From Candidatus Cryptoclostridium obscurum (GTDB taxonomy: Bacteria; Bacillota; Dehalobacteriia; UBA7702), in assembly GCA_904420535.1 (NCBI GenBank), contig CAJFVQ010000006.1, forward strand, positions 1-44,538: a stretch of DNA of 44,538 nt, in the 5' to 3' direction. The notes beneath the pieces were generated by a model. The model saw nothing but the letters and a program-made list of their open reading frames with translations. It was not told the DNA's origin and ran no database searches. How positions within the stretch are numbered: position 1 is the stretch's first letter; every line of letters begins with the position of its first letter. Below, piece after piece: positions 1 through 44,538 of this stretch. A program made the translations under genes and the position numbers.

Positions 1-692
1 GAGAAAATCAATATCATGTTTTAGTTTATGCGTTGAACAAAGGCGGGATAGCGGCGGTGCAGTAGAAAATAAATTTGAGAAAATGGTGGAAAAGTTCTAG
101 AAAAAGTAGTTGGCGTATAGTGCTCTGAGCTCCTTTCATGACGAAAAAGGTAATCTTTTCTATCCCATTTACTGAAGGTACAAGAGGTGGCCGCCGTGAA
201 GATCTTTCAAAAGGTTCCATTGATTCCTTCCGTACCTCAGTGTCATACGATTTTCGAGATACCGTCTCAGTACCGTCGCAGTCCGAAATAAATGATCTTG
301 ACGATAAAAAGACGTTTATTTTTCCTGTAAAACTGTATTGTATGGAGTTCTCAGAGAATCATATGGCCCATTCATCCACTCCGCAGATCATTTAACGATT
401 TGTTCATACCATGATACAGTAAAGGATATGGAAGTTTTTCATATTCAGAATGTTATAAGAAGGGTTATAAATATTATAAAAAGAATTATTTTCATTATGT
501 ACTAACACCGGAAAAGACAAATGAAATAAAAAAATAACTAGTTTTTCTGTAGACGTTATAGGATTGTTAAAAAAAACTTCCTAATGTAAGGAGATTGAAT
601 TTTAAAGATCAAGTCTCTTTGCGCATTACCTATTGGGAAAAAAGTCGAGTCTTAAAAAGGGTTACTCCCGTAGATGAATATAATTAAAGGCA
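1..692. other. Gene-poor region, possible gene remnants
   Basis: I see no convincing gene here. An 85-codon open frame at 138-395 (+) lacks a ribosome binding site and has no recognisable domain. Positions 415-537 (+) encode a Tyr/Lys-rich tail of about 40 residues after an in-frame TGA and without a start codon; it ends in TPEKTNEIKK followed by TAA. This could be the end of a decayed gene. The stretch closes with the terminator at 693-725, which suggests that something upstream was once transcribed rightward. Confidence 0.35.
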
Positions 693-725
693 GGCAGGGA
701 AAGTTCTTTCCCTGCCCGTTTATTT
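693..725 (+). terminator. Intrinsic terminator
   Basis: A perfect 10-bp stem (GGCAGGGAAA at 693-702 with TTTCCCTGCC at 707-716) and a GTTC loop are followed by CGTTTATTT. It would end rightward transcription from the gene-poor region at the window start. Confidence 0.75.
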
Positions 726-751
726 AGAGGAATTTTAACAATTATCCCGTG

Positions 752-780
752 TTGATATTAAGACATTGTAGTGCTATAAT
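752..780 (+). promoter_or_regulatory. Sigma-A type promoter
   Basis: TTGATA (752-757) and TATAAT (775-780) are separated by 17 bp. It would start a leader of about 240 nt ahead of the methyltransferase gene at 1030. Confidence 0.6.
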
Positions 781-802
781 AAAAACATATGATGAGAAGG
801 AA

Positions 803-853
803 ATGCCTTTTTGGATATTGTTCGATAAGGAATACATTGTAGTGTCAGAATGA
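803..853 (+). CDS. Possible 16-residue leader peptide
   Basis: The ATG at 803 lies directly after GAGAAGGAA and opens a 16-codon frame (MPFWILFDKEYIVVSE) ending in TGA at 851-853. It sits early in the leader downstream of the 752-780 promoter and is followed within a few bases by a second short frame. No family is recognisable. It may be a chance ORF or a leader peptide; the ribosome site is very close to the start codon, which weakens the case. Confidence 0.25.
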   Translation: MPFWILFDKEYIVVSE

Positions 854-859
854 GGTGAT

Positions 860-1012
860 TTGATCACCCTGCGTTGTATTGCTGTGCTCCCTATGGAACA
901 GTATCAAAAGGCTCTTTTTATGCGCAAAGTAAGAATTGCAATAAGATTTTTCTATGAATGCATTCCTAATGCTATAGTAGATTGTGCTCTAGAAGACATG
1001 TTTTATAAATAA
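860..1012 (+). CDS. Possible 50-residue small protein
   Basis: A TTG at 860, preceded by GAGGTGA, opens a 50-codon frame ending with TAA at 1010-1012, 17 nt before the methyltransferase start. The product would be basic and hydrophobic in the middle (MRKVRIAIRFFYECIPNAIV) with an acidic end. I recognise no family. The position between a good promoter and a good gene, with a plausible ribosome site, makes it worth listing. The TTG start and short length keep confidence low. Confidence 0.3.
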   Translation: MITLRCIAVLPMEQYQKALFMRKVRIAIRFFYECIPNAIVDCALEDMFYK

Positions 1013-1029
1013 TTGCAGAAAGGATTTAC

Positions 1030-1743
1030 ATGATGAAATATAATAGAGCTGAAAAATATGATCAATATATGGAATTAATGATGGGGCCCAATCCTGTCAA
1101 ATTAGAAGAAGAACTTATGAAAGGCCATAAAATTCCGCAAGGGGCAACGGTTATGGATCTCGGATGTGGACGCGGCTTAACATCGCTATTTCTTGTAAAG
1201 GAATATGGATTTCGCGTTTTTGCTACCGATCTTTGGTGTAGTCCTACAGAAAATAAGAAATTTTTTGATCGCGTTGGGCTTTCTTCCGAGCAAATAATCC
1301 CTCTGCGGGTAGATGCCAATGAATTACCTTTTGCGGGAAATTTTTTTGATGCTGTAATTTCTATTGATTCTTACCATTATTTTGGAAGGGACCCTCGGTT
1401 TCTTAGTGAAAAAATATTGCCTGTAATAAAGCATGGTGGTTACCTTTATATTGCCATCCCCGGCATGAAAAAGGATTGCCATCATGATCTTCCTCAAGAG
1501 CTGTTGCTTGCCTGGGATGCGGAACAGCTGGATTTTATCCATGATATCTCTTATTGGCGCAATGTGATTTCACAAACTGAGGATGCTGAAATTATTTCCA
1601 TTCATGAAATGCAAAGCAATGAAGAATGTTGGCAAGATTGGATCCAATGTAATAATGAATACGCCAAGGGTGATCGAAAGATTATGGAAGCCGGCGGCGG
1701 AAAATATTTGAATTTCATTGCTATTATTTTGAAAAGAAGATGA
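1030..1743 (+). CDS. Class I SAM-dependent methyltransferase
   Basis: The 237-residue protein has the Rossmann-type methyltransferase signature: motif I VMDLGCGRG at residues 41-49, an acidic residue at the end of strand 2 (D67 in FATDLW), and a D-A-x-x-LPF motif at 95-101 typical of Methyltransf_11-like enzymes. It should transfer a methyl group from S-adenosylmethionine to an unknown, probably small-molecule, acceptor in the cytoplasm. Two ATG codons (1030, 1033) follow AGAAAGGA; I keep the first. It stands alone after a long leader and ends at a bidirectional terminator facing the aminotransferase gene. The substrate cannot be told from sequence. Confidence 0.85.
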   Translation: MMKYNRAEKYDQYMELMMGPNPVKLEEELMKGHKIPQGATVMDLGCGRGLTSLFLVKEYGFRVFATDLWCSPTENKKFFDRVGLSSEQIIPLRVDANELPFAGNFFDAVISIDSYHYFGRDPRFLSEKILPVIKHGGYLYIAIPGMKKDCHHDLPQELLLAWDAEQLDFIHDISYWRNVISQTEDAEIISIHEMQSNEECWQDWIQCNNEYAKGDRKIMEAGGGKYLNFIAIILKRR

Positions 1744-1759
1744 AAGATTCTAAAATAAA

Positions 1760-1796
1760 AATGGTACCGTTATCGAACGGTACCATTCTTTTTTGT
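1760..1796. terminator. Bidirectional terminator
   Basis: An 11-bp perfect stem (AATGGTACCGT at 1760-1770, ACGGTACCATT at 777-787 of the same kilobase) is followed by CTTTTTTG on the plus strand and preceded by an A-rich run. It separates the convergent methyltransferase and aminotransferase genes and overlaps the stop codon of the latter. Confidence 0.8.
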
Positions 1797-2930
1797 TTTA
1801 AGAAAATGCTCTAACCGATTCAGACCTTCTTTGATATTTTCCAAAGAATTTGCGTAAGAAATTCGCAAATATCCTTCAGCGTTGGAGCCGAAGTCGATGC
1901 CTGGCGTTACCGCCACTTTAGCTTCTTCTAAAATTTCATAAGCAAATTGAAAAGAGTCAGTGCAATAGTTTTTAACGTTTGCCAAGGTATAAAATGCTCC
2001 TTGTGGTTCGCATATCGGCGCGATACCCATCTCCTTTAAACGTCGAATGAGGTATTTTCTCCTTTGATTGTAAGTTTCTTTCATCTTTGCTAGCTCAGTA
2101 CTGCAGTCCTCGGTCAATGCTGCCAATGCTCCTTCCTGGGGAAAAGATCCCGGACAAAGAAAAAAGTTTTGTTGCAGGATTTGCATCGTACGGATCAACT
2201 CTTTGGGAACAATGGCATATCCCATGCGGAAACCCGTCATTGCATATAATTTGGAAAAACCGTTAAGCACAATGCAATTTTGAGTATATTCCAACATGGT
2301 GTGGCATTCTCCTTCGTAAACCAAACCATGATAAATTTCGTCGCAAATGACAAGCTTATCAAGGGCGGCAATGTTTTTTAGTTCTTGTTCGCCATAAACG
2401 GCCCCGGTGGGATTTGCCGGGGAATTGACCATAATAGCTTTTGTTTTTTGGGTAAGATGTGATTTCAGTGTCTCTAGATCGTACTTAAAGCCGTTTTCGT
2501 CTAATACTTTGATCGCCACGGGAACACCGTCAAACATTTTGATAAAATTGGGATAGCAGGCATAATAAGGATTGGGGATAATGACCTCATCTCCCTGATC
2601 TAAAATCGCGGCAAAAGCCATGACCATGGCAGGGGAGGTCCCCGATGTGACAATGATTTGTTCCGGATCCACGGTAACGCCATAGGTTTTCTGGTAGTGA
2701 TCGGCAATGGCATTGCGCAATGTAATTTTTCCTAAACTGTGAGTATAATGGGTATCTTTATTGTTTAAACCGTTGATGGTCGCTTCAATTACCTTCTGCG
2801 GCGCGTCAAAATCAGGTTCTCCGATTTCCAAGTGGATGATGTGTTCACCGCGGGCTTCCATTTCCTTTGCTTTATCCTGAATATCCATAACAATAAAGGA
2901 AGTGATTCCTGATGCTTTTTGACTGATCAT
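1770..2930 (-). CDS. PLP-dependent class I/II aminotransferase
   Basis: The 386-residue protein is a fold-type I aminotransferase of the aspartate/aromatic aminotransferase group. Visible landmarks are GEPDF (37-41), SPANPTG (170-176), the cofactor-binding D197 in CDEIYHG, the Schiff-base lysine K227 in NGFSKLYAMTG, and R235. It would move an amino group between an amino acid and a 2-oxo acid using pyridoxal phosphate. The length is normal for the family. The start is supported by GAGGAG upstream on the minus strand. Substrate preference (aspartate, aromatic, or N-acetyl-diaminopimelate type) cannot be resolved. It is monocistronic and convergent with the methyltransferase. Confidence 0.9.
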   Translation of the reverse strand: MISQKASGITSFIVMDIQDKAKEMEARGEHIIHLEIGEPDFDAPQKVIEATINGLNNKDTHYTHSLGKITLRNAIADHYQKTYGVTVDPEQIIVTSGTSPAMVMAFAAILDQGDEVIIPNPYYACYPNFIKMFDGVPVAIKVLDENGFKYDLETLKSHLTQKTKAIMVNSPANPTGAVYGEQELKNIAALDKLVICDEIYHGLVYEGECHTMLEYTQNCIVLNGFSKLYAMTGFRMGYAIVPKELIRTMQILQQNFFLCPGSFPQEGALAALTEDCSTELAKMKETYNQRRKYLIRRLKEMGIAPICEPQGAFYTLANVKNYCTDSFQFAYEILEEAKVAVTPGIDFGSNAEGYLRISYANSLENIKEGLNRLEHFLKTKKNGTVR

Positions 2931-3048
2931 TGTTTCATTTCTCCTCTTCTTTACAATATTACAATTTTAGCCGATTTTTTTTATTATGACAAGAGATTGG
3001 TTTGTAATTTGGAGGATTATTTGCTAAAATAACGGCGGAGGAATTGAT

Positions 3049-4698
3049 ATGAAAATCGGATTGATCGGTATCAACAGTCAGTTTGTTCACAGCAGCTTGG
3101 CCCTTTATTATTTACGGGAAACGGCACCGGATCAGTGTCAGTGCGTGATGAAGGAATATAACATTAATGAACCCATTTTAGAGACGTTTTACGATATTGC
3201 CGGCAGCCACTACGACATCATCGCGATCCCTGTCTATATATGGAATAGGGAGGTCGTGGGGAAACTGGTTCCTTTGTTGAAACAGGTTTGTCCGAAAACG
3301 ATTTTTGTCCTCGGAGGGCCCGAGCCGACTTATGCTCCCGATGCGTTCCCTTACGCCGATTATCTGGTGGCCGGAGCATTGGAAGCCACCTGGCCGCAAT
3401 TGGTGGGAGCATTGGCAAATGGTGAGGATATCCCTGACCTTCCCGGACTTCACGGAATTCCTCAGTTTGTCCAAAGCTGGCCATTTCCTTATCGGGAAAG
3501 CGATCTGGAGCATTTGAAGCATCGTTTGGTCTATTATGAAACCAGCCGTGGATGTCCTTATCAATGTGCGTTCTGTCTTTCCTCCGCAGAAAGTTCCACT
3601 GCTTTTTTGCCCATGGAACGTGTAAAGAAAGAATTGCGCTTCTTTTTGGATGCCAAGATCCCTGTGGTGAAACTAGTGGATCGTACCTTCAATTATCCAA
3701 AAGAGCGGGCCAAGGAGATCATCGCTTTTTTAATCGAGCATTACCAACCTGGCGTCACGTTCCATTTTGAATTGAAAGGGGAGCTCATTGATGAAGAAAT
3801 GTTGTCTTTGTTGATTTCTGCTCCCAAAGGATTATTTCAGGTAGAAATCGGAGTGCAGACCCTCAATGAAGAAGCGTTGCGAGAAAGCCGCCGTCACAGC
3901 CAATGGCAGCGAGTGAAAGAGGTTTACCGTAAGTTGATCGATGCGGAAAATATTCACACTCATTTTGACCTGATCGCAGGTTTGCCTCATGAAGACTATC
4001 TTTCATTTCAACGAAGTTTTGATCAGGTGATGTCCATAGAACCGAATTATCTTCAGCTTGGTTTTTTGAAATTGCTTCCCGGCACAAAATTGTGGAATGA
4101 ACGGACAGAACACGGATATGTTGCGGAACCATTTCCCCCTTACGAAGTAGTGCGGGGAAATGATATTGTCCCTGATGAACTCGCCGTATTAAAAAAAATT
4201 GATGGTTTTTTGGACCGGATCTACAATAAAGGTACCGCACGGAATCTTTTGCACTATGCTATATCAATATGGGAGGGAAGTATCTTTTCTCTTTTTTATC
4301 AACTGGCCCAAGGCCAGGAGAGTCCTGCCGCTGTTTTGTGCCGTGAAATACCGGAGCAGGCTGAAATCTGGCAAGGTCTGGAACGGCTGGATTCTTTCCT
4401 TTACGGTGGCAAAAAAAATTTTGTCGCTCCAGAGGAGGAAGCGGCTGTCCGTACTTTTTTGCGAGATCGGGAAAAGGTAATGGAATATTTGCCCCATTAC
4501 CGAGATCTCCCCGAACGTGAAATCTATAAACGTATTCGTATAATTACCCTTCCCTTCCAACCGGATCTTTCGGGGCGCTTCGTGACTGTAGCTGCCAAAA
4601 GCAGCGCTAAGGTTTTAATCGATTATAAAAACAAGGGTATGAGGAAAAAAGGAAGGAACGAAGCTTCCATATTTTTGTTAAAACATAAATTTTTATAA
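3049..4698 (+). CDS. B12-binding-domain radical SAM protein (DUF4080 type)
   Basis: This 549-residue protein has an N-terminal cobalamin-binding-like Rossmann domain (about 1-125, with FVLGGPEPTYAPDAF) and a radical SAM core whose cluster motif is C169-x3-C173-x2-C176 (RGCPYQCAFC). The C-terminal third matches my memory of the DUF4080 region. Such proteins bind a [4Fe-4S] cluster and S-adenosylmethionine, and probably a corrinoid; the substrate is unknown. GGCGGAGGAATTGAT precedes the ATG. The last ~25 residues are Lys-rich. It is transcribed divergently from the aminotransferase across a 118-bp gap. Confidence 0.85.
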   Translation: MKIGLIGINSQFVHSSLALYYLRETAPDQCQCVMKEYNINEPILETFYDIAGSHYDIIAIPVYIWNREVVGKLVPLLKQVCPKTIFVLGGPEPTYAPDAFPYADYLVAGALEATWPQLVGALANGEDIPDLPGLHGIPQFVQSWPFPYRESDLEHLKHRLVYYETSRGCPYQCAFCLSSAESSTAFLPMERVKKELRFFLDAKIPVVKLVDRTFNYPKERAKEIIAFLIEHYQPGVTFHFELKGELIDEEMLSLLISAPKGLFQVEIGVQTLNEEALRESRRHSQWQRVKEVYRKLIDAENIHTHFDLIAGLPHEDYLSFQRSFDQVMSIEPNYLQLGFLKLLPGTKLWNERTEHGYVAEPFPPYEVVRGNDIVPDELAVLKKIDGFLDRIYNKGTARNLLHYAISIWEGSIFSLFYQLAQGQESPAAVLCREIPEQAEIWQGLERLDSFLYGGKKNFVAPEEEAAVRTFLRDREKVMEYLPHYRDLPEREIYKRIRIITLPFQPDLSGRFVTVAAKSSAKVLIDYKNKGMRKKGRNEASIFLLKHKFL

Positions 4699-4715
4699 GG
4701 AACAAAAAGAATTAC

Positions 4716-4744
4716 TTGTCTTTCCCGTAACCTTTTGATAGAAT
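4716..4744 (+). promoter_or_regulatory. Promoter for pduL
   Basis: TTGTCT (4716-4721) and TAGAAT (4739-4744) are separated by 17 bp, about 60 bp upstream of the pduL start. Confidence 0.55.
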
Positions 4745-4802
4745 ATGGAGTGATGAATGAAATACCATTTGTATTTCAGAGTTTGAAAGGAGAAATTGAT
4801 CC

Positions 4803-5426
4803 ATGTGCAATCAAAGCTATTCCAAATTGAGAGAAATTAACTTCGATGATTATAAAGAAAGACAGGTTCCGATTGGTATTTCCAACCGTCACGTCCATGT
4901 AAGCCAAGCTGACTTGGAAAAACTTTTCGGCGAAGGATACGAACTTACTCCCAAAAAGGATTTGAGCCAACCTGGCCAATTTGCCTGTGAAGAATGCGTT
5001 GACGTCGTGGGTCCCAAAGGAACCATTGAAAGAGTCCGCATCCTCGGCCCTGTCCGTCCCGAAACTCAGGTGGAATTGGCTCAGACCGATGCCAGAAAAA
5101 TTGGCGTTAACGCTGCACTTCGCGAGTCCGGTGTGTTGGACGGTACCGAAGGCTGTAAACTCGTGGGCCCCAAAGGCGAAATCGAATTGGAAAAGGGTTG
5201 CATTGTCGCACACCTTCACATTCATTTCCATACTGATGAAGCCGCCAAAATGGGGATTAAAGATCATCAGGTTCTTACTGTTCTCGTTCGCGGTCAGAAA
5301 AACGTTCTTTTCTGCGATGTTATTGCCCGTGTTGGAGATAAGATGAAGCTTGATTTCCATCTCGATACCGATGAAGCCAATGCTGCTCTCGTTGGCCCTG
5401 GTGCTGTAGGCATTATTCTTGACTGA
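4803..5426 (+). CDS. pduL: Phosphate acyltransferase, PduL type
   Basis: The 207-residue protein carries both PduL half-domains: SNRHVHV with H30/H32, the GPVRPETQVE segment with R85, the second histidine cluster HLHIHFH (H139, H141), and H186 near the C terminus. These are the expected two-zinc-site ligands and active-site arginine of the family. PduL interconverts acyl-CoA plus phosphate with acyl-phosphate plus CoA (propanoyl or acetyl). No microcompartment shell or diol/ethanolamine genes are nearby, and the N-terminal extension before the first domain is only about 20 residues. I infer a cytosolic Pta-like role in energy conservation. The second motif reads HLHIH where many relatives have RHIH. 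It has its own promoter and a terminator at 5449. Confidence 0.93.
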   Translation: MCNQSYSKLREINFDDYKERQVPIGISNRHVHVSQADLEKLFGEGYELTPKKDLSQPGQFACEECVDVVGPKGTIERVRILGPVRPETQVELAQTDARKIGVNAALRESGVLDGTEGCKLVGPKGEIELEKGCIVAHLHIHFHTDEAAKMGIKDHQVLTVLVRGQKNVLFCDVIARVGDKMKLDFHLDTDEANAALVGPGAVGIILD

Positions 5427-5448
5427 TTCCTGTATGGAACCAATGATA

Positions 5449-5483
5449 AAAGGGAGTTACCTTTATGGTAACTCCCTTTATTA
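5449..5483. terminator. Bidirectional terminator
   Basis: A 13-bp perfect stem (AAAGGGAGTTACC, loop TTTAT, GGTAACTCCCTTT) is A-rich on one side and T-rich on the other. It serves convergent pduL (+) and the DUF378 gene (-). Confidence 0.85.
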
Positions 5484-5500
5484 TGAATTTAGTTGTTCAG

Positions 5501-5722
5501 TCAGTGTTCAGAAACGACTTCATGGTCAGAAGTGCGGTAGAAAAGCATGGAAATACAGTAAAGACCTGCGATGCCCACTAACGTGTAGATAATGCGGCTC
5601 ATCACAGAGGCCATACCACCGAAAATTGCGGCAACCAAATCATATTGGAACAGTCCGATGAGTCCCCAGTTGATTGCGCCGATAATGACCAGAATCAGAA
5701 AGATTTTATTGAGTACATTCAT
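5501..5722 (-). CDS. DUF378 small membrane protein
   Basis: The 73-residue protein has two hydrophobic helices (about 5-25 and 43-62) and the family pattern NKIFLILVIIGAINWGLIGLF followed by a second helix with IIYTLVGIAGLY. It matches DUF378, a widespread inner-membrane family of unknown function. The end is polar (HEVVSEH). A good ribosome site (AGGAGG, read on the minus strand) precedes the ATG. It is monocistronic and shares a terminator with pduL. Confidence 0.85.
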   Translation of the reverse strand: MNVLNKIFLILVIIGAINWGLIGLFQYDLVAAIFGGMASVMSRIIYTLVGIAGLYCISMLFYRTSDHEVVSEH

Positions 5723-5774
5723 TTTTTCTGCCTCCTTTTATCGCTAGTATGCTTTTTTTGAGGGAATCGTATAC

Positions 5775-6047
5775 ATGAAATTTGTTTTGCTCTATTTTTT
5801 GATTGTAAATTGCATATCTTACGCATTGATGGGAATTGACAAAACAAAGGCAAAGCGCCATATGCATCGTATTTCTGAAAAAACGTTATTGATTTTTGCT
5901 TTTTTCGGCGGTGCCCTTGGAGTTTTATTGGGAATGTATGGATTCCGTCATAAAACCCTTCATAAAAAATTTACCGTTTGCGTACCGTTATTTTTATTGT
6001 TTCATGTTGCGTTGTTCATCGCTGCATACAGGGGAGGTATTCTGTGA
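5775..6047 (+). CDS. DUF1294 membrane protein
   Basis: The 90-residue protein has about three membrane segments and the DUF1294 pattern: a first helix, MGIDKTKAKRHMHRISEKTL, a GGALGVLLGMYGFRHKTLHKKF block, then a last helix. The function is unknown. The stop codon overlaps the GTG start of the metallophosphoesterase gene, so the two are probably translationally coupled. GAGGGAATC lies upstream of the ATG. Confidence 0.85.
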   Translation: MKFVLLYFLIVNCISYALMGIDKTKAKRHMHRISEKTLLIFAFFGGALGVLLGMYGFRHKTLHKKFTVCVPLFLLFHVALFIAAYRGGIL

Positions 6048-6769
6048 AAATTTTTGCATTGTCTGATCTTCATCTTTCTTTATCGGCTCCGGCTGACTTC
6101 TCGCAAATTGCCACGCTCAAAGGATACAAACCCATGGATATCTTCGGCAGAGGATGGGAAAACCATATTTCTCGTATTTATGAAAACTGGCAAGTTACTG
6201 TAGGGACAGAGGATGTAGTTCTGATTCCCGGCGATATCTCTTGGGCTATGACATTGGAGGAAGCCCGTTTTGACCTTGATTTTGTAGGGCATTTAAAGGG
6301 AAGGAAGATTCTTTTACGAGGGAACCATGATTATTGGTGGCATAGTGTCGCGAAGATCCGTAAAATACTGCCTCCGGGAATAGAAATTCTCCAAAATAAT
6401 GCTATTGTTGTAGGAGATATGGCAATTACCGGCAGTCGGCTTTGGTCTTTACCCGGAACTTCCGACTTTTCTGCCGAGGACCAAAAAATTTATGATCGCG
6501 AATTAATTCGTCTGGAGCTTTCTTTAAAAGAGGCCAAAGGACGTCCTGTAATCAATATGACCCATTATATGCCTGTGAATGAAAATGGAGATCGCAACGA
6601 TGTGATTGATCTACTGTTAAACTATGAAGTACAATCTGTTGTTTATGGTCACCTGCATGATAAAAGCCACCGTATCGCTTTAGAAGGTTCCCATTGGGGA
6701 ATGGATTTTCATTTGGTAAGCGGTGATTATCTAGGTTTTGTTCCCAAGCTTATTGTGGAGCTGCCATAG
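6044..6769 (+). CDS. Calcineurin-like metallophosphoesterase
   Basis: I place the start at GTG 6044, which gives 241 residues beginning VKIFALSDLHLS. It overlaps the DUF1294 stop (GTGA) and follows GGGGAGG; an earlier in-frame start would only add residues translated from the upstream gene. Metal-site motifs of the superfamily are present: DLHLS (D-x-H), GDISW (GD), GNHDYWWH (GNHD), then H in NMTHYMP and GHLH. It should be a two-metal phosphoesterase acting on an unknown substrate in the cytoplasm. It ends at the terminator at 6783. Confidence 0.88.
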   Translation: MKIFALSDLHLSLSAPADFSQIATLKGYKPMDIFGRGWENHISRIYENWQVTVGTEDVVLIPGDISWAMTLEEARFDLDFVGHLKGRKILLRGNHDYWWHSVAKIRKILPPGIEILQNNAIVVGDMAITGSRLWSLPGTSDFSAEDQKIYDRELIRLELSLKEAKGRPVINMTHYMPVNENGDRNDVIDLLLNYEVQSVVYGHLHDKSHRIALEGSHWGMDFHLVSGDYLGFVPKLIVELP

Positions 6770-6782
6770 CGCGGGTTAACTA

Positions 6783-6815
6783 AAAACCGCTGTTTGATCG
6801 AACAGCGGTTTTCCT
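6783..6815. terminator. Bidirectional terminator
   Basis: A 12-bp perfect stem (AAAACCGCTGTT with AACAGCGGTTTT) with a 6-nt loop lies between the convergent metallophosphoesterase (+) and lipoprotein (-) genes. Confidence 0.85.
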
Positions 6816-6818
6816 CGT

Positions 6819-7733
6819 TTAATTTTTAAAAATATCAACATATTCGTCGATAAGATATGGCTCCAAGTCTTTCAATGGGAAGTGAAAGGTGGGAATTAAG
6901 TTCTTTTCGGGACCGATTTCTAAGGCATTATAAAAGATATAAAGATTTTCATCGTCAAAGTAGAAATTGGCATCTTTGCTGATTCCAGAAAACCCTTGTT
7001 GGTTTTCAAAAGTAATCAATGAGTTGTCTTCCTGAATTTGTTCTTCGATTCCACTGTTGATGATTTCGGGAAACTCTCCTTCAAACTGGAAGACTTCTCC
7101 CAAAGTTAACGGTACGCCACGGCCTAAATCAAAAACAAAGCTTTGCTGGCCGATAATATTTTCAGTTCCTTTGCCCAATGATTTTTCATAACTTTCTACA
7201 ATATTGAGTATGTTATTTTTATTGTAGGTAATTTCAAAATTCATTGTAAGTGAGATTTGACCGTCAGTCTCTCCGTTGTCGGTACCTGTATCGGCAGCCC
7301 CCTCTTCTGAGGTCGTTTCTGCAGTTTCCTCATCGGGAGTGATATTGTTTTCCGTATCTTCTTCCGATTCCGATGCGGTTTGTTCGCTGTCTCCCTCGCT
7401 GTTGTCGGCTTCCTGATTCTCACCACTTTCATCGATAAACTCTTGATTGATGGGTGTTTCTGTATTTGATGTGCCGCTTAAAGCATTTTCAAACTCTCTT
7501 TGTTGAATTTCCACATAATTTTGGATAGAGCTATTAATCATAGTTACGGTTTCTGAGCGGCTCAGTCCTCCGACAATGGGATAAGTAATGTTGATAATTT
7601 TACTTCCATCATCGGAATTAATACGACCGACTTCCAGGGTTACGGCTTCAGAATAGTTTTCCTCGCTGTTATCGCTGCATCCCGCAAACAAAAATGTTAA
7701 CAAAATAAGCAAAAAAGTAAAGGTTTTCTTCAT
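6819..7733 (-). CDS. Lipoprotein with DUF3298/DUF4163-like domains
   Basis: The 304-residue protein starts with a lipoprotein signal (hydrophobic TFLLILLTFLF, lipobox FAGC with C19). A DUF4163-like segment (about 30-85) is interrupted by a low-complexity acidic Ser/Thr/Glu-rich linker (about 88-160). A DUF3298-like C-terminal half follows, with the typical VFDLGRGVPLTLGEVF and NLYIFYNALEIGPE blocks. These domains occur in RsiV-like and PdaC-like cell-surface proteins. It should be anchored outside the cytoplasmic membrane; the ligand or enzyme activity is unknown. Transcription is leftward from its own promoter region. Confidence 0.8.
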   Translation of the reverse strand: MKKTFTFLLILLTFLFAGCSDNSEENYSEAVTLEVGRINSDDGSKIINITYPIVGGLSRSETVTMINSSIQNYVEIQQREFENALSGTSNTETPINQEFIDESGENQEADNSEGDSEQTASESEEDTENNITPDEETAETTSEEGAADTGTDNGETDGQISLTMNFEITYNKNNILNIVESYEKSLGKGTENIIGQQSFVFDLGRGVPLTLGEVFQFEGEFPEIINSGIEEQIQEDNSLITFENQQGFSGISKDANFYFDDENLYIFYNALEIGPEKNLIPTFHFPLKDLEPYLIDEYVDIFKN

Positions 7734-7876
7734 TTTTTCGTATTCTCCATTTGCTATTATTATCAGTATATTGTAAAATTAATAAGATGTAAAGGTCTTT
7801 TTGTAGTTAAATCAGTGAAAGGAAAACAAACATTTACAGATCTCTGGTGAAAGAGTCTATTGGTAAAGGTAGAACT

Positions 7877-8233
7877 ATGTTGCGTATAGGAACTGATATT
7901 ATAGAGATCAGTCGAATCAAAAAGAATATTGAGAGCCAGCGTTTTTTGGATAAGGTATATCATCGAGAGGAATTGGCCTCTCTGGGTTCGCCGTTGTCGG
8001 CGCAAAGCCTGGCAGCGCGCTTTGCCGCCAAAGAGTCTGTAATCAAAGCCATGGGCTGCCCCATTCCCCTTCGCGATATTATCGTGTTGCGTACTGCTTC
8101 GGGAAAGCCGCAACTGGTATTGACGGGAAAGGCCAAAGAAAAGGCGGATGCTTTGGGGTTGACCCAATGGGAGGTTACATTGTCTCACTGTAAAGAGTAT
8201 GCCGTTGCCTTTGTGGTAGCGCAGAGTTTGTAA
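7877..8233 (+). CDS. acpS: Holo-[acyl-carrier-protein] synthase
   Basis: The ATG at 7877 gives 118 residues, the normal AcpS length, beginning MLRIGTDIIEI. A GTG at 7847 would add ten residues that relatives lack. The magnesium ligands D7 (GTDIIE) and E53 (FAAKESVIKA) are present. The enzyme transfers 4'-phosphopantetheine from CoA to a serine of apo-ACP. It is the first gene of a compact rightward run; nnr starts 12 nt after its stop with GGAGG between them. The pairing acpS-nnr-alr is common in Bacillota. Confidence 0.93.
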   Translation: MLRIGTDIIEISRIKKNIESQRFLDKVYHREELASLGSPLSAQSLAARFAAKESVIKAMGCPIPLRDIIVLRTASGKPQLVLTGKAKEKADALGLTQWEVTLSHCKEYAVAFVVAQSL

Positions 8234-8245
8234 GGAGGAAGTGCT

Positions 8246-9823
8246 ATGCGTTTTATTGACGGAGAGTGTTCCCGCAATATGGATCGGGAAGCCATGGAAA
8301 AATACGGGCTTGATACGTTGGTTCTTATGGAAAATGCGGGACTTCGCGGAGCAGATTTGATTGCGGAAAAATTTCCCCTTGAATATAAAAAAGTGAAAAT
8401 TGCCATTGTGATAGGGAAAGGCAATAATGGTGGTGATGCCCTTGTGGTCGCACGTCATCTTTATAACAAAGGATATGATATTCAATTATTTTGCCCTTAC
8501 CGTCCTTCAGAGTTTTCCCCTGCGGCTGCGGCTAATTATACGACAGTGGAAACTATGGGGATTCCAGTGAAATTCATTACTAATGAGCGTGAACTTTTAA
8601 TTTTTAAAGTGATGCTTCTCTCTTCCCACTGTGTAGTAGACGGCCTTTTTGGCTCAGGATTTCACGGTACCATGACTGGGATCGCCGCTGATATCGTCAA
8701 TGTAATTAATGAGGCAAAACGTCCTGTTTTCGCATTGGATATTCCTTCTGGTGTCGATGGTGACGACGGATCTGTGAGCGGTCCTGCCATAAAAGCCCGC
8801 TGGACTGTAACCTTTGCTTTGCCCAAACGAGGTAATATCCTTTCTCCCGGCGGTGAATACAACGGCGAGCTGACCGTCGTAGATATTTCATTTCCGCGGG
8901 AATTGACGGAAGAAAAAGAAAATGATGATATCATCATCGATGAAACATGGGCTTTGGCAAAAATGCGCCCCAGAAAATCAGAAAGCCACAAAGGGCTTTA
9001 CGGTCATGTGTTAGTTGCCGGAGGTTCCGACGGCATGGCTGGTTCTTTAATCTTGGCGGGAAAAGGCGCCTTAAAAAGCGGTGCGGGCCTCGTTACATAT
9101 ATGATGCCTCAGAGCCTTTATCCCGCTGTTGCTTCGCACAATATGGAGGCTATGACGATTACCTTGCCGGAAAATGAAGAAGGTTCCCTGACGGAAGAAT
9201 CTGCAGAATTTTTGCTGAAACAGACCGGAAATAAAATTCTTGTTATGGGGATGGGGTTGTCCCGTCACGAAGATTCTAAGGCTTTTGTGAAAAAAGTATT
9301 GGATCATTATAATTGTCCCATGGTAATGGATGCCGACGCTTTAATGGCCTTGGGAGAATTGGGAGAACGAAAGAAAAGTTCGCATCCTCTGATTTTAACG
9401 CCTCATCCCGGTGAAATGGCGCGTCTTTTGGGTTGGAGTATCCGTGAAGTACAGGAAAAAAGAATCCAGGCGGTGACGGAGGCCGCCAAAAAATACGATG
9501 CTGTGGTGGTGTTGAAGGGGAATAAAACAATGATCGCTACCCCCGGCGGCAAGCTTATGGTGAATCTTACCGGTAATGCGGGAATGGCTACCTGCGGTAT
9601 GGGAGACGTATTGGCCGGGATCATCGGCGGACTGCTTGGACAAGGATTAGATCCTTCTTCCGCAGCGGCTTTGGGTGTTTATTTTCATGGTCTGGCTGGA
9701 GATTGGGCAGCAGCGGAAAAGAGTCAAATGGGTCTCAATGCCGGCGATATTTTGGAATATCTTCCCAAGGTTCTTAGAGATTATGAAGCAAAATTGAAGG
9801 AGGTCGCTACCGATGTCCTATAA
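8246..9823 (+). CDS. nnr: Bifunctional NAD(P)HX epimerase/dehydratase
   Basis: The 525-residue protein fuses two repair enzymes for hydrated NAD(P)H. The N-terminal YjeF_N epimerase domain (about 1-215) has GKGNNGGDA (57-65) and DIPSGVDGDDG. The C-terminal ADP-dependent (S)-NAD(P)HX dehydratase (about 230-515) has LTPHPGEMARL, KGNKTMI and GNAGMATCGMGDVLAG with D454. It restores NAD(P)H from its spontaneously or enzymatically hydrated forms. RBS AAGGAGGAAG precedes the ATG. The last 11 nt overlap alr, whose ribosome site lies inside this gene. Confidence 0.95.
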   Translation: MRFIDGECSRNMDREAMEKYGLDTLVLMENAGLRGADLIAEKFPLEYKKVKIAIVIGKGNNGGDALVVARHLYNKGYDIQLFCPYRPSEFSPAAAANYTTVETMGIPVKFITNERELLIFKVMLLSSHCVVDGLFGSGFHGTMTGIAADIVNVINEAKRPVFALDIPSGVDGDDGSVSGPAIKARWTVTFALPKRGNILSPGGEYNGELTVVDISFPRELTEEKENDDIIIDETWALAKMRPRKSESHKGLYGHVLVAGGSDGMAGSLILAGKGALKSGAGLVTYMMPQSLYPAVASHNMEAMTITLPENEEGSLTEESAEFLLKQTGNKILVMGMGLSRHEDSKAFVKKVLDHYNCPMVMDADALMALGELGERKKSSHPLILTPHPGEMARLLGWSIREVQEKRIQAVTEAAKKYDAVVVLKGNKTMIATPGGKLMVNLTGNAGMATCGMGDVLAGIIGGLLGQGLDPSSAAALGVYFHGLAGDWAAAEKSQMGLNAGDILEYLPKVLRDYEAKLKEVATDVL

Positions 9824-10928
9824 TCGGGCGGAATACGATACAGAGGCGCTGCGTCACAATGTTGCCTTGGCGCGGGAACTGGTTGGGCCAAAATGCAAAA
9901 TCCTGGCAGCGGTCAAGGCCAACGGTTACGGTATGGGAGCCATACCCATGGCTCATACTTTATTGGAGGAAGGCGTCGACTATTTGGCGGTAGCAATTTT
10001 AGAAGAGGCTTTGGAGCTTCGGGCCAATGGCATAACCGCTCCAATTCTTGTTTTTGGGGCAATTCCTCCCAAAGAAATGGCAAAAGCGGTTTATAATGAG
10101 ATCACACTTACGATATATAGTTTTGAAGGCGCCTGTATGGCAGATTATCTTAGCGGTGAATTGGGGAAAAAGGCCCGAGTTCATATTAAACTCGATACGG
10201 GAATGCATCGACTGGGATTCCCTTTGCGTGAGGACTCCCTCGGCAAAATCAAAGTAATTTCCGAAATGCCCAACCTTGATGTAGAAGGAATTTTCTCCCA
10301 TCTGTCGCAAGCTGACTGTTCCGAAATATTTACTCAAAAACAAATTGCGTCCTTTCGGCGTTTTGTTGATACCTTGGAACAGGGGGGCGTTCATTTTCGT
10401 CTCCGTCATTTGGCCAATAGCGTGGGGATTCTTGATTTTCCCGAGTCTCATTTCGATATGGTGCGGGCTGGTATTATGCTTCATGGGTTTGGTTCGCAAT
10501 CGAAAAATTCTCAAAAATTGAAAGAGGTCATGTCGTTAAAAAGCGCCGTTGTACGTCTTCATGATGTTGATCCCGGTGCAGAAATCAGTTATACAGGCAG
10601 CTATAAAGCGACTTCGCTGCGGCGAATTGCCACGGTTCCCATTGGGTATGCTGATGGATATTTCCGTTGTTTGTCCAATAAAGCTTGGGTATTGGTGGGG
10701 GGGAAACGTGTTCCCCAGGTTGGTAATATTTGTATGGACCAGTTGATGATTGATGTGACCGAAGTTCCTGATGTGAATATAGGCGACGAGGTCGTTTTGA
10801 TTGGATCCCAAGGGGATGAAACGATTTCTTGTAGTGAGGTTGCTAATTGGGCTGGTACTATTACTTATGAGATCTTAACCTCCCTGAAAAGAGTGCCGAA
10901 ATATTATTATTTTGAAGATGACGACTGA
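9813..10928 (+). CDS. alr: Alanine racemase
   Basis: The 371-residue fold-type III PLP enzyme has the cofactor lysine K35 in AAVKANGYGMG, the LDTGMHRLGF block, VPIGYADGYFR and GNICMDQLMIDVT. It interconverts L- and D-alanine for peptidoglycan precursor synthesis. AAGGAGG at 9797-9803 lies inside the end of nnr and the ATG at 9813 overlaps that gene, so the two are coupled. Confidence 0.95.
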   Translation: MSYNRAEYDTEALRHNVALARELVGPKCKILAAVKANGYGMGAIPMAHTLLEEGVDYLAVAILEEALELRANGITAPILVFGAIPPKEMAKAVYNEITLTIYSFEGACMADYLSGELGKKARVHIKLDTGMHRLGFPLREDSLGKIKVISEMPNLDVEGIFSHLSQADCSEIFTQKQIASFRRFVDTLEQGGVHFRLRHLANSVGILDFPESHFDMVRAGIMLHGFGSQSKNSQKLKEVMSLKSAVVRLHDVDPGAEISYTGSYKATSLRRIATVPIGYADGYFRCLSNKAWVLVGGKRVPQVGNICMDQLMIDVTEVPDVNIGDEVVLIGSQGDETISCSEVANWAGTITYEILTSLKRVPKYYYFEDDD

Positions 10929-10975
10929 CAAAAACATACTCCCCTGCATAAAATAAATAATGGGGAGGTGTTCAT

Positions 10976-11647
10976 ATGGCAAAAAAACCTGTGATTGCCA
11001 TTGTCTTTCATGAAAAAATCAATGATTATTATGGTGACGCACTGGAACAATTGGGGGGAATTCCTATTTACCTCCAGCCGGGAAAAGAAGCATTTTTATC
11101 TCCCTGGATTGACGGTGTAATGTTAACGGGTGGCGGTGACCCTATGGCTTCTTTGTTTGGTGAGGCCAAAATAACGGAAAGTGCCGTTCCGGATGTGCGC
11201 AGAGATTTATTTGAAATTCAAGTTGTTCGGCATTGTGTAGAAAAAAACATTCCTTTGCTGGGCATTTGTCGTGGTATGCAGATGATAAACATTGCATTGG
11301 GCGGTGATATTCATCAGGACATTACACGATGTTATGGTTCTAGCTTAGAGCATCGTCAACAAGGGAATTACCATATTCCCAGTCATCGTATCCGTATTGT
11401 GGAAAAATCTCATCTCCACCGTTTATGGAATCGAAATTCTTTGATGGTGAATAGCTGTCATCATCAGTGTGTGAGGCGGTTGGGAAAAGGTCTTGTTGCA
11501 TCGGCTTATGCTGATGATGGTGTAATTGAAGCTTTGGAAGGACAGGGGATCATGGCAGTGCAGTACCATCCCGAACGGATGTATCCCCGTCTGGAAGAAT
11601 CTCTTTTGTTTGAAGATTTGATCAAGAGGGCGAAAGGTTTATTATGA
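10976..11647 (+). CDS. Class I glutamine amidotransferase-like hydrolase (peptidase C26)
   Basis: The 223-residue protein belongs to the PuuD-like C26 family of gamma-glutamyl hydrolases. The nucleophile C98 is in LLGICRGMQMIN, and the His/Glu partners are H198 and E200 in QYHPE. The start has GGGGAGG, which can pair with CTCCCC 23 nt upstream. The natural substrate could be gamma-glutamyl-GABA or another gamma-glutamyl amide; no polyamine genes are adjacent. The stop overlaps the next gene by ATGA. Confidence 0.88.
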   Translation: MAKKPVIAIVFHEKINDYYGDALEQLGGIPIYLQPGKEAFLSPWIDGVMLTGGGDPMASLFGEAKITESAVPDVRRDLFEIQVVRHCVEKNIPLLGICRGMQMINIALGGDIHQDITRCYGSSLEHRQQGNYHIPSHRIRIVEKSHLHRLWNRNSLMVNSCHHQCVRRLGKGLVASAYADDGVIEALEGQGIMAVQYHPERMYPRLEESLLFEDLIKRAKGLL

Positions 11648-12234
11648 TTATCCATCGAAAAGAAGAACTGATTCGTTTGGAACAGTCCTTGCAAGGTTGT
11701 GGAAAATGCCCGCTGGGACCGACCCGAACGAATTTGGTTTTTGGTCGCGGTAGCGAAACAGGAAAAATTATGTTAATCGGTGAAGGTCCTGGTGAACAAG
11801 AAGACCTACAAGGTGTTCCTTTTGTGGGTAAAGCGGGGCAGTTATTGGACAAGATTCTCGCGGCAGCGGAGTTGTTAGAAGAGGAGTGCTATATTTGTAA
11901 TATTGTGAAATGTCGTCCACCCCAAAACAGAGTGCCGGCTCCCGAAGAAGTAGAAGCCTGTCTGCCGTATTTAAGATTGCAATTCGGGGCAATTCGCCCT
12001 TGGATTGTCGTGCTGCTTGGAGCCTCTGCGGCAAAAGCTATCATTGATCCGAAACTTGCTATTACCAAAGCGCGGGGCAAATGGGTAAAAAAAGGAGATT
12101 ATCTTTTTATGCCGACGTTCCATCCTGCAGCATTGCTGCGCGATCCTGGGAAAAAAGCCCCGGTTTGGCAGGATTTCCAGGAGATCAAACGGGTATATGA
12201 AGAAATGAAAGCAACCAAAGGTGAAACAGAATGA
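11644..12234 (+). CDS. Family 4 uracil-DNA glycosylase
   Basis: The 196-residue protein has the iron-sulfur UDG layout: CGKCPLGPTR (C19, C22), GEGPGEQEDLQGVPFVGKAG, CNIVKCRPPQNR (C85, C90), C106, and a C-terminal HPAALLRDP. Family 4 enzymes remove uracil from DNA and carry a [4Fe-4S] cluster on four cysteines. It is joined by ATGA overlaps to both neighbours, inside the run that leads to the t6A genes. Confidence 0.93.
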   Translation: MIIHRKEELIRLEQSLQGCGKCPLGPTRTNLVFGRGSETGKIMLIGEGPGEQEDLQGVPFVGKAGQLLDKILAAAELLEEECYICNIVKCRPPQNRVPAPEEVEACLPYLRLQFGAIRPWIVVLLGASAAKAIIDPKLAITKARGKWVKKGDYLFMPTFHPAALLRDPGKKAPVWQDFQEIKRVYEEMKATKGETE

Positions 12235-12707
12235 CATACACTGTGATTTCCCATTGTTATGAAGATACTTTTGCCATCGGCCGCAATTTTGGTCCTTATT
12301 GTGAAGACGGATTGATTTTTATGTTAGACGGTGATCTGGCTGCGGGGAAAACGGTTTTTGCCAAAGGATTAGGGGATGGCTTGGGCGTCAAAGGAACGAT
12401 CAAAAGCCCTTCCTATACTTTGATGTGCAGCTATGAAGGAACATTTCCTTTTTATCATTTTGACGCTTACCATCTCAATGGTATGGATGATTTTTACGAT
12501 TTGGGATTCGATGAGTTCTTAGAAGAGGGAGTTGCTCTGATCGAGTGGTCCTCGGTCATTGCCGACGAATTTCCTTATAATTTTATCCATCTTTCCATCA
12601 TACAGGGTGAAACCGAAGATGATAGAATTCTGACTTTTACTGCCCATGGCGATGGGTGCAAAGAAATATTGGAGGATTGGTGGCATCATGAAAATTTTGG
12701 CCTTTGA
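12231..12707 (+). CDS. tsaE: tRNA t6A synthesis ATPase TsaE
   Basis: The 158-residue protein has the Walker A motif GDLAAGKT (34-41), the SPSYTL switch-like segment and HFDAYHLNG typical of TsaE. It supports the TsaB-TsaD complex that adds threonylcarbamoyl to A37 of ANN-reading tRNAs. It overlaps UDG by ATGA at its start and runs 20 nt into the tsaB/rimI gene. Confidence 0.93.
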   Translation: MTYTVISHCYEDTFAIGRNFGPYCEDGLIFMLDGDLAAGKTVFAKGLGDGLGVKGTIKSPSYTLMCSYEGTFPFYHFDAYHLNGMDDFYDLGFDEFLEEGVALIEWSSVIADEFPYNFIHLSIIQGETEDDRILTFTAHGDGCKEILEDWWHHENFGL

Positions 12708-13833
12708 TTGCAGTAGTAAAACCATGGCCGCAGCTTTGGCAGAAGATGAGACGGTCGTTGCCTCGGCCTTTCAAGACGAAAACAGAAAACATGCGCCGTA
12801 TTTGATGCCTATGATTGAAGAATTGCTAGAAAAAGTGGGGTGGAAACCCAAGGATCTGCATTTGATTGCCGTTACCGCTGGTCCCGGTTCTTTTACCGGT
12901 TTACGGATTGGAGTTTCCACAGCCAAAGGGTTTGCCGATACGCTGGACATTCCCATGGTATCTTTGCCCAGTCTTGATGTGCTCGCCGGCAGTTTTTGGG
13001 ATGAAAAAACCATCGTCGTTCCCATGCTTGATGCCCGTAAGCACCAGGTCTATGCTGCGGTATTTGACAACCGAAGGGGCGAGATGAAAAAAATCATGGC
13101 GGATACCCCCATCTCTCCCTTGGAAGAATTATCTCCATTTCTGAAGTATTACCAGGATATTCTCTTTGTGGGAGATGCGGTTCCTGGATGGAAGCAACAA
13201 CTCATCGACTGTTACGGCAACCGTGCGCGCTTTGTCGATCATGAGCAAAACGGTATCCATGGAGAAAGTCTCATTGCGATTGCTGCAAAAAAATCTCCGA
13301 AAGATTTCGTATCTGATATCGCTCCTATTTATTTGCGGGGAGTAGACGCTAAAGCAAAATTTCTCAATGCCCGTTTTTTCCCGCTGCAAGAAGGGGATAT
13401 CGAGGAATTAATGGAAGTAGAGCGAGGTGCTTTTTCTTCTCCTTGGTCCGAAGGTATGTTTCGTGATGAGCTGCATAACCATTTTTCAGAATATTGGATT
13501 ATCCGTACTGACGGTAAATTAACGGCTTATGGCGGATTTTGGCATATTGGGAAAGAATGTCATGTGACTAATATCGCCGTTCATCCCGATTATCGTCACT
13601 TGGGACAAGGTACCTTGATGGTTCAGCATCTGATTGCCAGAGCCCAAGCGGTTGGTGCCGCTGCCATTACCTTGGAAGTGCGTGTTTCCAACGAGCAGGC
13701 CATTCGAATCTATCACAGAGCCGGTTTTCGGGAAGAAGGCATACGCCCCCGTTACTATAACGATAACGGGGAGGACGCTATGGTGATGTGGCTTCGTTTT
13801 CCTGAGGATGAAAAAGAAAAACCTTGGAGCTAA
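12688..13833 (+). CDS. tsaB/rimI: TsaB-RimI fusion protein
   Basis: I start at ATG 12688 (MKILAFDCSSKTM), after GGAGG at 12671; an upstream in-frame start at 12646 would add 14 residues from within tsaE. The 381-residue product joins TsaB (about 1-222: FDCSSKTM, VTAGPGSFTGLRIG) to a RimI-type GNAT acetyltransferase (about 232-381: AFSSPWSEGMF, VHPDYRHLGQGTLM, NEQAIRIYHRAGF). TsaB is the catalytically inactive partner of TsaD in t6A formation. RimI acetylates protein N termini such as ribosomal S18. The fusion sits between tsaE and tsaD. Confidence 0.93.
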   Translation: MKILAFDCSSKTMAAALAEDETVVASAFQDENRKHAPYLMPMIEELLEKVGWKPKDLHLIAVTAGPGSFTGLRIGVSTAKGFADTLDIPMVSLPSLDVLAGSFWDEKTIVVPMLDARKHQVYAAVFDNRRGEMKKIMADTPISPLEELSPFLKYYQDILFVGDAVPGWKQQLIDCYGNRARFVDHEQNGIHGESLIAIAAKKSPKDFVSDIAPIYLRGVDAKAKFLNARFFPLQEGDIEELMEVERGAFSSPWSEGMFRDELHNHFSEYWIIRTDGKLTAYGGFWHIGKECHVTNIAVHPDYRHLGQGTLMVQHLIARAQAVGAAAITLEVRVSNEQAIRIYHRAGFREEGIRPRYYNDNGEDAMVMWLRFPEDEKEKPWS

Positions 13834-13838
13834 GATCT

Positions 13839-14858
13839 ATGAGTATTGCTATTTTGGCCATTGAATCCAGCTGCGACGAGACTTCCGCAGCAGTAGTCAT
13901 CGATGGAAAGGAAATCAAATCAAATATTATTTATACGCAAATCGCCACCCATAAAGCTTATGGCGGTGTAGTACCGGAAATCGCATCTCGAGAACATTTG
14001 CGGAAAATTTCTTCTGTGGTAAAAGAAGCAATCCGTGTCAGTAATGTGCCGATGGAATCGCTGGATGCCATTGCTGTGACGAAGGGGCCTGGGCTCATCG
14101 GCTCTCTTTTGGTCGGTGTGTCTTATGCAAAAGCGATGGCTTTTTCCCTGGGAATCCCTCTGATCGGCGTTCACCATCTATCGGGCCATTTGTATGGCGG
14201 CATCATGTCGGCGGAGCAACTGGAACCACCTTTGGTTGCATTAATTGCATCCGGCGGTCATAGCACGTTGGTATTTATGAAAGATCATTTGAATTTTGAA
14301 GTCATGGGGGAAACCCGGGATGACGCTGCGGGAGAAGTTCTCGATAAAGTGGCCCGCGCTTTGGGGCTTCCATATCCAGGTGGCGCTGCTTTGGAGCATA
14401 TGGCGATGGAAGGAGATCGAACTGCCATTGATTTTCCCCGGGCATGGCTTGACGAGAATTCTTTTGATTTTAGTTTCAGTGGTTTGAAATCCAGTGTGCT
14501 TAATTACTTAAATCGGGCTGCTATGAAAGGTGAAAATCCTTGTTTCCCCGATGTTGCTGCTTCGTTTCAAGAAGCGCTCTTTGAGGTACTGGCTGTAAAA
14601 TCCGTAAAGGCCTGCAAAGAACGATCCTGTTACGATCTGGTGTTGTCCGGTGGTGTTGCGGCGAATAATCGTTTAAAAGAGATGATTGGTTCTTTGGCTG
14701 CTGAAAATGATATTCGTTTCCATTATCCTCCAAAAGTTTTATGCACTGATAATGCAGCAATGATTGGGAGCGTTGCATATTATAAGTTTATACAAAACGA
14801 TTTCAGCAGGAGTTCTCTCAATGCTTTTGCAAATTTAAACCTTGAAGATGAAAAATAA
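13839..14858 (+). CDS. tsaD: tRNA N6-threonylcarbamoyltransferase TsaD
   Basis: The start at ATG 13839 (MSIAILAIESSCDETS) follows GGAG with proper spacing; a TTG at 13824 would overlap the upstream gene and add five odd residues. The 339-residue ASKHA-fold protein has the metal-binding pair H113/H117 in HHLSGH, then LIASGGHSTL, GLPYPGG and LSGGVAANNRL. It transfers the threonylcarbamoyl group to tRNA A37. It ends the acpS-to-tsaD run; the next 285 bp hold DnaA boxes and no gene. Confidence 0.95.
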   Translation: MSIAILAIESSCDETSAAVVIDGKEIKSNIIYTQIATHKAYGGVVPEIASREHLRKISSVVKEAIRVSNVPMESLDAIAVTKGPGLIGSLLVGVSYAKAMAFSLGIPLIGVHHLSGHLYGGIMSAEQLEPPLVALIASGGHSTLVFMKDHLNFEVMGETRDDAAGEVLDKVARALGLPYPGGAALEHMAMEGDRTAIDFPRAWLDENSFDFSFSGLKSSVLNYLNRAAMKGENPCFPDVAASFQEALFEVLAVKSVKACKERSCYDLVLSGGVAANNRLKEMIGSLAAENDIRFHYPPKVLCTDNAAMIGSVAYYKFIQNDFSRSSLNAFANLNLEDEK

Positions 14859-14912
14859 ACTGGGTTTATACGGATATTGCATATTATTCATGTATAAATT
14901 ATTTTTTGAAAT

Positions 14913-15050
14913 TGTGGATAATGTGCACAATTTTTTTGATAACTCTTGATTTTACTAGTTTTTTCATAAAGGAAACATCGTAAAAATGTGGATAAAATTG
15001 TGGACAAGTTAAGAAATGCCTGGTATCGAGTGTATGAGAAATTATCCAAA
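14913..15050. promoter_or_regulatory. Cluster of DnaA-box-like sites in AT-rich spacer
   Basis: The spacer between tsaD and the radical SAM gene (14859-15143) has no gene. It holds two perfect DnaA boxes read as TGTGGATAA (14913-14921 and 14987-14995), a one-mismatch box TGTGGACAA (14999-15007), and TTATCCAAA in the other orientation (15042-15050). The DNA around them is very AT-rich. This might be a DnaA-binding regulatory or titration site; no dnaA, dnaN or gyrase genes are near, so an origin is not supported. Confidence 0.5.
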
Positions 15051-15143
15051 ATTTTACTGGGATTTTTTTAATTCCTGCTTGTGAAATTGTTGTTTTTGAA
15101 TATATATTTAAATATTGAATAAAATGGCCGAAAGGAAATTATT

Positions 15144-16436
15144 ATGGAAGAGGATCTCCGGTATCATTTCTTACAAGAAATTTCGGATCATAATATTTTA
15201 GCTTTGACGTCTCGCTGTAATGTCCACTGTCGTTTTTGCAGTCATGGAAACAATCCACCGGGAACCCAAGTTTATATGGGGGGAAGCCGTAATTTAGACG
15301 AAGTAATGTTATCGTTGGATTTTTTGGATCCCCATCGCGATATCATTATTGGTGAAAGCGCTAGTCCCGTTTGTGAAGGGGAGCCCTTTCTTTTTAAAGA
15401 CCTTCGGCAAGTATTAACGGCAATTCGCAAGAAATTCCCCCGTACGACCATCCGTATTACCACCAATGGAACTTTTTTAACGGAAGCGACAATCGCTTGG
15501 CTAAAGGAGTTGTCGCCCCTCCACATCAATCTTTCGTTGAATACCTTATCCCATCGTGATATGGTCATGAGTGACGCCTCCGATGTTGCTGTAAAGGCGC
15601 CTCCACTGCTAAAAAAGGCAGAAATTCCCTTTCAAGGCAGTGTGGTGTTGATACCGGAAATTACAGGGTGGGAGGATATCAAACGTACTGCTTGTTTCCT
15701 TCATGAAAACGGAGCAGAACTAGTACGCCTGTTGCTTCCCGGATACAGCCGTATTGCTCCCTTGGAGCGGTGCTATGATTGGGGGGAGCGGCAACGCTTT
15801 GCGATGGAGTTAATTGACGCTTTGCCCGGCGTTAATTTGTTGGAACCGCCTGTATATGACAATTCGCTTCCATTGATTTACGGGATCCTGCCGAATTCTC
15901 CTGCGGATCATGGGCAATTGCAAAAAGGAGATTTAATCCAGGATGTTAACGGTGTAAAACCATGGAACCGCTACGACGCCTGGCGAAGAATTGCTCGTGA
16001 AACCAGTTGCCGTTTGACGATTTGCCGGGGGAACAATACTTTTTCTGTTTTTCTAGAGAAAGCCAAGGGAAATGGTGGCGGCATTGTATTTTTGAATGAT
16101 CTTGATCCGGTGCGGTTAGAACGAATTGCATTGATTCATGAGCAGCAACAGGGTAACGGTATTCTTTTCTGTTCTGCCATGGGGCGGCCTTATCTTGAGT
16201 CCAATATTCCTCTTTTTCCTATTTTGCGCGACCTTGCGCTTGTCACAGTGGAAAATCACTATTTTGGCGGTAATATCGGAGCCGCCGGATTGCTTACTGT
16301 GGAGGATTATGAGAGAGCTGCCGCAAATTTCCATTTTGATTATGCTTTTTTGCCGGAAGAATCTTTTAGTAGTAAGGGAAAAGATCTCGCAGGCGTTTCT
16401 GAAGACGCACTTTCTTTTACGCACTGGATTTGTTAA
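15144..16436 (+). CDS. Radical SAM protein with PDZ and DUF512-like domains
   Basis: This 430-residue protein starts with a radical SAM core whose cluster motif is C25-x3-C29-x2-C32 (SRCNVHCRFCSHG). A PDZ-like domain follows (about 240-315: YGILPNSPADHGQLQKGDLI, DVNGVKPW). The C-terminal part has VENHYFGGNIGAAGLLTVED, resembling the FG-x-x-x-TVAGLLTG end of DUF512 proteins. Known DUF512 proteins put the PDZ domain first, so the order here looks rearranged. The radical chemistry and substrate are unknown. AAAGGAAA precedes the ATG. The next gene starts 15 nt after its stop. Confidence 0.82.
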   Translation: MEEDLRYHFLQEISDHNILALTSRCNVHCRFCSHGNNPPGTQVYMGGSRNLDEVMLSLDFLDPHRDIIIGESASPVCEGEPFLFKDLRQVLTAIRKKFPRTTIRITTNGTFLTEATIAWLKELSPLHINLSLNTLSHRDMVMSDASDVAVKAPPLLKKAEIPFQGSVVLIPEITGWEDIKRTACFLHENGAELVRLLLPGYSRIAPLERCYDWGERQRFAMELIDALPGVNLLEPPVYDNSLPLIYGILPNSPADHGQLQKGDLIQDVNGVKPWNRYDAWRRIARETSCRLTICRGNNTFSVFLEKAKGNGGGIVFLNDLDPVRLERIALIHEQQQGNGILFCSAMGRPYLESNIPLFPILRDLALVTVENHYFGGNIGAAGLLTVEDYERAAANFHFDYAFLPEESFSSKGKDLAGVSEDALSFTHWIC

Positions 16437-16451
16437 AAAGGGGAGAAATAT

Positions 16452-17018
16452 ATGACAAAACATGAAATTCGCAGAGAAATCTTTCAGCAGAGAGATTCCA
16501 TGACGCCGGAAGAAGTTCGAGAAAAAAGTGAAAAGGTGTGTCTCTATTTGGAGGAGTATACCAATGATGAACGCTGTAAAACCGTTATGGTATATTTACC
16601 CACGGGGAACGAAACAGATATTTGGCCGTTGATCAAAAAACTTTTGACCCAGGGAAAACGGATCGCCGCACCTCTGTGTGTTTCTCCTGGTGTGATGGTT
16701 CCATGCCTGATTGATGATTTGGAAAAGGATATCGCCCCGGGATTTTATGGGATTATGGCTCCCATACAGCGGCGAGAAATTCCTTTGGACGAGATTGATC
16801 TTATCATTATTCCTGGAGTGGGATTTGACAGAGAGGGCAATCGACTGGGATACGGTGGCGGTTATTACGACCGTTTCTTACCTCGTCTGCGGAAGAATTG
16901 TGATAAAATTGCCATTTGCTATGAATTTCAAATGCGCGACGATCTGGTGCCGGAACCTCATGATTTTCCTATTGCTATCATCATTACGGAAAATGGAATT
17001 CTTAAAATTCCGGAATGA
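16452..17018 (+). CDS. 5-formyltetrahydrofolate cyclo-ligase
   Basis: The 188-residue protein has the family marks: an N-terminal KHEIRREIFQQRD, VMVYLPTGNETD, the LIIIPGVGFDREGNRLGYGGGYYDR block and a short C-terminal strand. It converts 5-formyl-THF to 5,10-methenyl-THF with ATP, returning folate to the one-carbon pool. GGGGAG lies upstream of the ATG, and it probably shares a transcript with the radical SAM gene. Confidence 0.93.
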   Translation: MTKHEIRREIFQQRDSMTPEEVREKSEKVCLYLEEYTNDERCKTVMVYLPTGNETDIWPLIKKLLTQGKRIAAPLCVSPGVMVPCLIDDLEKDIAPGFYGIMAPIQRREIPLDEIDLIIIPGVGFDREGNRLGYGGGYYDRFLPRLRKNCDKIAICYEFQMRDDLVPEPHDFPIAIIITENGILKIPE

Positions 17019-17043
17019 TTCTGAAAAAATTTCCTTAATTACC

Positions 17044-17071
17044 TTGACATTGGAAAAAAAGTGTGTATAAT
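17044..17071 (+). promoter_or_regulatory. groESL promoter
   Basis: TTGACA (17044-17049) and TATAAT (17066-17071) are both perfect consensus hexamers, with a 16-bp spacer. The CIRCE element starts six bases after the -10 box, so it overlaps the likely start of transcription. Confidence 0.85.
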
Positions 17072-17076
17072 AATTA

Positions 17077-17103
17077 TTAGCACTCAACAAGAGTGAGTGC
17101 TAA
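17077..17103. promoter_or_regulatory. CIRCE element (HrcA operator)
   Basis: TTAGCACTC (17077-17085), a 9-bp spacer and GAGTGCTAA (17095-17103) form the perfect CIRCE inverted repeat. HrcA should bind here and repress groESL in the absence of heat stress. Confidence 0.97.
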
Positions 17104-17149
17104 TCAAGACAAAAAAGTATTGATATAAATTTAAAGGAGGAATTCTTAA

Positions 17150-17440
17150 ATGAAACTCACACCCTTAGGCGATCGTGTTTTGATCAAAGTTCCCGAAGTA
17201 AAAGAAGTAAAAACCCAAAGTGGTCTTTTGTTGGCCGGCGACGCTGTGGAAAAACCTCAGGAAGCTGAAGTTGTGGCTGTAGGCAAAGGCAGAATGTTAG
17301 ATAACGGCGAATATGTTCCCATGGAAATCAAAGTCGGCGATAAGGTTATTTATGCCAAATACGGCGGCACTGAAGTGAAAATTGACGAAGAAACCTACAT
17401 CCTGATGGATGCTCACGATATTTTGGCAATTGTAGAATAA
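17150..17440 (+). CDS. groES: Co-chaperonin GroES
   Basis: The 96-residue protein has the GroES fold signatures: LTPLGDRVLIKV at the start, the mobile-loop region (about 17-32) and GDKVIYAKYGGTEVKIDEETY. It caps the GroEL cage during ATP-driven protein folding. AAAGGAGGAATTC precedes the ATG. It is the first gene of the CIRCE-controlled operon, 47 bp before groEL. Confidence 0.98.
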   Translation: MKLTPLGDRVLIKVPEVKEVKTQSGLLLAGDAVEKPQEAEVVAVGKGRMLDNGEYVPMEIKVGDKVIYAKYGGTEVKIDEETYILMDAHDILAIVE

Positions 17441-17484
17441 TCCGATTTTGGTATGGTAAAAGATATTGCAGGAGGTAAATATAA

Positions 17485-19122
<1,638 letters not shown>

Positions 19123-19134
19123 TTTAAGAATTCG

Positions 19135-19169
19135 ATAAGGCGGCGTATTTCATCGCCGCCTTATTTTTC
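19135..19169 (+). terminator. groESL terminator
   Basis: TAAGGCGGCG and CGCCGCCTTA form a perfect GC-rich 10-bp stem with an 8-nt loop, followed by TTTTTC. Confidence 0.88.
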
Positions 19170-19180
19170 AGGTGGAAATG

Positions 19181-19825
19181 ATGAAAGCAGCAATTTTTGA
19201 TATGGATGGCACACTCCTTGACTCCATGGGGATGTGGAACCATGCTTTAACGGATTATCTGACTTCAAAAGGAATCAAGACGATCAGCGATGAAATCAAG
19301 GGAAGGCTGGCCACGATCACCTTTTCCGATGCCTCTGTGTTGATTTCTGAACAGTTGGTAACTGATAAAACCGCTGATGAAGTTTATCGGGAAATTGAGG
19401 CTTTTGTGTTTGAACAGTATCGTACAGTGATTGAATTAAAGCCCTATGTTCGCGATTACCTTATTCAACTGCAGCAAAAAGGGGTCCATATGTGTGTCGC
19501 CACATTGACCAATCGTCCTATGGTGGAAGCTGTTTTGAAACGGCTGGAGGTCGCTGACTTCTTTGATTTTATTCTCACGGTACCTGAGGTTGGTGCCACC
19601 AAGGCGGAGCCCAAAATTTATCTGGAAGCAGTAAAAAGATTCGGTTGCGCCAAAGATGATTGCGTAGTTTTTGAAGATTCCTGTTATGCGCTAACCACGG
19701 CAAAAAACGCGGGTTTTTATTGCATCGGTGTTGATGATCCGTGGCAAGATATATCTGAGAAATTTATTCACCAATATTGCGATCAATTTATCACAGGTTT
19801 TGAAGAGCTATTGGAAGATCAATAA
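19181..19825 (+). CDS. HAD-superfamily phosphatase (beta-PGM-like)
   Basis: I start at ATG 19181 (214 residues, MKAAIFDMDGTLLDSMG), with AGGTGG at 19170-19175; ATG 19178 and GTG 19172 are possible alternatives. Motif I is D7-x-D9-G-T, motif II T in VATLTNRP, the lysine is in TKAEPK, and motif III is VVFEDSCYAL. It should dephosphorylate a small phosphorylated metabolite; the substrate is not predictable. It lies just after the groESL terminator. Confidence 0.88.
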   Translation: MKAAIFDMDGTLLDSMGMWNHALTDYLTSKGIKTISDEIKGRLATITFSDASVLISEQLVTDKTADEVYREIEAFVFEQYRTVIELKPYVRDYLIQLQQKGVHMCVATLTNRPMVEAVLKRLEVADFFDFILTVPEVGATKAEPKIYLEAVKRFGCAKDDCVVFEDSCYALTTAKNAGFYCIGVDDPWQDISEKFIHQYCDQFITGFEELLEDQ

Positions 19826-19941
19826 TGTATCAGAGAAGAATTCAAGCTATTTCTGTCCTTGAATGACATTTGATATCCCTTTATTTTGAGCTTTTGTAGA
19901 AGTAATTTTTTTCAATTTTCGTTTGATAGGAGGTCATGACT

Positions 19942-20709
19942 ATGCCACATGTGATTGCAGTCGCCGGGAAAGGCGGCGTTGGAAAAACTACAATCTGCGG
20001 TTTATTAATTCAATATCTTTGTGAATCCGGTAAAAAGCCGGTGTTGGCGGTGGATGCAGATTCCAATTCTAATTTAAATGAGGTTCTCGGGGTGGAAGCC
20101 AAACAAACTTTGGGCGAAATTCGCGAAAAGATGAAAAAAGCTGCTTCTCTCCAGAGCGAAGTTCCTTCTACCATGTCCAAAGATGTTTATGCAGAAAAGG
20201 AGGTCTTTGCCGCATTGACTGAAGAGGATGATTATGACCTTCTTGTGATGGGGCGTTCCCAGGGACAAGGCTGCTATTGCTTTGTGAACGGATTATTACA
20301 GAGAGAAATCATGTCTATCCAGGATAATTATCCCTATATTGTCGTTGATAATGAAGCCGGGATGGAACATATTAGCCGTGGTCTGTTGCCCCATATTGAT
20401 ACTATGATCCTGGTCAGCGACTGTTCCAGAAGAGGGATCCAGGCTGCGGCCAGAATTGCGGAATTGGTGGAAGAATTGGAAGTTAATCCCGAAAGGATTG
20501 GCTTGGTTGTGAATCGTGCCCCCAACGGTGTCCTCAATGAGGGAACCAAAGAAGAAATTGCAACAAGGAAGTTGGATCTTTTAGGCGTCGTACCTCAAGA
20601 TGAAGTGGTCTATGAATATGATTGTGACGGCAAAGCCATTGTGAAACTACCAGAAGATTCTCCGGTGCGCGCTGCGTTGAAGGGGATCATTGAAAAATTA
20701 GGAATTTGA
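19942..20709 (+). CDS. CooC-like nickel-insertion ATPase
   Basis: The start at ATG 19942 has AGGAGG at 19928-19933 with ideal spacing; ATG 19936 would be only 2 nt from it. The 255-residue MinD/SIMIBI-type ATPase has the deviant Walker A GKGGVGKTT (9-17), VDADSNSNL, and the C111-x-C113 pair (GQGCYCFVNG). That CxC is the nickel/zinc-binding dimer site known in CooC1, which matures the Ni-Fe-S cluster of carbon monoxide dehydrogenase. CODH itself is not in the window. An acetogen-like metabolism is therefore inferred. Confidence 0.88.
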   Translation: MPHVIAVAGKGGVGKTTICGLLIQYLCESGKKPVLAVDADSNSNLNEVLGVEAKQTLGEIREKMKKAASLQSEVPSTMSKDVYAEKEVFAALTEEDDYDLLVMGRSQGQGCYCFVNGLLQREIMSIQDNYPYIVVDNEAGMEHISRGLLPHIDTMILVSDCSRRGIQAAARIAELVEELEVNPERIGLVVNRAPNGVLNEGTKEEIATRKLDLLGVVPQDEVVYEYDCDGKAIVKLPEDSPVRAALKGIIEKLGI

Positions 20710-20752
20710 GACAGGCGCATCTCAAACAGAATTTGTATTGACGAGGTGAATT

Positions 20753-21226
20753 ATGGTAACCATTGAAATGGAAAACGGAAAAAAAATTGTGATTGAATTG
20801 TACCCGGAAACTGCCCCCAAAACTGTGGAAAATTTTATGTCTCTGGTGAAAAAAGGTTTTTATGACGGTTTGATCTTTCACCGTGTCATCAGCGGTTTCA
20901 TGATTCAGGGCGGTTGTCCTGAAGGAACAGGGATGGGTGGTCCTGGATATCAAATTCAGGGCGAATTTCAAGCCAACGGCTTTCAAAATCCGTTGAAACA
21001 CGAACGCGGCGTGATTTCCATGGCCCGGGCTATGGATCCAAATTCCGCTGGCTCTCAATTTTTTATTATGCACCAGGATGCTCCCCATCTCGATGGACAA
21101 TACGCAGCCTTCGGCAAAGTTGTCGAAGGAATGGATGTTGTTGATGAAATTGCTTCCGTGGCAACGGATTACAGCGATCGTCCGAAAACGCCTCAAGTGA
21201 TGAAATCTGTCACTATAACAGACTAA
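20753..21226 (+). CDS. Cyclophilin-type peptidylprolyl isomerase
   Basis: The 157-residue protein has no signal peptide and shows the cyclophilin core: FHRVISGFMIQGG with the active-site arginine, GTGMGGPGYQIQGEF, ISMARAMDPNSAGSQFFI, and a tryptophan-less LDGQYAAFGKVVEGMDVV. It catalyses cis-trans isomerisation of Xaa-Pro bonds in the cytoplasm. It follows the CooC-like gene by 43 bp and ends at a terminator. Confidence 0.93.
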   Translation: MVTIEMENGKKIVIELYPETAPKTVENFMSLVKKGFYDGLIFHRVISGFMIQGGCPEGTGMGGPGYQIQGEFQANGFQNPLKHERGVISMARAMDPNSAGSQFFIMHQDAPHLDGQYAAFGKVVEGMDVVDEIASVATDYSDRPKTPQVMKSVTITD

Positions 21227-21237
21227 TATTGTAAATC

Positions 21238-21276
21238 TGCAAGGGAGTCGGTGGGATTCTCCCTTGCATTTATTTT
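21238..21276 (+). terminator. Intrinsic terminator
   Basis: TGCAAGGGAG and CTCCCTTGCA make a perfect 10-bp stem with an 11-nt loop, followed by TTTATTTTG. Confidence 0.8.
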
Positions 21277-21292
21277 GTACTGAATGAAAATG

Positions 21293-21321
21293 TTGACTTT
21301 TTGTTTTTCTTATTTTATTAT
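21293..21321 (+). promoter_or_regulatory. Promoter for MetH-activation-like gene
   Basis: TTGACT (21293-21298) and TATTAT (21316-21321) are separated by 17 bp, about 60 bp upstream of the gene. Confidence 0.55.
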
Positions 21322-21382
21322 AGAAAAATCATAGAAAAGCTGAAATTAAATCAGAAAACGAGAGACCTAGGAGGGAATTTGA

Positions 21383-22069
21383 ATGGAAGTCCATTTCCTT
21401 GATCAGTTTGATTATACCTTCACTGCCGATGATGTCATGGATCAGCTGGGAATGCCGAGAGATCATGTTTTTAGAAAGACCGTTGAAAAGGCCATTGCTG
21501 CTGCAGAGGATATTGCCAAGCCCAAAGCTTTTTTTATGGAAGCTGAGATTGAGGACCGTACCGAAAATACTATTACCGTTGCAGGGCAGACCTTTCACAG
21601 TAAAGTCTTGGCAGAAAATTTGAAGGATCAGGATGTCATATTTCCGTTTCTTTGTACTTGCGGGATGGAGCTGGTCGACTATTGCGATCGGCTTACAGAT
21701 ATTATGGATCAGTATGCCTTTGATTGCGTGATGGAGTTTTATCTCAGAAAAGCATCTGTTGCTTTAACCGGTGAGCTTGCCAATATGGAAAATGGTCGCC
21801 AAACTTCATCGGTGAACCCTGGCTCTCTGGTGGATTGGCCCATTGAGGAACAAAAAGAGCTTTTTGCCCTGTTTGGTGAAAATGCCCATCAGATTGGTGT
21901 AAAACTCAGTGATTCCTGTATCATGAATCCCATGAAAAGTGTTTCCGGTCTTCGTTATTTCACGGAAGAAGAATTTCATAATTGCCAGCTTTGCCAGAGG
22001 GAGAATTGTCCCACCAGAGAAGCGGAGTTTGATTTGACGCTTTTTACGAAAACTTTAAAACAGTGTTAA
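21383..22069 (+). CDS. MetH-reactivation-domain-like protein
   Basis: The 228-residue protein resembles the stand-alone version of the vitamin B12-dependent methionine synthase activation domain: NPGSLVDWPIEEQKELFAL followed by IGVKLSDSCIMNPMKSVSG, the motif that binds S-adenosylmethionine over the cobalamin in MetH. The end adds a cysteine cluster (CQLCQRENCPTR) that could hold an iron-sulfur centre. It may support reductive methylation of inactive cob(II)alamin, either for a split MetH or for another corrinoid protein. No metH is in the window. RBS AGGAGGGAATTTG precedes the ATG. Confidence 0.85.
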   Translation: MEVHFLDQFDYTFTADDVMDQLGMPRDHVFRKTVEKAIAAAEDIAKPKAFFMEAEIEDRTENTITVAGQTFHSKVLAENLKDQDVIFPFLCTCGMELVDYCDRLTDIMDQYAFDCVMEFYLRKASVALTGELANMENGRQTSSVNPGSLVDWPIEEQKELFALFGENAHQIGVKLSDSCIMNPMKSVSGLRYFTEEEFHNCQLCQRENCPTREAEFDLTLFTKTLKQC

Positions 22070-22076
22070 AAAATAC

Positions 22077-22105
22077 TTGACATTCAATTCATTTTGTAGG
22101 ATAAT
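22077..22105 (+). promoter_or_regulatory. tRNA promoter
   Basis: TTGACA (22077-22082), 17 bp, GATAAT (22100-22105) lie 18 bp upstream of tRNA-Val. Confidence 0.75.
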
Positions 22106-22123
22106 ATAAAAGCTAGGTTGATC

Positions 22124-22200
<77 letters not shown>

Positions 22201-22214
22201 TTTGTAAAAATATT

Positions 22215-22253
22215 GTAGCAGGCCGTTGACTGGTCTGCTACTTTTTATTTTTG
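22215..22253 (+). terminator. Terminator after tRNA-Val
   Basis: GTAGCAGGCC pairs with GGTCTGCTAC (one G-T wobble), with a 7-nt loop, followed by TTTTTATTTTTG. Confidence 0.85.
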
Positions 22254-22371
22254 TTTGGTCAAGATTGGTTTAATATATTTTTTTAATGATATATTTTGCT
22301 TCCTTGCTCCTGTGAAGGTAAATAAGATTTTATACCGATTCATATGGATCGGCGGATCGGTCAGATCTTTT

Positions 22372-22459
22372 TTATGTCATAATATGTCTAAATACTGCAT
22401 TAAAATGACTTTTTTTGTTGTGATTCCTCTATAATAGTACTTTTTTGTTATATTATGTC
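22372..22459 (+). promoter_or_regulatory. Three TATGTC motifs around a putative promoter
   Basis: TTATGTC at 22372-22378, ATATGTC at 22382-22388 (exactly 10 bp later) and TTATGTC at 22453-22459 surround a TATAAT at 22430-22435 with no clear -35 box. Tandem sites at one helical turn recall how Spo0A dimers use 0A boxes (TGTCGAA). The gene just downstream encodes a lone Spo0A C-terminal domain. Autoregulation is inference. Confidence 0.4.
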
Positions 22460-22488
22460 TTAAAAAAGTAAAAGCTAGGAGGAACAAT

Positions 22489-22815
22489 ATGAGATCGGTA
22501 AAATCAGTAATGCGAAAGCTTGGAAATACCGGAGGGAAAAAAGGATTCTTTTTTACGATCACTGCCATTGAATTATTGATGGAACAAGAAACCCGTTGTT
22601 TGAACTTGTCTCGCGATGTCTACCCAGAAGTAGCAAAACGACACCAAGTGAATGTATCTTGTGTAGAACGGGATATTCGTACCATGGTGGAAGACTGCTG
22701 GTTGCATGGCAATCGCAACCTATTTCATGAAATTGCCGGATATGAGTTGGATCATCGGCCAACAGTAAAAGAATTTCTGGAAATGCTTCATGGTTATCTC
22801 TTAGAAAACGAATAA
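22489..22815 (+). CDS. Stand-alone Spo0A C-terminal (DNA-binding) domain protein
   Basis: The 108-residue protein matches the Spo0A effector domain: a FTITAIELLMEQE helix, DVYPEVAKRHQVNVSCVERDIRTMVEDCW with the recognition-helix region, and DHRPTVKEFLEML. The phosphoacceptor receiver domain is absent, and upstream sequence does not encode one, so it cannot be controlled by the phosphorelay in the usual way. It should bind DNA as a transcription factor. RBS AGGAGGAAC precedes the ATG. It is monocistronic, and is followed by a long region with decayed elements. Confidence 0.85.
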   Translation: MRSVKSVMRKLGNTGGKKGFFFTITAIELLMEQETRCLNLSRDVYPEVAKRHQVNVSCVERDIRTMVEDCWLHGNRNLFHEIAGYELDHRPTVKEFLEMLHGYLLENE

Positions 22816-22984
22816 AATATATCCCCTCTTATGAAAAGGGGGGGCAATGAATTTGCCCAAGTATAGATCTAATATATGACCGTACCGTTACTTTGATAAC
22901 AAAAAATAATCAAAGAAGGAAATAAGAAAACAAATAAAGAGAAAGGTTATAACTTATAGAGGTATATTTATAGAAAAAAGAAAG

Positions 22985-23145
22985 TGTTAAAATTAGCTCA
23001 AATATTTAATCGAATAAAAAGGGTGAAATCAGGTGAAATTCTTGAACGGACCGGCCACTATGAAACATAATCGACATAAAGCAGCCTGCTCAAATTAATA
23101 GATGGTTGAACCGTCGAGAATGCTAAGTCAGATACGTCTATTGCA
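22985..23145 (+). ncRNA. Decayed cobalamin riboswitch
   Basis: The order and spacing of conserved blocks match the B12 aptamer (RF00174 class): AGGTGAAATTC, GAACGGACCGGCCACTATGA, AGCAGCCTG, GGTTGAACC, and a final GCTAAGTCAGATACGTC. Invariant positions have changed: CCCGCC reads CCGGCC, TTCCTG reads TTCTTG, and the B12 box normally written AAGTCAGGATACC has lost bases. I judge it a relic that probably no longer binds cobalamin well. A strong terminator follows at 23198, as in a normal expression platform. The gene beyond it is broken. The exact ends are approximate. Confidence 0.7.
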
Positions 23146-23197
23146 AATACCACCGGAAAGAGTAGAAAAGTAGTATTTTTATTTATGGTAATTGTAT

Positions 23198-23236
23198 GCC
23201 GTATTCCTTTGCTTTTGAAAGGAATACGGCTTTTTG
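23198..23236 (+). terminator. Terminator downstream of the cobalamin riboswitch relic
   Basis: A perfect 13-bp stem (GCCGTATTCCTTT with AAAGGAATACGGC, loop GCTTTTG) is followed by TTTTTG. It is placed where the expression platform of the riboswitch would be. Confidence 0.85.
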
Positions 23237-23379
23237 ATTTCCGGAAGGATTACCAAAAGATGATTCCTTGGGTCCAAGGGCCGTATAAGAGGGGTTTAAA
23301 ATATAAAGTCGTTCAGTGATGAGAACAAAGATGAAATCAAAGAACATTTAGAGAAGAGCACTTGGGAAAGGTGACTTTT

Positions 23380-23562
23380 ATGCGGAAGAGATTATGTGTT
23401 TTATCATGGTTCTTGTCATGGTCGTCTGCATAGCGCCTTGTTTCCGCATTGACACAGGAAACTCCGGCCATTGATATCATTGAGGGGGATGGATAACTCT
23501 ATGCGGATCGAAGGATCGACAGAGGAAGAGAATGCTTAGAACTTATATTCGCTCCATTGTAA
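23380..23562 (+). pseudogene. Remnant of an exported-protein gene
   Basis: An ATG at 23380 after GGGAAAGGTGAC opens a signal-peptide-like start (MRKRLCVLSWFLSWSSA) that meets an in-frame TAG. The same frame continues with RLVSALTQETPAIDIIEGDG, then TAA, then LYADRRIDRGRECLELIFAPL and a final TAA. Such protein-like text broken by stops suggests a decayed secreted or surface protein. Its place after a B12 riboswitch relic suggests it was once B12-regulated. I cannot name the family. Confidence 0.4.
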
Positions 23563-23713
23563 AGAATTGATGCTTTCCAGTGGCATTTATTCCAAAGAAA
23601 AGACCGTAAGTGTGGATCTGTGCCACCGGCAGCCTGGAAGATTTTTTTGCTGGTATTCTGTTCTTTTTGTCAATTTTATGATAGAATATTTCATTATAAG
23701 GAAGGAGATTCCT

Positions 23714-24379
23714 ATGCACGAAGGACACCGAGAACGAATGCGTCAACGGATTGAAAAATACGGTTTGGATAACCTTAGTGATCATGAATTTTTAGAATAC
23801 TTGCTTTATTTTACCAATAAACGTAAAAATACCAACGGTACCGGCCATCTTTTGATGGATGCCTTTGGCAGTCTGGATAAAGTTTTTGATGCCAGCAGTG
23901 AAGCTTTGTGCTCCGTGGAGGGAGTCGGCCCCATCAGCGCTCAATTCTTATCGTTGATTCCTCAAATTGCGCGACGCTACCTTATAGCGAGGCAGGGAAG
24001 GGGACGCCGTTATATTTCCAGGGAACGTATGGTGGAATATTTGGAACCGCAATTTTTTGGCGCTTCTGTGGAGCTTTGTGTCGTAATGTGCCTGGATGCT
24101 AATTATTCACTGATCCACGATGAAATTGTCTCCACCGGCGAAAGTCGTAAAGTCGGAGTTGAGACGAAAGACGTCATTGCTTTGGCGGTGAAATATAAGG
24201 CTGCGTATGTTATCGTGGCTCACAATCATCTTAACAATGAATGCCGTCCCTCTGAGGAAGATTTTACAATGACGCGCCATATTCGCGTTGCTCTGAGCCA
24301 TATTGACGTAAAATTGTTGGATCATCTGATTATTTGCCCCAGCAGAGAGTATTATAGTTTTGCGGAACATGGCAGTTGA
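23714..24379 (+). CDS. RadC-like JAB/MPN protein
   Basis: The ATG at 23714 after AAGGAG gives 221 residues (MHEGHRERMRQR). A longer frame from 23567 runs into the decayed region and is unlikely. There is a helix-hairpin-helix (SVEGVGPISAQFL, 67-79) and a C-terminal JAMM domain with H170-x-H172 and D183. The usual HNHPSGD reads HNHLNNE here, so the metal-binding histidines are kept but the following loop is altered. RadC proteins are linked to DNA repair or recombination, but their activity is unproven. Confidence 0.88.
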   Translation: MHEGHRERMRQRIEKYGLDNLSDHEFLEYLLYFTNKRKNTNGTGHLLMDAFGSLDKVFDASSEALCSVEGVGPISAQFLSLIPQIARRYLIARQGRGRRYISRERMVEYLEPQFFGASVELCVVMCLDANYSLIHDEIVSTGESRKVGVETKDVIALAVKYKAAYVIVAHNHLNNECRPSEEDFTMTRHIRVALSHIDVKLLDHLIICPSREYYSFAEHGS

Positions 24380-24494
24380 AGTAGGGAAACACTCTTGTAA
24401 TTTATCATAGAATGTGTTATTTTAATGGATAGCATTAAATTAAGAATCAAGAATCAATCATGGGGAAATTCCCAAGAAAAAGGAGACTCGTTAC

Positions 24495-24851
24495 ATGGAA
24501 GAGATCATCGCAAAATTGAAGGAATACCTTGCAATGGATACAGAAATCGACTTTAAAGAGTTCGATGAATATTATCGTAAATTGATCGAAAAATTAAACA
24601 GCGACTATCAGGAGATGTCTCAGGAAGATCTTCTTAATATGCGTTATGTTTTGAATACTGTAGCGGTGAATGCGGAAAACCGTAGTCTGCGCAAGGATAA
24701 ATTTGCGAAGAAATACAGAAAAATCCAAGAAAAAACGAATTTTTGGTCTAATGCGATTACTTATAAAGCCAAAAAAGAATGGGGTTACACCGATTCGACT
24801 TTGGAAGAAGCAGATCAGCGCATTGATGAAGCAATGCGTCCGGCAGAATAA
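24495..24851 (+). CDS. Conserved-looking protein of unknown function
   Basis: The 118-residue protein is highly charged and mostly helical, with no signal peptide or membrane segment. The central part (MRYVLNTVAVNAENRSLRKDKFAKKYRKI) looks like a coiled or bundled helix pair. I do not recognise a family. AAAGGAGACTCG precedes the ATG. The TAA stop overlaps the trmB start by one base (TAATG), so it is co-translated with the tRNA methyltransferase; a link to trmB is inference only. Confidence 0.75.
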   Translation: MEEIIAKLKEYLAMDTEIDFKEFDEYYRKLIEKLNSDYQEMSQEDLLNMRYVLNTVAVNAENRSLRKDKFAKKYRKIQEKTNFWSNAITYKAKKEWGYTDSTLEEADQRIDEAMRPAE

Positions 24852-25489
24852 TGCGTCTGCGGAAAATCCCGGGCATTGGGGAAAAATTGGTGGAGGAGTA
24901 CGGTACCCTTCTGGTGGATGAGGCAAAAAATCCCCGTGGAAATTGGCAAAATTATTTTCAAAATCCGGCCCCTGTTTTTTTGGAGATTGGCATGGGCCGC
25001 GGAAAATTTATTTCCTCTATGGCGAAGAAATACCCGGAGCATAATTTTATTGGGTTGGAACTTCGGGATGAAGTGATTTATGATGCCGCAAAGCGGTTGG
25101 GATCTGTATGTTCCAATGTCGCCATTCTTCGCGGAAATGCCGCGTACTTGGAGAATTGGTTCGCTCCTGACGAGGTACAGCGGCTTTATCTCAACTTTTC
25201 CGATCCTTGGCCAAAAAAACGCCATGCAAAACGCCGTTTGACCCATGAAAATTTTTTAAAACTCTACCGCACAGTGTTATCTCCCGACGGTGAGGTTTTT
25301 TTCCGTACCGACGTACGTGAACTCATGGAATTTACTTTGGTGGAAATGACAAACCACGGCTTTTCCTTGGAGGAAGTTAGCCTTGATTTCCATAACAGTA
25401 TTTTTTTTGATGGCGTTACCACCGAATATGAAGACAGACAAAGCAAAAAAGGACCGATTTATTACGGTCATTTTCTGCGAAAGAAATGA
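24851..25489 (+). CDS. trmB: tRNA (guanine-N7)-methyltransferase
   Basis: The 212-residue protein has the TrmB marks: FLEIGMGRGKFI (SAM motif I), FIGLELRDEVI, LYLNFSDPWPKKRHAKRRL with the SDPWPKxRHxKRR signature, and a C-terminal FRTDVRELMEF and TEYEDRQSKKG. It makes m7G46 in tRNAs using S-adenosylmethionine. It follows the unknown 118-residue protein with a one-base overlap and precedes thrC by 9 nt. Confidence 0.95.
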   Translation: MRLRKIPGIGEKLVEEYGTLLVDEAKNPRGNWQNYFQNPAPVFLEIGMGRGKFISSMAKKYPEHNFIGLELRDEVIYDAAKRLGSVCSNVAILRGNAAYLENWFAPDEVQRLYLNFSDPWPKKRHAKRRLTHENFLKLYRTVLSPDGEVFFRTDVRELMEFTLVEMTNHGFSLEEVSLDFHNSIFFDGVTTEYEDRQSKKGPIYYGHFLRKK

Positions 25490-25498
25490 GGTTTGACT

Positions 25499-26992
25499 AT
25501 GTATATCAGTACCAGAGGCGGTGTGGCGCCCGTTACCGCTTCTAAAGCAATTTATCAGGGCCTCGCTCCTGACGGCGGCCTTTTTGTTCCTGAAACCGTG
25601 CCATCAGTTTCTAAGGACTTCGTTGCTAAACTGGCGGATCTTTCTTATCGTGATTTGGCCAAAGAAATTTTCTCACTTTATTTGGATGACTTTACGAAAG
25701 AGGAAATTTATAAGGTGGTGACTTCAGCCTACGGCGATAATTTTGACGATAGGGAGATTGCCCCTTTGCACGGCCTTGACTGTAGTCGTTATATTTTGGA
25801 ATTGTGGCATGGTCCCACCGCGGCCTTTAAAGATATGGCGCTACAAGCTTTGCCCTATCTTCTTACAACTTCCATGGCAAAGCAGGAGCCCGATAAAGAA
25901 GTCGTAATCCTTGTGGCGACTTCCGGCGATACGGGAAAAGCTGCTCTGGAGGGCTTTTCTGATGTGGATAAAACTCGCATCATTGTTTTTTATCCCAACG
26001 GCGGTGTCAGTGAAGTACAGCGACTGCAGATGGTTACGACAACAGGGAACAATACTTCCGTCATTGCCGTGGAAGGCAATTTTGACGATTGTCAAAATGG
26101 AGTCAAGGCAATTTTTAATGACGGCAATTTTGCTGAAAAATTGGAGGAAAAAGGATACCGCCTTTCCTCCGCCAATTCTATCAACTGGGGACGGTTGCTT
26201 CCGCAGATCGTCTATTATTTCAAGGCTTATGGCGCTCTGGTAAAGCGAGGAGCCATTCAGGCAGGGGAAACCATGGATGTCGTCGTTCCTACTGGAAATT
26301 TTGGTAATATCCTGGCTGCATATTATGGAAAGGCCATGGGGCTTCCCATCGGCAAATTAATTTGTGCCTCCAATAAAAATAAAGTTCTTACTGATGTATT
26401 AAATACTGGGGAATATAACCGCAACCGCGAATTCTTCCGTACGGTAAGCCCGTCGATGGACATTTTGATTTCCAGCAATTTTGAACGCTTTGTGTTTGAA
26501 ATGAACGGTCGGGACAGCAGATCTGTTTGTGATCTTTTTGATGCTTTGACGAAAGACGGTGTGTATCATCTGGATGAAGCCACGGCGAAAAGAATGTCGG
26601 AAATTATGTGTGGTTATTATGTCGATGAAGAAGCTACCTTGGAAACGATCGGAAAAACCTATCAAGAGAATCACTATCTGATTGACACCCATACCGCCGT
26701 TGCCGTCAATGCTTTGGGCCAATACCGCGCGGCAGGTAACAGTGAAAAAGTCACGGTAATCGATTCTACTGCCAACCCCTATAAATTCAATCAAGCAGTT
26801 TATGAAGCCATCAACCAATCCGGCGCGGCGGATAAAATGAATGAATTTGAAATTTCTGCTGCATTGGAGCAGCAGACTGGGGTAAAGATTCATCGTGGCC
26901 TTTTGGATTTGGATCAGAAAGAAGTGCTCCATAAAAAAGTAGTAGAAAAAGAAAATATGCAATCCGCAGTAGCTGAGATCTTAGGAGTATAA
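25499..26992 (+). CDS. thrC: Threonine synthase
   Basis: I start at ATG 25499 (497 residues, MYISTRGGVAP); GAGG at 25488-25491 fits this better than TTG 25493. The PLP lysine is K111 in WHGPTAAFKDMALQ, and LVATSGDTGKAAL and VVPTGNFGNILAAYYGK bind the cofactor phosphate. It converts O-phospho-L-homoserine to threonine. The length fits the longer (enterobacterial/clostridial) class of ThrC. The TTG start of the next gene lies 2 nt after its stop. Confidence 0.95.
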   Translation: MYISTRGGVAPVTASKAIYQGLAPDGGLFVPETVPSVSKDFVAKLADLSYRDLAKEIFSLYLDDFTKEEIYKVVTSAYGDNFDDREIAPLHGLDCSRYILELWHGPTAAFKDMALQALPYLLTTSMAKQEPDKEVVILVATSGDTGKAALEGFSDVDKTRIIVFYPNGGVSEVQRLQMVTTTGNNTSVIAVEGNFDDCQNGVKAIFNDGNFAEKLEEKGYRLSSANSINWGRLLPQIVYYFKAYGALVKRGAIQAGETMDVVVPTGNFGNILAAYYGKAMGLPIGKLICASNKNKVLTDVLNTGEYNRNREFFRTVSPSMDILISSNFERFVFEMNGRDSRSVCDLFDALTKDGVYHLDEATAKRMSEIMCGYYVDEEATLETIGKTYQENHYLIDTHTAVAVNALGQYRAAGNSEKVTVIDSTANPYKFNQAVYEAINQSGAADKMNEFEISAALEQQTGVKIHRGLLDLDQKEVLHKKVVEKENMQSAVAEILGV

Positions 26993-26994
26993 CT

Positions 26995-28320
26995 TTGGAA
27001 CTGCCACTCGATTTAAAACTTGAATTAAAGGATTTGCTGGCAGATGAGTACACAGAATTTGAGGCGGCTATGGGGAATTTTCCTCATAGCGGCCTTCGTT
27101 TTCATCAGTCAAAATATACCAATGATATCATAAAGACTATGGAATGTGAAGAGGCCGTCCCATGGAGTCCCTTTGGCTATTATTGCACGATGGAGAAACC
27201 TGCTTACCATCCTTTTTACCATGGTGGTGTTTTTTATATTCAAGAGCCCAGCGCCATGGCACCGGCAGAAGTGCTTTGTCCTCGACCGGGGGATTGGGTA
27301 TTAGATTTATGCGCGGCCCCCGGCGGTAAAAGTACACGACTGGGAGAATTTTTGCAAGGGAAAGGTCTTTTGGTGGCGAATGACATTAGCAACCGCCGTT
27401 GCCAGGCCCTACTGCGCAATTTGGAGTTGTTCGGCATTGCCAACAGTTTAGTTCTGAATGAGTCGCCCCAGCGTTTGGCGGAACATTTCGGCCCTGTGTT
27501 TCATAAAGTATTGGTAGATGCTCCCTGTTCTGGTCAGGGAATGTTTCGCAAGGATCCTCGCCTACTAAAAGAATATGTGACCAGAACGGATCGTCCCTTT
27601 CCTCTTTGGCAAAGGGAAATATTGTCTGCAGCCGCGGAACTCACAGCTCCCGGCGGAGAGATCGTTTATTCTACATGTACGTTTTCCCGGGATGAAAATG
27701 AAATCATTATTGATGATTTTTTATCCTCCCACGGGGAGTTCTCTTTGGTTCCCATTCCATTGATACATGGTTTTGCTCCCGGTGCCAACGGTATGACCGA
27801 AGTGGCGCGGCTTTGGCCTCACCGGATAAAAGGGGAAGGGCATTTTATCGCTCATTTGAAACGGCGGGGAATAGCGGAGCATCCTAGTAAATCAAACGCA
27901 TGTCATCCTTGCGATTGCGAACTGTTCGTTTCTTTTTGTCGCGAATGTGGAATTCTTCTTCCCCGCGGCAACTATTACCGCAAAAATGGAAATCTTTATT
28001 TTCAGCCGACCACAGTGCCGAATTGCAAGGGACTTCATGTGGTAGCCAACGGTTTATATCTTGGGGAAGAAAAGAAAGATCGTTTTGTGCCATCCCATCC
28101 TTTAGCGTTGTCACCGTTGGGAGCGGAAGCGGCGGCAAAACAGGTATTCCCCGTAGATAGCGATGAAATTCGGGATTATCTCAAGGGATTGACGCTTCGT
28201 GGAGATGTTGATAGGGGATATCATATCATTTTTGCCGACCAGATCCCTTTGGGGTGGGGCAAGTCTGACGGAAGAGGGACGTTGAAAAATCATTATCCCA
28301 AGGCATGGAGAAACTTATAA
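26995..28320 (+). CDS. RsmF-like RNA (cytosine-5) methyltransferase
   Basis: The TTG at 26995, with GGAG 8 nt upstream, gives 441 residues beginning MELPLDLKLELKDLL, as expected for the family. The NOL1/NOP2/Sun domain has VLDLCAAPGGK (102-112), VDAPCSGQGMFRK and the catalytic-cysteine motif YSTCTFSRDENE. The C-terminal third has the PUA-like RsmF module. It should methylate C5 of a cytosine in 16S rRNA (or tRNA). It is coupled to thrC. Confidence 0.9.
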   Translation: MELPLDLKLELKDLLADEYTEFEAAMGNFPHSGLRFHQSKYTNDIIKTMECEEAVPWSPFGYYCTMEKPAYHPFYHGGVFYIQEPSAMAPAEVLCPRPGDWVLDLCAAPGGKSTRLGEFLQGKGLLVANDISNRRCQALLRNLELFGIANSLVLNESPQRLAEHFGPVFHKVLVDAPCSGQGMFRKDPRLLKEYVTRTDRPFPLWQREILSAAAELTAPGGEIVYSTCTFSRDENEIIIDDFLSSHGEFSLVPIPLIHGFAPGANGMTEVARLWPHRIKGEGHFIAHLKRRGIAEHPSKSNACHPCDCELFVSFCRECGILLPRGNYYRKNGNLYFQPTTVPNCKGLHVVANGLYLGEEKKDRFVPSHPLALSPLGAEAAAKQVFPVDSDEIRDYLKGLTLRGDVDRGYHIIFADQIPLGWGKSDGRGTLKNHYPKAWRNL

Positions 28321-28350
28321 AAATTTTCCAAATTTCCGTAAAATTACCCC

Positions 28351-28379
28351 TTGACGGTTTTTGATGGATTCGTTATAAT
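28351..28379 (+). promoter_or_regulatory. Promoter of the NiCo riboswitch/CDF unit
   Basis: TTGACG (28351-28356), 17 bp, TATAAT (28374-28379). Transcription would start near 28386, just upstream of the aptamer. Confidence 0.8.
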
Positions 28380-28407
28380 AGTAAAAATTCGACAGACTCA
28401 CTATATT

Positions 28408-28480
28408 TTACTGATCAGGCAGTGAATATTTTCATGTGGCCGGGCCGAATCATGGCAGCAGAAGCATCTGCGGGACAGAG
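28408..28480 (+). ncRNA. NiCo (czcD) riboswitch aptamer
   Basis: The blocks of the NiCo class occur in order: ACTGATCAGGCA, a P2 hairpin (TGAA/TTCA), GTGGCCGGGCC, TGGCA, a P4 hairpin (GCAGA at 28458-28462, loop AGCA, TCTGC at 28467-28471) and the closing GGGACAG (28472-28478). CTG/CAG closes P1, which is weak beyond three pairs. Known members bind Co2+ or Ni2+ and turn on metal-export genes; a CDF exporter gene follows at 28523. The P4 strand shares bases 28464-28475 with the terminator. Confidence 0.88.
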
Positions 28481-28504
28481 ACATCCCGAGATGCTTTTTT
28501 ATTT
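28464..28504 (+). terminator. Riboswitch-controlled terminator
   Basis: GCATCT pairs with AGATGC (28489-28494) and CGGGA with TCCCG (28484-28488), G470 side bulged, with an 8-nt loop and TTTTTT after it. The 5' arm contains the 3' half of P4 and part of the conserved GGGA, so ligand-bound aptamer and terminator exclude each other. An ON switch is expected. Confidence 0.85.
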
Positions 28505-28522
28505 CGGGTGAAAGGAGATTTT

Positions 28523-29440
28523 ATGGACAATACTAACTATATGGACGACAAACAAAAGAAAAAACTGGTAATGAAGGTTTCCTGGGTAAGCATTACGGTT
28601 AACATCGTTCTTTCCATCTTTAAAATTGCTGCTGGTTTGGTTTCCGGTTCCGGTGCAATGATTTCCGATGGTGTTCATTCCGCCTCCGATGTATTCAGCA
28701 CTTTTGTGGTGATCTTTGGTTACAATGCTTCGCAAAAGGAAAGCGACAAGGGACACCCCTACGGTCATGAGCGCTTGGAATGTGTCGCTGCCATTATTCT
28801 TGCTTCGATTCTCGCTTTTGTGGGGCTGGAGATTGGGATTTCCGGTATCCAGAAAATCATTTCCGGTGTCTCCGACGGCGGCCTGACTGTTCCCGGTGTT
28901 TTGGCGTTATGGGCTGCGGTATTTTCCATTGTAGTCAAAGAATGGATGTTTTGGTACACGCGTCATGCTGCAAAAAAAATTGATTCCGGCGCATTAATGG
29001 CCGATGCCTGGCATCATCGTTCCGACGCACTTTCTTCCGTCGGCAGTTTTGTCGGGATTTTTGGTGCCCGTTTAGGATTCCCTATTTTAGATCCCATCGC
29101 ATCGGTGGTAATTTGTCTCTTTATTTTGAAAGCGGCTTATAATATCTTTGTCGACGCTGTGAAAAAAATGGTGGATGAAGCCTGCGATCAGGAAACTGCG
29201 GAATCCATTGAAAAAGTTGTGACGGAGCAAGAAGGCGTTTTGTGCCTTGATGAACTTCGTACTCGTGTTTTTGGCAATAAAATCTATGTTGATATTGAAA
29301 TCGGTTGCGACGGGGATCTGACTTTGCTGGAAGCCCACTCCATTGCGGAACGGGTCCATGATGCTGTAGAAAAGGAATTCCCCAAGGTGAAACACTGTAT
29401 GGTCCATGTGAATCCCGCAGAGCGTCTTTGTTTGACATAA
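28523..29440 (+). CDS. CDF-family cation efflux transporter
   Basis: The ATG at 28523 after AAAGGAG gives 305 residues; an earlier frame at 28436 would start inside the riboswitch. The membrane domain has the metal-site pair in SDGVHSASDVFS and DAWHHRSDALSS (D/H-x3-D) and about six helices. A cytoplasmic C-terminal domain (about 215-300) ends in VKHCMVHVNPAE. It should export divalent metal in exchange for protons. The riboswitch points to cobalt and/or nickel as inducers. Confidence 0.9.
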   Translation: MDNTNYMDDKQKKKLVMKVSWVSITVNIVLSIFKIAAGLVSGSGAMISDGVHSASDVFSTFVVIFGYNASQKESDKGHPYGHERLECVAAIILASILAFVGLEIGISGIQKIISGVSDGGLTVPGVLALWAAVFSIVVKEWMFWYTRHAAKKIDSGALMADAWHHRSDALSSVGSFVGIFGARLGFPILDPIASVVICLFILKAAYNIFVDAVKKMVDEACDQETAESIEKVVTEQEGVLCLDELRTRVFGNKIYVDIEIGCDGDLTLLEAHSIAERVHDAVEKEFPKVKHCMVHVNPAERLCLT

Positions 29441-29500
29441 CCATTTAACCATTGCAACGATAGAACCCTCGGAATGGACGCACGGGAGCCGTAAAACAGG

Positions 29501-29543
29501 AATCCTCCGTATGCTCAAAAGCATACGGAGGATTCTCTTTTTG
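29501..29543 (+). terminator. Terminator of the CDF gene
   Basis: A perfect 14-bp stem (AATCCTCCGTATGC with GCATACGGAGGATT), loop TCAAAA, then CTCTTTTTG. Confidence 0.88.
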
Positions 29544-29609
29544 TTGCAAGTCCACAAGTAATAGCCGCATCAGCGGCGCAAGTGTCGGAAGGTCGTGACG
29601 GAATCTTCT

Positions 29610-29642
29610 CAGTCAGCCGGTTTTCTGCTGACTGTTTTTATT
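29610..29642 (+). terminator. Orphan intrinsic terminator
   Basis: CAGTCAGC and GCTGACTG form an 8-bp stem with a 9-nt loop, followed by TTTTTATT. No rightward gene lies between it and the preceding terminator, so it may mark a lost gene or a short transcript. Confidence 0.6.
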
Positions 29643-29678
29643 GATAGCGTGATTATATTCACCTTCGCAACTTCCAAT

Positions 29679-30372
29679 TTATTGAATGACAATCATTGCT
29701 CCAACCGCATTATAGATTATATGGAGCAGGACAGCCCCCATAGACAATTTGTCCTTTTATATACGGCATCACAAAAAAAGTGTAGAGCAAGCAGAGAAAT
29801 GATATATACTGCCGGAAGTGCATTAAAAGATACCCTTCCGGAGACTACCCATCTTGTCGGATAGTGTATTGACAAAAAAAGAATAGAATTAATACTGCCT
29901 ATTACCAGTTGGCTATTTATCAAACCAGATAGTCTCGTTTGTATGTATCCTCTAAATAAGACTTCCTCTTCAAGGGCACTAAAGAAAAAAATAATCCAAT
30001 TCATCAATAGAAAACTAGTAAAAGATGCTTCTTTTCCTTGTACCACAAATAACGTTGTCTGTATAGCAAGTAGTAAGAATCCTCCGATGCTGCCTAGAAT
30101 GATACTGTTTTTTAGATTTTCCGCATTGATTCCAATGCTACTTATTTTTTCTTTGTTGTAAATAAAAAAACACAGAAATAATATAGCCATAGTCATAGGA
30201 ATCCATATTTGTGATGAATTTAACAGAAATACACTTGCATCTGTTGTATAAAGCCACCCCTGAAAAAATGCACCGGCCATTACTAAACAATATACTACAA
30301 GTGCTTTTAGTCCATCTTTTTTATCATATTTTCTAGGTTCTTCCTATACTGATTATTCACCCGGTTCATCAT
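29679..30372 (-). pseudogene. Frameshifted CPBP-family intramembrane protease
   Basis: The intact original would be about 231 residues, from ATG near 30372 to TAA at 29679-29681. The central frame encodes the CPBP (Abi) glutamic protease core: SALEEEVLFRGYIQ (EEExxxR), FLSIHYPTRW and LLALHFFCDAVYKRTNCLWG. Two frameshifts break it. Near 30341-30347 the start segment (MMNRVNNQY) is out of frame with KKDGLKALVVYCLVMAG. At the C tract 29735-29739 (five C, six needed) the ending AVLLHIIYNAVGAM falls out of frame and is replaced by LSCSI. CPBP proteases occur in bacteriocin immunity and membrane-protein processing. The region 29545-30718 holds no intact gene. Confidence 0.75.
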
Positions 30373-30669
30373 ATTGCCTTCACAAATTCCAGTTTGTTGT
30401 ATCTAAACGACGAGCAAAGTATAGCAGAAAACTGTAAAGAAGTCTATCGAATAATTTGTGCCGCTCGGACGGCCTTGTTGTCAAGCGTATATCATTTTGT
30501 GCTTCACGATCTCTTGCGGATGAGTTCATGGAGCGTACCCAAAGGATCTGTTCACCGGCTTTGTCACACTGTTTTTGCTTTATCACGCCTGGATTCTGTT
30601 TTATGGGCACTCCGCTGATTTCCTGTTGGGTCGAGGGAAATGGGCGCAATATCAATGGCGAATACACAA
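30373..30669. other. Intergenic remnant, nothing recognised
   Basis: Several short open frames overlap here on both strands. One plus-strand frame (about 30541-30680) encodes a hydrophobic stretch (TGFVTLFLLYHAWILFYGHS) without a start, which might be a membrane-protein remnant. None has a ribosome site or a domain that I recognise. Confidence 0.3.
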
Positions 30670-30706
30670 AAGGAAGCCAATATTTGGCTTCCTTCGTCTT
30701 TTTTTA
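30670..30706. terminator. Terminator, probably bidirectional
   Basis: AAGGAAGCCAA (30670-30680) pairs with TTGGCTTCCTT (30684-30694); the plus strand continues CGTCTTTTTTTATT, the minus strand TTGTGT. It lies 13 bp beyond the stop of the leftward zinc-ribbon gene. Confidence 0.75.
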
Positions 30707-30718
30707 TTGAGACGGTGC

Positions 30719-31006
30719 TTATTCTTCTCCTCTTTGTTGCATCAAGCATTCACGGCAATAAACAGGACGACCATTGGTAGGGCGGAAAGGCACTTGCGTT
30801 TCTACACCACACTGGTCGCAGATGACGGTGAACATTTCTCTTTCGCCTCTGTCATTGTTTCTGGCGCGTCTTCTTCTTTGACGGCATTCGGGGCAGCGAG
30901 CAGGTTCGTTCTGAAAGCCTTTTTCGGCATAGAATTCTTGCTCGGAAGCAGAGAAAGTGAATTCAACGCCACATTCTTTGCAAGTTAAGGTTTTGTCGGA
31001 ATACAT
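30719..31006 (-). CDS. Zinc-ribbon protein, eight cysteines
   Basis: The 95-residue protein has two zinc-ribbon units: C9-x2-C12 with C38-x2-C41, and C63-x2-C66 with C84-x2-C87. A basic stretch (RQRRRRARNN) lies between them. The second unit has the VPFRPTNGRPVYC pattern seen in small clostridial zinc-ribbon proteins. It probably binds two zinc ions and perhaps nucleic acid; the function is unknown. GGAGG lies upstream of the ATG on the minus strand. It is divergent from dinB. Confidence 0.88.
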   Translation of the reverse strand: MYSDKTLTCKECGVEFTFSASEQEFYAEKGFQNEPARCPECRQRRRRARNNDRGEREMFTVICDQCGVETQVPFRPTNGRPVYCRECLMQQRGEE

Positions 31007-31242
31007 GAGTTTACCTCCTAAAATTTTCTATTACTTTGTCCTGTCTGTCTTTTCCATTTAGGAGTAAACTGTTCGGGACTCAGAAATAGCACTTCTGTCA
31101 TTATATCTTATTCCTTTTTTATTTGCAATCTTTTTTTCAAAAAAGTTTGAAAATTTTTTCTGCTTTATAAAAAAACCAGTAAAACATTGTTCGTTATTTT
31201 GTTTTGCAATTTTATTGTCAGATTTTTCCATAGATCTCCTTC

Positions 31243-31271
31243 TTTACAGATATCATTGAGTCTGATATAAT
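31243..31271 (+). promoter_or_regulatory. dinB promoter
   Basis: TTTACA (31243-31248), 17 bp, TATAAT (31266-31271). The spacer region 31007-31318 is otherwise AT-rich with no gene; the zinc-ribbon gene promoter must lie in its left part but I cannot place it. Confidence 0.75.
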
Positions 31272-31285
31272 AGAACAAAAGTTCT
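31272..31285. promoter_or_regulatory. LexA (SOS) box
   Basis: AGAACAAAAGTTCT is a perfect-arm dyad of the Gram-positive LexA type (CGAAC-N4-GTTCG consensus; the outer pair is A-T rather than C-G). It directly abuts the -10 box of the dinB promoter, so LexA bound here would block transcription start. Confidence 0.8.
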
Positions 31286-31318
31286 TAAAATGATTCGGAA
31301 GAAAAGAGGAGGAGCGCG

Positions 31319-32575
31319 ATGGCTTTGCGTAGGATTTTTCATATTGACGTTAACAGCGCTTTTTTATCTTGGTCTGCGGCAGACCATCTGCTTATGGGAG
31401 GAACAACTGATTATCGAACAATTCATGCGGCGGTAGCCCGTCCTTCCAAAGACGGGCGCGGCATTATTTTGGCTAAAAGTGAAAGCGCAAAAAAATTGGG
31501 AGTCATTACTGGGGAGCCTATTTGGATGGCAAAAGAAAAATGCCCGGATCTCTATCTTGTGCCACCTGATTACGGACTTTACCTCAAAGCATCGAATGCG
31601 ATGAAACAAATATTTTTCGAGTATTCTCCGGCAGTAGAATCTTTTTCTATTGATGAATGTTTTATCGACATGACTGGTCAGGAAAAATTTTTCGGATCTC
31701 CCTTGGCTGCTGCCTACGCTTTGAAAGGACGTATCAAAAGGGAGTTGGGCTTCACTGTGAATGTGGGAATCGGAAATACCAAAGCTACTGCAAAAATGGC
31801 TTCAGGGTTTGAGAAACCTGACCGCGTTCACACCCTTTGGAATCATGAGATCCCGACAAAGTTATGGCCACTGCCCATTGAGAACTTGTTTATGGCCGGC
31901 CGTCGGACGGTAAAAAAACTGCGAAAAATTGGCATCAATACCATTGGCGACATGGCTTGTGTTCATCCTGATTTAATTCGGAAGTTATTGGGGAAACAGG
32001 GAATTTTATTGAGAAATTATGCCAACGGTGTCGATGATTCTCCCGTTCTCGAAGGGCCGCCGGAGCCGCCGAAAAGTATCAGCCAATCGGTAACGCTCCC
32101 GTTCCTTTTAGAAAACTTGGAAGATTCCGTTCCAATCATGCTTTGTATTGCAGATCATTTGGCTGATAAGTTAAGAAAGAAAGCAATGGCTGCCTCCGTT
32201 GTTTCTGTAGGGATCAAGGATCATGACCGCATTCATCGCGGAAAGCAATGCTGTCCTCCGGAATTGGTGTTGCATCGTCGTGATATTTACCGTTATGCCA
32301 TGGATTTATTGGCGGAATTATGGCCGGAAAAAAAGAAGGTGAAATATGTGGCAATTCATTTGGGGGGACTTACCTTTGATTATGAAATGGAAAATACTCT
32401 TTTTGGGCGGGATATTCTACGGGATGAGCGATTAGAAGAGGCTGTTTTTCGTATTCGGAGCCGTTATGGAGACAGAATGATCATGCCTGCGAGGTTGTTA
32501 GGCAGCAATGCTGAGTCTCTTTTTCGTGATTTTGAAGAAAATGACGAAAATCCTTTGCCCCCTCGCTTTTTTTAA
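31319..32575 (+). CDS. dinB: Y-family DNA polymerase IV
   Basis: The 418-residue protein is a translesion polymerase. The palm carboxylates are D10 (HIDVNSAF) and D112/E113 (SIDECFIDMTG). The thumb helix-hairpin-helix region has KLRKIGINTIGDMA, and a little-finger domain follows. It copies past damaged bases during the SOS response, consistent with the LexA box at its promoter. GAGGAGG precedes the ATG. I see no clear beta-clamp motif beyond the C-terminal PLPPRFF, which could serve. Confidence 0.95.
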   Translation: MALRRIFHIDVNSAFLSWSAADHLLMGGTTDYRTIHAAVARPSKDGRGIILAKSESAKKLGVITGEPIWMAKEKCPDLYLVPPDYGLYLKASNAMKQIFFEYSPAVESFSIDECFIDMTGQEKFFGSPLAAAYALKGRIKRELGFTVNVGIGNTKATAKMASGFEKPDRVHTLWNHEIPTKLWPLPIENLFMAGRRTVKKLRKIGINTIGDMACVHPDLIRKLLGKQGILLRNYANGVDDSPVLEGPPEPPKSISQSVTLPFLLENLEDSVPIMLCIADHLADKLRKKAMAASVVSVGIKDHDRIHRGKQCCPPELVLHRRDIYRYAMDLLAELWPEKKKVKYVAIHLGGLTFDYEMENTLFGRDILRDERLEEAVFRIRSRYGDRMIMPARLLGSNAESLFRDFEENDENPLPPRFF

Positions 32576-32607
32576 ACATTTGGTTTCGAGAAGGGAGATG
32601 ACATTCA

Positions 32608-32868
32608 TTGAAGGTCTTGATGGAACCGATTCAGGTTTGTGCTATCTGGGATACAGAAGGGAACATTCGTCCCTTGGCCTTTTGCATGGAGGAAGAGGAT
32701 AAGAAAATTAAGATTTCTGTTGAAACAGTTTGCAGCTGGAGTGAAGAGAAAATCGTAGGCCATCTCATGATGAATTTTTCTTGCAATGTCATATGGAACG
32801 GGCAACGGCGCATGGTAAGTCTTAGATATGACCTGAATAAACATCGTTGGTATCTATATAAAGCATGA
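32608..32868 (+). CDS. Small protein of unknown function after dinB
   Basis: I take TTG 32608 as start because AAGGGAG lies 10 nt upstream; ATG 32620 would be too far from it. The 86-residue product has the pattern NIRPLAFCMEEEDKKIKI...CNVIWNGQRRMVSLRYDLNKHRWYLY, a mostly beta layout. I believe similar small proteins accompany dinB in other Bacillota, but I cannot confirm that here. It lies 32 nt after dinB and would share its SOS control. Confidence 0.7.
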   Translation: MKVLMEPIQVCAIWDTEGNIRPLAFCMEEEDKKIKISVETVCSWSEEKIVGHLMMNFSCNVIWNGQRRMVSLRYDLNKHRWYLYKA

Positions 32869-32899
32869 ATTATTTTTTAGGAAAAGATAAAAAAGCACC

Positions 32900-32928
32900 T
32901 TGTTTAATTATGGGAAAAAGGTTACAAT
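32900..32928 (+). promoter_or_regulatory. Promoter for the DUF3786/yfbR unit
   Basis: TTGTTT (32900-32905), 17 bp, TACAAT (32923-32928). The 16-bp palindrome at 32944 begins about 10 bp after the expected transcription start. Confidence 0.6.
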
Positions 32929-32943
32929 AAAAACAATGAATTT

Positions 32944-32959
32944 ACGTCGACGTCGACGT
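32944..32959. promoter_or_regulatory. Perfect 16-bp palindrome, putative operator
   Basis: ACGTCGACGTCGACGT is its own reverse complement and is GC-rich in an AT-rich spacer. It is nested in a wider dyad TTACG (32942-32946) / CGTAA (32962-32966). Its place just after a promoter suggests a repressor site. The binding protein is unknown. Confidence 0.5.
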
Positions 32960-32978
32960 GTCGTAAGGTTGGTGAATT

Positions 32979-33581
32979 ATGGACGAACGTGGAAAAATGG
33001 GAATCGCTTTTGATAAATATTTGGCGGATTTCCTTGAGGAAGACGGAAAAAAAATGGCGGAACTCTCCGGTGGAAAATGGGAAGAACCGTTGATTCGCCT
33101 TCCGTATTTGGGTGGAACGATTACAGTGAATCATAACAATGGTGCCATCGAACCGGAGCCTAAAGAGTTGTTGGAAAAAATTTTGATTTATAAATATCTT
33201 CTGGAAGTGCAGGGAATTGAAGGTCCAGGTGATGATTTTATCGCCTTTATTCAGTTACCTTGTGGGTCACATCATCAAAAATTTTTCAAGTTGGAAGTAC
33301 TCGAACCATTGGGAAAACGTTTCGGTGATGACTTGTCGGCTTTTGCCAAAGCCGCAGAGTCCTTTGGCGGTTTCCCTGTGAAAGGCGGAGATATGGCATA
33401 TCAAATTCCCTATTTCCCAAAAATCCATGTGCGGATCCAAATTTGGGAAGGTGATGATGAATTTCCCCCGCAAAGCGCATTTTTGTTTGATAATAAATGC
33501 CATTTCCATATGGATACTGATGGACTCAACGAATTGGCAAATCATATGACGGCTCTTCTTTTGGAGGCTGCAGATCAATGA
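32979..33581 (+). CDS. DUF3786 protein
   Basis: The 200-residue protein fits DUF3786: an N-terminal KWEEPLIRLPYLGGTITV, ILIYKYLLEVQG, DFIAFIQLPCGSHH, FGGFPVKGGDMAYQI and WEGDDEFPPQSAFLFDN. Such proteins occur in anaerobes, often near corrinoid or one-carbon genes, and have no assigned activity. The last bases overlap the yfbR-like gene (ATGA), so the pair is co-translated. Confidence 0.85.
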   Translation: MDERGKMGIAFDKYLADFLEEDGKKMAELSGGKWEEPLIRLPYLGGTITVNHNNGAIEPEPKELLEKILIYKYLLEVQGIEGPGDDFIAFIQLPCGSHHQKFFKLEVLEPLGKRFGDDLSAFAKAAESFGGFPVKGGDMAYQIPYFPKIHVRIQIWEGDDEFPPQSAFLFDNKCHFHMDTDGLNELANHMTALLLEAADQ

Positions 33582-34153
33582 GTCATTTCTTTGCGTATAT
33601 CAGTAAAATGAAATGGATCAAACGATGGGGGTTGATGAAAAATACAGCGGAAGAAAACATCATGGAGCACAGCTGGCAAGTTGCCGTGGTTGCTCATGGA
33701 TTGGCCACCATCAAAAACGATGTGTTCGGTGGCAATGTTGACGCCGAACACATTGCGATGCTTGCTTTATATCATGAAACCGGTGAAGTTATCACCGGCG
33801 ATTTTGCAACGCCGGTAAAATATTTTAATCCTGAGATCAAAAATGCCATTGGCAGTTTGGAACATTTAGCAAAGGAAAAAATTTTTTCCATGCTTCCCTC
33901 GGAGTTGCAAAAAAGTTATGAGGGATTGATTTTTCCCGAGGAAAAAGGGGAAGAATATGCCATAGTAAAGGCAGCGGATAAAATCTGTGCCTACTTGAAA
34001 TGTGTGGAAGAATTAAAATGGGGAAACCAGGAATTTTCCAAAGCGGAGAAAACCATTCGCGGTGACTTAGAGAAAATGGATCGTGAAGAAGTGCGTTATT
34101 TTTTGGAACATTTTTTGGAAAGTTTCTCCTTAACCTTAGATGAATTAAATTAG
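33578..34153 (+). CDS. YfbR-like 5'-deoxynucleotidase (HD fold)
   Basis: The 191-residue protein matches YfbR: EEN-MEHSWQVA with H31, ALYHETGEVITGDFATPVKY with H66-E67, and KAADKICAYLKCVEE with the distal aspartate. YfbR removes phosphate from 5'-dNMPs, feeding thymidylate synthesis or nucleotide balance. The classic HD pair reads H-E here (H66-E67), a change from the E. coli enzyme that would alter a metal ligand unless it is normal in this branch. It overlaps the DUF3786 gene. Confidence 0.88.
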   Translation: MSHFFAYISKMKWIKRWGLMKNTAEENIMEHSWQVAVVAHGLATIKNDVFGGNVDAEHIAMLALYHETGEVITGDFATPVKYFNPEIKNAIGSLEHLAKEKIFSMLPSELQKSYEGLIFPEEKGEEYAIVKAADKICAYLKCVEELKWGNQEFSKAEKTIRGDLEKMDREEVRYFLEHFLESFSLTLDELN

Positions 34154-34182
34154 AAGGAAAGAGTAACAGTGAAGGTGAAAGA

Positions 34183-35208
34183 ATGAGCGGTAACCGTGAA
34201 AAATATGTGAAACGAAAAAGTAGTAGACAAAATTCCCATAAAGATCATGTGATGGGTTCACGTTCGGATGATACAAAATATCATCGCGTATTTTCGAAAT
34301 CTCGGAAATCTGAAAAAAGTAAAAATAAATCGCCATTGGTTTTGGGAATGCTTTTTTCCAAACGCAACCGGTTGCCGGTTTGTTTTGGGATTTTATCTCT
34401 CATTTTGGTGATTGTCGGTGTAATTATTATTGGTTCATCATCGGATACAACTACCGCCGCGGCGCCGCAACCCAAGCCTGAACAAGCCATTGATTTTCAA
34501 ACCTTCACTTATGAAGACGGACTTGTGACCATGGGGCTTAAGACAGCGGCGGAGGTAAGCCAAGAAACGGCGAACCGATCCAAAATTCTAATTCCGCCCA
34601 AAGCCAAAACATATGATCCCATAATTTACAGCTATCCTGCGGCGGGAAAACGCGTTTCTCTTACATTTGATGATGGTCCTTCTCCAAAAATGACAGAAGA
34701 TTATTTGAATGTTCTCGATGAACTGAATATCAAAGCTTCTTTCTTTATGTTGGCCAACAGTGTTATGGCCTATCCTGATTTGACCAAAGAGGTTGAAGAC
34801 CGGGGACATGACGTTGTCAGTCATTCTAAAGAGCATGCAAATTTAGCCAATCTTTCCTCAGACCAATTGGAAGCTGATTTTTCCTATAGTAATGATGCCT
34901 TTAAAGAAGTTTTGGGACATACGCCGAAAATGATGCGTCCACCTTACGGCAGTTATACCGATGAAGTACTTTCCGTTGCGAAAAAATATGGCCAACAACC
35001 GATTTACTGGAGCATTGATACCAATGATTGGCGCAAGTATTCCACAGAAACCATGGTGAATACGATTTTAAATAACCTTAGCGACGGTGCGGTCATTTTA
35101 ATGCATGAAGGGAAAAGTAATACTTTGGATGCCTTGCCCGCCATTGCTGAGGCCGTGCGGGCGGCCGGTTACGAATTTGTGCCCCTTTCGGAATTGTTGT
35201 CTTATTGA
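34183..35208 (+). CDS. Membrane-anchored polysaccharide deacetylase
   Basis: The 341-residue protein has a basic cytoplasmic N terminus (1-63), one membrane segment (about 64-84), a linker, and a NodB domain. Motif 1 is TFDDGPSP with D163/D164, motif 2 is SHSKEHANL with H214 and H218, motif 3 is RPPYGSY, and motif 5 is LMHEGKS. It should remove acetyl groups from N-acetylglucosamine residues of peptidoglycan or another envelope glycan outside the membrane. GAAGGTGAAAGA precedes the ATG. Confidence 0.92.
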   Translation: MSGNREKYVKRKSSRQNSHKDHVMGSRSDDTKYHRVFSKSRKSEKSKNKSPLVLGMLFSKRNRLPVCFGILSLILVIVGVIIIGSSSDTTTAAAPQPKPEQAIDFQTFTYEDGLVTMGLKTAAEVSQETANRSKILIPPKAKTYDPIIYSYPAAGKRVSLTFDDGPSPKMTEDYLNVLDELNIKASFFMLANSVMAYPDLTKEVEDRGHDVVSHSKEHANLANLSSDQLEADFSYSNDAFKEVLGHTPKMMRPPYGSYTDEVLSVAKKYGQQPIYWSIDTNDWRKYSTETMVNTILNNLSDGAVILMHEGKSNTLDALPAIAEAVRAAGYEFVPLSELLSY

Positions 35209-35250
35209 CCGTCATAGTATTTGATAAACGATTGATGAGAAAGAAGGAAA

Positions 35251-36129
35251 ATGATGCATAATAAACTGGGTAGAAACGATCTTTGCTGGTGTGATAGTGG
35301 AAAGAAGTATAAATCTTGCCACATAAATTTTGATCGTAAACTTGAGAGTTTTGCGGCCCAAGGCCATATTATTCCTTCCCATGATATGATCAAAACATCA
35401 GCGGAGATTGATATGATTCGTAAAAGCGCTGAAGTAAACATCGCTGTTTTAGATCACGTTGCTGAACATATCAAAGCAGGGATGACAACAGAAGAAATTG
35501 ATATGCTCGTCTACCAAAAAACTACAGATTTGGGTGGGATTCCTGCTCCTTTGGGATTTGAAGGGTTCCCTAAAAGTGTTTGTACTTCTATTAATGACCA
35601 AGTATGCCATGGAATTCCCTCGAAAGATGACGTTTTAAAAGAGGGCGATATTGTTAATGTTGACGTATCGACGATCTTAAACGACTTTTATTCTGACTCT
35701 TCCCGTATGTTTTGTATCGGTAATGTTAGTGAGGAAAAAAGACGCCTTGTTGAAGTTGCGAAAGAATGTGTGGAACTTGGCTTAAAGGAAGTCAAGCCTT
35801 GGGGATTTATGGGTGATATGTCTCAAGCAATTCATGACCATGCCGTTGCCAATGGCTACTCTGTTGTTCGAGAAATGGGCGGCCATGGTGTCGGTTTGGA
35901 ATTTCATGAAGATCCCTTTGTCAGTTATGTCGGTAAGCGCAATACGGAAATTGTATTGGCACCGGGAATGATTTTTACCATTGAACCCATGATTAATATG
36001 GGGGAACACGGTATTTATCTCGATAAAAAAAATGGCTGGACGGTCTATACGAAAGATGGAAAACCCTCGGCCCAATGGGAAATCATGGTTCTTGTTACTG
36101 AGGATGGTCATGAGGTTCTCGCCTATTAA
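35251..36129 (+). CDS. map: Type I methionine aminopeptidase with SEC-C zinc motif
   Basis: The 292-residue protein starts with a SEC-C motif (CWCDSGKKYKSCH, C12/C14/C23/H24) and continues with a complete type I MetAP. The metal-ligand motifs are NVDVS, FYSDSS, GGHGVGLEFHE, FTIEPM and SAQWEIMVLVTEDG. It removes the initiator methionine from nascent proteins; the N-terminal zinc motif is thought to help ribosome binding. ATG 35251 and 35254 are adjacent; either could be used after AAGAAGGA. Confidence 0.95.
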   Translation: MMHNKLGRNDLCWCDSGKKYKSCHINFDRKLESFAAQGHIIPSHDMIKTSAEIDMIRKSAEVNIAVLDHVAEHIKAGMTTEEIDMLVYQKTTDLGGIPAPLGFEGFPKSVCTSINDQVCHGIPSKDDVLKEGDIVNVDVSTILNDFYSDSSRMFCIGNVSEEKRRLVEVAKECVELGLKEVKPWGFMGDMSQAIHDHAVANGYSVVREMGGHGVGLEFHEDPFVSYVGKRNTEIVLAPGMIFTIEPMINMGEHGIYLDKKNGWTVYTKDGKPSAQWEIMVLVTEDGHEVLAY

Positions 36130-36147
36130 CCACTGAGACTCAAAAAG

Positions 36148-36180
36148 AACGGTATCGTTTTTTCGATACCGTTTTTATTT
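36148..36180 (+). terminator. Terminator after map
   Basis: AACGGTATCG and CGATACCGTT form a perfect 10-bp stem with a T6 loop, followed by TTTATTTG. Confidence 0.88.
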
Positions 36181-36252
36181 GTGCCAAAAAGAGATCAAGT
36201 TTTGTGAAAATTATGTTTTATTCTTTCAATATTTGGATAAAATTCTACTTTC

Positions 36253-36281
36253 TTGACAAAACATTATTTGAGTGTTACCAT
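36253..36281 (+). promoter_or_regulatory. Promoter of the P-type ATPase operon
   Basis: TTGACA (36253-36258), 17 bp, TACCAT (36276-36281). Just after it lies an imperfect dyad, TTTAAAGTT (36285-36293) with AACTTTTTAAA (36304-36314), that may be an operator. Confidence 0.65.
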
Positions 36282-36379
36282 ATCTTTAAAGTTGTTTATT
36301 GCTAACTTTTTAAATGCCTAATTCAGTCTTGTTTTTTTAAGTAACAGACTGATTGGTCAAAAGCGAAGGAGGAAATTGA

Positions 36380-36460
36380 ATGAAACATCATCGTTTTTGG
36401 GCATGGGCAGCGGCTGTCTGCCTTGGAATGGTAATTTACACAGGATATAAACGGAAATAA
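36380..36460 (+). CDS. 26-residue membrane peptide
   Basis: The ATG at 36380 follows GAAGGAGGAAATTGA, a near-ideal ribosome site that is repeated almost exactly before the next gene. The product is MKHHRFWAWAAAVCLGMVIY plus TGYKRK: a single hydrophobic helix between a His-rich start and a basic end. I take it as a genuine small membrane protein of the metal-ATPase operon. The paired histidines near the start could bind metal; that is inference. Confidence 0.7.
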   Translation: MKHHRFWAWAAAVCLGMVIYTGYKRK

Positions 36461-36474
36461 GGAGGAAATTGATT

Positions 36475-36783
36475 ATGTTAAGTGCTTCTTGTATGAAAAA
36501 AATAGGTTTGTTTGTCGGCGGCGTATTTTTGGGAACTGCCGGCGTAAAAGTACTTTCCAGCAAGGATGCTAAAAAAGCATATGTTCATTGTACTGCAGCG
36601 GCTTTAAGAGCGAAAAATAGCGTAATGAAGACCGTCTCTACGGTACAGGAAAACGCTGAAGATATTCTTGCCGAAGCGAAACAAATTAATGATGACAGAA
36701 TTGCCGCGGAAAACACCGCTGTGGTAGAAGATGAAGCGGAATGCTGTGACGTTTGCGCGGAATCCGAAGAAGCGAAGGAATGA
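36475..36783 (+). CDS. DUF6110 protein
   Basis: I start at ATG 36475, 9 nt after GGAGG; TTG 36469 is too close. The 102-residue protein has a Gly-rich hydrophobic segment (MKKIGLFVGGVFLGTAGVKVL), a helical middle (SKDAKKAYVHCTAAALRAKN) and an acidic, Cys-containing end (CCDVCAESEEAKE). It matches DUF6110, a family that commonly sits beside metal P-type ATPases. The C-terminal CCxxC could bind metal. Confidence 0.8.
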   Translation: MLSASCMKKIGLFVGGVFLGTAGVKVLSSKDAKKAYVHCTAAALRAKNSVMKTVSTVQENAEDILAEAKQINDDRIAAENTAVVEDEAECCDVCAESEEAKE

Positions 36784-36838
36784 TAATAACAACAATACCT
36801 TGAGGGTATTGCAGAATGCGTATTTGAAAGCAAGGTCG

Positions 36839-36869
36839 ACGGGGCTGGGCAGAACAGCTCCGTTTTTCC
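36839..36869 (+). terminator. Internal terminator or attenuator
   Basis: ACGGGGCTG and CAGCTCCGT form a 9-bp stem (one G-T wobble) with a 7-nt loop, followed by TTTTCC. It lies between the DUF6110 gene and the ATPase gene and should lower ATPase expression relative to the small proteins. Confidence 0.65.
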
Positions 36870-36899
36870 TGTGGAAAAACCCCTTATGGAGGAATCAAT

Positions 36900-38975
36900 G
36901 TGAAATTCATAATCAAACACGAAATCAAAGGGCGGATAAGGATTCATATGGTCTGCTCTCGTATGACTTATCGGGAAGCGGATACGCTTCTTTACTATTT
37001 GCAAAATTTACCCAATGTGAAGGATGCGAAGGTATATGACCGTACTGCCGATGCTGCCATTGTATATTCCGGTGGACGGGATGTGCTGATTCAGGCTTTG
37101 CAAAAATTTCATTATGAGGATGTTGCGGTTCCGAGCCATCTTTTGGATCATTCTGCACGAGATCTTAATGATTTTTATCAAGAAAAACTGATACGAAAAA
37201 TTTTACTTCGTCTCTTAGGGAAATGCTTTGTGCCTTCCCCTGTCAAAACCGTTGTAACATCATTAAAAACCCTCCGCTATCTTACAAAAGGAGTAAAATG
37301 TTTGTTGAAGGGAAATTTGGAAGTTCCCGTTTTGGATGCCACTGCCATTGGCGTTTCTGTAATTCGCCGTGATTTTAATACTGCGGGTTCCATTATGTTC
37401 CTGTTGGGGATCGGTGAAATTTTGGAGGAATGGACCCATAAGAAATCTGTAGGAGATCTTGCCAGGAGTATGTCTTTGAATATCGGCAAAGTTTGGATGC
37501 GCCGGGATGGCCAGGAAATGCTCGTATCGTCTAACCGCATTCTCCCCGGTGATGAAGTGATCGTCCATATGGGGCATATCATTCCCTTCGACGGAATTGT
37601 TGTCGCTGGAGAAGCCATGGTGAATCAGGCATCGCTTACTGGTGAAGGGCTCCCTGTAAAAAAAGAGGTCGACGGATATGTTTACGCTGGTACCGTTGTA
37701 GAAGAAGGCGAGTTGACCATCTGTGTGAAAAAAGTGTCAGGCAATACCCGGTATGAGAAAGTCATCGCCATGATTGAGGAGTCAGAAAAACTGAAATCGG
37801 GTTTGGAAAGCAAGGCCGAACATTTGGCTGATCGGCTGGTTCCTTATACGTTTTTGGGAACAGGACTTGTCTGGCTGCTTACACGCAGTGTAACGAAGGC
37901 ATTGTCCGTTTTAATGGTGGATTTTTCCTGTGCGTTGAAATTGGCGATGCCTATTACAGTTCTTTCGGCGATTCGAGAAGCCAGTGCTTCTCATATTACG
38001 GTAAAAGGTGGAAAATATTTGGAGGCAATGGCTGCAGCGACCACCGTTGTTTTCGATAAAACCGGCACTTTGACGAAAGCGCGGCCTACGGTGAAGGAGG
38101 TGATTCCCTTCGGGGATGAAAGTGCTTCTGAAATGTTGCGCATTGCGGCTTGTCTTGAGGAGCATTTCCCGCATTCCATGGCAAAGGCCGTTGTAAAAGC
38201 GGCAAAAGATCAAAATCTCGAACATGAAGAAATGCATTCCAAAGTGGAGTATATTGTGGCCCATGGGATTCACTCTTCAATTGCGGGGCAAAAAGTAGTG
38301 ATCGGCAGTTATCATTTTGTCTTTGAAGATGAAAGCTGTGTCATTCGTGAAGAGTTTAGGGAACGGTTTGAACATCTTCCCAAAAAATATTCTCATCTTT
38401 ATCTCGCGATTGAGAATGAATTGGCTGCTGTGATTTGTATAGAGGATCCATTGCGAGAAGAAGCAGCGGCAGTTGTCGAAGCTTTAAGAAACGAGGGAAT
38501 TCAGAAAATAGTCATGATGACAGGGGACAGTGAACGCGCTGCCGCAGCCATCGCCGAGAGGATTGGCGTGGATGAGTACTATTCCGAAGTGCTTCCTGAA
38601 GATAAAGCGAACTTTGTACAAAAAGAAAAAGCTGCGGGGAATACCGTGATCATGTTGGGGGACGGGATTAATGATTCCCCCGCTTTATCCGCCGCTGATG
38701 TGGGCATTGCCATCAGTGACGGCGCGGAAATCGCCCGGGAAATTGCTGATATTACCATTGCTGCCGACGATTTGTTGGAATTGGTTACACTGCTTCGCCT
38801 GAGCAAAGCTATGACGAGGAGAATTCAAAAAAATTATCGTGCGATCCTGGGGATCAACGGTGGCTTGATTACCTTGGGAGTTTGCGGTGTGATTCAGCCC
38901 ACGATCTCAGCTCTACTACATAATACGTCTACTTTGGGAATCAGCTTGCAAAGTATGAAGAATCTGCTTCCCTAA
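36900..38975 (+). CDS. P1B-type heavy-metal ATPase
   Basis: The GTG at 36900, 6 nt after GGAGG, gives 691 residues. The N-terminal 75 residues form an HMA-like domain without a CxxC pair. The P-type core is complete: TGEG (247-250), phosphorylation D386 in FDKTGTLT, TGDSERAAA and GDGINDSPALSAADVG. The transmembrane metal site reads SCALKLAMP (343-351) rather than CPC. I believe this is a known Bacillota subfamily of unsettled metal choice. It should export a transition metal using ATP. Confidence 0.9.
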   Translation: MKFIIKHEIKGRIRIHMVCSRMTYREADTLLYYLQNLPNVKDAKVYDRTADAAIVYSGGRDVLIQALQKFHYEDVAVPSHLLDHSARDLNDFYQEKLIRKILLRLLGKCFVPSPVKTVVTSLKTLRYLTKGVKCLLKGNLEVPVLDATAIGVSVIRRDFNTAGSIMFLLGIGEILEEWTHKKSVGDLARSMSLNIGKVWMRRDGQEMLVSSNRILPGDEVIVHMGHIIPFDGIVVAGEAMVNQASLTGEGLPVKKEVDGYVYAGTVVEEGELTICVKKVSGNTRYEKVIAMIEESEKLKSGLESKAEHLADRLVPYTFLGTGLVWLLTRSVTKALSVLMVDFSCALKLAMPITVLSAIREASASHITVKGGKYLEAMAAATTVVFDKTGTLTKARPTVKEVIPFGDESASEMLRIAACLEEHFPHSMAKAVVKAAKDQNLEHEEMHSKVEYIVAHGIHSSIAGQKVVIGSYHFVFEDESCVIREEFRERFEHLPKKYSHLYLAIENELAAVICIEDPLREEAAAVVEALRNEGIQKIVMMTGDSERAAAAIAERIGVDEYYSEVLPEDKANFVQKEKAAGNTVIMLGDGINDSPALSAADVGIAISDGAEIAREIADITIAADDLLELVTLLRLSKAMTRRIQKNYRAILGINGGLITLGVCGVIQPTISALLHNTSTLGISLQSMKNLLP

Positions 38976-39002
38976 ATTTCCTTAAATAATGATAAAATTT
39001 AA

Positions 39003-39038
39003 AAAACGACCGAAAACCATGAGTTTCGGCCGTTTTTT
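39003..39038 (+). terminator. Terminator after the ATPase gene
   Basis: AAAACGACCGAAA and TTTCGGCCGTTTT pair with one internal mismatch (A/C), loop ACCATGAG, and a T run. Confidence 0.8.
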
Positions 39039-39099
39039 ACTGTTGTAATTGTAAAAACGCTTGAGAAAAGCGCCTGCATATAGCTGATTGGTGCCTACT

Positions 39100-40243
39100 T
39101 TATTCGATCAAGCAGATTAGATCGTAGAAGTCCTGTTGATGTTCATCTATGAAGTGAAGTGTTTTGACAAGATGAGATAAATAGTAGTAATATTCATATT
39201 CATTGAAGTTCTCCCAATCATTGAAGAAATCAGTGGACCAATGGTAGAGATAAATGGCTCCGGCAAGGACAAAGGAAGGAAATGCTTTCTTTTCTTCCTC
39301 GGTAAATGGGGGGAAGGATACCATATTCTTTTGTATAGTCATGATATCCTTGAAGATAAGCTTTGACGCGCTCCATATCCATGGTGCCGTCGATCATAGC
39401 TTCCCAAGCGGCAATGGATATCACCAGAGAATAACCGATATCAGCCAAGCGATAATCCTCTTTGGACCAGTCAAAATCAAAAACACCGATGCACTTACCA
39501 TCTTTCCATTTTACATTGGAGACATGATAGTCGCAATGGCAGCAAGTTTTGGGAATCGAACCCAACATTCCGGAATCTTCCATTCCTTTTCTTGCTTTGT
39601 CGCACATGGCCAAAAGGTAGTCGAGATGGTCTTGGTACAGCATAAAGTAACGGTTCCTTGGAGGAATGGGAAGACCGTCGGGACAATGGACAAAGTAGTC
39701 TTTTTTCACCTCAAGAAATTCATAAATTGGAGGCTCAATTTTTTCTCCTCCTTGGAATCCGTAGACACAGTTGTGAAACTTTGCCAAAACTCCGGCCATG
39801 CTGTAGTATTCTTCATTTTTCAAGTTATTGTTGATCCAGTCGTAAGGATCGTCGCCATAAAGATAGTCGTAAACAGCCCAAGGGTACATTAAAGTTTTGC
39901 CATTGACCTCTTTAGGCATTTTTACAAAAGTTTTGTTTTCCGGAGTTTTGATGACTCCGGCAGCGAGGTCAAAACCGTGTTCAATGGCATAGGTAACGAG
40001 AGCGTGCTCTACTTTGATATCTTCGTCGGCAGTAGTAAGGCGATACCTGCGAATAAAGTAATCCACAGGTTTTCCGTCCGGAGTAGTTACTTCCACGCCG
40101 AAACTGCGGTTGACGTAGCCTCCGAAGATTTCATAGACTTTCTCCAATGTGCCCAGTTGATAAATATCTTCGATTAGCGATTGTATTTCCTGGAATTCGG
40201 AAGTGTATTGTTCAAAAAGCTTTTTCTCTTTCGGATCGATCAT
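39100..40243 (-). pseudogene. Frameshifted APH/CotS-like phosphotransferase
   Basis: The ATG at 40243 after GGGAGG opens the gene. Residues 1-312 form a protein-kinase-like small-molecule kinase (APH family): VHCPDGL, H236-C-D-Y-H240-x2-N243 as the catalytic loop and D256-F-D258 as the magnesium motif. At a run of six G/C (39308-39313) the frame slips; with five, PP would continue into FTEEEKKAFPSFVLAG and end in YDLICLIE at 39100, giving about 380 residues. As written, the kinase ends in 27 odd residues. The phosphorylated substrate is unknown (homoserine, choline-like amine or other). It is divergent from the transporter gene and carries a MerR-type promoter. Confidence 0.8.
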
Positions 40244-40326
40244 GTTTAATATCCTCCCTTGATAATCTTTGTTGATAAAAAGCCGTACTCCGAACAAAAA
40301 ATTGTCCCTAGTCCCTCGAGTACTCA

Positions 40327-40381
40327 CTCATCATAAACCTGCGCCCAACAGCCAAGTCAATACCCTTTTTTAAAAAGTTTT
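40327..40381 (-). promoter_or_regulatory. Left MerR-type promoter, arm of inverted repeat
   Basis: On the minus strand TTGACT (40360-40355) and TATGAT (40335-40330) are 19 bp apart. CTGTTGGGCGCAG (partial dyad) is centred at 40345, exactly mid-spacer. The sequence from the A/T run to TATGATGA repeats on the right side in opposite orientation. It faces the kinase gene. Confidence 0.7.
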
Positions 40382-40659
40382 TTCTATTGTAATATTTTGC
40401 GCTGAAGTTTAGAAAAAACATTGAGTGAGAAATGCTTTTTGCTGACGCTGTTTTCTTAAAACGTTTATGTAATGATTGATATGCTTATTTAACTGGTATT
40501 TTGATGTCATTTTTTGCGGATGAAATAATGTGATCAAAATGAGAAAAAATTTATTTCGTATTTTTTTCTGTAGGAAATCTTGTCATCAATTGGTTGTTCA
40601 GGGAAAATACAGAAGCTTTTGAGAGCGTGGAAATAAATACGGATAAAAAGTTGCTTAAA
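40382..40659. other. AT-rich spacer between divergent promoters
   Basis: About 280 bp without a gene, ribosome site or clear hairpin separates the inverted promoter copies. It is very AT-rich with runs of A and T. I see nothing more in it. Confidence 0.5.
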
Positions 40660-40718
40660 TTTAAAAATTTTTTTAAAAAGGGTATTGACTTGGCTGTTGG
40701 GAACAGGTTTATGATGAT
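40660..40718 (+). promoter_or_regulatory. Right MerR-type promoter, arm of inverted repeat
   Basis: TTGACT (40685-40690) and TATGAT (40710-40715) are 19 bp apart. CTGTT-GGG-AACAG (40694-40706) is a perfect 5-bp dyad centred at 40700, exactly mid-spacer. Such over-long spacers with central dyads are the mark of MerR-activated promoters. It faces the transporter-mttB unit. Confidence 0.75.
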
Positions 40719-40799
40719 TCCATACTCAGTAGGCCGTGGACATGTCTTCCAACTGAAGTACTAAATTTGAAATTTGAATTTCGGAAAGAAGGGATATTC

Positions 40800-41900
40800 T
40801 TGGGAATTTCTACAAATGAAGCTGTCAATACCGCGCTAAAACGCGACTATCGTAAAACAAAGGCGCGTTTCCTTCGTAAAGGCCTTATGTTTGCCTTTGC
40901 TTCCGGTATCAGTTATGGTTTGTTCTCTGCTTTTTTGACAGTTGGCGAAGCCTGGGGTGTGTGGAATGAATTCTGGGCGTTGCCCATAGCCGGGACGATC
41001 ATCGGCTATTGCCTACTCAGTGCCGTTGGATCAGGTTTAAATGATTTGATTTCCGGGGTTTGGTGTCTGATCATTGCTACCGCAAAAGGAAAAATGCGCG
41101 ATTTTTGGCCCGGTTTAAAGTCAAAGCCCGGTCGCTTAATTATCTGCGGTGCTCTTTGCGGTGCCATTGCTTCTACCTGCTATATCATCGGTTTAATGAT
41201 GGCCGGTGGAATCGCTGCTGCCGTTACTGCACTTTGCTCCGCTGTTGGCGCAATTTTAGCTAGGATTCTCTATAAGCAAAAATTAAACCTTCGTATGATC
41301 TGCGGTATTATGGTGTGTTTTATCGCGGCCGTTGTTCTCGGCGGTACTACATTGGGAAATATTGATACTACTGCCACCATTGGTATGTGCATTGCCTTTA
41401 TTGCCGCCATTGCCTGGGGGGTAGAGGGGTGCATCGCTGGTTACGGTACCATTATGGTGGATTATGAAATCGCGATTACAATCCGGCAAATTACTTCCGG
41501 TATTGCTCAATTGATCGTATTAGTCCCTATTTTTTGTATGATTGCCAACGCCACTGTTGATATGAGCGGTGTGGAAGGCAACCCCTATTTCTTCTTTGTC
41601 GGCGGCGCTATCTGTACTGTTGCAATATTGTGGTTCATTATTTCCGGATTTTTTGCCAATCCCGCCTATTCTCTGTGGTATAAAGGAAACTCTATGTGCG
41701 GTACAGCTTTGGGAATGGTTTGCAATGCCATGTATGCTTTTTGGAGTCCATTTTTCATGATGGTTGTTTGTGGATGGATTCTTGGCTGGGAGGGATATAC
41801 CCTTACCCCGGTTCAATGGCTGATGGCTCTCGTTGAAATTTTCGGCATTTGGCTAATCGCCATGAATCCTTTGGACTTGTTTCGAAAAAAGGAGGCTTGA
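40800..41900 (+). CDS. DMT-superfamily (EamA-like) transporter
   Basis: I prefer TTG 40800 (366 residues, first residues MGISTNEAVNTALKRDYRK), which has GAAGGGA 6 nt upstream; TTG 40767 would add 11 residues. About ten membrane helices in two similar halves, including GLMFAFASGISYGLFSAF, CGALCGAIASTCYIIGL and FIAAIAWGVEGCIAGYG, fit the drug/metabolite transporter layout. It would import or export a small molecule across the cytoplasmic membrane. Sitting ahead of an MttB-family gene, it is a candidate importer for the methylated substrate. The stop is 3 nt before the next start. Confidence 0.8.
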   Translation: MGISTNEAVNTALKRDYRKTKARFLRKGLMFAFASGISYGLFSAFLTVGEAWGVWNEFWALPIAGTIIGYCLLSAVGSGLNDLISGVWCLIIATAKGKMRDFWPGLKSKPGRLIICGALCGAIASTCYIIGLMMAGGIAAAVTALCSAVGAILARILYKQKLNLRMICGIMVCFIAAVVLGGTTLGNIDTTATIGMCIAFIAAIAWGVEGCIAGYGTIMVDYEIAITIRQITSGIAQLIVLVPIFCMIANATVDMSGVEGNPYFFFVGGAICTVAILWFIISGFFANPAYSLWYKGNSMCGTALGMVCNAMYAFWSPFFMMVVCGWILGWEGYTLTPVQWLMALVEIFGIWLIAMNPLDLFRKKEA

Positions 41901-41903
41901 AGA

Positions 41904-42173
41904 GTGAGTAAAAGACCCTTAAATTTTGCGGTGCTGAAATACATGACCACTGTTGATGTGGCCTGTGTTGACGATGTGATGGCAGCATTAGAGGATGAAT
42001 ATTCTGATTGGAAGATGTTCAAGCCCTCTGGAATTCTCGAGGTTCTGATGACTGGCGAAAAAAATGATTTGCTTGTTGAGGATCATTATGAGTATAATAA
42101 AAATGGCGAATTGATGATCTATTATCGTGCTCCCGAAGAGGGGAGAGCAACGATCAATTCTTACATTAAATAG
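41904..42173 (+). CDS. Unknown 89-residue protein
   Basis: GTG at 41904, after AAAGGAGG (41888-41894), gives 89 residues. Its helices (VACVDDVMAALEDEYSDW, GILEVLMTGEKNDLL) followed by a beta pair (GELMIYYRAPEEGRATINSY) suggest a small winged-helix-like fold, but I recognise no family. It is tightly packed after the transporter and before mttB, so it probably serves the same pathway, perhaps in regulation or as an accessory protein. Confidence 0.65.
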   Translation: MSKRPLNFAVLKYMTTVDVACVDDVMAALEDEYSDWKMFKPSGILEVLMTGEKNDLLVEDHYEYNKNGELMIYYRAPEEGRATINSYIK

Positions 42174-42218
42174 TTTTCGGTTTGGTTTCCTCTGGAGCCA
42201 AAAAATCACTTCTTTCAT

Positions 42219-42254
42219 GGAAAGTCGGAAGCATAGTCCCTCTTTCGGCTTTCC
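42219..42254 (+). promoter_or_regulatory. Intercistronic hairpin before mttB
   Basis: Thirteen pairs (including two G-T) form between 42219-42231 and 42242-42254, with a 10-nt loop and no following T run. It may be a processing or stability hairpin. Confidence 0.45.
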
Positions 42255-42321
42255 AACAATATTTTGTAACATTGAAAATGAATTTTTGGTATGTGAAAGT
42301 AAAAGAAAATGAGGTTATATT

Positions 42322-43752
42322 ATGAATTTAGCAGGACAATTAAAGGTTTTATCTGACAGCGACATGCAAATGGTGCATGAAAAGGCTTTGGAGCTTTTGG
42401 AAGAAAAAGGTGTTGTTTTTCAATCTGACAAGGCTGTTGAAACCTTCCGTAAGCATGGAGCAAAGGTCACCGACCACACTGTAATGATCCCCAAAGACAT
42501 GGTAATGAAAGCATTGTCTCAGTGCCCGCCTTCTTTTTTGTTGGAAGGTATGAATCCCGATAAAAACGTTACTATTGGTGAGGGGTTGGCCATTCATCCT
42601 GCTGGCGGCGAGGTATTTATGAGAGACTTTGACGGCAAACGCCGTACCGCTACGCTGGAAGATTTTTCCAACCTTCAAAAAGTTTATCAGGCGTTAGATA
42701 ACGTTGACATCTGTGGTTACCAGCCGGTCAGTCCTTCTGATGTTAATAAGAGAGTCATGGGCCTTCACTGCTTGCTGGCGTCTTTCAAAAACAGTGACAA
42801 GCCCATTCTCAGCCCCATGGAATTGGAAACCATCGAAGAAAAAGAAGAATGCCTGAAACTTTTTGATATTGTCTATGGGAAGGAAGGCTATGTTCAGGAA
42901 CACTATTTAACGTGGCATATCGCCACTCCCAATTCCCCATTATTCTATTCTGAGTTCGCCTGTGAAGGTATTCGTGTATTTGCGGAATATAATCAACCGA
43001 TTACTTTGGTATCGGCTCCCATGAACGGTATTACTGCTCCGATTTATCTTTATTCTACAGTTATTTTGGATGTTGTTGAAACTTTGGCCGGTCTTGTATA
43101 TGCGCAGTTGGTGCGTCCTGGTGTTCCTATAATTACATCCGCGACGTTGACTTCCGGGAATATGCGCTATGCGACTTGGGAGTGCGCATCTCCCGATTCT
43201 GCTCTCATGCTTGCAGCTACGGTACAAATGTATAAGAGTTTCTATCATCTTCCCACTCGTTCCCAAACCGGTGTTACAAGCTCTAAAACCATCGACTATC
43301 AGGCAGGAATGGAAGTGATGCAGAGCTTTCTCTTTACCGCCTTGGCTGGCGTGAATCTAACCAGTAACTCTGTGGGCGCGCTCTCTAACTTAATGACGAC
43401 TTCTTTGGAAAAATGCGTTCTTGACGATGAAATGATCAGCCGTGTCCGCTTCATGATTAACGGGATGAACACCTCAGAAGAACACATGGGGATGAAAGAA
43501 TTGATGGAATGTAAGCCTTGCCAGGACTTTTTAATGGCAGATTCCACCATGATGCATGTCCGGGACGGTTGGCAGCCTACAGTTTCTGATTGGCGCTCCA
43601 GCGACGCTTGGGAAGCCGATGGGTTCAAAGACGTTGTGGAAACCGCCCATGAAAAAGTTGTACATATTTTGGAAGATGCACCGGAGTCTTTGCTTGATCC
43701 CGCCCAAGAAAAGGAAATTACCGATTATATTAAATCTGTGGAAAAAGCTTGA
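42322..43752 (+). CDS. MttB-family corrinoid methyltransferase, non-pyrrolysine
   Basis: The 476-residue protein is an MttB (trimethylamine methyltransferase) family member: LLEEKGVVFQSDKAVETF near the start, FLLEGMNPDKNVTIGEG, HPAGGEVFMRDF, and the LTSGNMRYATWECASPDSAL region of the barrel. There is no in-frame TAG, so pyrrolysine is absent. Characterised relatives move a methyl group from glycine betaine, proline betaine or carnitine to a corrinoid protein. The substrate here is unknown, and no MttC-like corrinoid protein is encoded in the window. GAGGTTAT precedes the ATG. Confidence 0.9.
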   Translation: MNLAGQLKVLSDSDMQMVHEKALELLEEKGVVFQSDKAVETFRKHGAKVTDHTVMIPKDMVMKALSQCPPSFLLEGMNPDKNVTIGEGLAIHPAGGEVFMRDFDGKRRTATLEDFSNLQKVYQALDNVDICGYQPVSPSDVNKRVMGLHCLLASFKNSDKPILSPMELETIEEKEECLKLFDIVYGKEGYVQEHYLTWHIATPNSPLFYSEFACEGIRVFAEYNQPITLVSAPMNGITAPIYLYSTVILDVVETLAGLVYAQLVRPGVPIITSATLTSGNMRYATWECASPDSALMLAATVQMYKSFYHLPTRSQTGVTSSKTIDYQAGMEVMQSFLFTALAGVNLTSNSVGALSNLMTTSLEKCVLDDEMISRVRFMINGMNTSEEHMGMKELMECKPCQDFLMADSTMMHVRDGWQPTVSDWRSSDAWEADGFKDVVETAHEKVVHILEDAPESLLDPAQEKEITDYIKSVEKA

Positions 43753-43806
43753 GACAAAATCATTATTGTGTTATGATTTACCAAGGGGCCGAGGAGTGAT
43801 GGGTGT

Positions 43807-44538
43807 ATGAAAAAACAGTTTTCTCCCGGGGATATCCGTAATCTTCTTGGGATCAGTCGGTCAGCAATTCGTTACTATATGGACAAGGGATTGATTTCCG
43901 CGCAAAAAAATGAGGAAAACGGCTATTCCTACTACGATTGGTGCAATCTTGAAGAAATGCTTGATGTTACATATTTTAGAAATTGTATGAATGCCGAGGC
44001 CAAGGATATTTGGGAGATTACTCACAGTACGTCTCCCAAAGAATATCACGACGCTTATTCCAAACAGATCAAACAATTTGAGGAAAATATCTATCGCCAG
44101 CAGATTCATTTGGAAATGCTTTATAATTTTAATGAAAAGATTGAACGCGCGATGAACTCCCAAAATATCATCAAGGAGATCACTCTAGAAGAGCCCTTTT
44201 GGGTTTACTATCCGGAAATGGATGAATGCCCCGGTGTCCGTACTGCTCTATTTTCTACCAGTTACTGGGGAAGCGAGTATGTGATGGAAAATGGTACTTT
44301 AAACTATAAAGGATTTGTCATGATGACAGATGAGAAAAACCTGGCCTTTTTAGATAAAGAATCTTCGGGTATTTCTGCAAGAAAGATCCCGGGAGGTCGG
44401 TTTTTATACACTTCATTGTGTAGCGATAGAGGGACTCGACGATCCATCCCTTGTGGAACCTCTTACATCTTATATTAGAGAACATCAGATGGAAACATCA
44501 GAACCGATTTACCTTTGGTATCTTTTGACCTTTCGAAA
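43807..44538 (+). pseudogene. MerR-family regulator, frameshifted and cut by window end
   Basis: The ATG at 43807 after GAGGAG starts a MerR HTH: FSPGDIRNLLGISRSAIRYYMDKGLI and YSYYDWCNLEEMLDV. A helix (about 65-120) leads to a GyrI-like effector domain (LEEPFWVYYPEMDE, YKGFVMMTDEKN, RKIPGGRFLYTSL). At 44419 one extra base puts the frame out: the current reading ends at TAG 44476-44478, whereas the next frame continues VAIEGLDDPSLVEPL and EPIYLWYLLTFR to the window end without a stop. It is the likely regulator of the 19-bp-spacer promoters near 40.3 and 40.7 kb. Confidence 0.85.

Follow-up and report, generated by a model that had tools for sequence, protein, structure and literature searches.

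The stretch of DNA analysed here (the window, 44,538 nucleotides from Candidatus Cryptoclostridium obscurum) carries a gene for a cation exporter of the CDF family, and a preliminary description of the segment 28351-28522 preceding it had proposed a NiCo riboswitch with a built-in terminator. The limits of this segment are the start of the -35 box and the last base before the CDF start codon. The locus raises the question whether the segment is a member of this riboswitch class and, if it is, how and by which metal the exporter gene would be controlled.

Identification of the riboswitch unit

When the whole window was searched with Rfam cmscan, the NiCo (czcD) riboswitch family RF02683 aligned end to end (model positions 1-96) with 28400-28480, scoring 46.7 bits where the gathering score is 37; the E value of 1.3e-7 refers to the window searched with all Rfam families. 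Only two families exceeded their gathering scores, this one and a tRNA (22124-22197). A search of the whole genome (2.1 Mb in 101 contigs) with RF02683 alone returned the same site with an E value of 1.5e-9 and no second copy at E ≤ 10. An independent covariance model (R1) was built from 33 of the 38 Rfam-labelled NiCo elements located upstream of CDF relatives, with the window left out; L045, L060, L072 and L073 were dropped for long insertions or many extra bases and L070 for its cut 5' end. R1 recognized the window copy with 54.6 bits (E 7.1e-13) and gave no further match anywhere in the 44.5 kb window. Both models thus agree with the class assignment of the preliminary description, and the aptamer blocks lie where it had put them.

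The RF02683 features present at the locus include the metal-site guanines, helices P1-P4 around a junction, an overlapping intrinsic terminator and a metal exporter downstream. Judged by its sequence, the locus is a complete NiCo riboswitch unit composed of promoter, four-way-junction aptamer, terminator, ribosome-binding site and CDF exporter (Table 1). The promoter is a prediction only, because the scan yielded 4 promoter-like sites in 501 bases where 1.3 were expected; as its -10 box ends at 28379, the transcript probably starts near 28386. This is a known riboswitch class met at a new place, an ordinary and not a surprising find. By itself the switch changes nothing already known, and its value is that of one more well-formed natural example, from a bacterial class with few sampled genomes (43).

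Table 1. Coordinates of the elements of the NiCo riboswitch unit in the window
Feature	Position	Strand	Basis and remarks
Promoter (predicted)	28351-28379	+	-35 TTGACG 28351-28356, 17-base spacer, -10 TATAAT 28374-28379; consensus scan, 11/12 matches
NiCo (czcD) riboswitch aptamer, RF02683	28400-28480	+	cmscan 46.7 bits; R1 model 54.6 bits
P1 5' strand CUG	28411-28413	+	pairs with CAG 28476-28478; Rfam alignment and minimum-energy fold
GGG after P2 (J2/3)	28442-28444	+	invariant in 36/36; expected, together with GGG 28472-28474, to bind the metal ions
P4 hairpin GCAGA-AGCA-UCUGC	28458-28471	+	aptamer fold; pairing positions covary in relatives
Intrinsic terminator	28461-28500	+	5' arm 28461-28475 with one bulged G; 3' arm 28484-28497; run of six T 28495-28500; -20.7 kcal/mol
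Ribosome-binding site AGGAG	28513-28517	+	direct sequence reading; 5 bases before ATG 28523
CDF cation exporter, 305 aa	28523-29440	+	H52-D56-H164-D168 site; Pfam PF01545 2.2e-51, PF16916 3.5e-22; TIGR01297

The exporter and the metal

The presence of a CDF exporter downstream of the switch, as previously described, was confirmed by the cation efflux (PF01545) and dimerisation (PF16916) domains of the gene product and by a score of 238 bits with the CDF superfamily model TIGR01297 (cut-off 82). The protein scored below the cut-off of every named CDF equivalog listed in NCBIfam, including FieF (NF050169, 144.6 bits versus 420) and the Co/Ni efflux protein DmeF (NF033827, 57.8 bits versus 250). 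Its closest solved relatives by sequence are FieF structures, in which the aligned metal site is D-D-H-D versus H-D-H-D in the exporter. Of 48 CDFs linked to a NiCo element, counting that of the window, 47 have the H-D-H-D site, as do all 42 relatives that lack the switch; being alike in both groups, the site was discarded as an indicator of the metal. A search of plasmids with this unit returned a single partial match, which covered 43% of the query and lay inside the CDF gene, and thus gave no sign of a mobile copy.

The switch had been called Ni/Co-sensing. This stands as the name of the class and fails as a statement of a settled ligand, since PMC7689651 and PMC11477304 point to other metals. 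The most likely candidates are Co2+, Ni2+ and Fe2+, among which the present evidence does not choose. In PMC7689651, the first study is said to have found micromolar binding of Ni and Co and a later anaerobic study nanomolar binding of Ni, Zn, Co and Fe; the buffered anaerobic affinities given there are 400 nM for Fe(II), 120 nM for Co(II) and 61 nM for Ni(II), estimates of cellular availability leave Fe(II) and Mn(II) as the only metals that would be bound, and the cognate metal of the class is termed unclear. Three other papers describe the ligand as debated (PMC9294342), mention predictions supporting an Fe2+ response in E. coli (PMC9434800) and file the class as an Fe2+ riboswitch (PMC11477304).

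That the same switch works in this cell chiefly as a sensor of Fe(II), with the CDF protein as a ferrous-iron exporter, is a serious possibility, to which we give somewhat less than an even chance. Xu and Cotruvo reportedly argued that the class is chiefly an Fe(II) sensor. The affinities and availability estimates of PMC7689651 and the filing in PMC11477304 fit this reading, as do the FieF pumps that are the nearest solved relatives of the exporter and the genome's two strong FeoB matches, but the genome also handles cobalt, with ten cobalamin riboswitches above the cut-off and a CbiM cobalt importer. The H-D-H-D site of the exporter, compared with D-D-H-D in FieF, likewise speaks against iron and does not decide the matter, since the switch-less relatives share it. 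A sensor of one of the three metals named above is the reading that we retain.

Elsewhere in the genome, the segment C19:17650-18591 contains a cobalamin riboswitch and the CbiM cobalt-importer match. The riboswitch (C19:18458-18591) shares its strand with the match and lies about 190 bases upstream of it, so that B12 probably controls cobalt import and the NiCo unit export. Taken together, the cobalamin riboswitches, CbiM and the FeoB matches indicate that the genome handles both cobalt and iron, and it could provide one more test case for the metal sensed in cells. A NiFe hydrogenase match, considered as a sign of nickel use, was rejected as too partial (70 of 508 model positions).

Structure and conservation of the aptamer

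In the Rfam alignment P1 has an extra pair, U28409-A28479, across the bulged A28410, and the junction is closed by C28416-G28474. The metal-binding guanines of the class are G45-G47, G87 and G88 in PMC7689651, and by analogy the guanines of the window copy would correspond to these metal-site positions of the crystal numbering. In an alignment of 36 sequences, made up of the window and 35 of the 38 NiCo elements of CDF relatives, the blocks CAG, CGGG, GGGAC and G were invariant throughout, and 16 of the 22 predicted pairs showed a two-sided change with pairing kept in at least one of the 36 sequences. The predicted stability of the aptamer was unremarkable for its composition (z -0.38), so the case for the aptamer rests on conserved sequence and covariation. 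Its minimum-energy fold is the four-way junction, but this is one among several near-equal folds and accounts for only 7% of the predicted ensemble.

P1 had been thought to be shorter than in the published example, a feature interpreted as possible tuning of affinity or as a sign of a variant. This view had to be abandoned. Among 97 captured instances (the pattern missed 27 of the 124 loci, and some counts of 0-2 are probably mis-anchored), P1 had three contiguous pairs in 23 and four in 46, that is three or four in 69. A P1 of three contiguous pairs is therefore ordinary and within the normal range, which rules out a variant, and nothing suggests an adjustment of affinity.

The window copy resembles RF02683 in its four-way junction, the GGG/GGGA guanines, the overlapping terminator, the cation exporter downstream and the predicted ON control, and differs from relatives in the family by the absence of the common 5' ACAGUAC, by a P4 of five pairs with a four-base loop and by the fourth P1 pair formed across a bulged A. 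These differences are all inside the family spread. One might take them for signs of decay, with metal binding lost and the terminator constitutive, because the score is low (46.7 bits compared with 89.6 for the best relative), P4 is short and ACAGUAC is present in 38 of 62 NiCo loci (the window, 38 loci of CDF relatives and 23 other elements). We regard a decayed aptamer as very improbable: every invariant base of the 36-sequence alignment, which includes the window, is present, and many members above the cut-off score lower still.

Terminator overlap and the proposed switch

The 5' arm of the terminator contains the 3' strand of P4 (28467-28471) and the GGGA block (28472-28475), whose three G residues are paired to C28485-C28487 when the terminator forms. 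Sharing between aptamer and terminator had been claimed for 28464-28475; it was found for 28467-28475, and the first three bases belong to the P4 loop. The terminator (-20.7 kcal/mol) was equalled by none of 200 shuffles, which had a mean of -8.5 kcal/mol (sd 2.3, z -5.3). A terminator overlapping the aptamer in the same way, with its 5' arm inside it, was detected in 62 of 62 NiCo loci versus 45 of 310 shuffled copies, the background of 15% being due to the permissive detector; the built-in terminator of the preliminary description is thus common to all these loci. That the hairpin merely terminates an RsmF-like gene, which lies upstream on the same strand and ends at 28320, and only incidentally looks like part of an aptamer is hardly credible in view of the full-length family matches obtained with RF02683 and R1, the predicted promoter that separates the two, and the conservation of the shared bases in 62 of 62 loci.

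We conclude that the segment is very probably a NiCo (czcD) riboswitch acting as an ON switch of transcription. RNA polymerase would start just past the -10 box and transcribe the aptamer first. A divalent metal would then be bound at the four-way junction by conserved guanines in two blocks, GGG after P2 and GGGA after P4, and the bound metal would hold P4 and P1 and so make their bases unavailable to the terminator; read-through into the CDF gene would follow, and the metal would be pumped out. When metal is absent, 28461-28475 would re-pair with 28484-28497 to form the terminator before the T run, and transcription would stop. PMC7689651 and PMC7917058 describe the mechanism of the class in the same terms, a terminator without metal and read-through with it, and the sign proposed earlier, that metal turns the exporter on, agrees with them and holds as a prediction from sequence and comparison.

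For RNA ending at 28479 or 28480 the predicted fold is the four-way junction, slightly longer transcripts are predicted to have other folds of similar energy, and with the 3' arm present the terminator is formed. In predicted energies, with metal binding and co-transcriptional timing outside the calculation, the terminator form is favoured by 13.5 kcal/mol compared with a median of 15.6 over the 62 loci. Since the terminator is energetically favoured, the outcome would have to be set during transcription or by metal binding. The yybP-ykoY Mn2+ riboswitch, which controls metal homeostasis genes, is like the window copy a metal sensor with a four-way junction; this family gave no match in the window at its Rfam gathering score (cmscan).

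The 5' leader and the OFF state

The ACAGUAC leader stands at the 5' end of the elements that have it (for example L041:1753-1765) and is missing from the window copy (28400-28410). It matches the 3' ACAGUA of the aptamer itself and is able to fold onto the strand of P1; in Rfam it is unpaired. In the loci scanned, some of which overlap, the motif occurred 86 times adjoining an aptamer versus once without one. A leader hairpin opposing P1 was considered as a feature of the class and rejected: the fold-back is worth just -1.8 kcal/mol, and a leader hairpin is missing from most loci whose P1 has diverged, so covariation fails to support it class-wide.

In predicted folds of the window copy the P1 strand 28407-28413 can form seven pairs with the P2 strand 28420-28426. 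The window copy may on this basis represent a small variant of the OFF state, in which cross-pairing of P1 and P2 would replace the leader fold-back (CAGU-ACAA-ACUG) and the whole aptamer would be undone as the terminator forms, a model that we consider unlikely.

Occurrence in relatives

Among the 80 best CDF relatives (from named genomes), 38 had a NiCo match at the Rfam cut-off upstream of the gene and 42 had none, one of the latter (L032) with less than 250 bases of upstream sequence; the exporter is thus not always under NiCo control. The 42 switch-less loci (within L025-L104) encode close orthologues of the exporter that share its H-D-H-D site. That an aptamer variant had been overlooked before these genes was discounted, because R1 found only three more elements among them, all weak (29.9-33.8 bits). 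At the level of genomes, NiCo elements above the cut-off were found in 20 of 61, a set comprising the window's genome and those around it, and in 71 of 398 in a phylum-wide draw.

In eleven loci (L002-L011 and L019) the gene following the NiCo element was not a CDF gene; judged by eye, its product resembles P-type cation ATPases of type II/III (calcium/proton) and not the heavy-metal P1B pumps. Pfam and NCBIfam searches with L003, L005, L010 and L019, whose genes are cut by the locus end, agreed with a P-type ATPase and stayed below every named equivalog cut-off. Three NiCo elements, L045:1667-1811, L072:1693-1838 and L095:1549-1740, were much longer than the others (145, 146 and 192 bases versus about 80 to 100), and have large insertions in hairpins.

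Follow-up and report, generated by a model that had tools for sequence, protein, structure and literature searches.

The analyzed window, 44,538 bp in length, was the entire contig C6 of a 2.1-Mb genome that is 99% complete and belongs to an uncultured, gut-type Firmicute. Close to its end, a kinase gene is divergent from a transporter gene, and the 523-bp intergenic region between them carries two outward-facing promoters on the arms of an inverted repeat. Genes for an MttB-superfamily methyltransferase and a MerR-family regulator follow the transporter gene. The features of the locus are as follows:

39230–40243, minus strand: APH-fold kinase, a proposed MthK-like choline kinase (PF01636, 3.2e-18; HxDxxxxN motif HCDYHVSN)
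40318–40382, no strand: left arm of the inverted repeat, 65 nt, 88% complementary to the right arm
40330–40360, minus strand: left promoter TTGACT-19-TATGAT (TTGACT at 40360–40355, spacer TGGCTGTTGGGCGCAGGTT, TATGAT at 40335–40330)
40337–40357, minus strand: left predicted MerR operator ACTTG-N11-CAGGT, centered at spacer position 8
40663–40727, no strand: right arm of the inverted repeat (core block 43/46 identical to that of the left arm)
40685–40715, plus strand: right promoter TTGACT-19-TATGAT (TTGACT at 40685–40690, spacer TGGCTGTTGGGAACAGGTT, TATGAT at 40710–40715)
40688–40708, plus strand: right predicted MerR operator ACTTG-N11-CAGGT, centered at spacer position 8
40694–40706, no strand: dyad CTGTT-GGG-AACAG of the sequence-only reading, centered at 40700; present, unconserved
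40767–41900, plus strand: EamA/DMT-type transporter (EamA match below the cut-off)
41904–42173, plus strand: 89-aa ORF (no Pfam or NCBIfam match), found 3' of the transporter gene in relatives too
42322–43752, plus strand: MttB-superfamily methyltransferase (PF06253, 1.8e-100; no in-frame stop, i.e., no pyrrolysine codon)
43749–43777, plus strand: promoter of merR itself, TTGAGA-17-TATGAT with a TGn extended -10, conserved in genome G003
43807–44478, plus strand: MerR-family regulator (44% identity to the MerR of G003 over 208 aa)

Comparisons covered a class sample of 43 genomes and a phylum sample of 399 genomes. The main comparison genome was G003, whose cassette was read from contigs C175 (locus L023) and C23; we infer that these are joined through a split mttB gene.

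The kinase gene was assigned the start ATG 40243, as the longer GTG-started frame in the ORF list crosses the promoter; besides HCDYHVSN, its product contains a DFDW motif. By comparison with G003, the transporter gene probably starts at a TTG near 40800. The product of the 89-aa ORF may, at a guess, be a small winged-helix or accessory protein; this ORF follows the transporter gene in several families, at both cut and mth-like loci (L024, L062–L066). The closest solved structures of MttB were 2qne (putative methyltransferase) and 9yce (glycine betaine methyltransferase). Relatives of the transporter with 45–52% identity, together with the 89-aa ORF, adjoin kinase genes and cut-type choline genes, among which CutC choline TMA-lyase in L065 and its activase in L066 passed the curated cut-offs. 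In Eubacterium limosum, the mth cluster has mthK (choline kinase) transcribed away from mthB and an EamA transporter gene, and its soluble products appear solely on choline (PMC12155760). The MttB structure matches, the neighborhood of the transporter relatives and the likeness to the E. limosum mth cluster thus make it most likely, on grounds of gene neighborhood and family, that the substrate of the cassette is choline or a closely related quaternary amine. The corrinoid protein MthC and the methyltransferase MthA were not recognized among the ORFs of the cassette as far as the end of the contig, or on contigs C175 and C23 of G003; these contigs are cut, so the two genes may lie elsewhere.

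Both promoters had been described in the sequence-only reading as a pair of outward-facing TTGACT-19-TATGAT elements, and their coordinates were borne out exactly. The right promoter is predicted to drive the transporter gene, the 89-aa ORF and mttB, and the left one the kinase gene. The inverted repeat in which they lie had been given as about 50 bp; it is present, with longer arms of 65 nt each at 88%, 280 nt apart. The best inverted-repeat score of the intergenic region was 43, whereas 300 dinucleotide shuffles averaged 11.3 and never exceeded 18; the repeat is therefore far beyond chance. A search of the genome with the arms gave only two matches, both at this locus, and no target-site duplication was seen around the repeat. 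A leader RNA element or riboswitch was rejected, as no Rfam family reached the gathering threshold in the leaders of six loci.

In G003 the kinase and transporter genes are divergent in the same order as in the window, the transporters being 79–80% identical, and both promoters are present. The transporter-side promoter of G003 is TTGACA TGGCTACAGCGCACAGGTT TAGTAT (L023 2737, plus strand) and the kinase-side promoter is TTGACA TGGTCATTACGGACAGGTC TATGAT, the left promoter reading TTGACATGG from L023 2615 on the minus strand. The spacer was 19 bp in all four sites, two in the window and two in G003. The distance from the first -35 base to the first -35 base was 325 bp in the window versus 122 bp in G003; this difference in spacing indicates that the two promoters act as separate units. 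Exact matches to TTGACWTGGN10CAGGTYTA were confined, among the 43 class genomes, to these four sites, with 0 matches to the reversed-pattern controls. One extra match was found in the 399 phylum genomes; it lies within an MFS coding gene and was regarded as a chance match in spite of corrinoid-protein genes close by. The two class genomes bearing the pattern are the same two that encode an orthologue of the MerR regulator, and the conservation sample is small because the arrangement was found in two genomes only.

The position of the operator was analyzed by counting symmetric base pairs for every spacer centre across the four sites. Centre 8.0 was the sole one with four pairs retained in 4/4 sites: (-2,18), (-1,17), (1,15), and (2,14). 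The conserved symmetry is ACwTG-N11-CAgGT, centered on spacer position 8. The sequence-only reading had placed dyads at the middle base of each spacer, at 40700 and, with two changed bases, at 40345. These are literally there, but they are not the conserved symmetry: a dyad at spacer centre 10 retains no pair in all four sites and was rejected as the operator. Placed as in the copA promoter, the CueR operator begins at the AC of TTGAC, which gives the same register, centre 8. The published consensus of the CueR operator is ACCTTCCC-(5)-TGGAAGGT within a 19-bp spacer (PMC1526738). The symmetry in the window is short, comprising 4/5 outer pairs, with a chance of about 1.6% in the pre-set register by our own estimate.

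Four other MerR loci of the window genome (L013, L015, L018, and L020) have 19-bp promoters with 7/8 pairs in the centre-8 register; such promoters precede an EutH gene (L013), a transporter-like gene (L018), and an MttB gene (L020). Compared with these, the window sites are weaker and fall below the 6/8-pair threshold of that scan. At L020 (1–1500) the MttB gene is divergent from a merR gene, with the 19-bp promoter TTGACT ctccctttgtgggatagta TATACT, which suggests that MttB genes are repeatedly under MerR control in this genome. A further kinase/MttB cassette of the window genome (L055, G000:C28) contained two MttB genes and a split merR-like gene. In a paralogous cassette (L007/L024, G000:C87) the kinase and transporter genes are co-directional and the transporter is 57% identical; a 17-bp promoter and no twin promoters were seen there by eye. 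Nor were 19-bp twin promoters seen by eye 5' of the transporter relatives in L062, L063, L065, and L066. The divergent kinase/transporter region of L062 and L063 has a different palindrome, GGACCGATATATTGGTCT in L062. This palindrome we take to be TetR-like and perhaps an operator of the TetR type. Upstream of the cut-cluster transporter gene in L064 (about 4930–4970, genome G132), TTGACATTCCCCAAGGGGGAATATGGTAGACT was found, a strong palindrome whose centre is position 8 and whose spacer may be 20 bp; a search with the MerR of G003 gave no merR gene in the 11 kb of this locus.

The merR gene lies directly after mttB in the window and also in G003 (contig C23). Its promoter in G003 is TTGAGT-17-TATGAT, and the conserved merR promoter overlaps the mttB stop codon. 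A class-wide search with the MerR of G003 at E <= 1e-20 gave matches solely in the two pattern-bearing genomes; the window genome has a second, more distant copy on C78. The merR frame of the window shifts near 44418–44434, some 110 bp before the contig ends, and the match to the MerR of G003 continues in another frame past the shift. The break is either an assembly error or decay; a search for a contig overlapping the window's end at merR gave none. The weak named matches of the window MerR include CueR and the choline-utilization activator model NF053782 (Dde_3219 type). The MerR HTH is shared with this model, to which the window and G003 regulators match weakly; a sister MerR encoded beside a related transporter in genome G002 scored higher (130 bits), and all these scores are far under the 450-bit cut-off of the model. 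The sister MerR of G002 has the C-terminal GyrI-like ligand domain of BmrR-like regulators (PF06445, 5.9e-07), for which the window and G003 regulators gave no match; their C-terminal domain had no confident Pfam match.

Taken as MerR-type promoters with 19-bp spacers, the window and G003 sites are supported by their conservation in G003, by the co-occurrence of merR, and by the MerR loci of the same genome; binding of the regulator to them is a prediction. An alternative is that they are conserved sigma-A promoters that are either constitutive and weak or under another regulator, the 19-bp spacing and the TGG/CAGGT blocks serving a non-MerR protein. The shortness of the operator symmetry favors it, and by inspection the blocks can be read almost equally well as a direct repeat, ACwTGG / ACAGGT. 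However, the conserved bases are exactly at the MerR half-site positions, the spacer is constant in every site, both genomes have merR in the cassette, and this promoter type is also used at other MerR loci of the window genome; we consider this alternative unlikely. Two others concern the repeat itself. Arms of 65 nt in inverted orientation, 280 nt apart, might be the terminal repeats of a small MITE-like mobile element that brought the promoters in; but the genome has no further copies of the arms, no target-site duplication accompanies them, and G003 has both promoters in the same places without long arms, so that this reading is largely refuted and most improbable. The same near-identical arms at the same distance could also form an invertible DNA switch for phase variation. 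Since both arms bear the same outward promoter, inverting the middle would leave the expression of both sides unchanged, and G003 has no comparable repeat; a switch is very improbable as well.

G003 also bears on the history of the repeat. The sequence-only reading proposed that a promoter was copied in inverted orientation to bring the kinase gene under the regulator, and it named the absence of the repeat from relatives with the same genes as counting against it. The long repeat is indeed missing from G003, where the best score was 14, inside the shuffle range, while the twin promoters are present there. The proposed purpose was thus not borne out: G003 has both promoters without the long repeat, so the repeat would represent, most likely, a later homogenization in the window lineage and not the origin of kinase control. 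The 45 bases preceding each -35 box were compared, with 2000 shuffles. The right side of the window matched the right side of G003 at 29/45 positions and the left side of the window at 26/45, neither value being reached by any of the 2000 shuffles. The left sides of the window and G003 matched at 17/45, which is background (382/2000 shuffles), and the left and right sides of G003 were weakly alike (21/45; 23/2000 shuffles). Inner-spacer identity between the twin promoters was 8/10 in the window versus 4/10 in G003, where the promoters match in their cores only. These sequence comparisons are most simply read as a twin layout that is older than the near-identity of the window arms. Later the right arm was probably copied over the left one, and gene conversion or inverted duplication may have been the mechanism. 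It is also conceivable, though doubtful, that each genome acquired its twin layout independently, a single promoter having been duplicated in inverted orientation. The left upstream region of the window, similar to its own right one and not to the left one of G003, would fit separate origins, as opposed to the common divergent order and common left core, which are explained more simply by shared ancestry, and to the weak likeness of the two G003 sides.

We conclude, with a probability of about 0.7, that a choline-type (quaternary amine) methyl-transfer cassette has its common control region in this intergenic region, with two separate MerR-activated promoters that fire outward, one into the kinase gene and the other into the transporter/89-aa ORF/mttB operon. 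A 19-bp spacer would be too long for sigma-A RNA polymerase alone to use efficiently. A dimer of the MerR encoded after mttB would sit on ACwTG-N11-CAgGT, overlapping the -35 end and stopping just before the -10. Upon binding a ligand, for which choline, phosphocholine, or a related quaternary amine is proposed, it would distort the spacer and turn both promoters on. Because merR has its own ordinary 17-bp promoter, the sensor would already be there before induction. As with MthK and MthB of E. limosum, the kinase would then phosphorylate the substrate after import, with MttB carrying out its demethylation. Such twin promoters probably let the whole choline-type nutrient pathway switch on together.

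The earlier MerR interpretation is therefore partly supported: right in kind, wrong on the operator position, and probably wrong on what the duplication achieved. The full form of the model, in which a choline- or phosphocholine-sensing MerR activates mth-type demethylation through a divergent long-spacer promoter pair kept alike by gene conversion, is put forward tentatively. The mth pathway, described in 2025, allows gut bacteria to consume choline without making trimethylamine, and the paper on the E. limosum cluster makes no mention of MerR (PMC12155760). If the model is true, this MerR would be, as far as we found, the first regulator proposed for the TMA-free choline pathway. The locus supplies a candidate regulator for the mth pathway with two promoters, one regulator, and few ligands. 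It also relocates the operator and gives a small, clear case in which the arms of a promoter pair became alike after the twin layout existed.

The window cassette and the E. limosum mth cluster share a kinase gene divergent from an EamA/LicB-like transporter gene and a non-pyrrolysine MttB-superfamily protein; unlike the E. limosum cluster, the window cassette has the 89-aa ORF and merR. In the cut clusters of other Bacillota (L065, L066), a related transporter gene and the 89-aa ORF are neighbors of a kinase gene (PF01633, L065) and of CutC. These clusters cleave choline by a glycyl-radical enzyme, whereas demethylation by MttB is proposed for the window cassette, and no twin 19-bp promoters were seen in L065, L066, and similar cut-type clusters. 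No precedent for twin divergent MerR promoters was found in literature searches. In Gram-negative mer, two divergent promoters are directly adjacent, whereas those of the window are separate, with near-identical arms in one intergenic region. The promoters of CueR/HmrR, MerR, and ZntR have a 19–20-bp spacer holding the operator, as is predicted for the 19-bp spacer of the window promoters, and, as in CueR-type operators, the predicted arms start at the AC of TTGAC with centre 8. Unlike in known MerR-family promoters, the predicted operator arms in the window are short and imperfect, and the promoter of merR itself, with its normal 17-bp spacer, stands apart from known MerR-family activated promoters.
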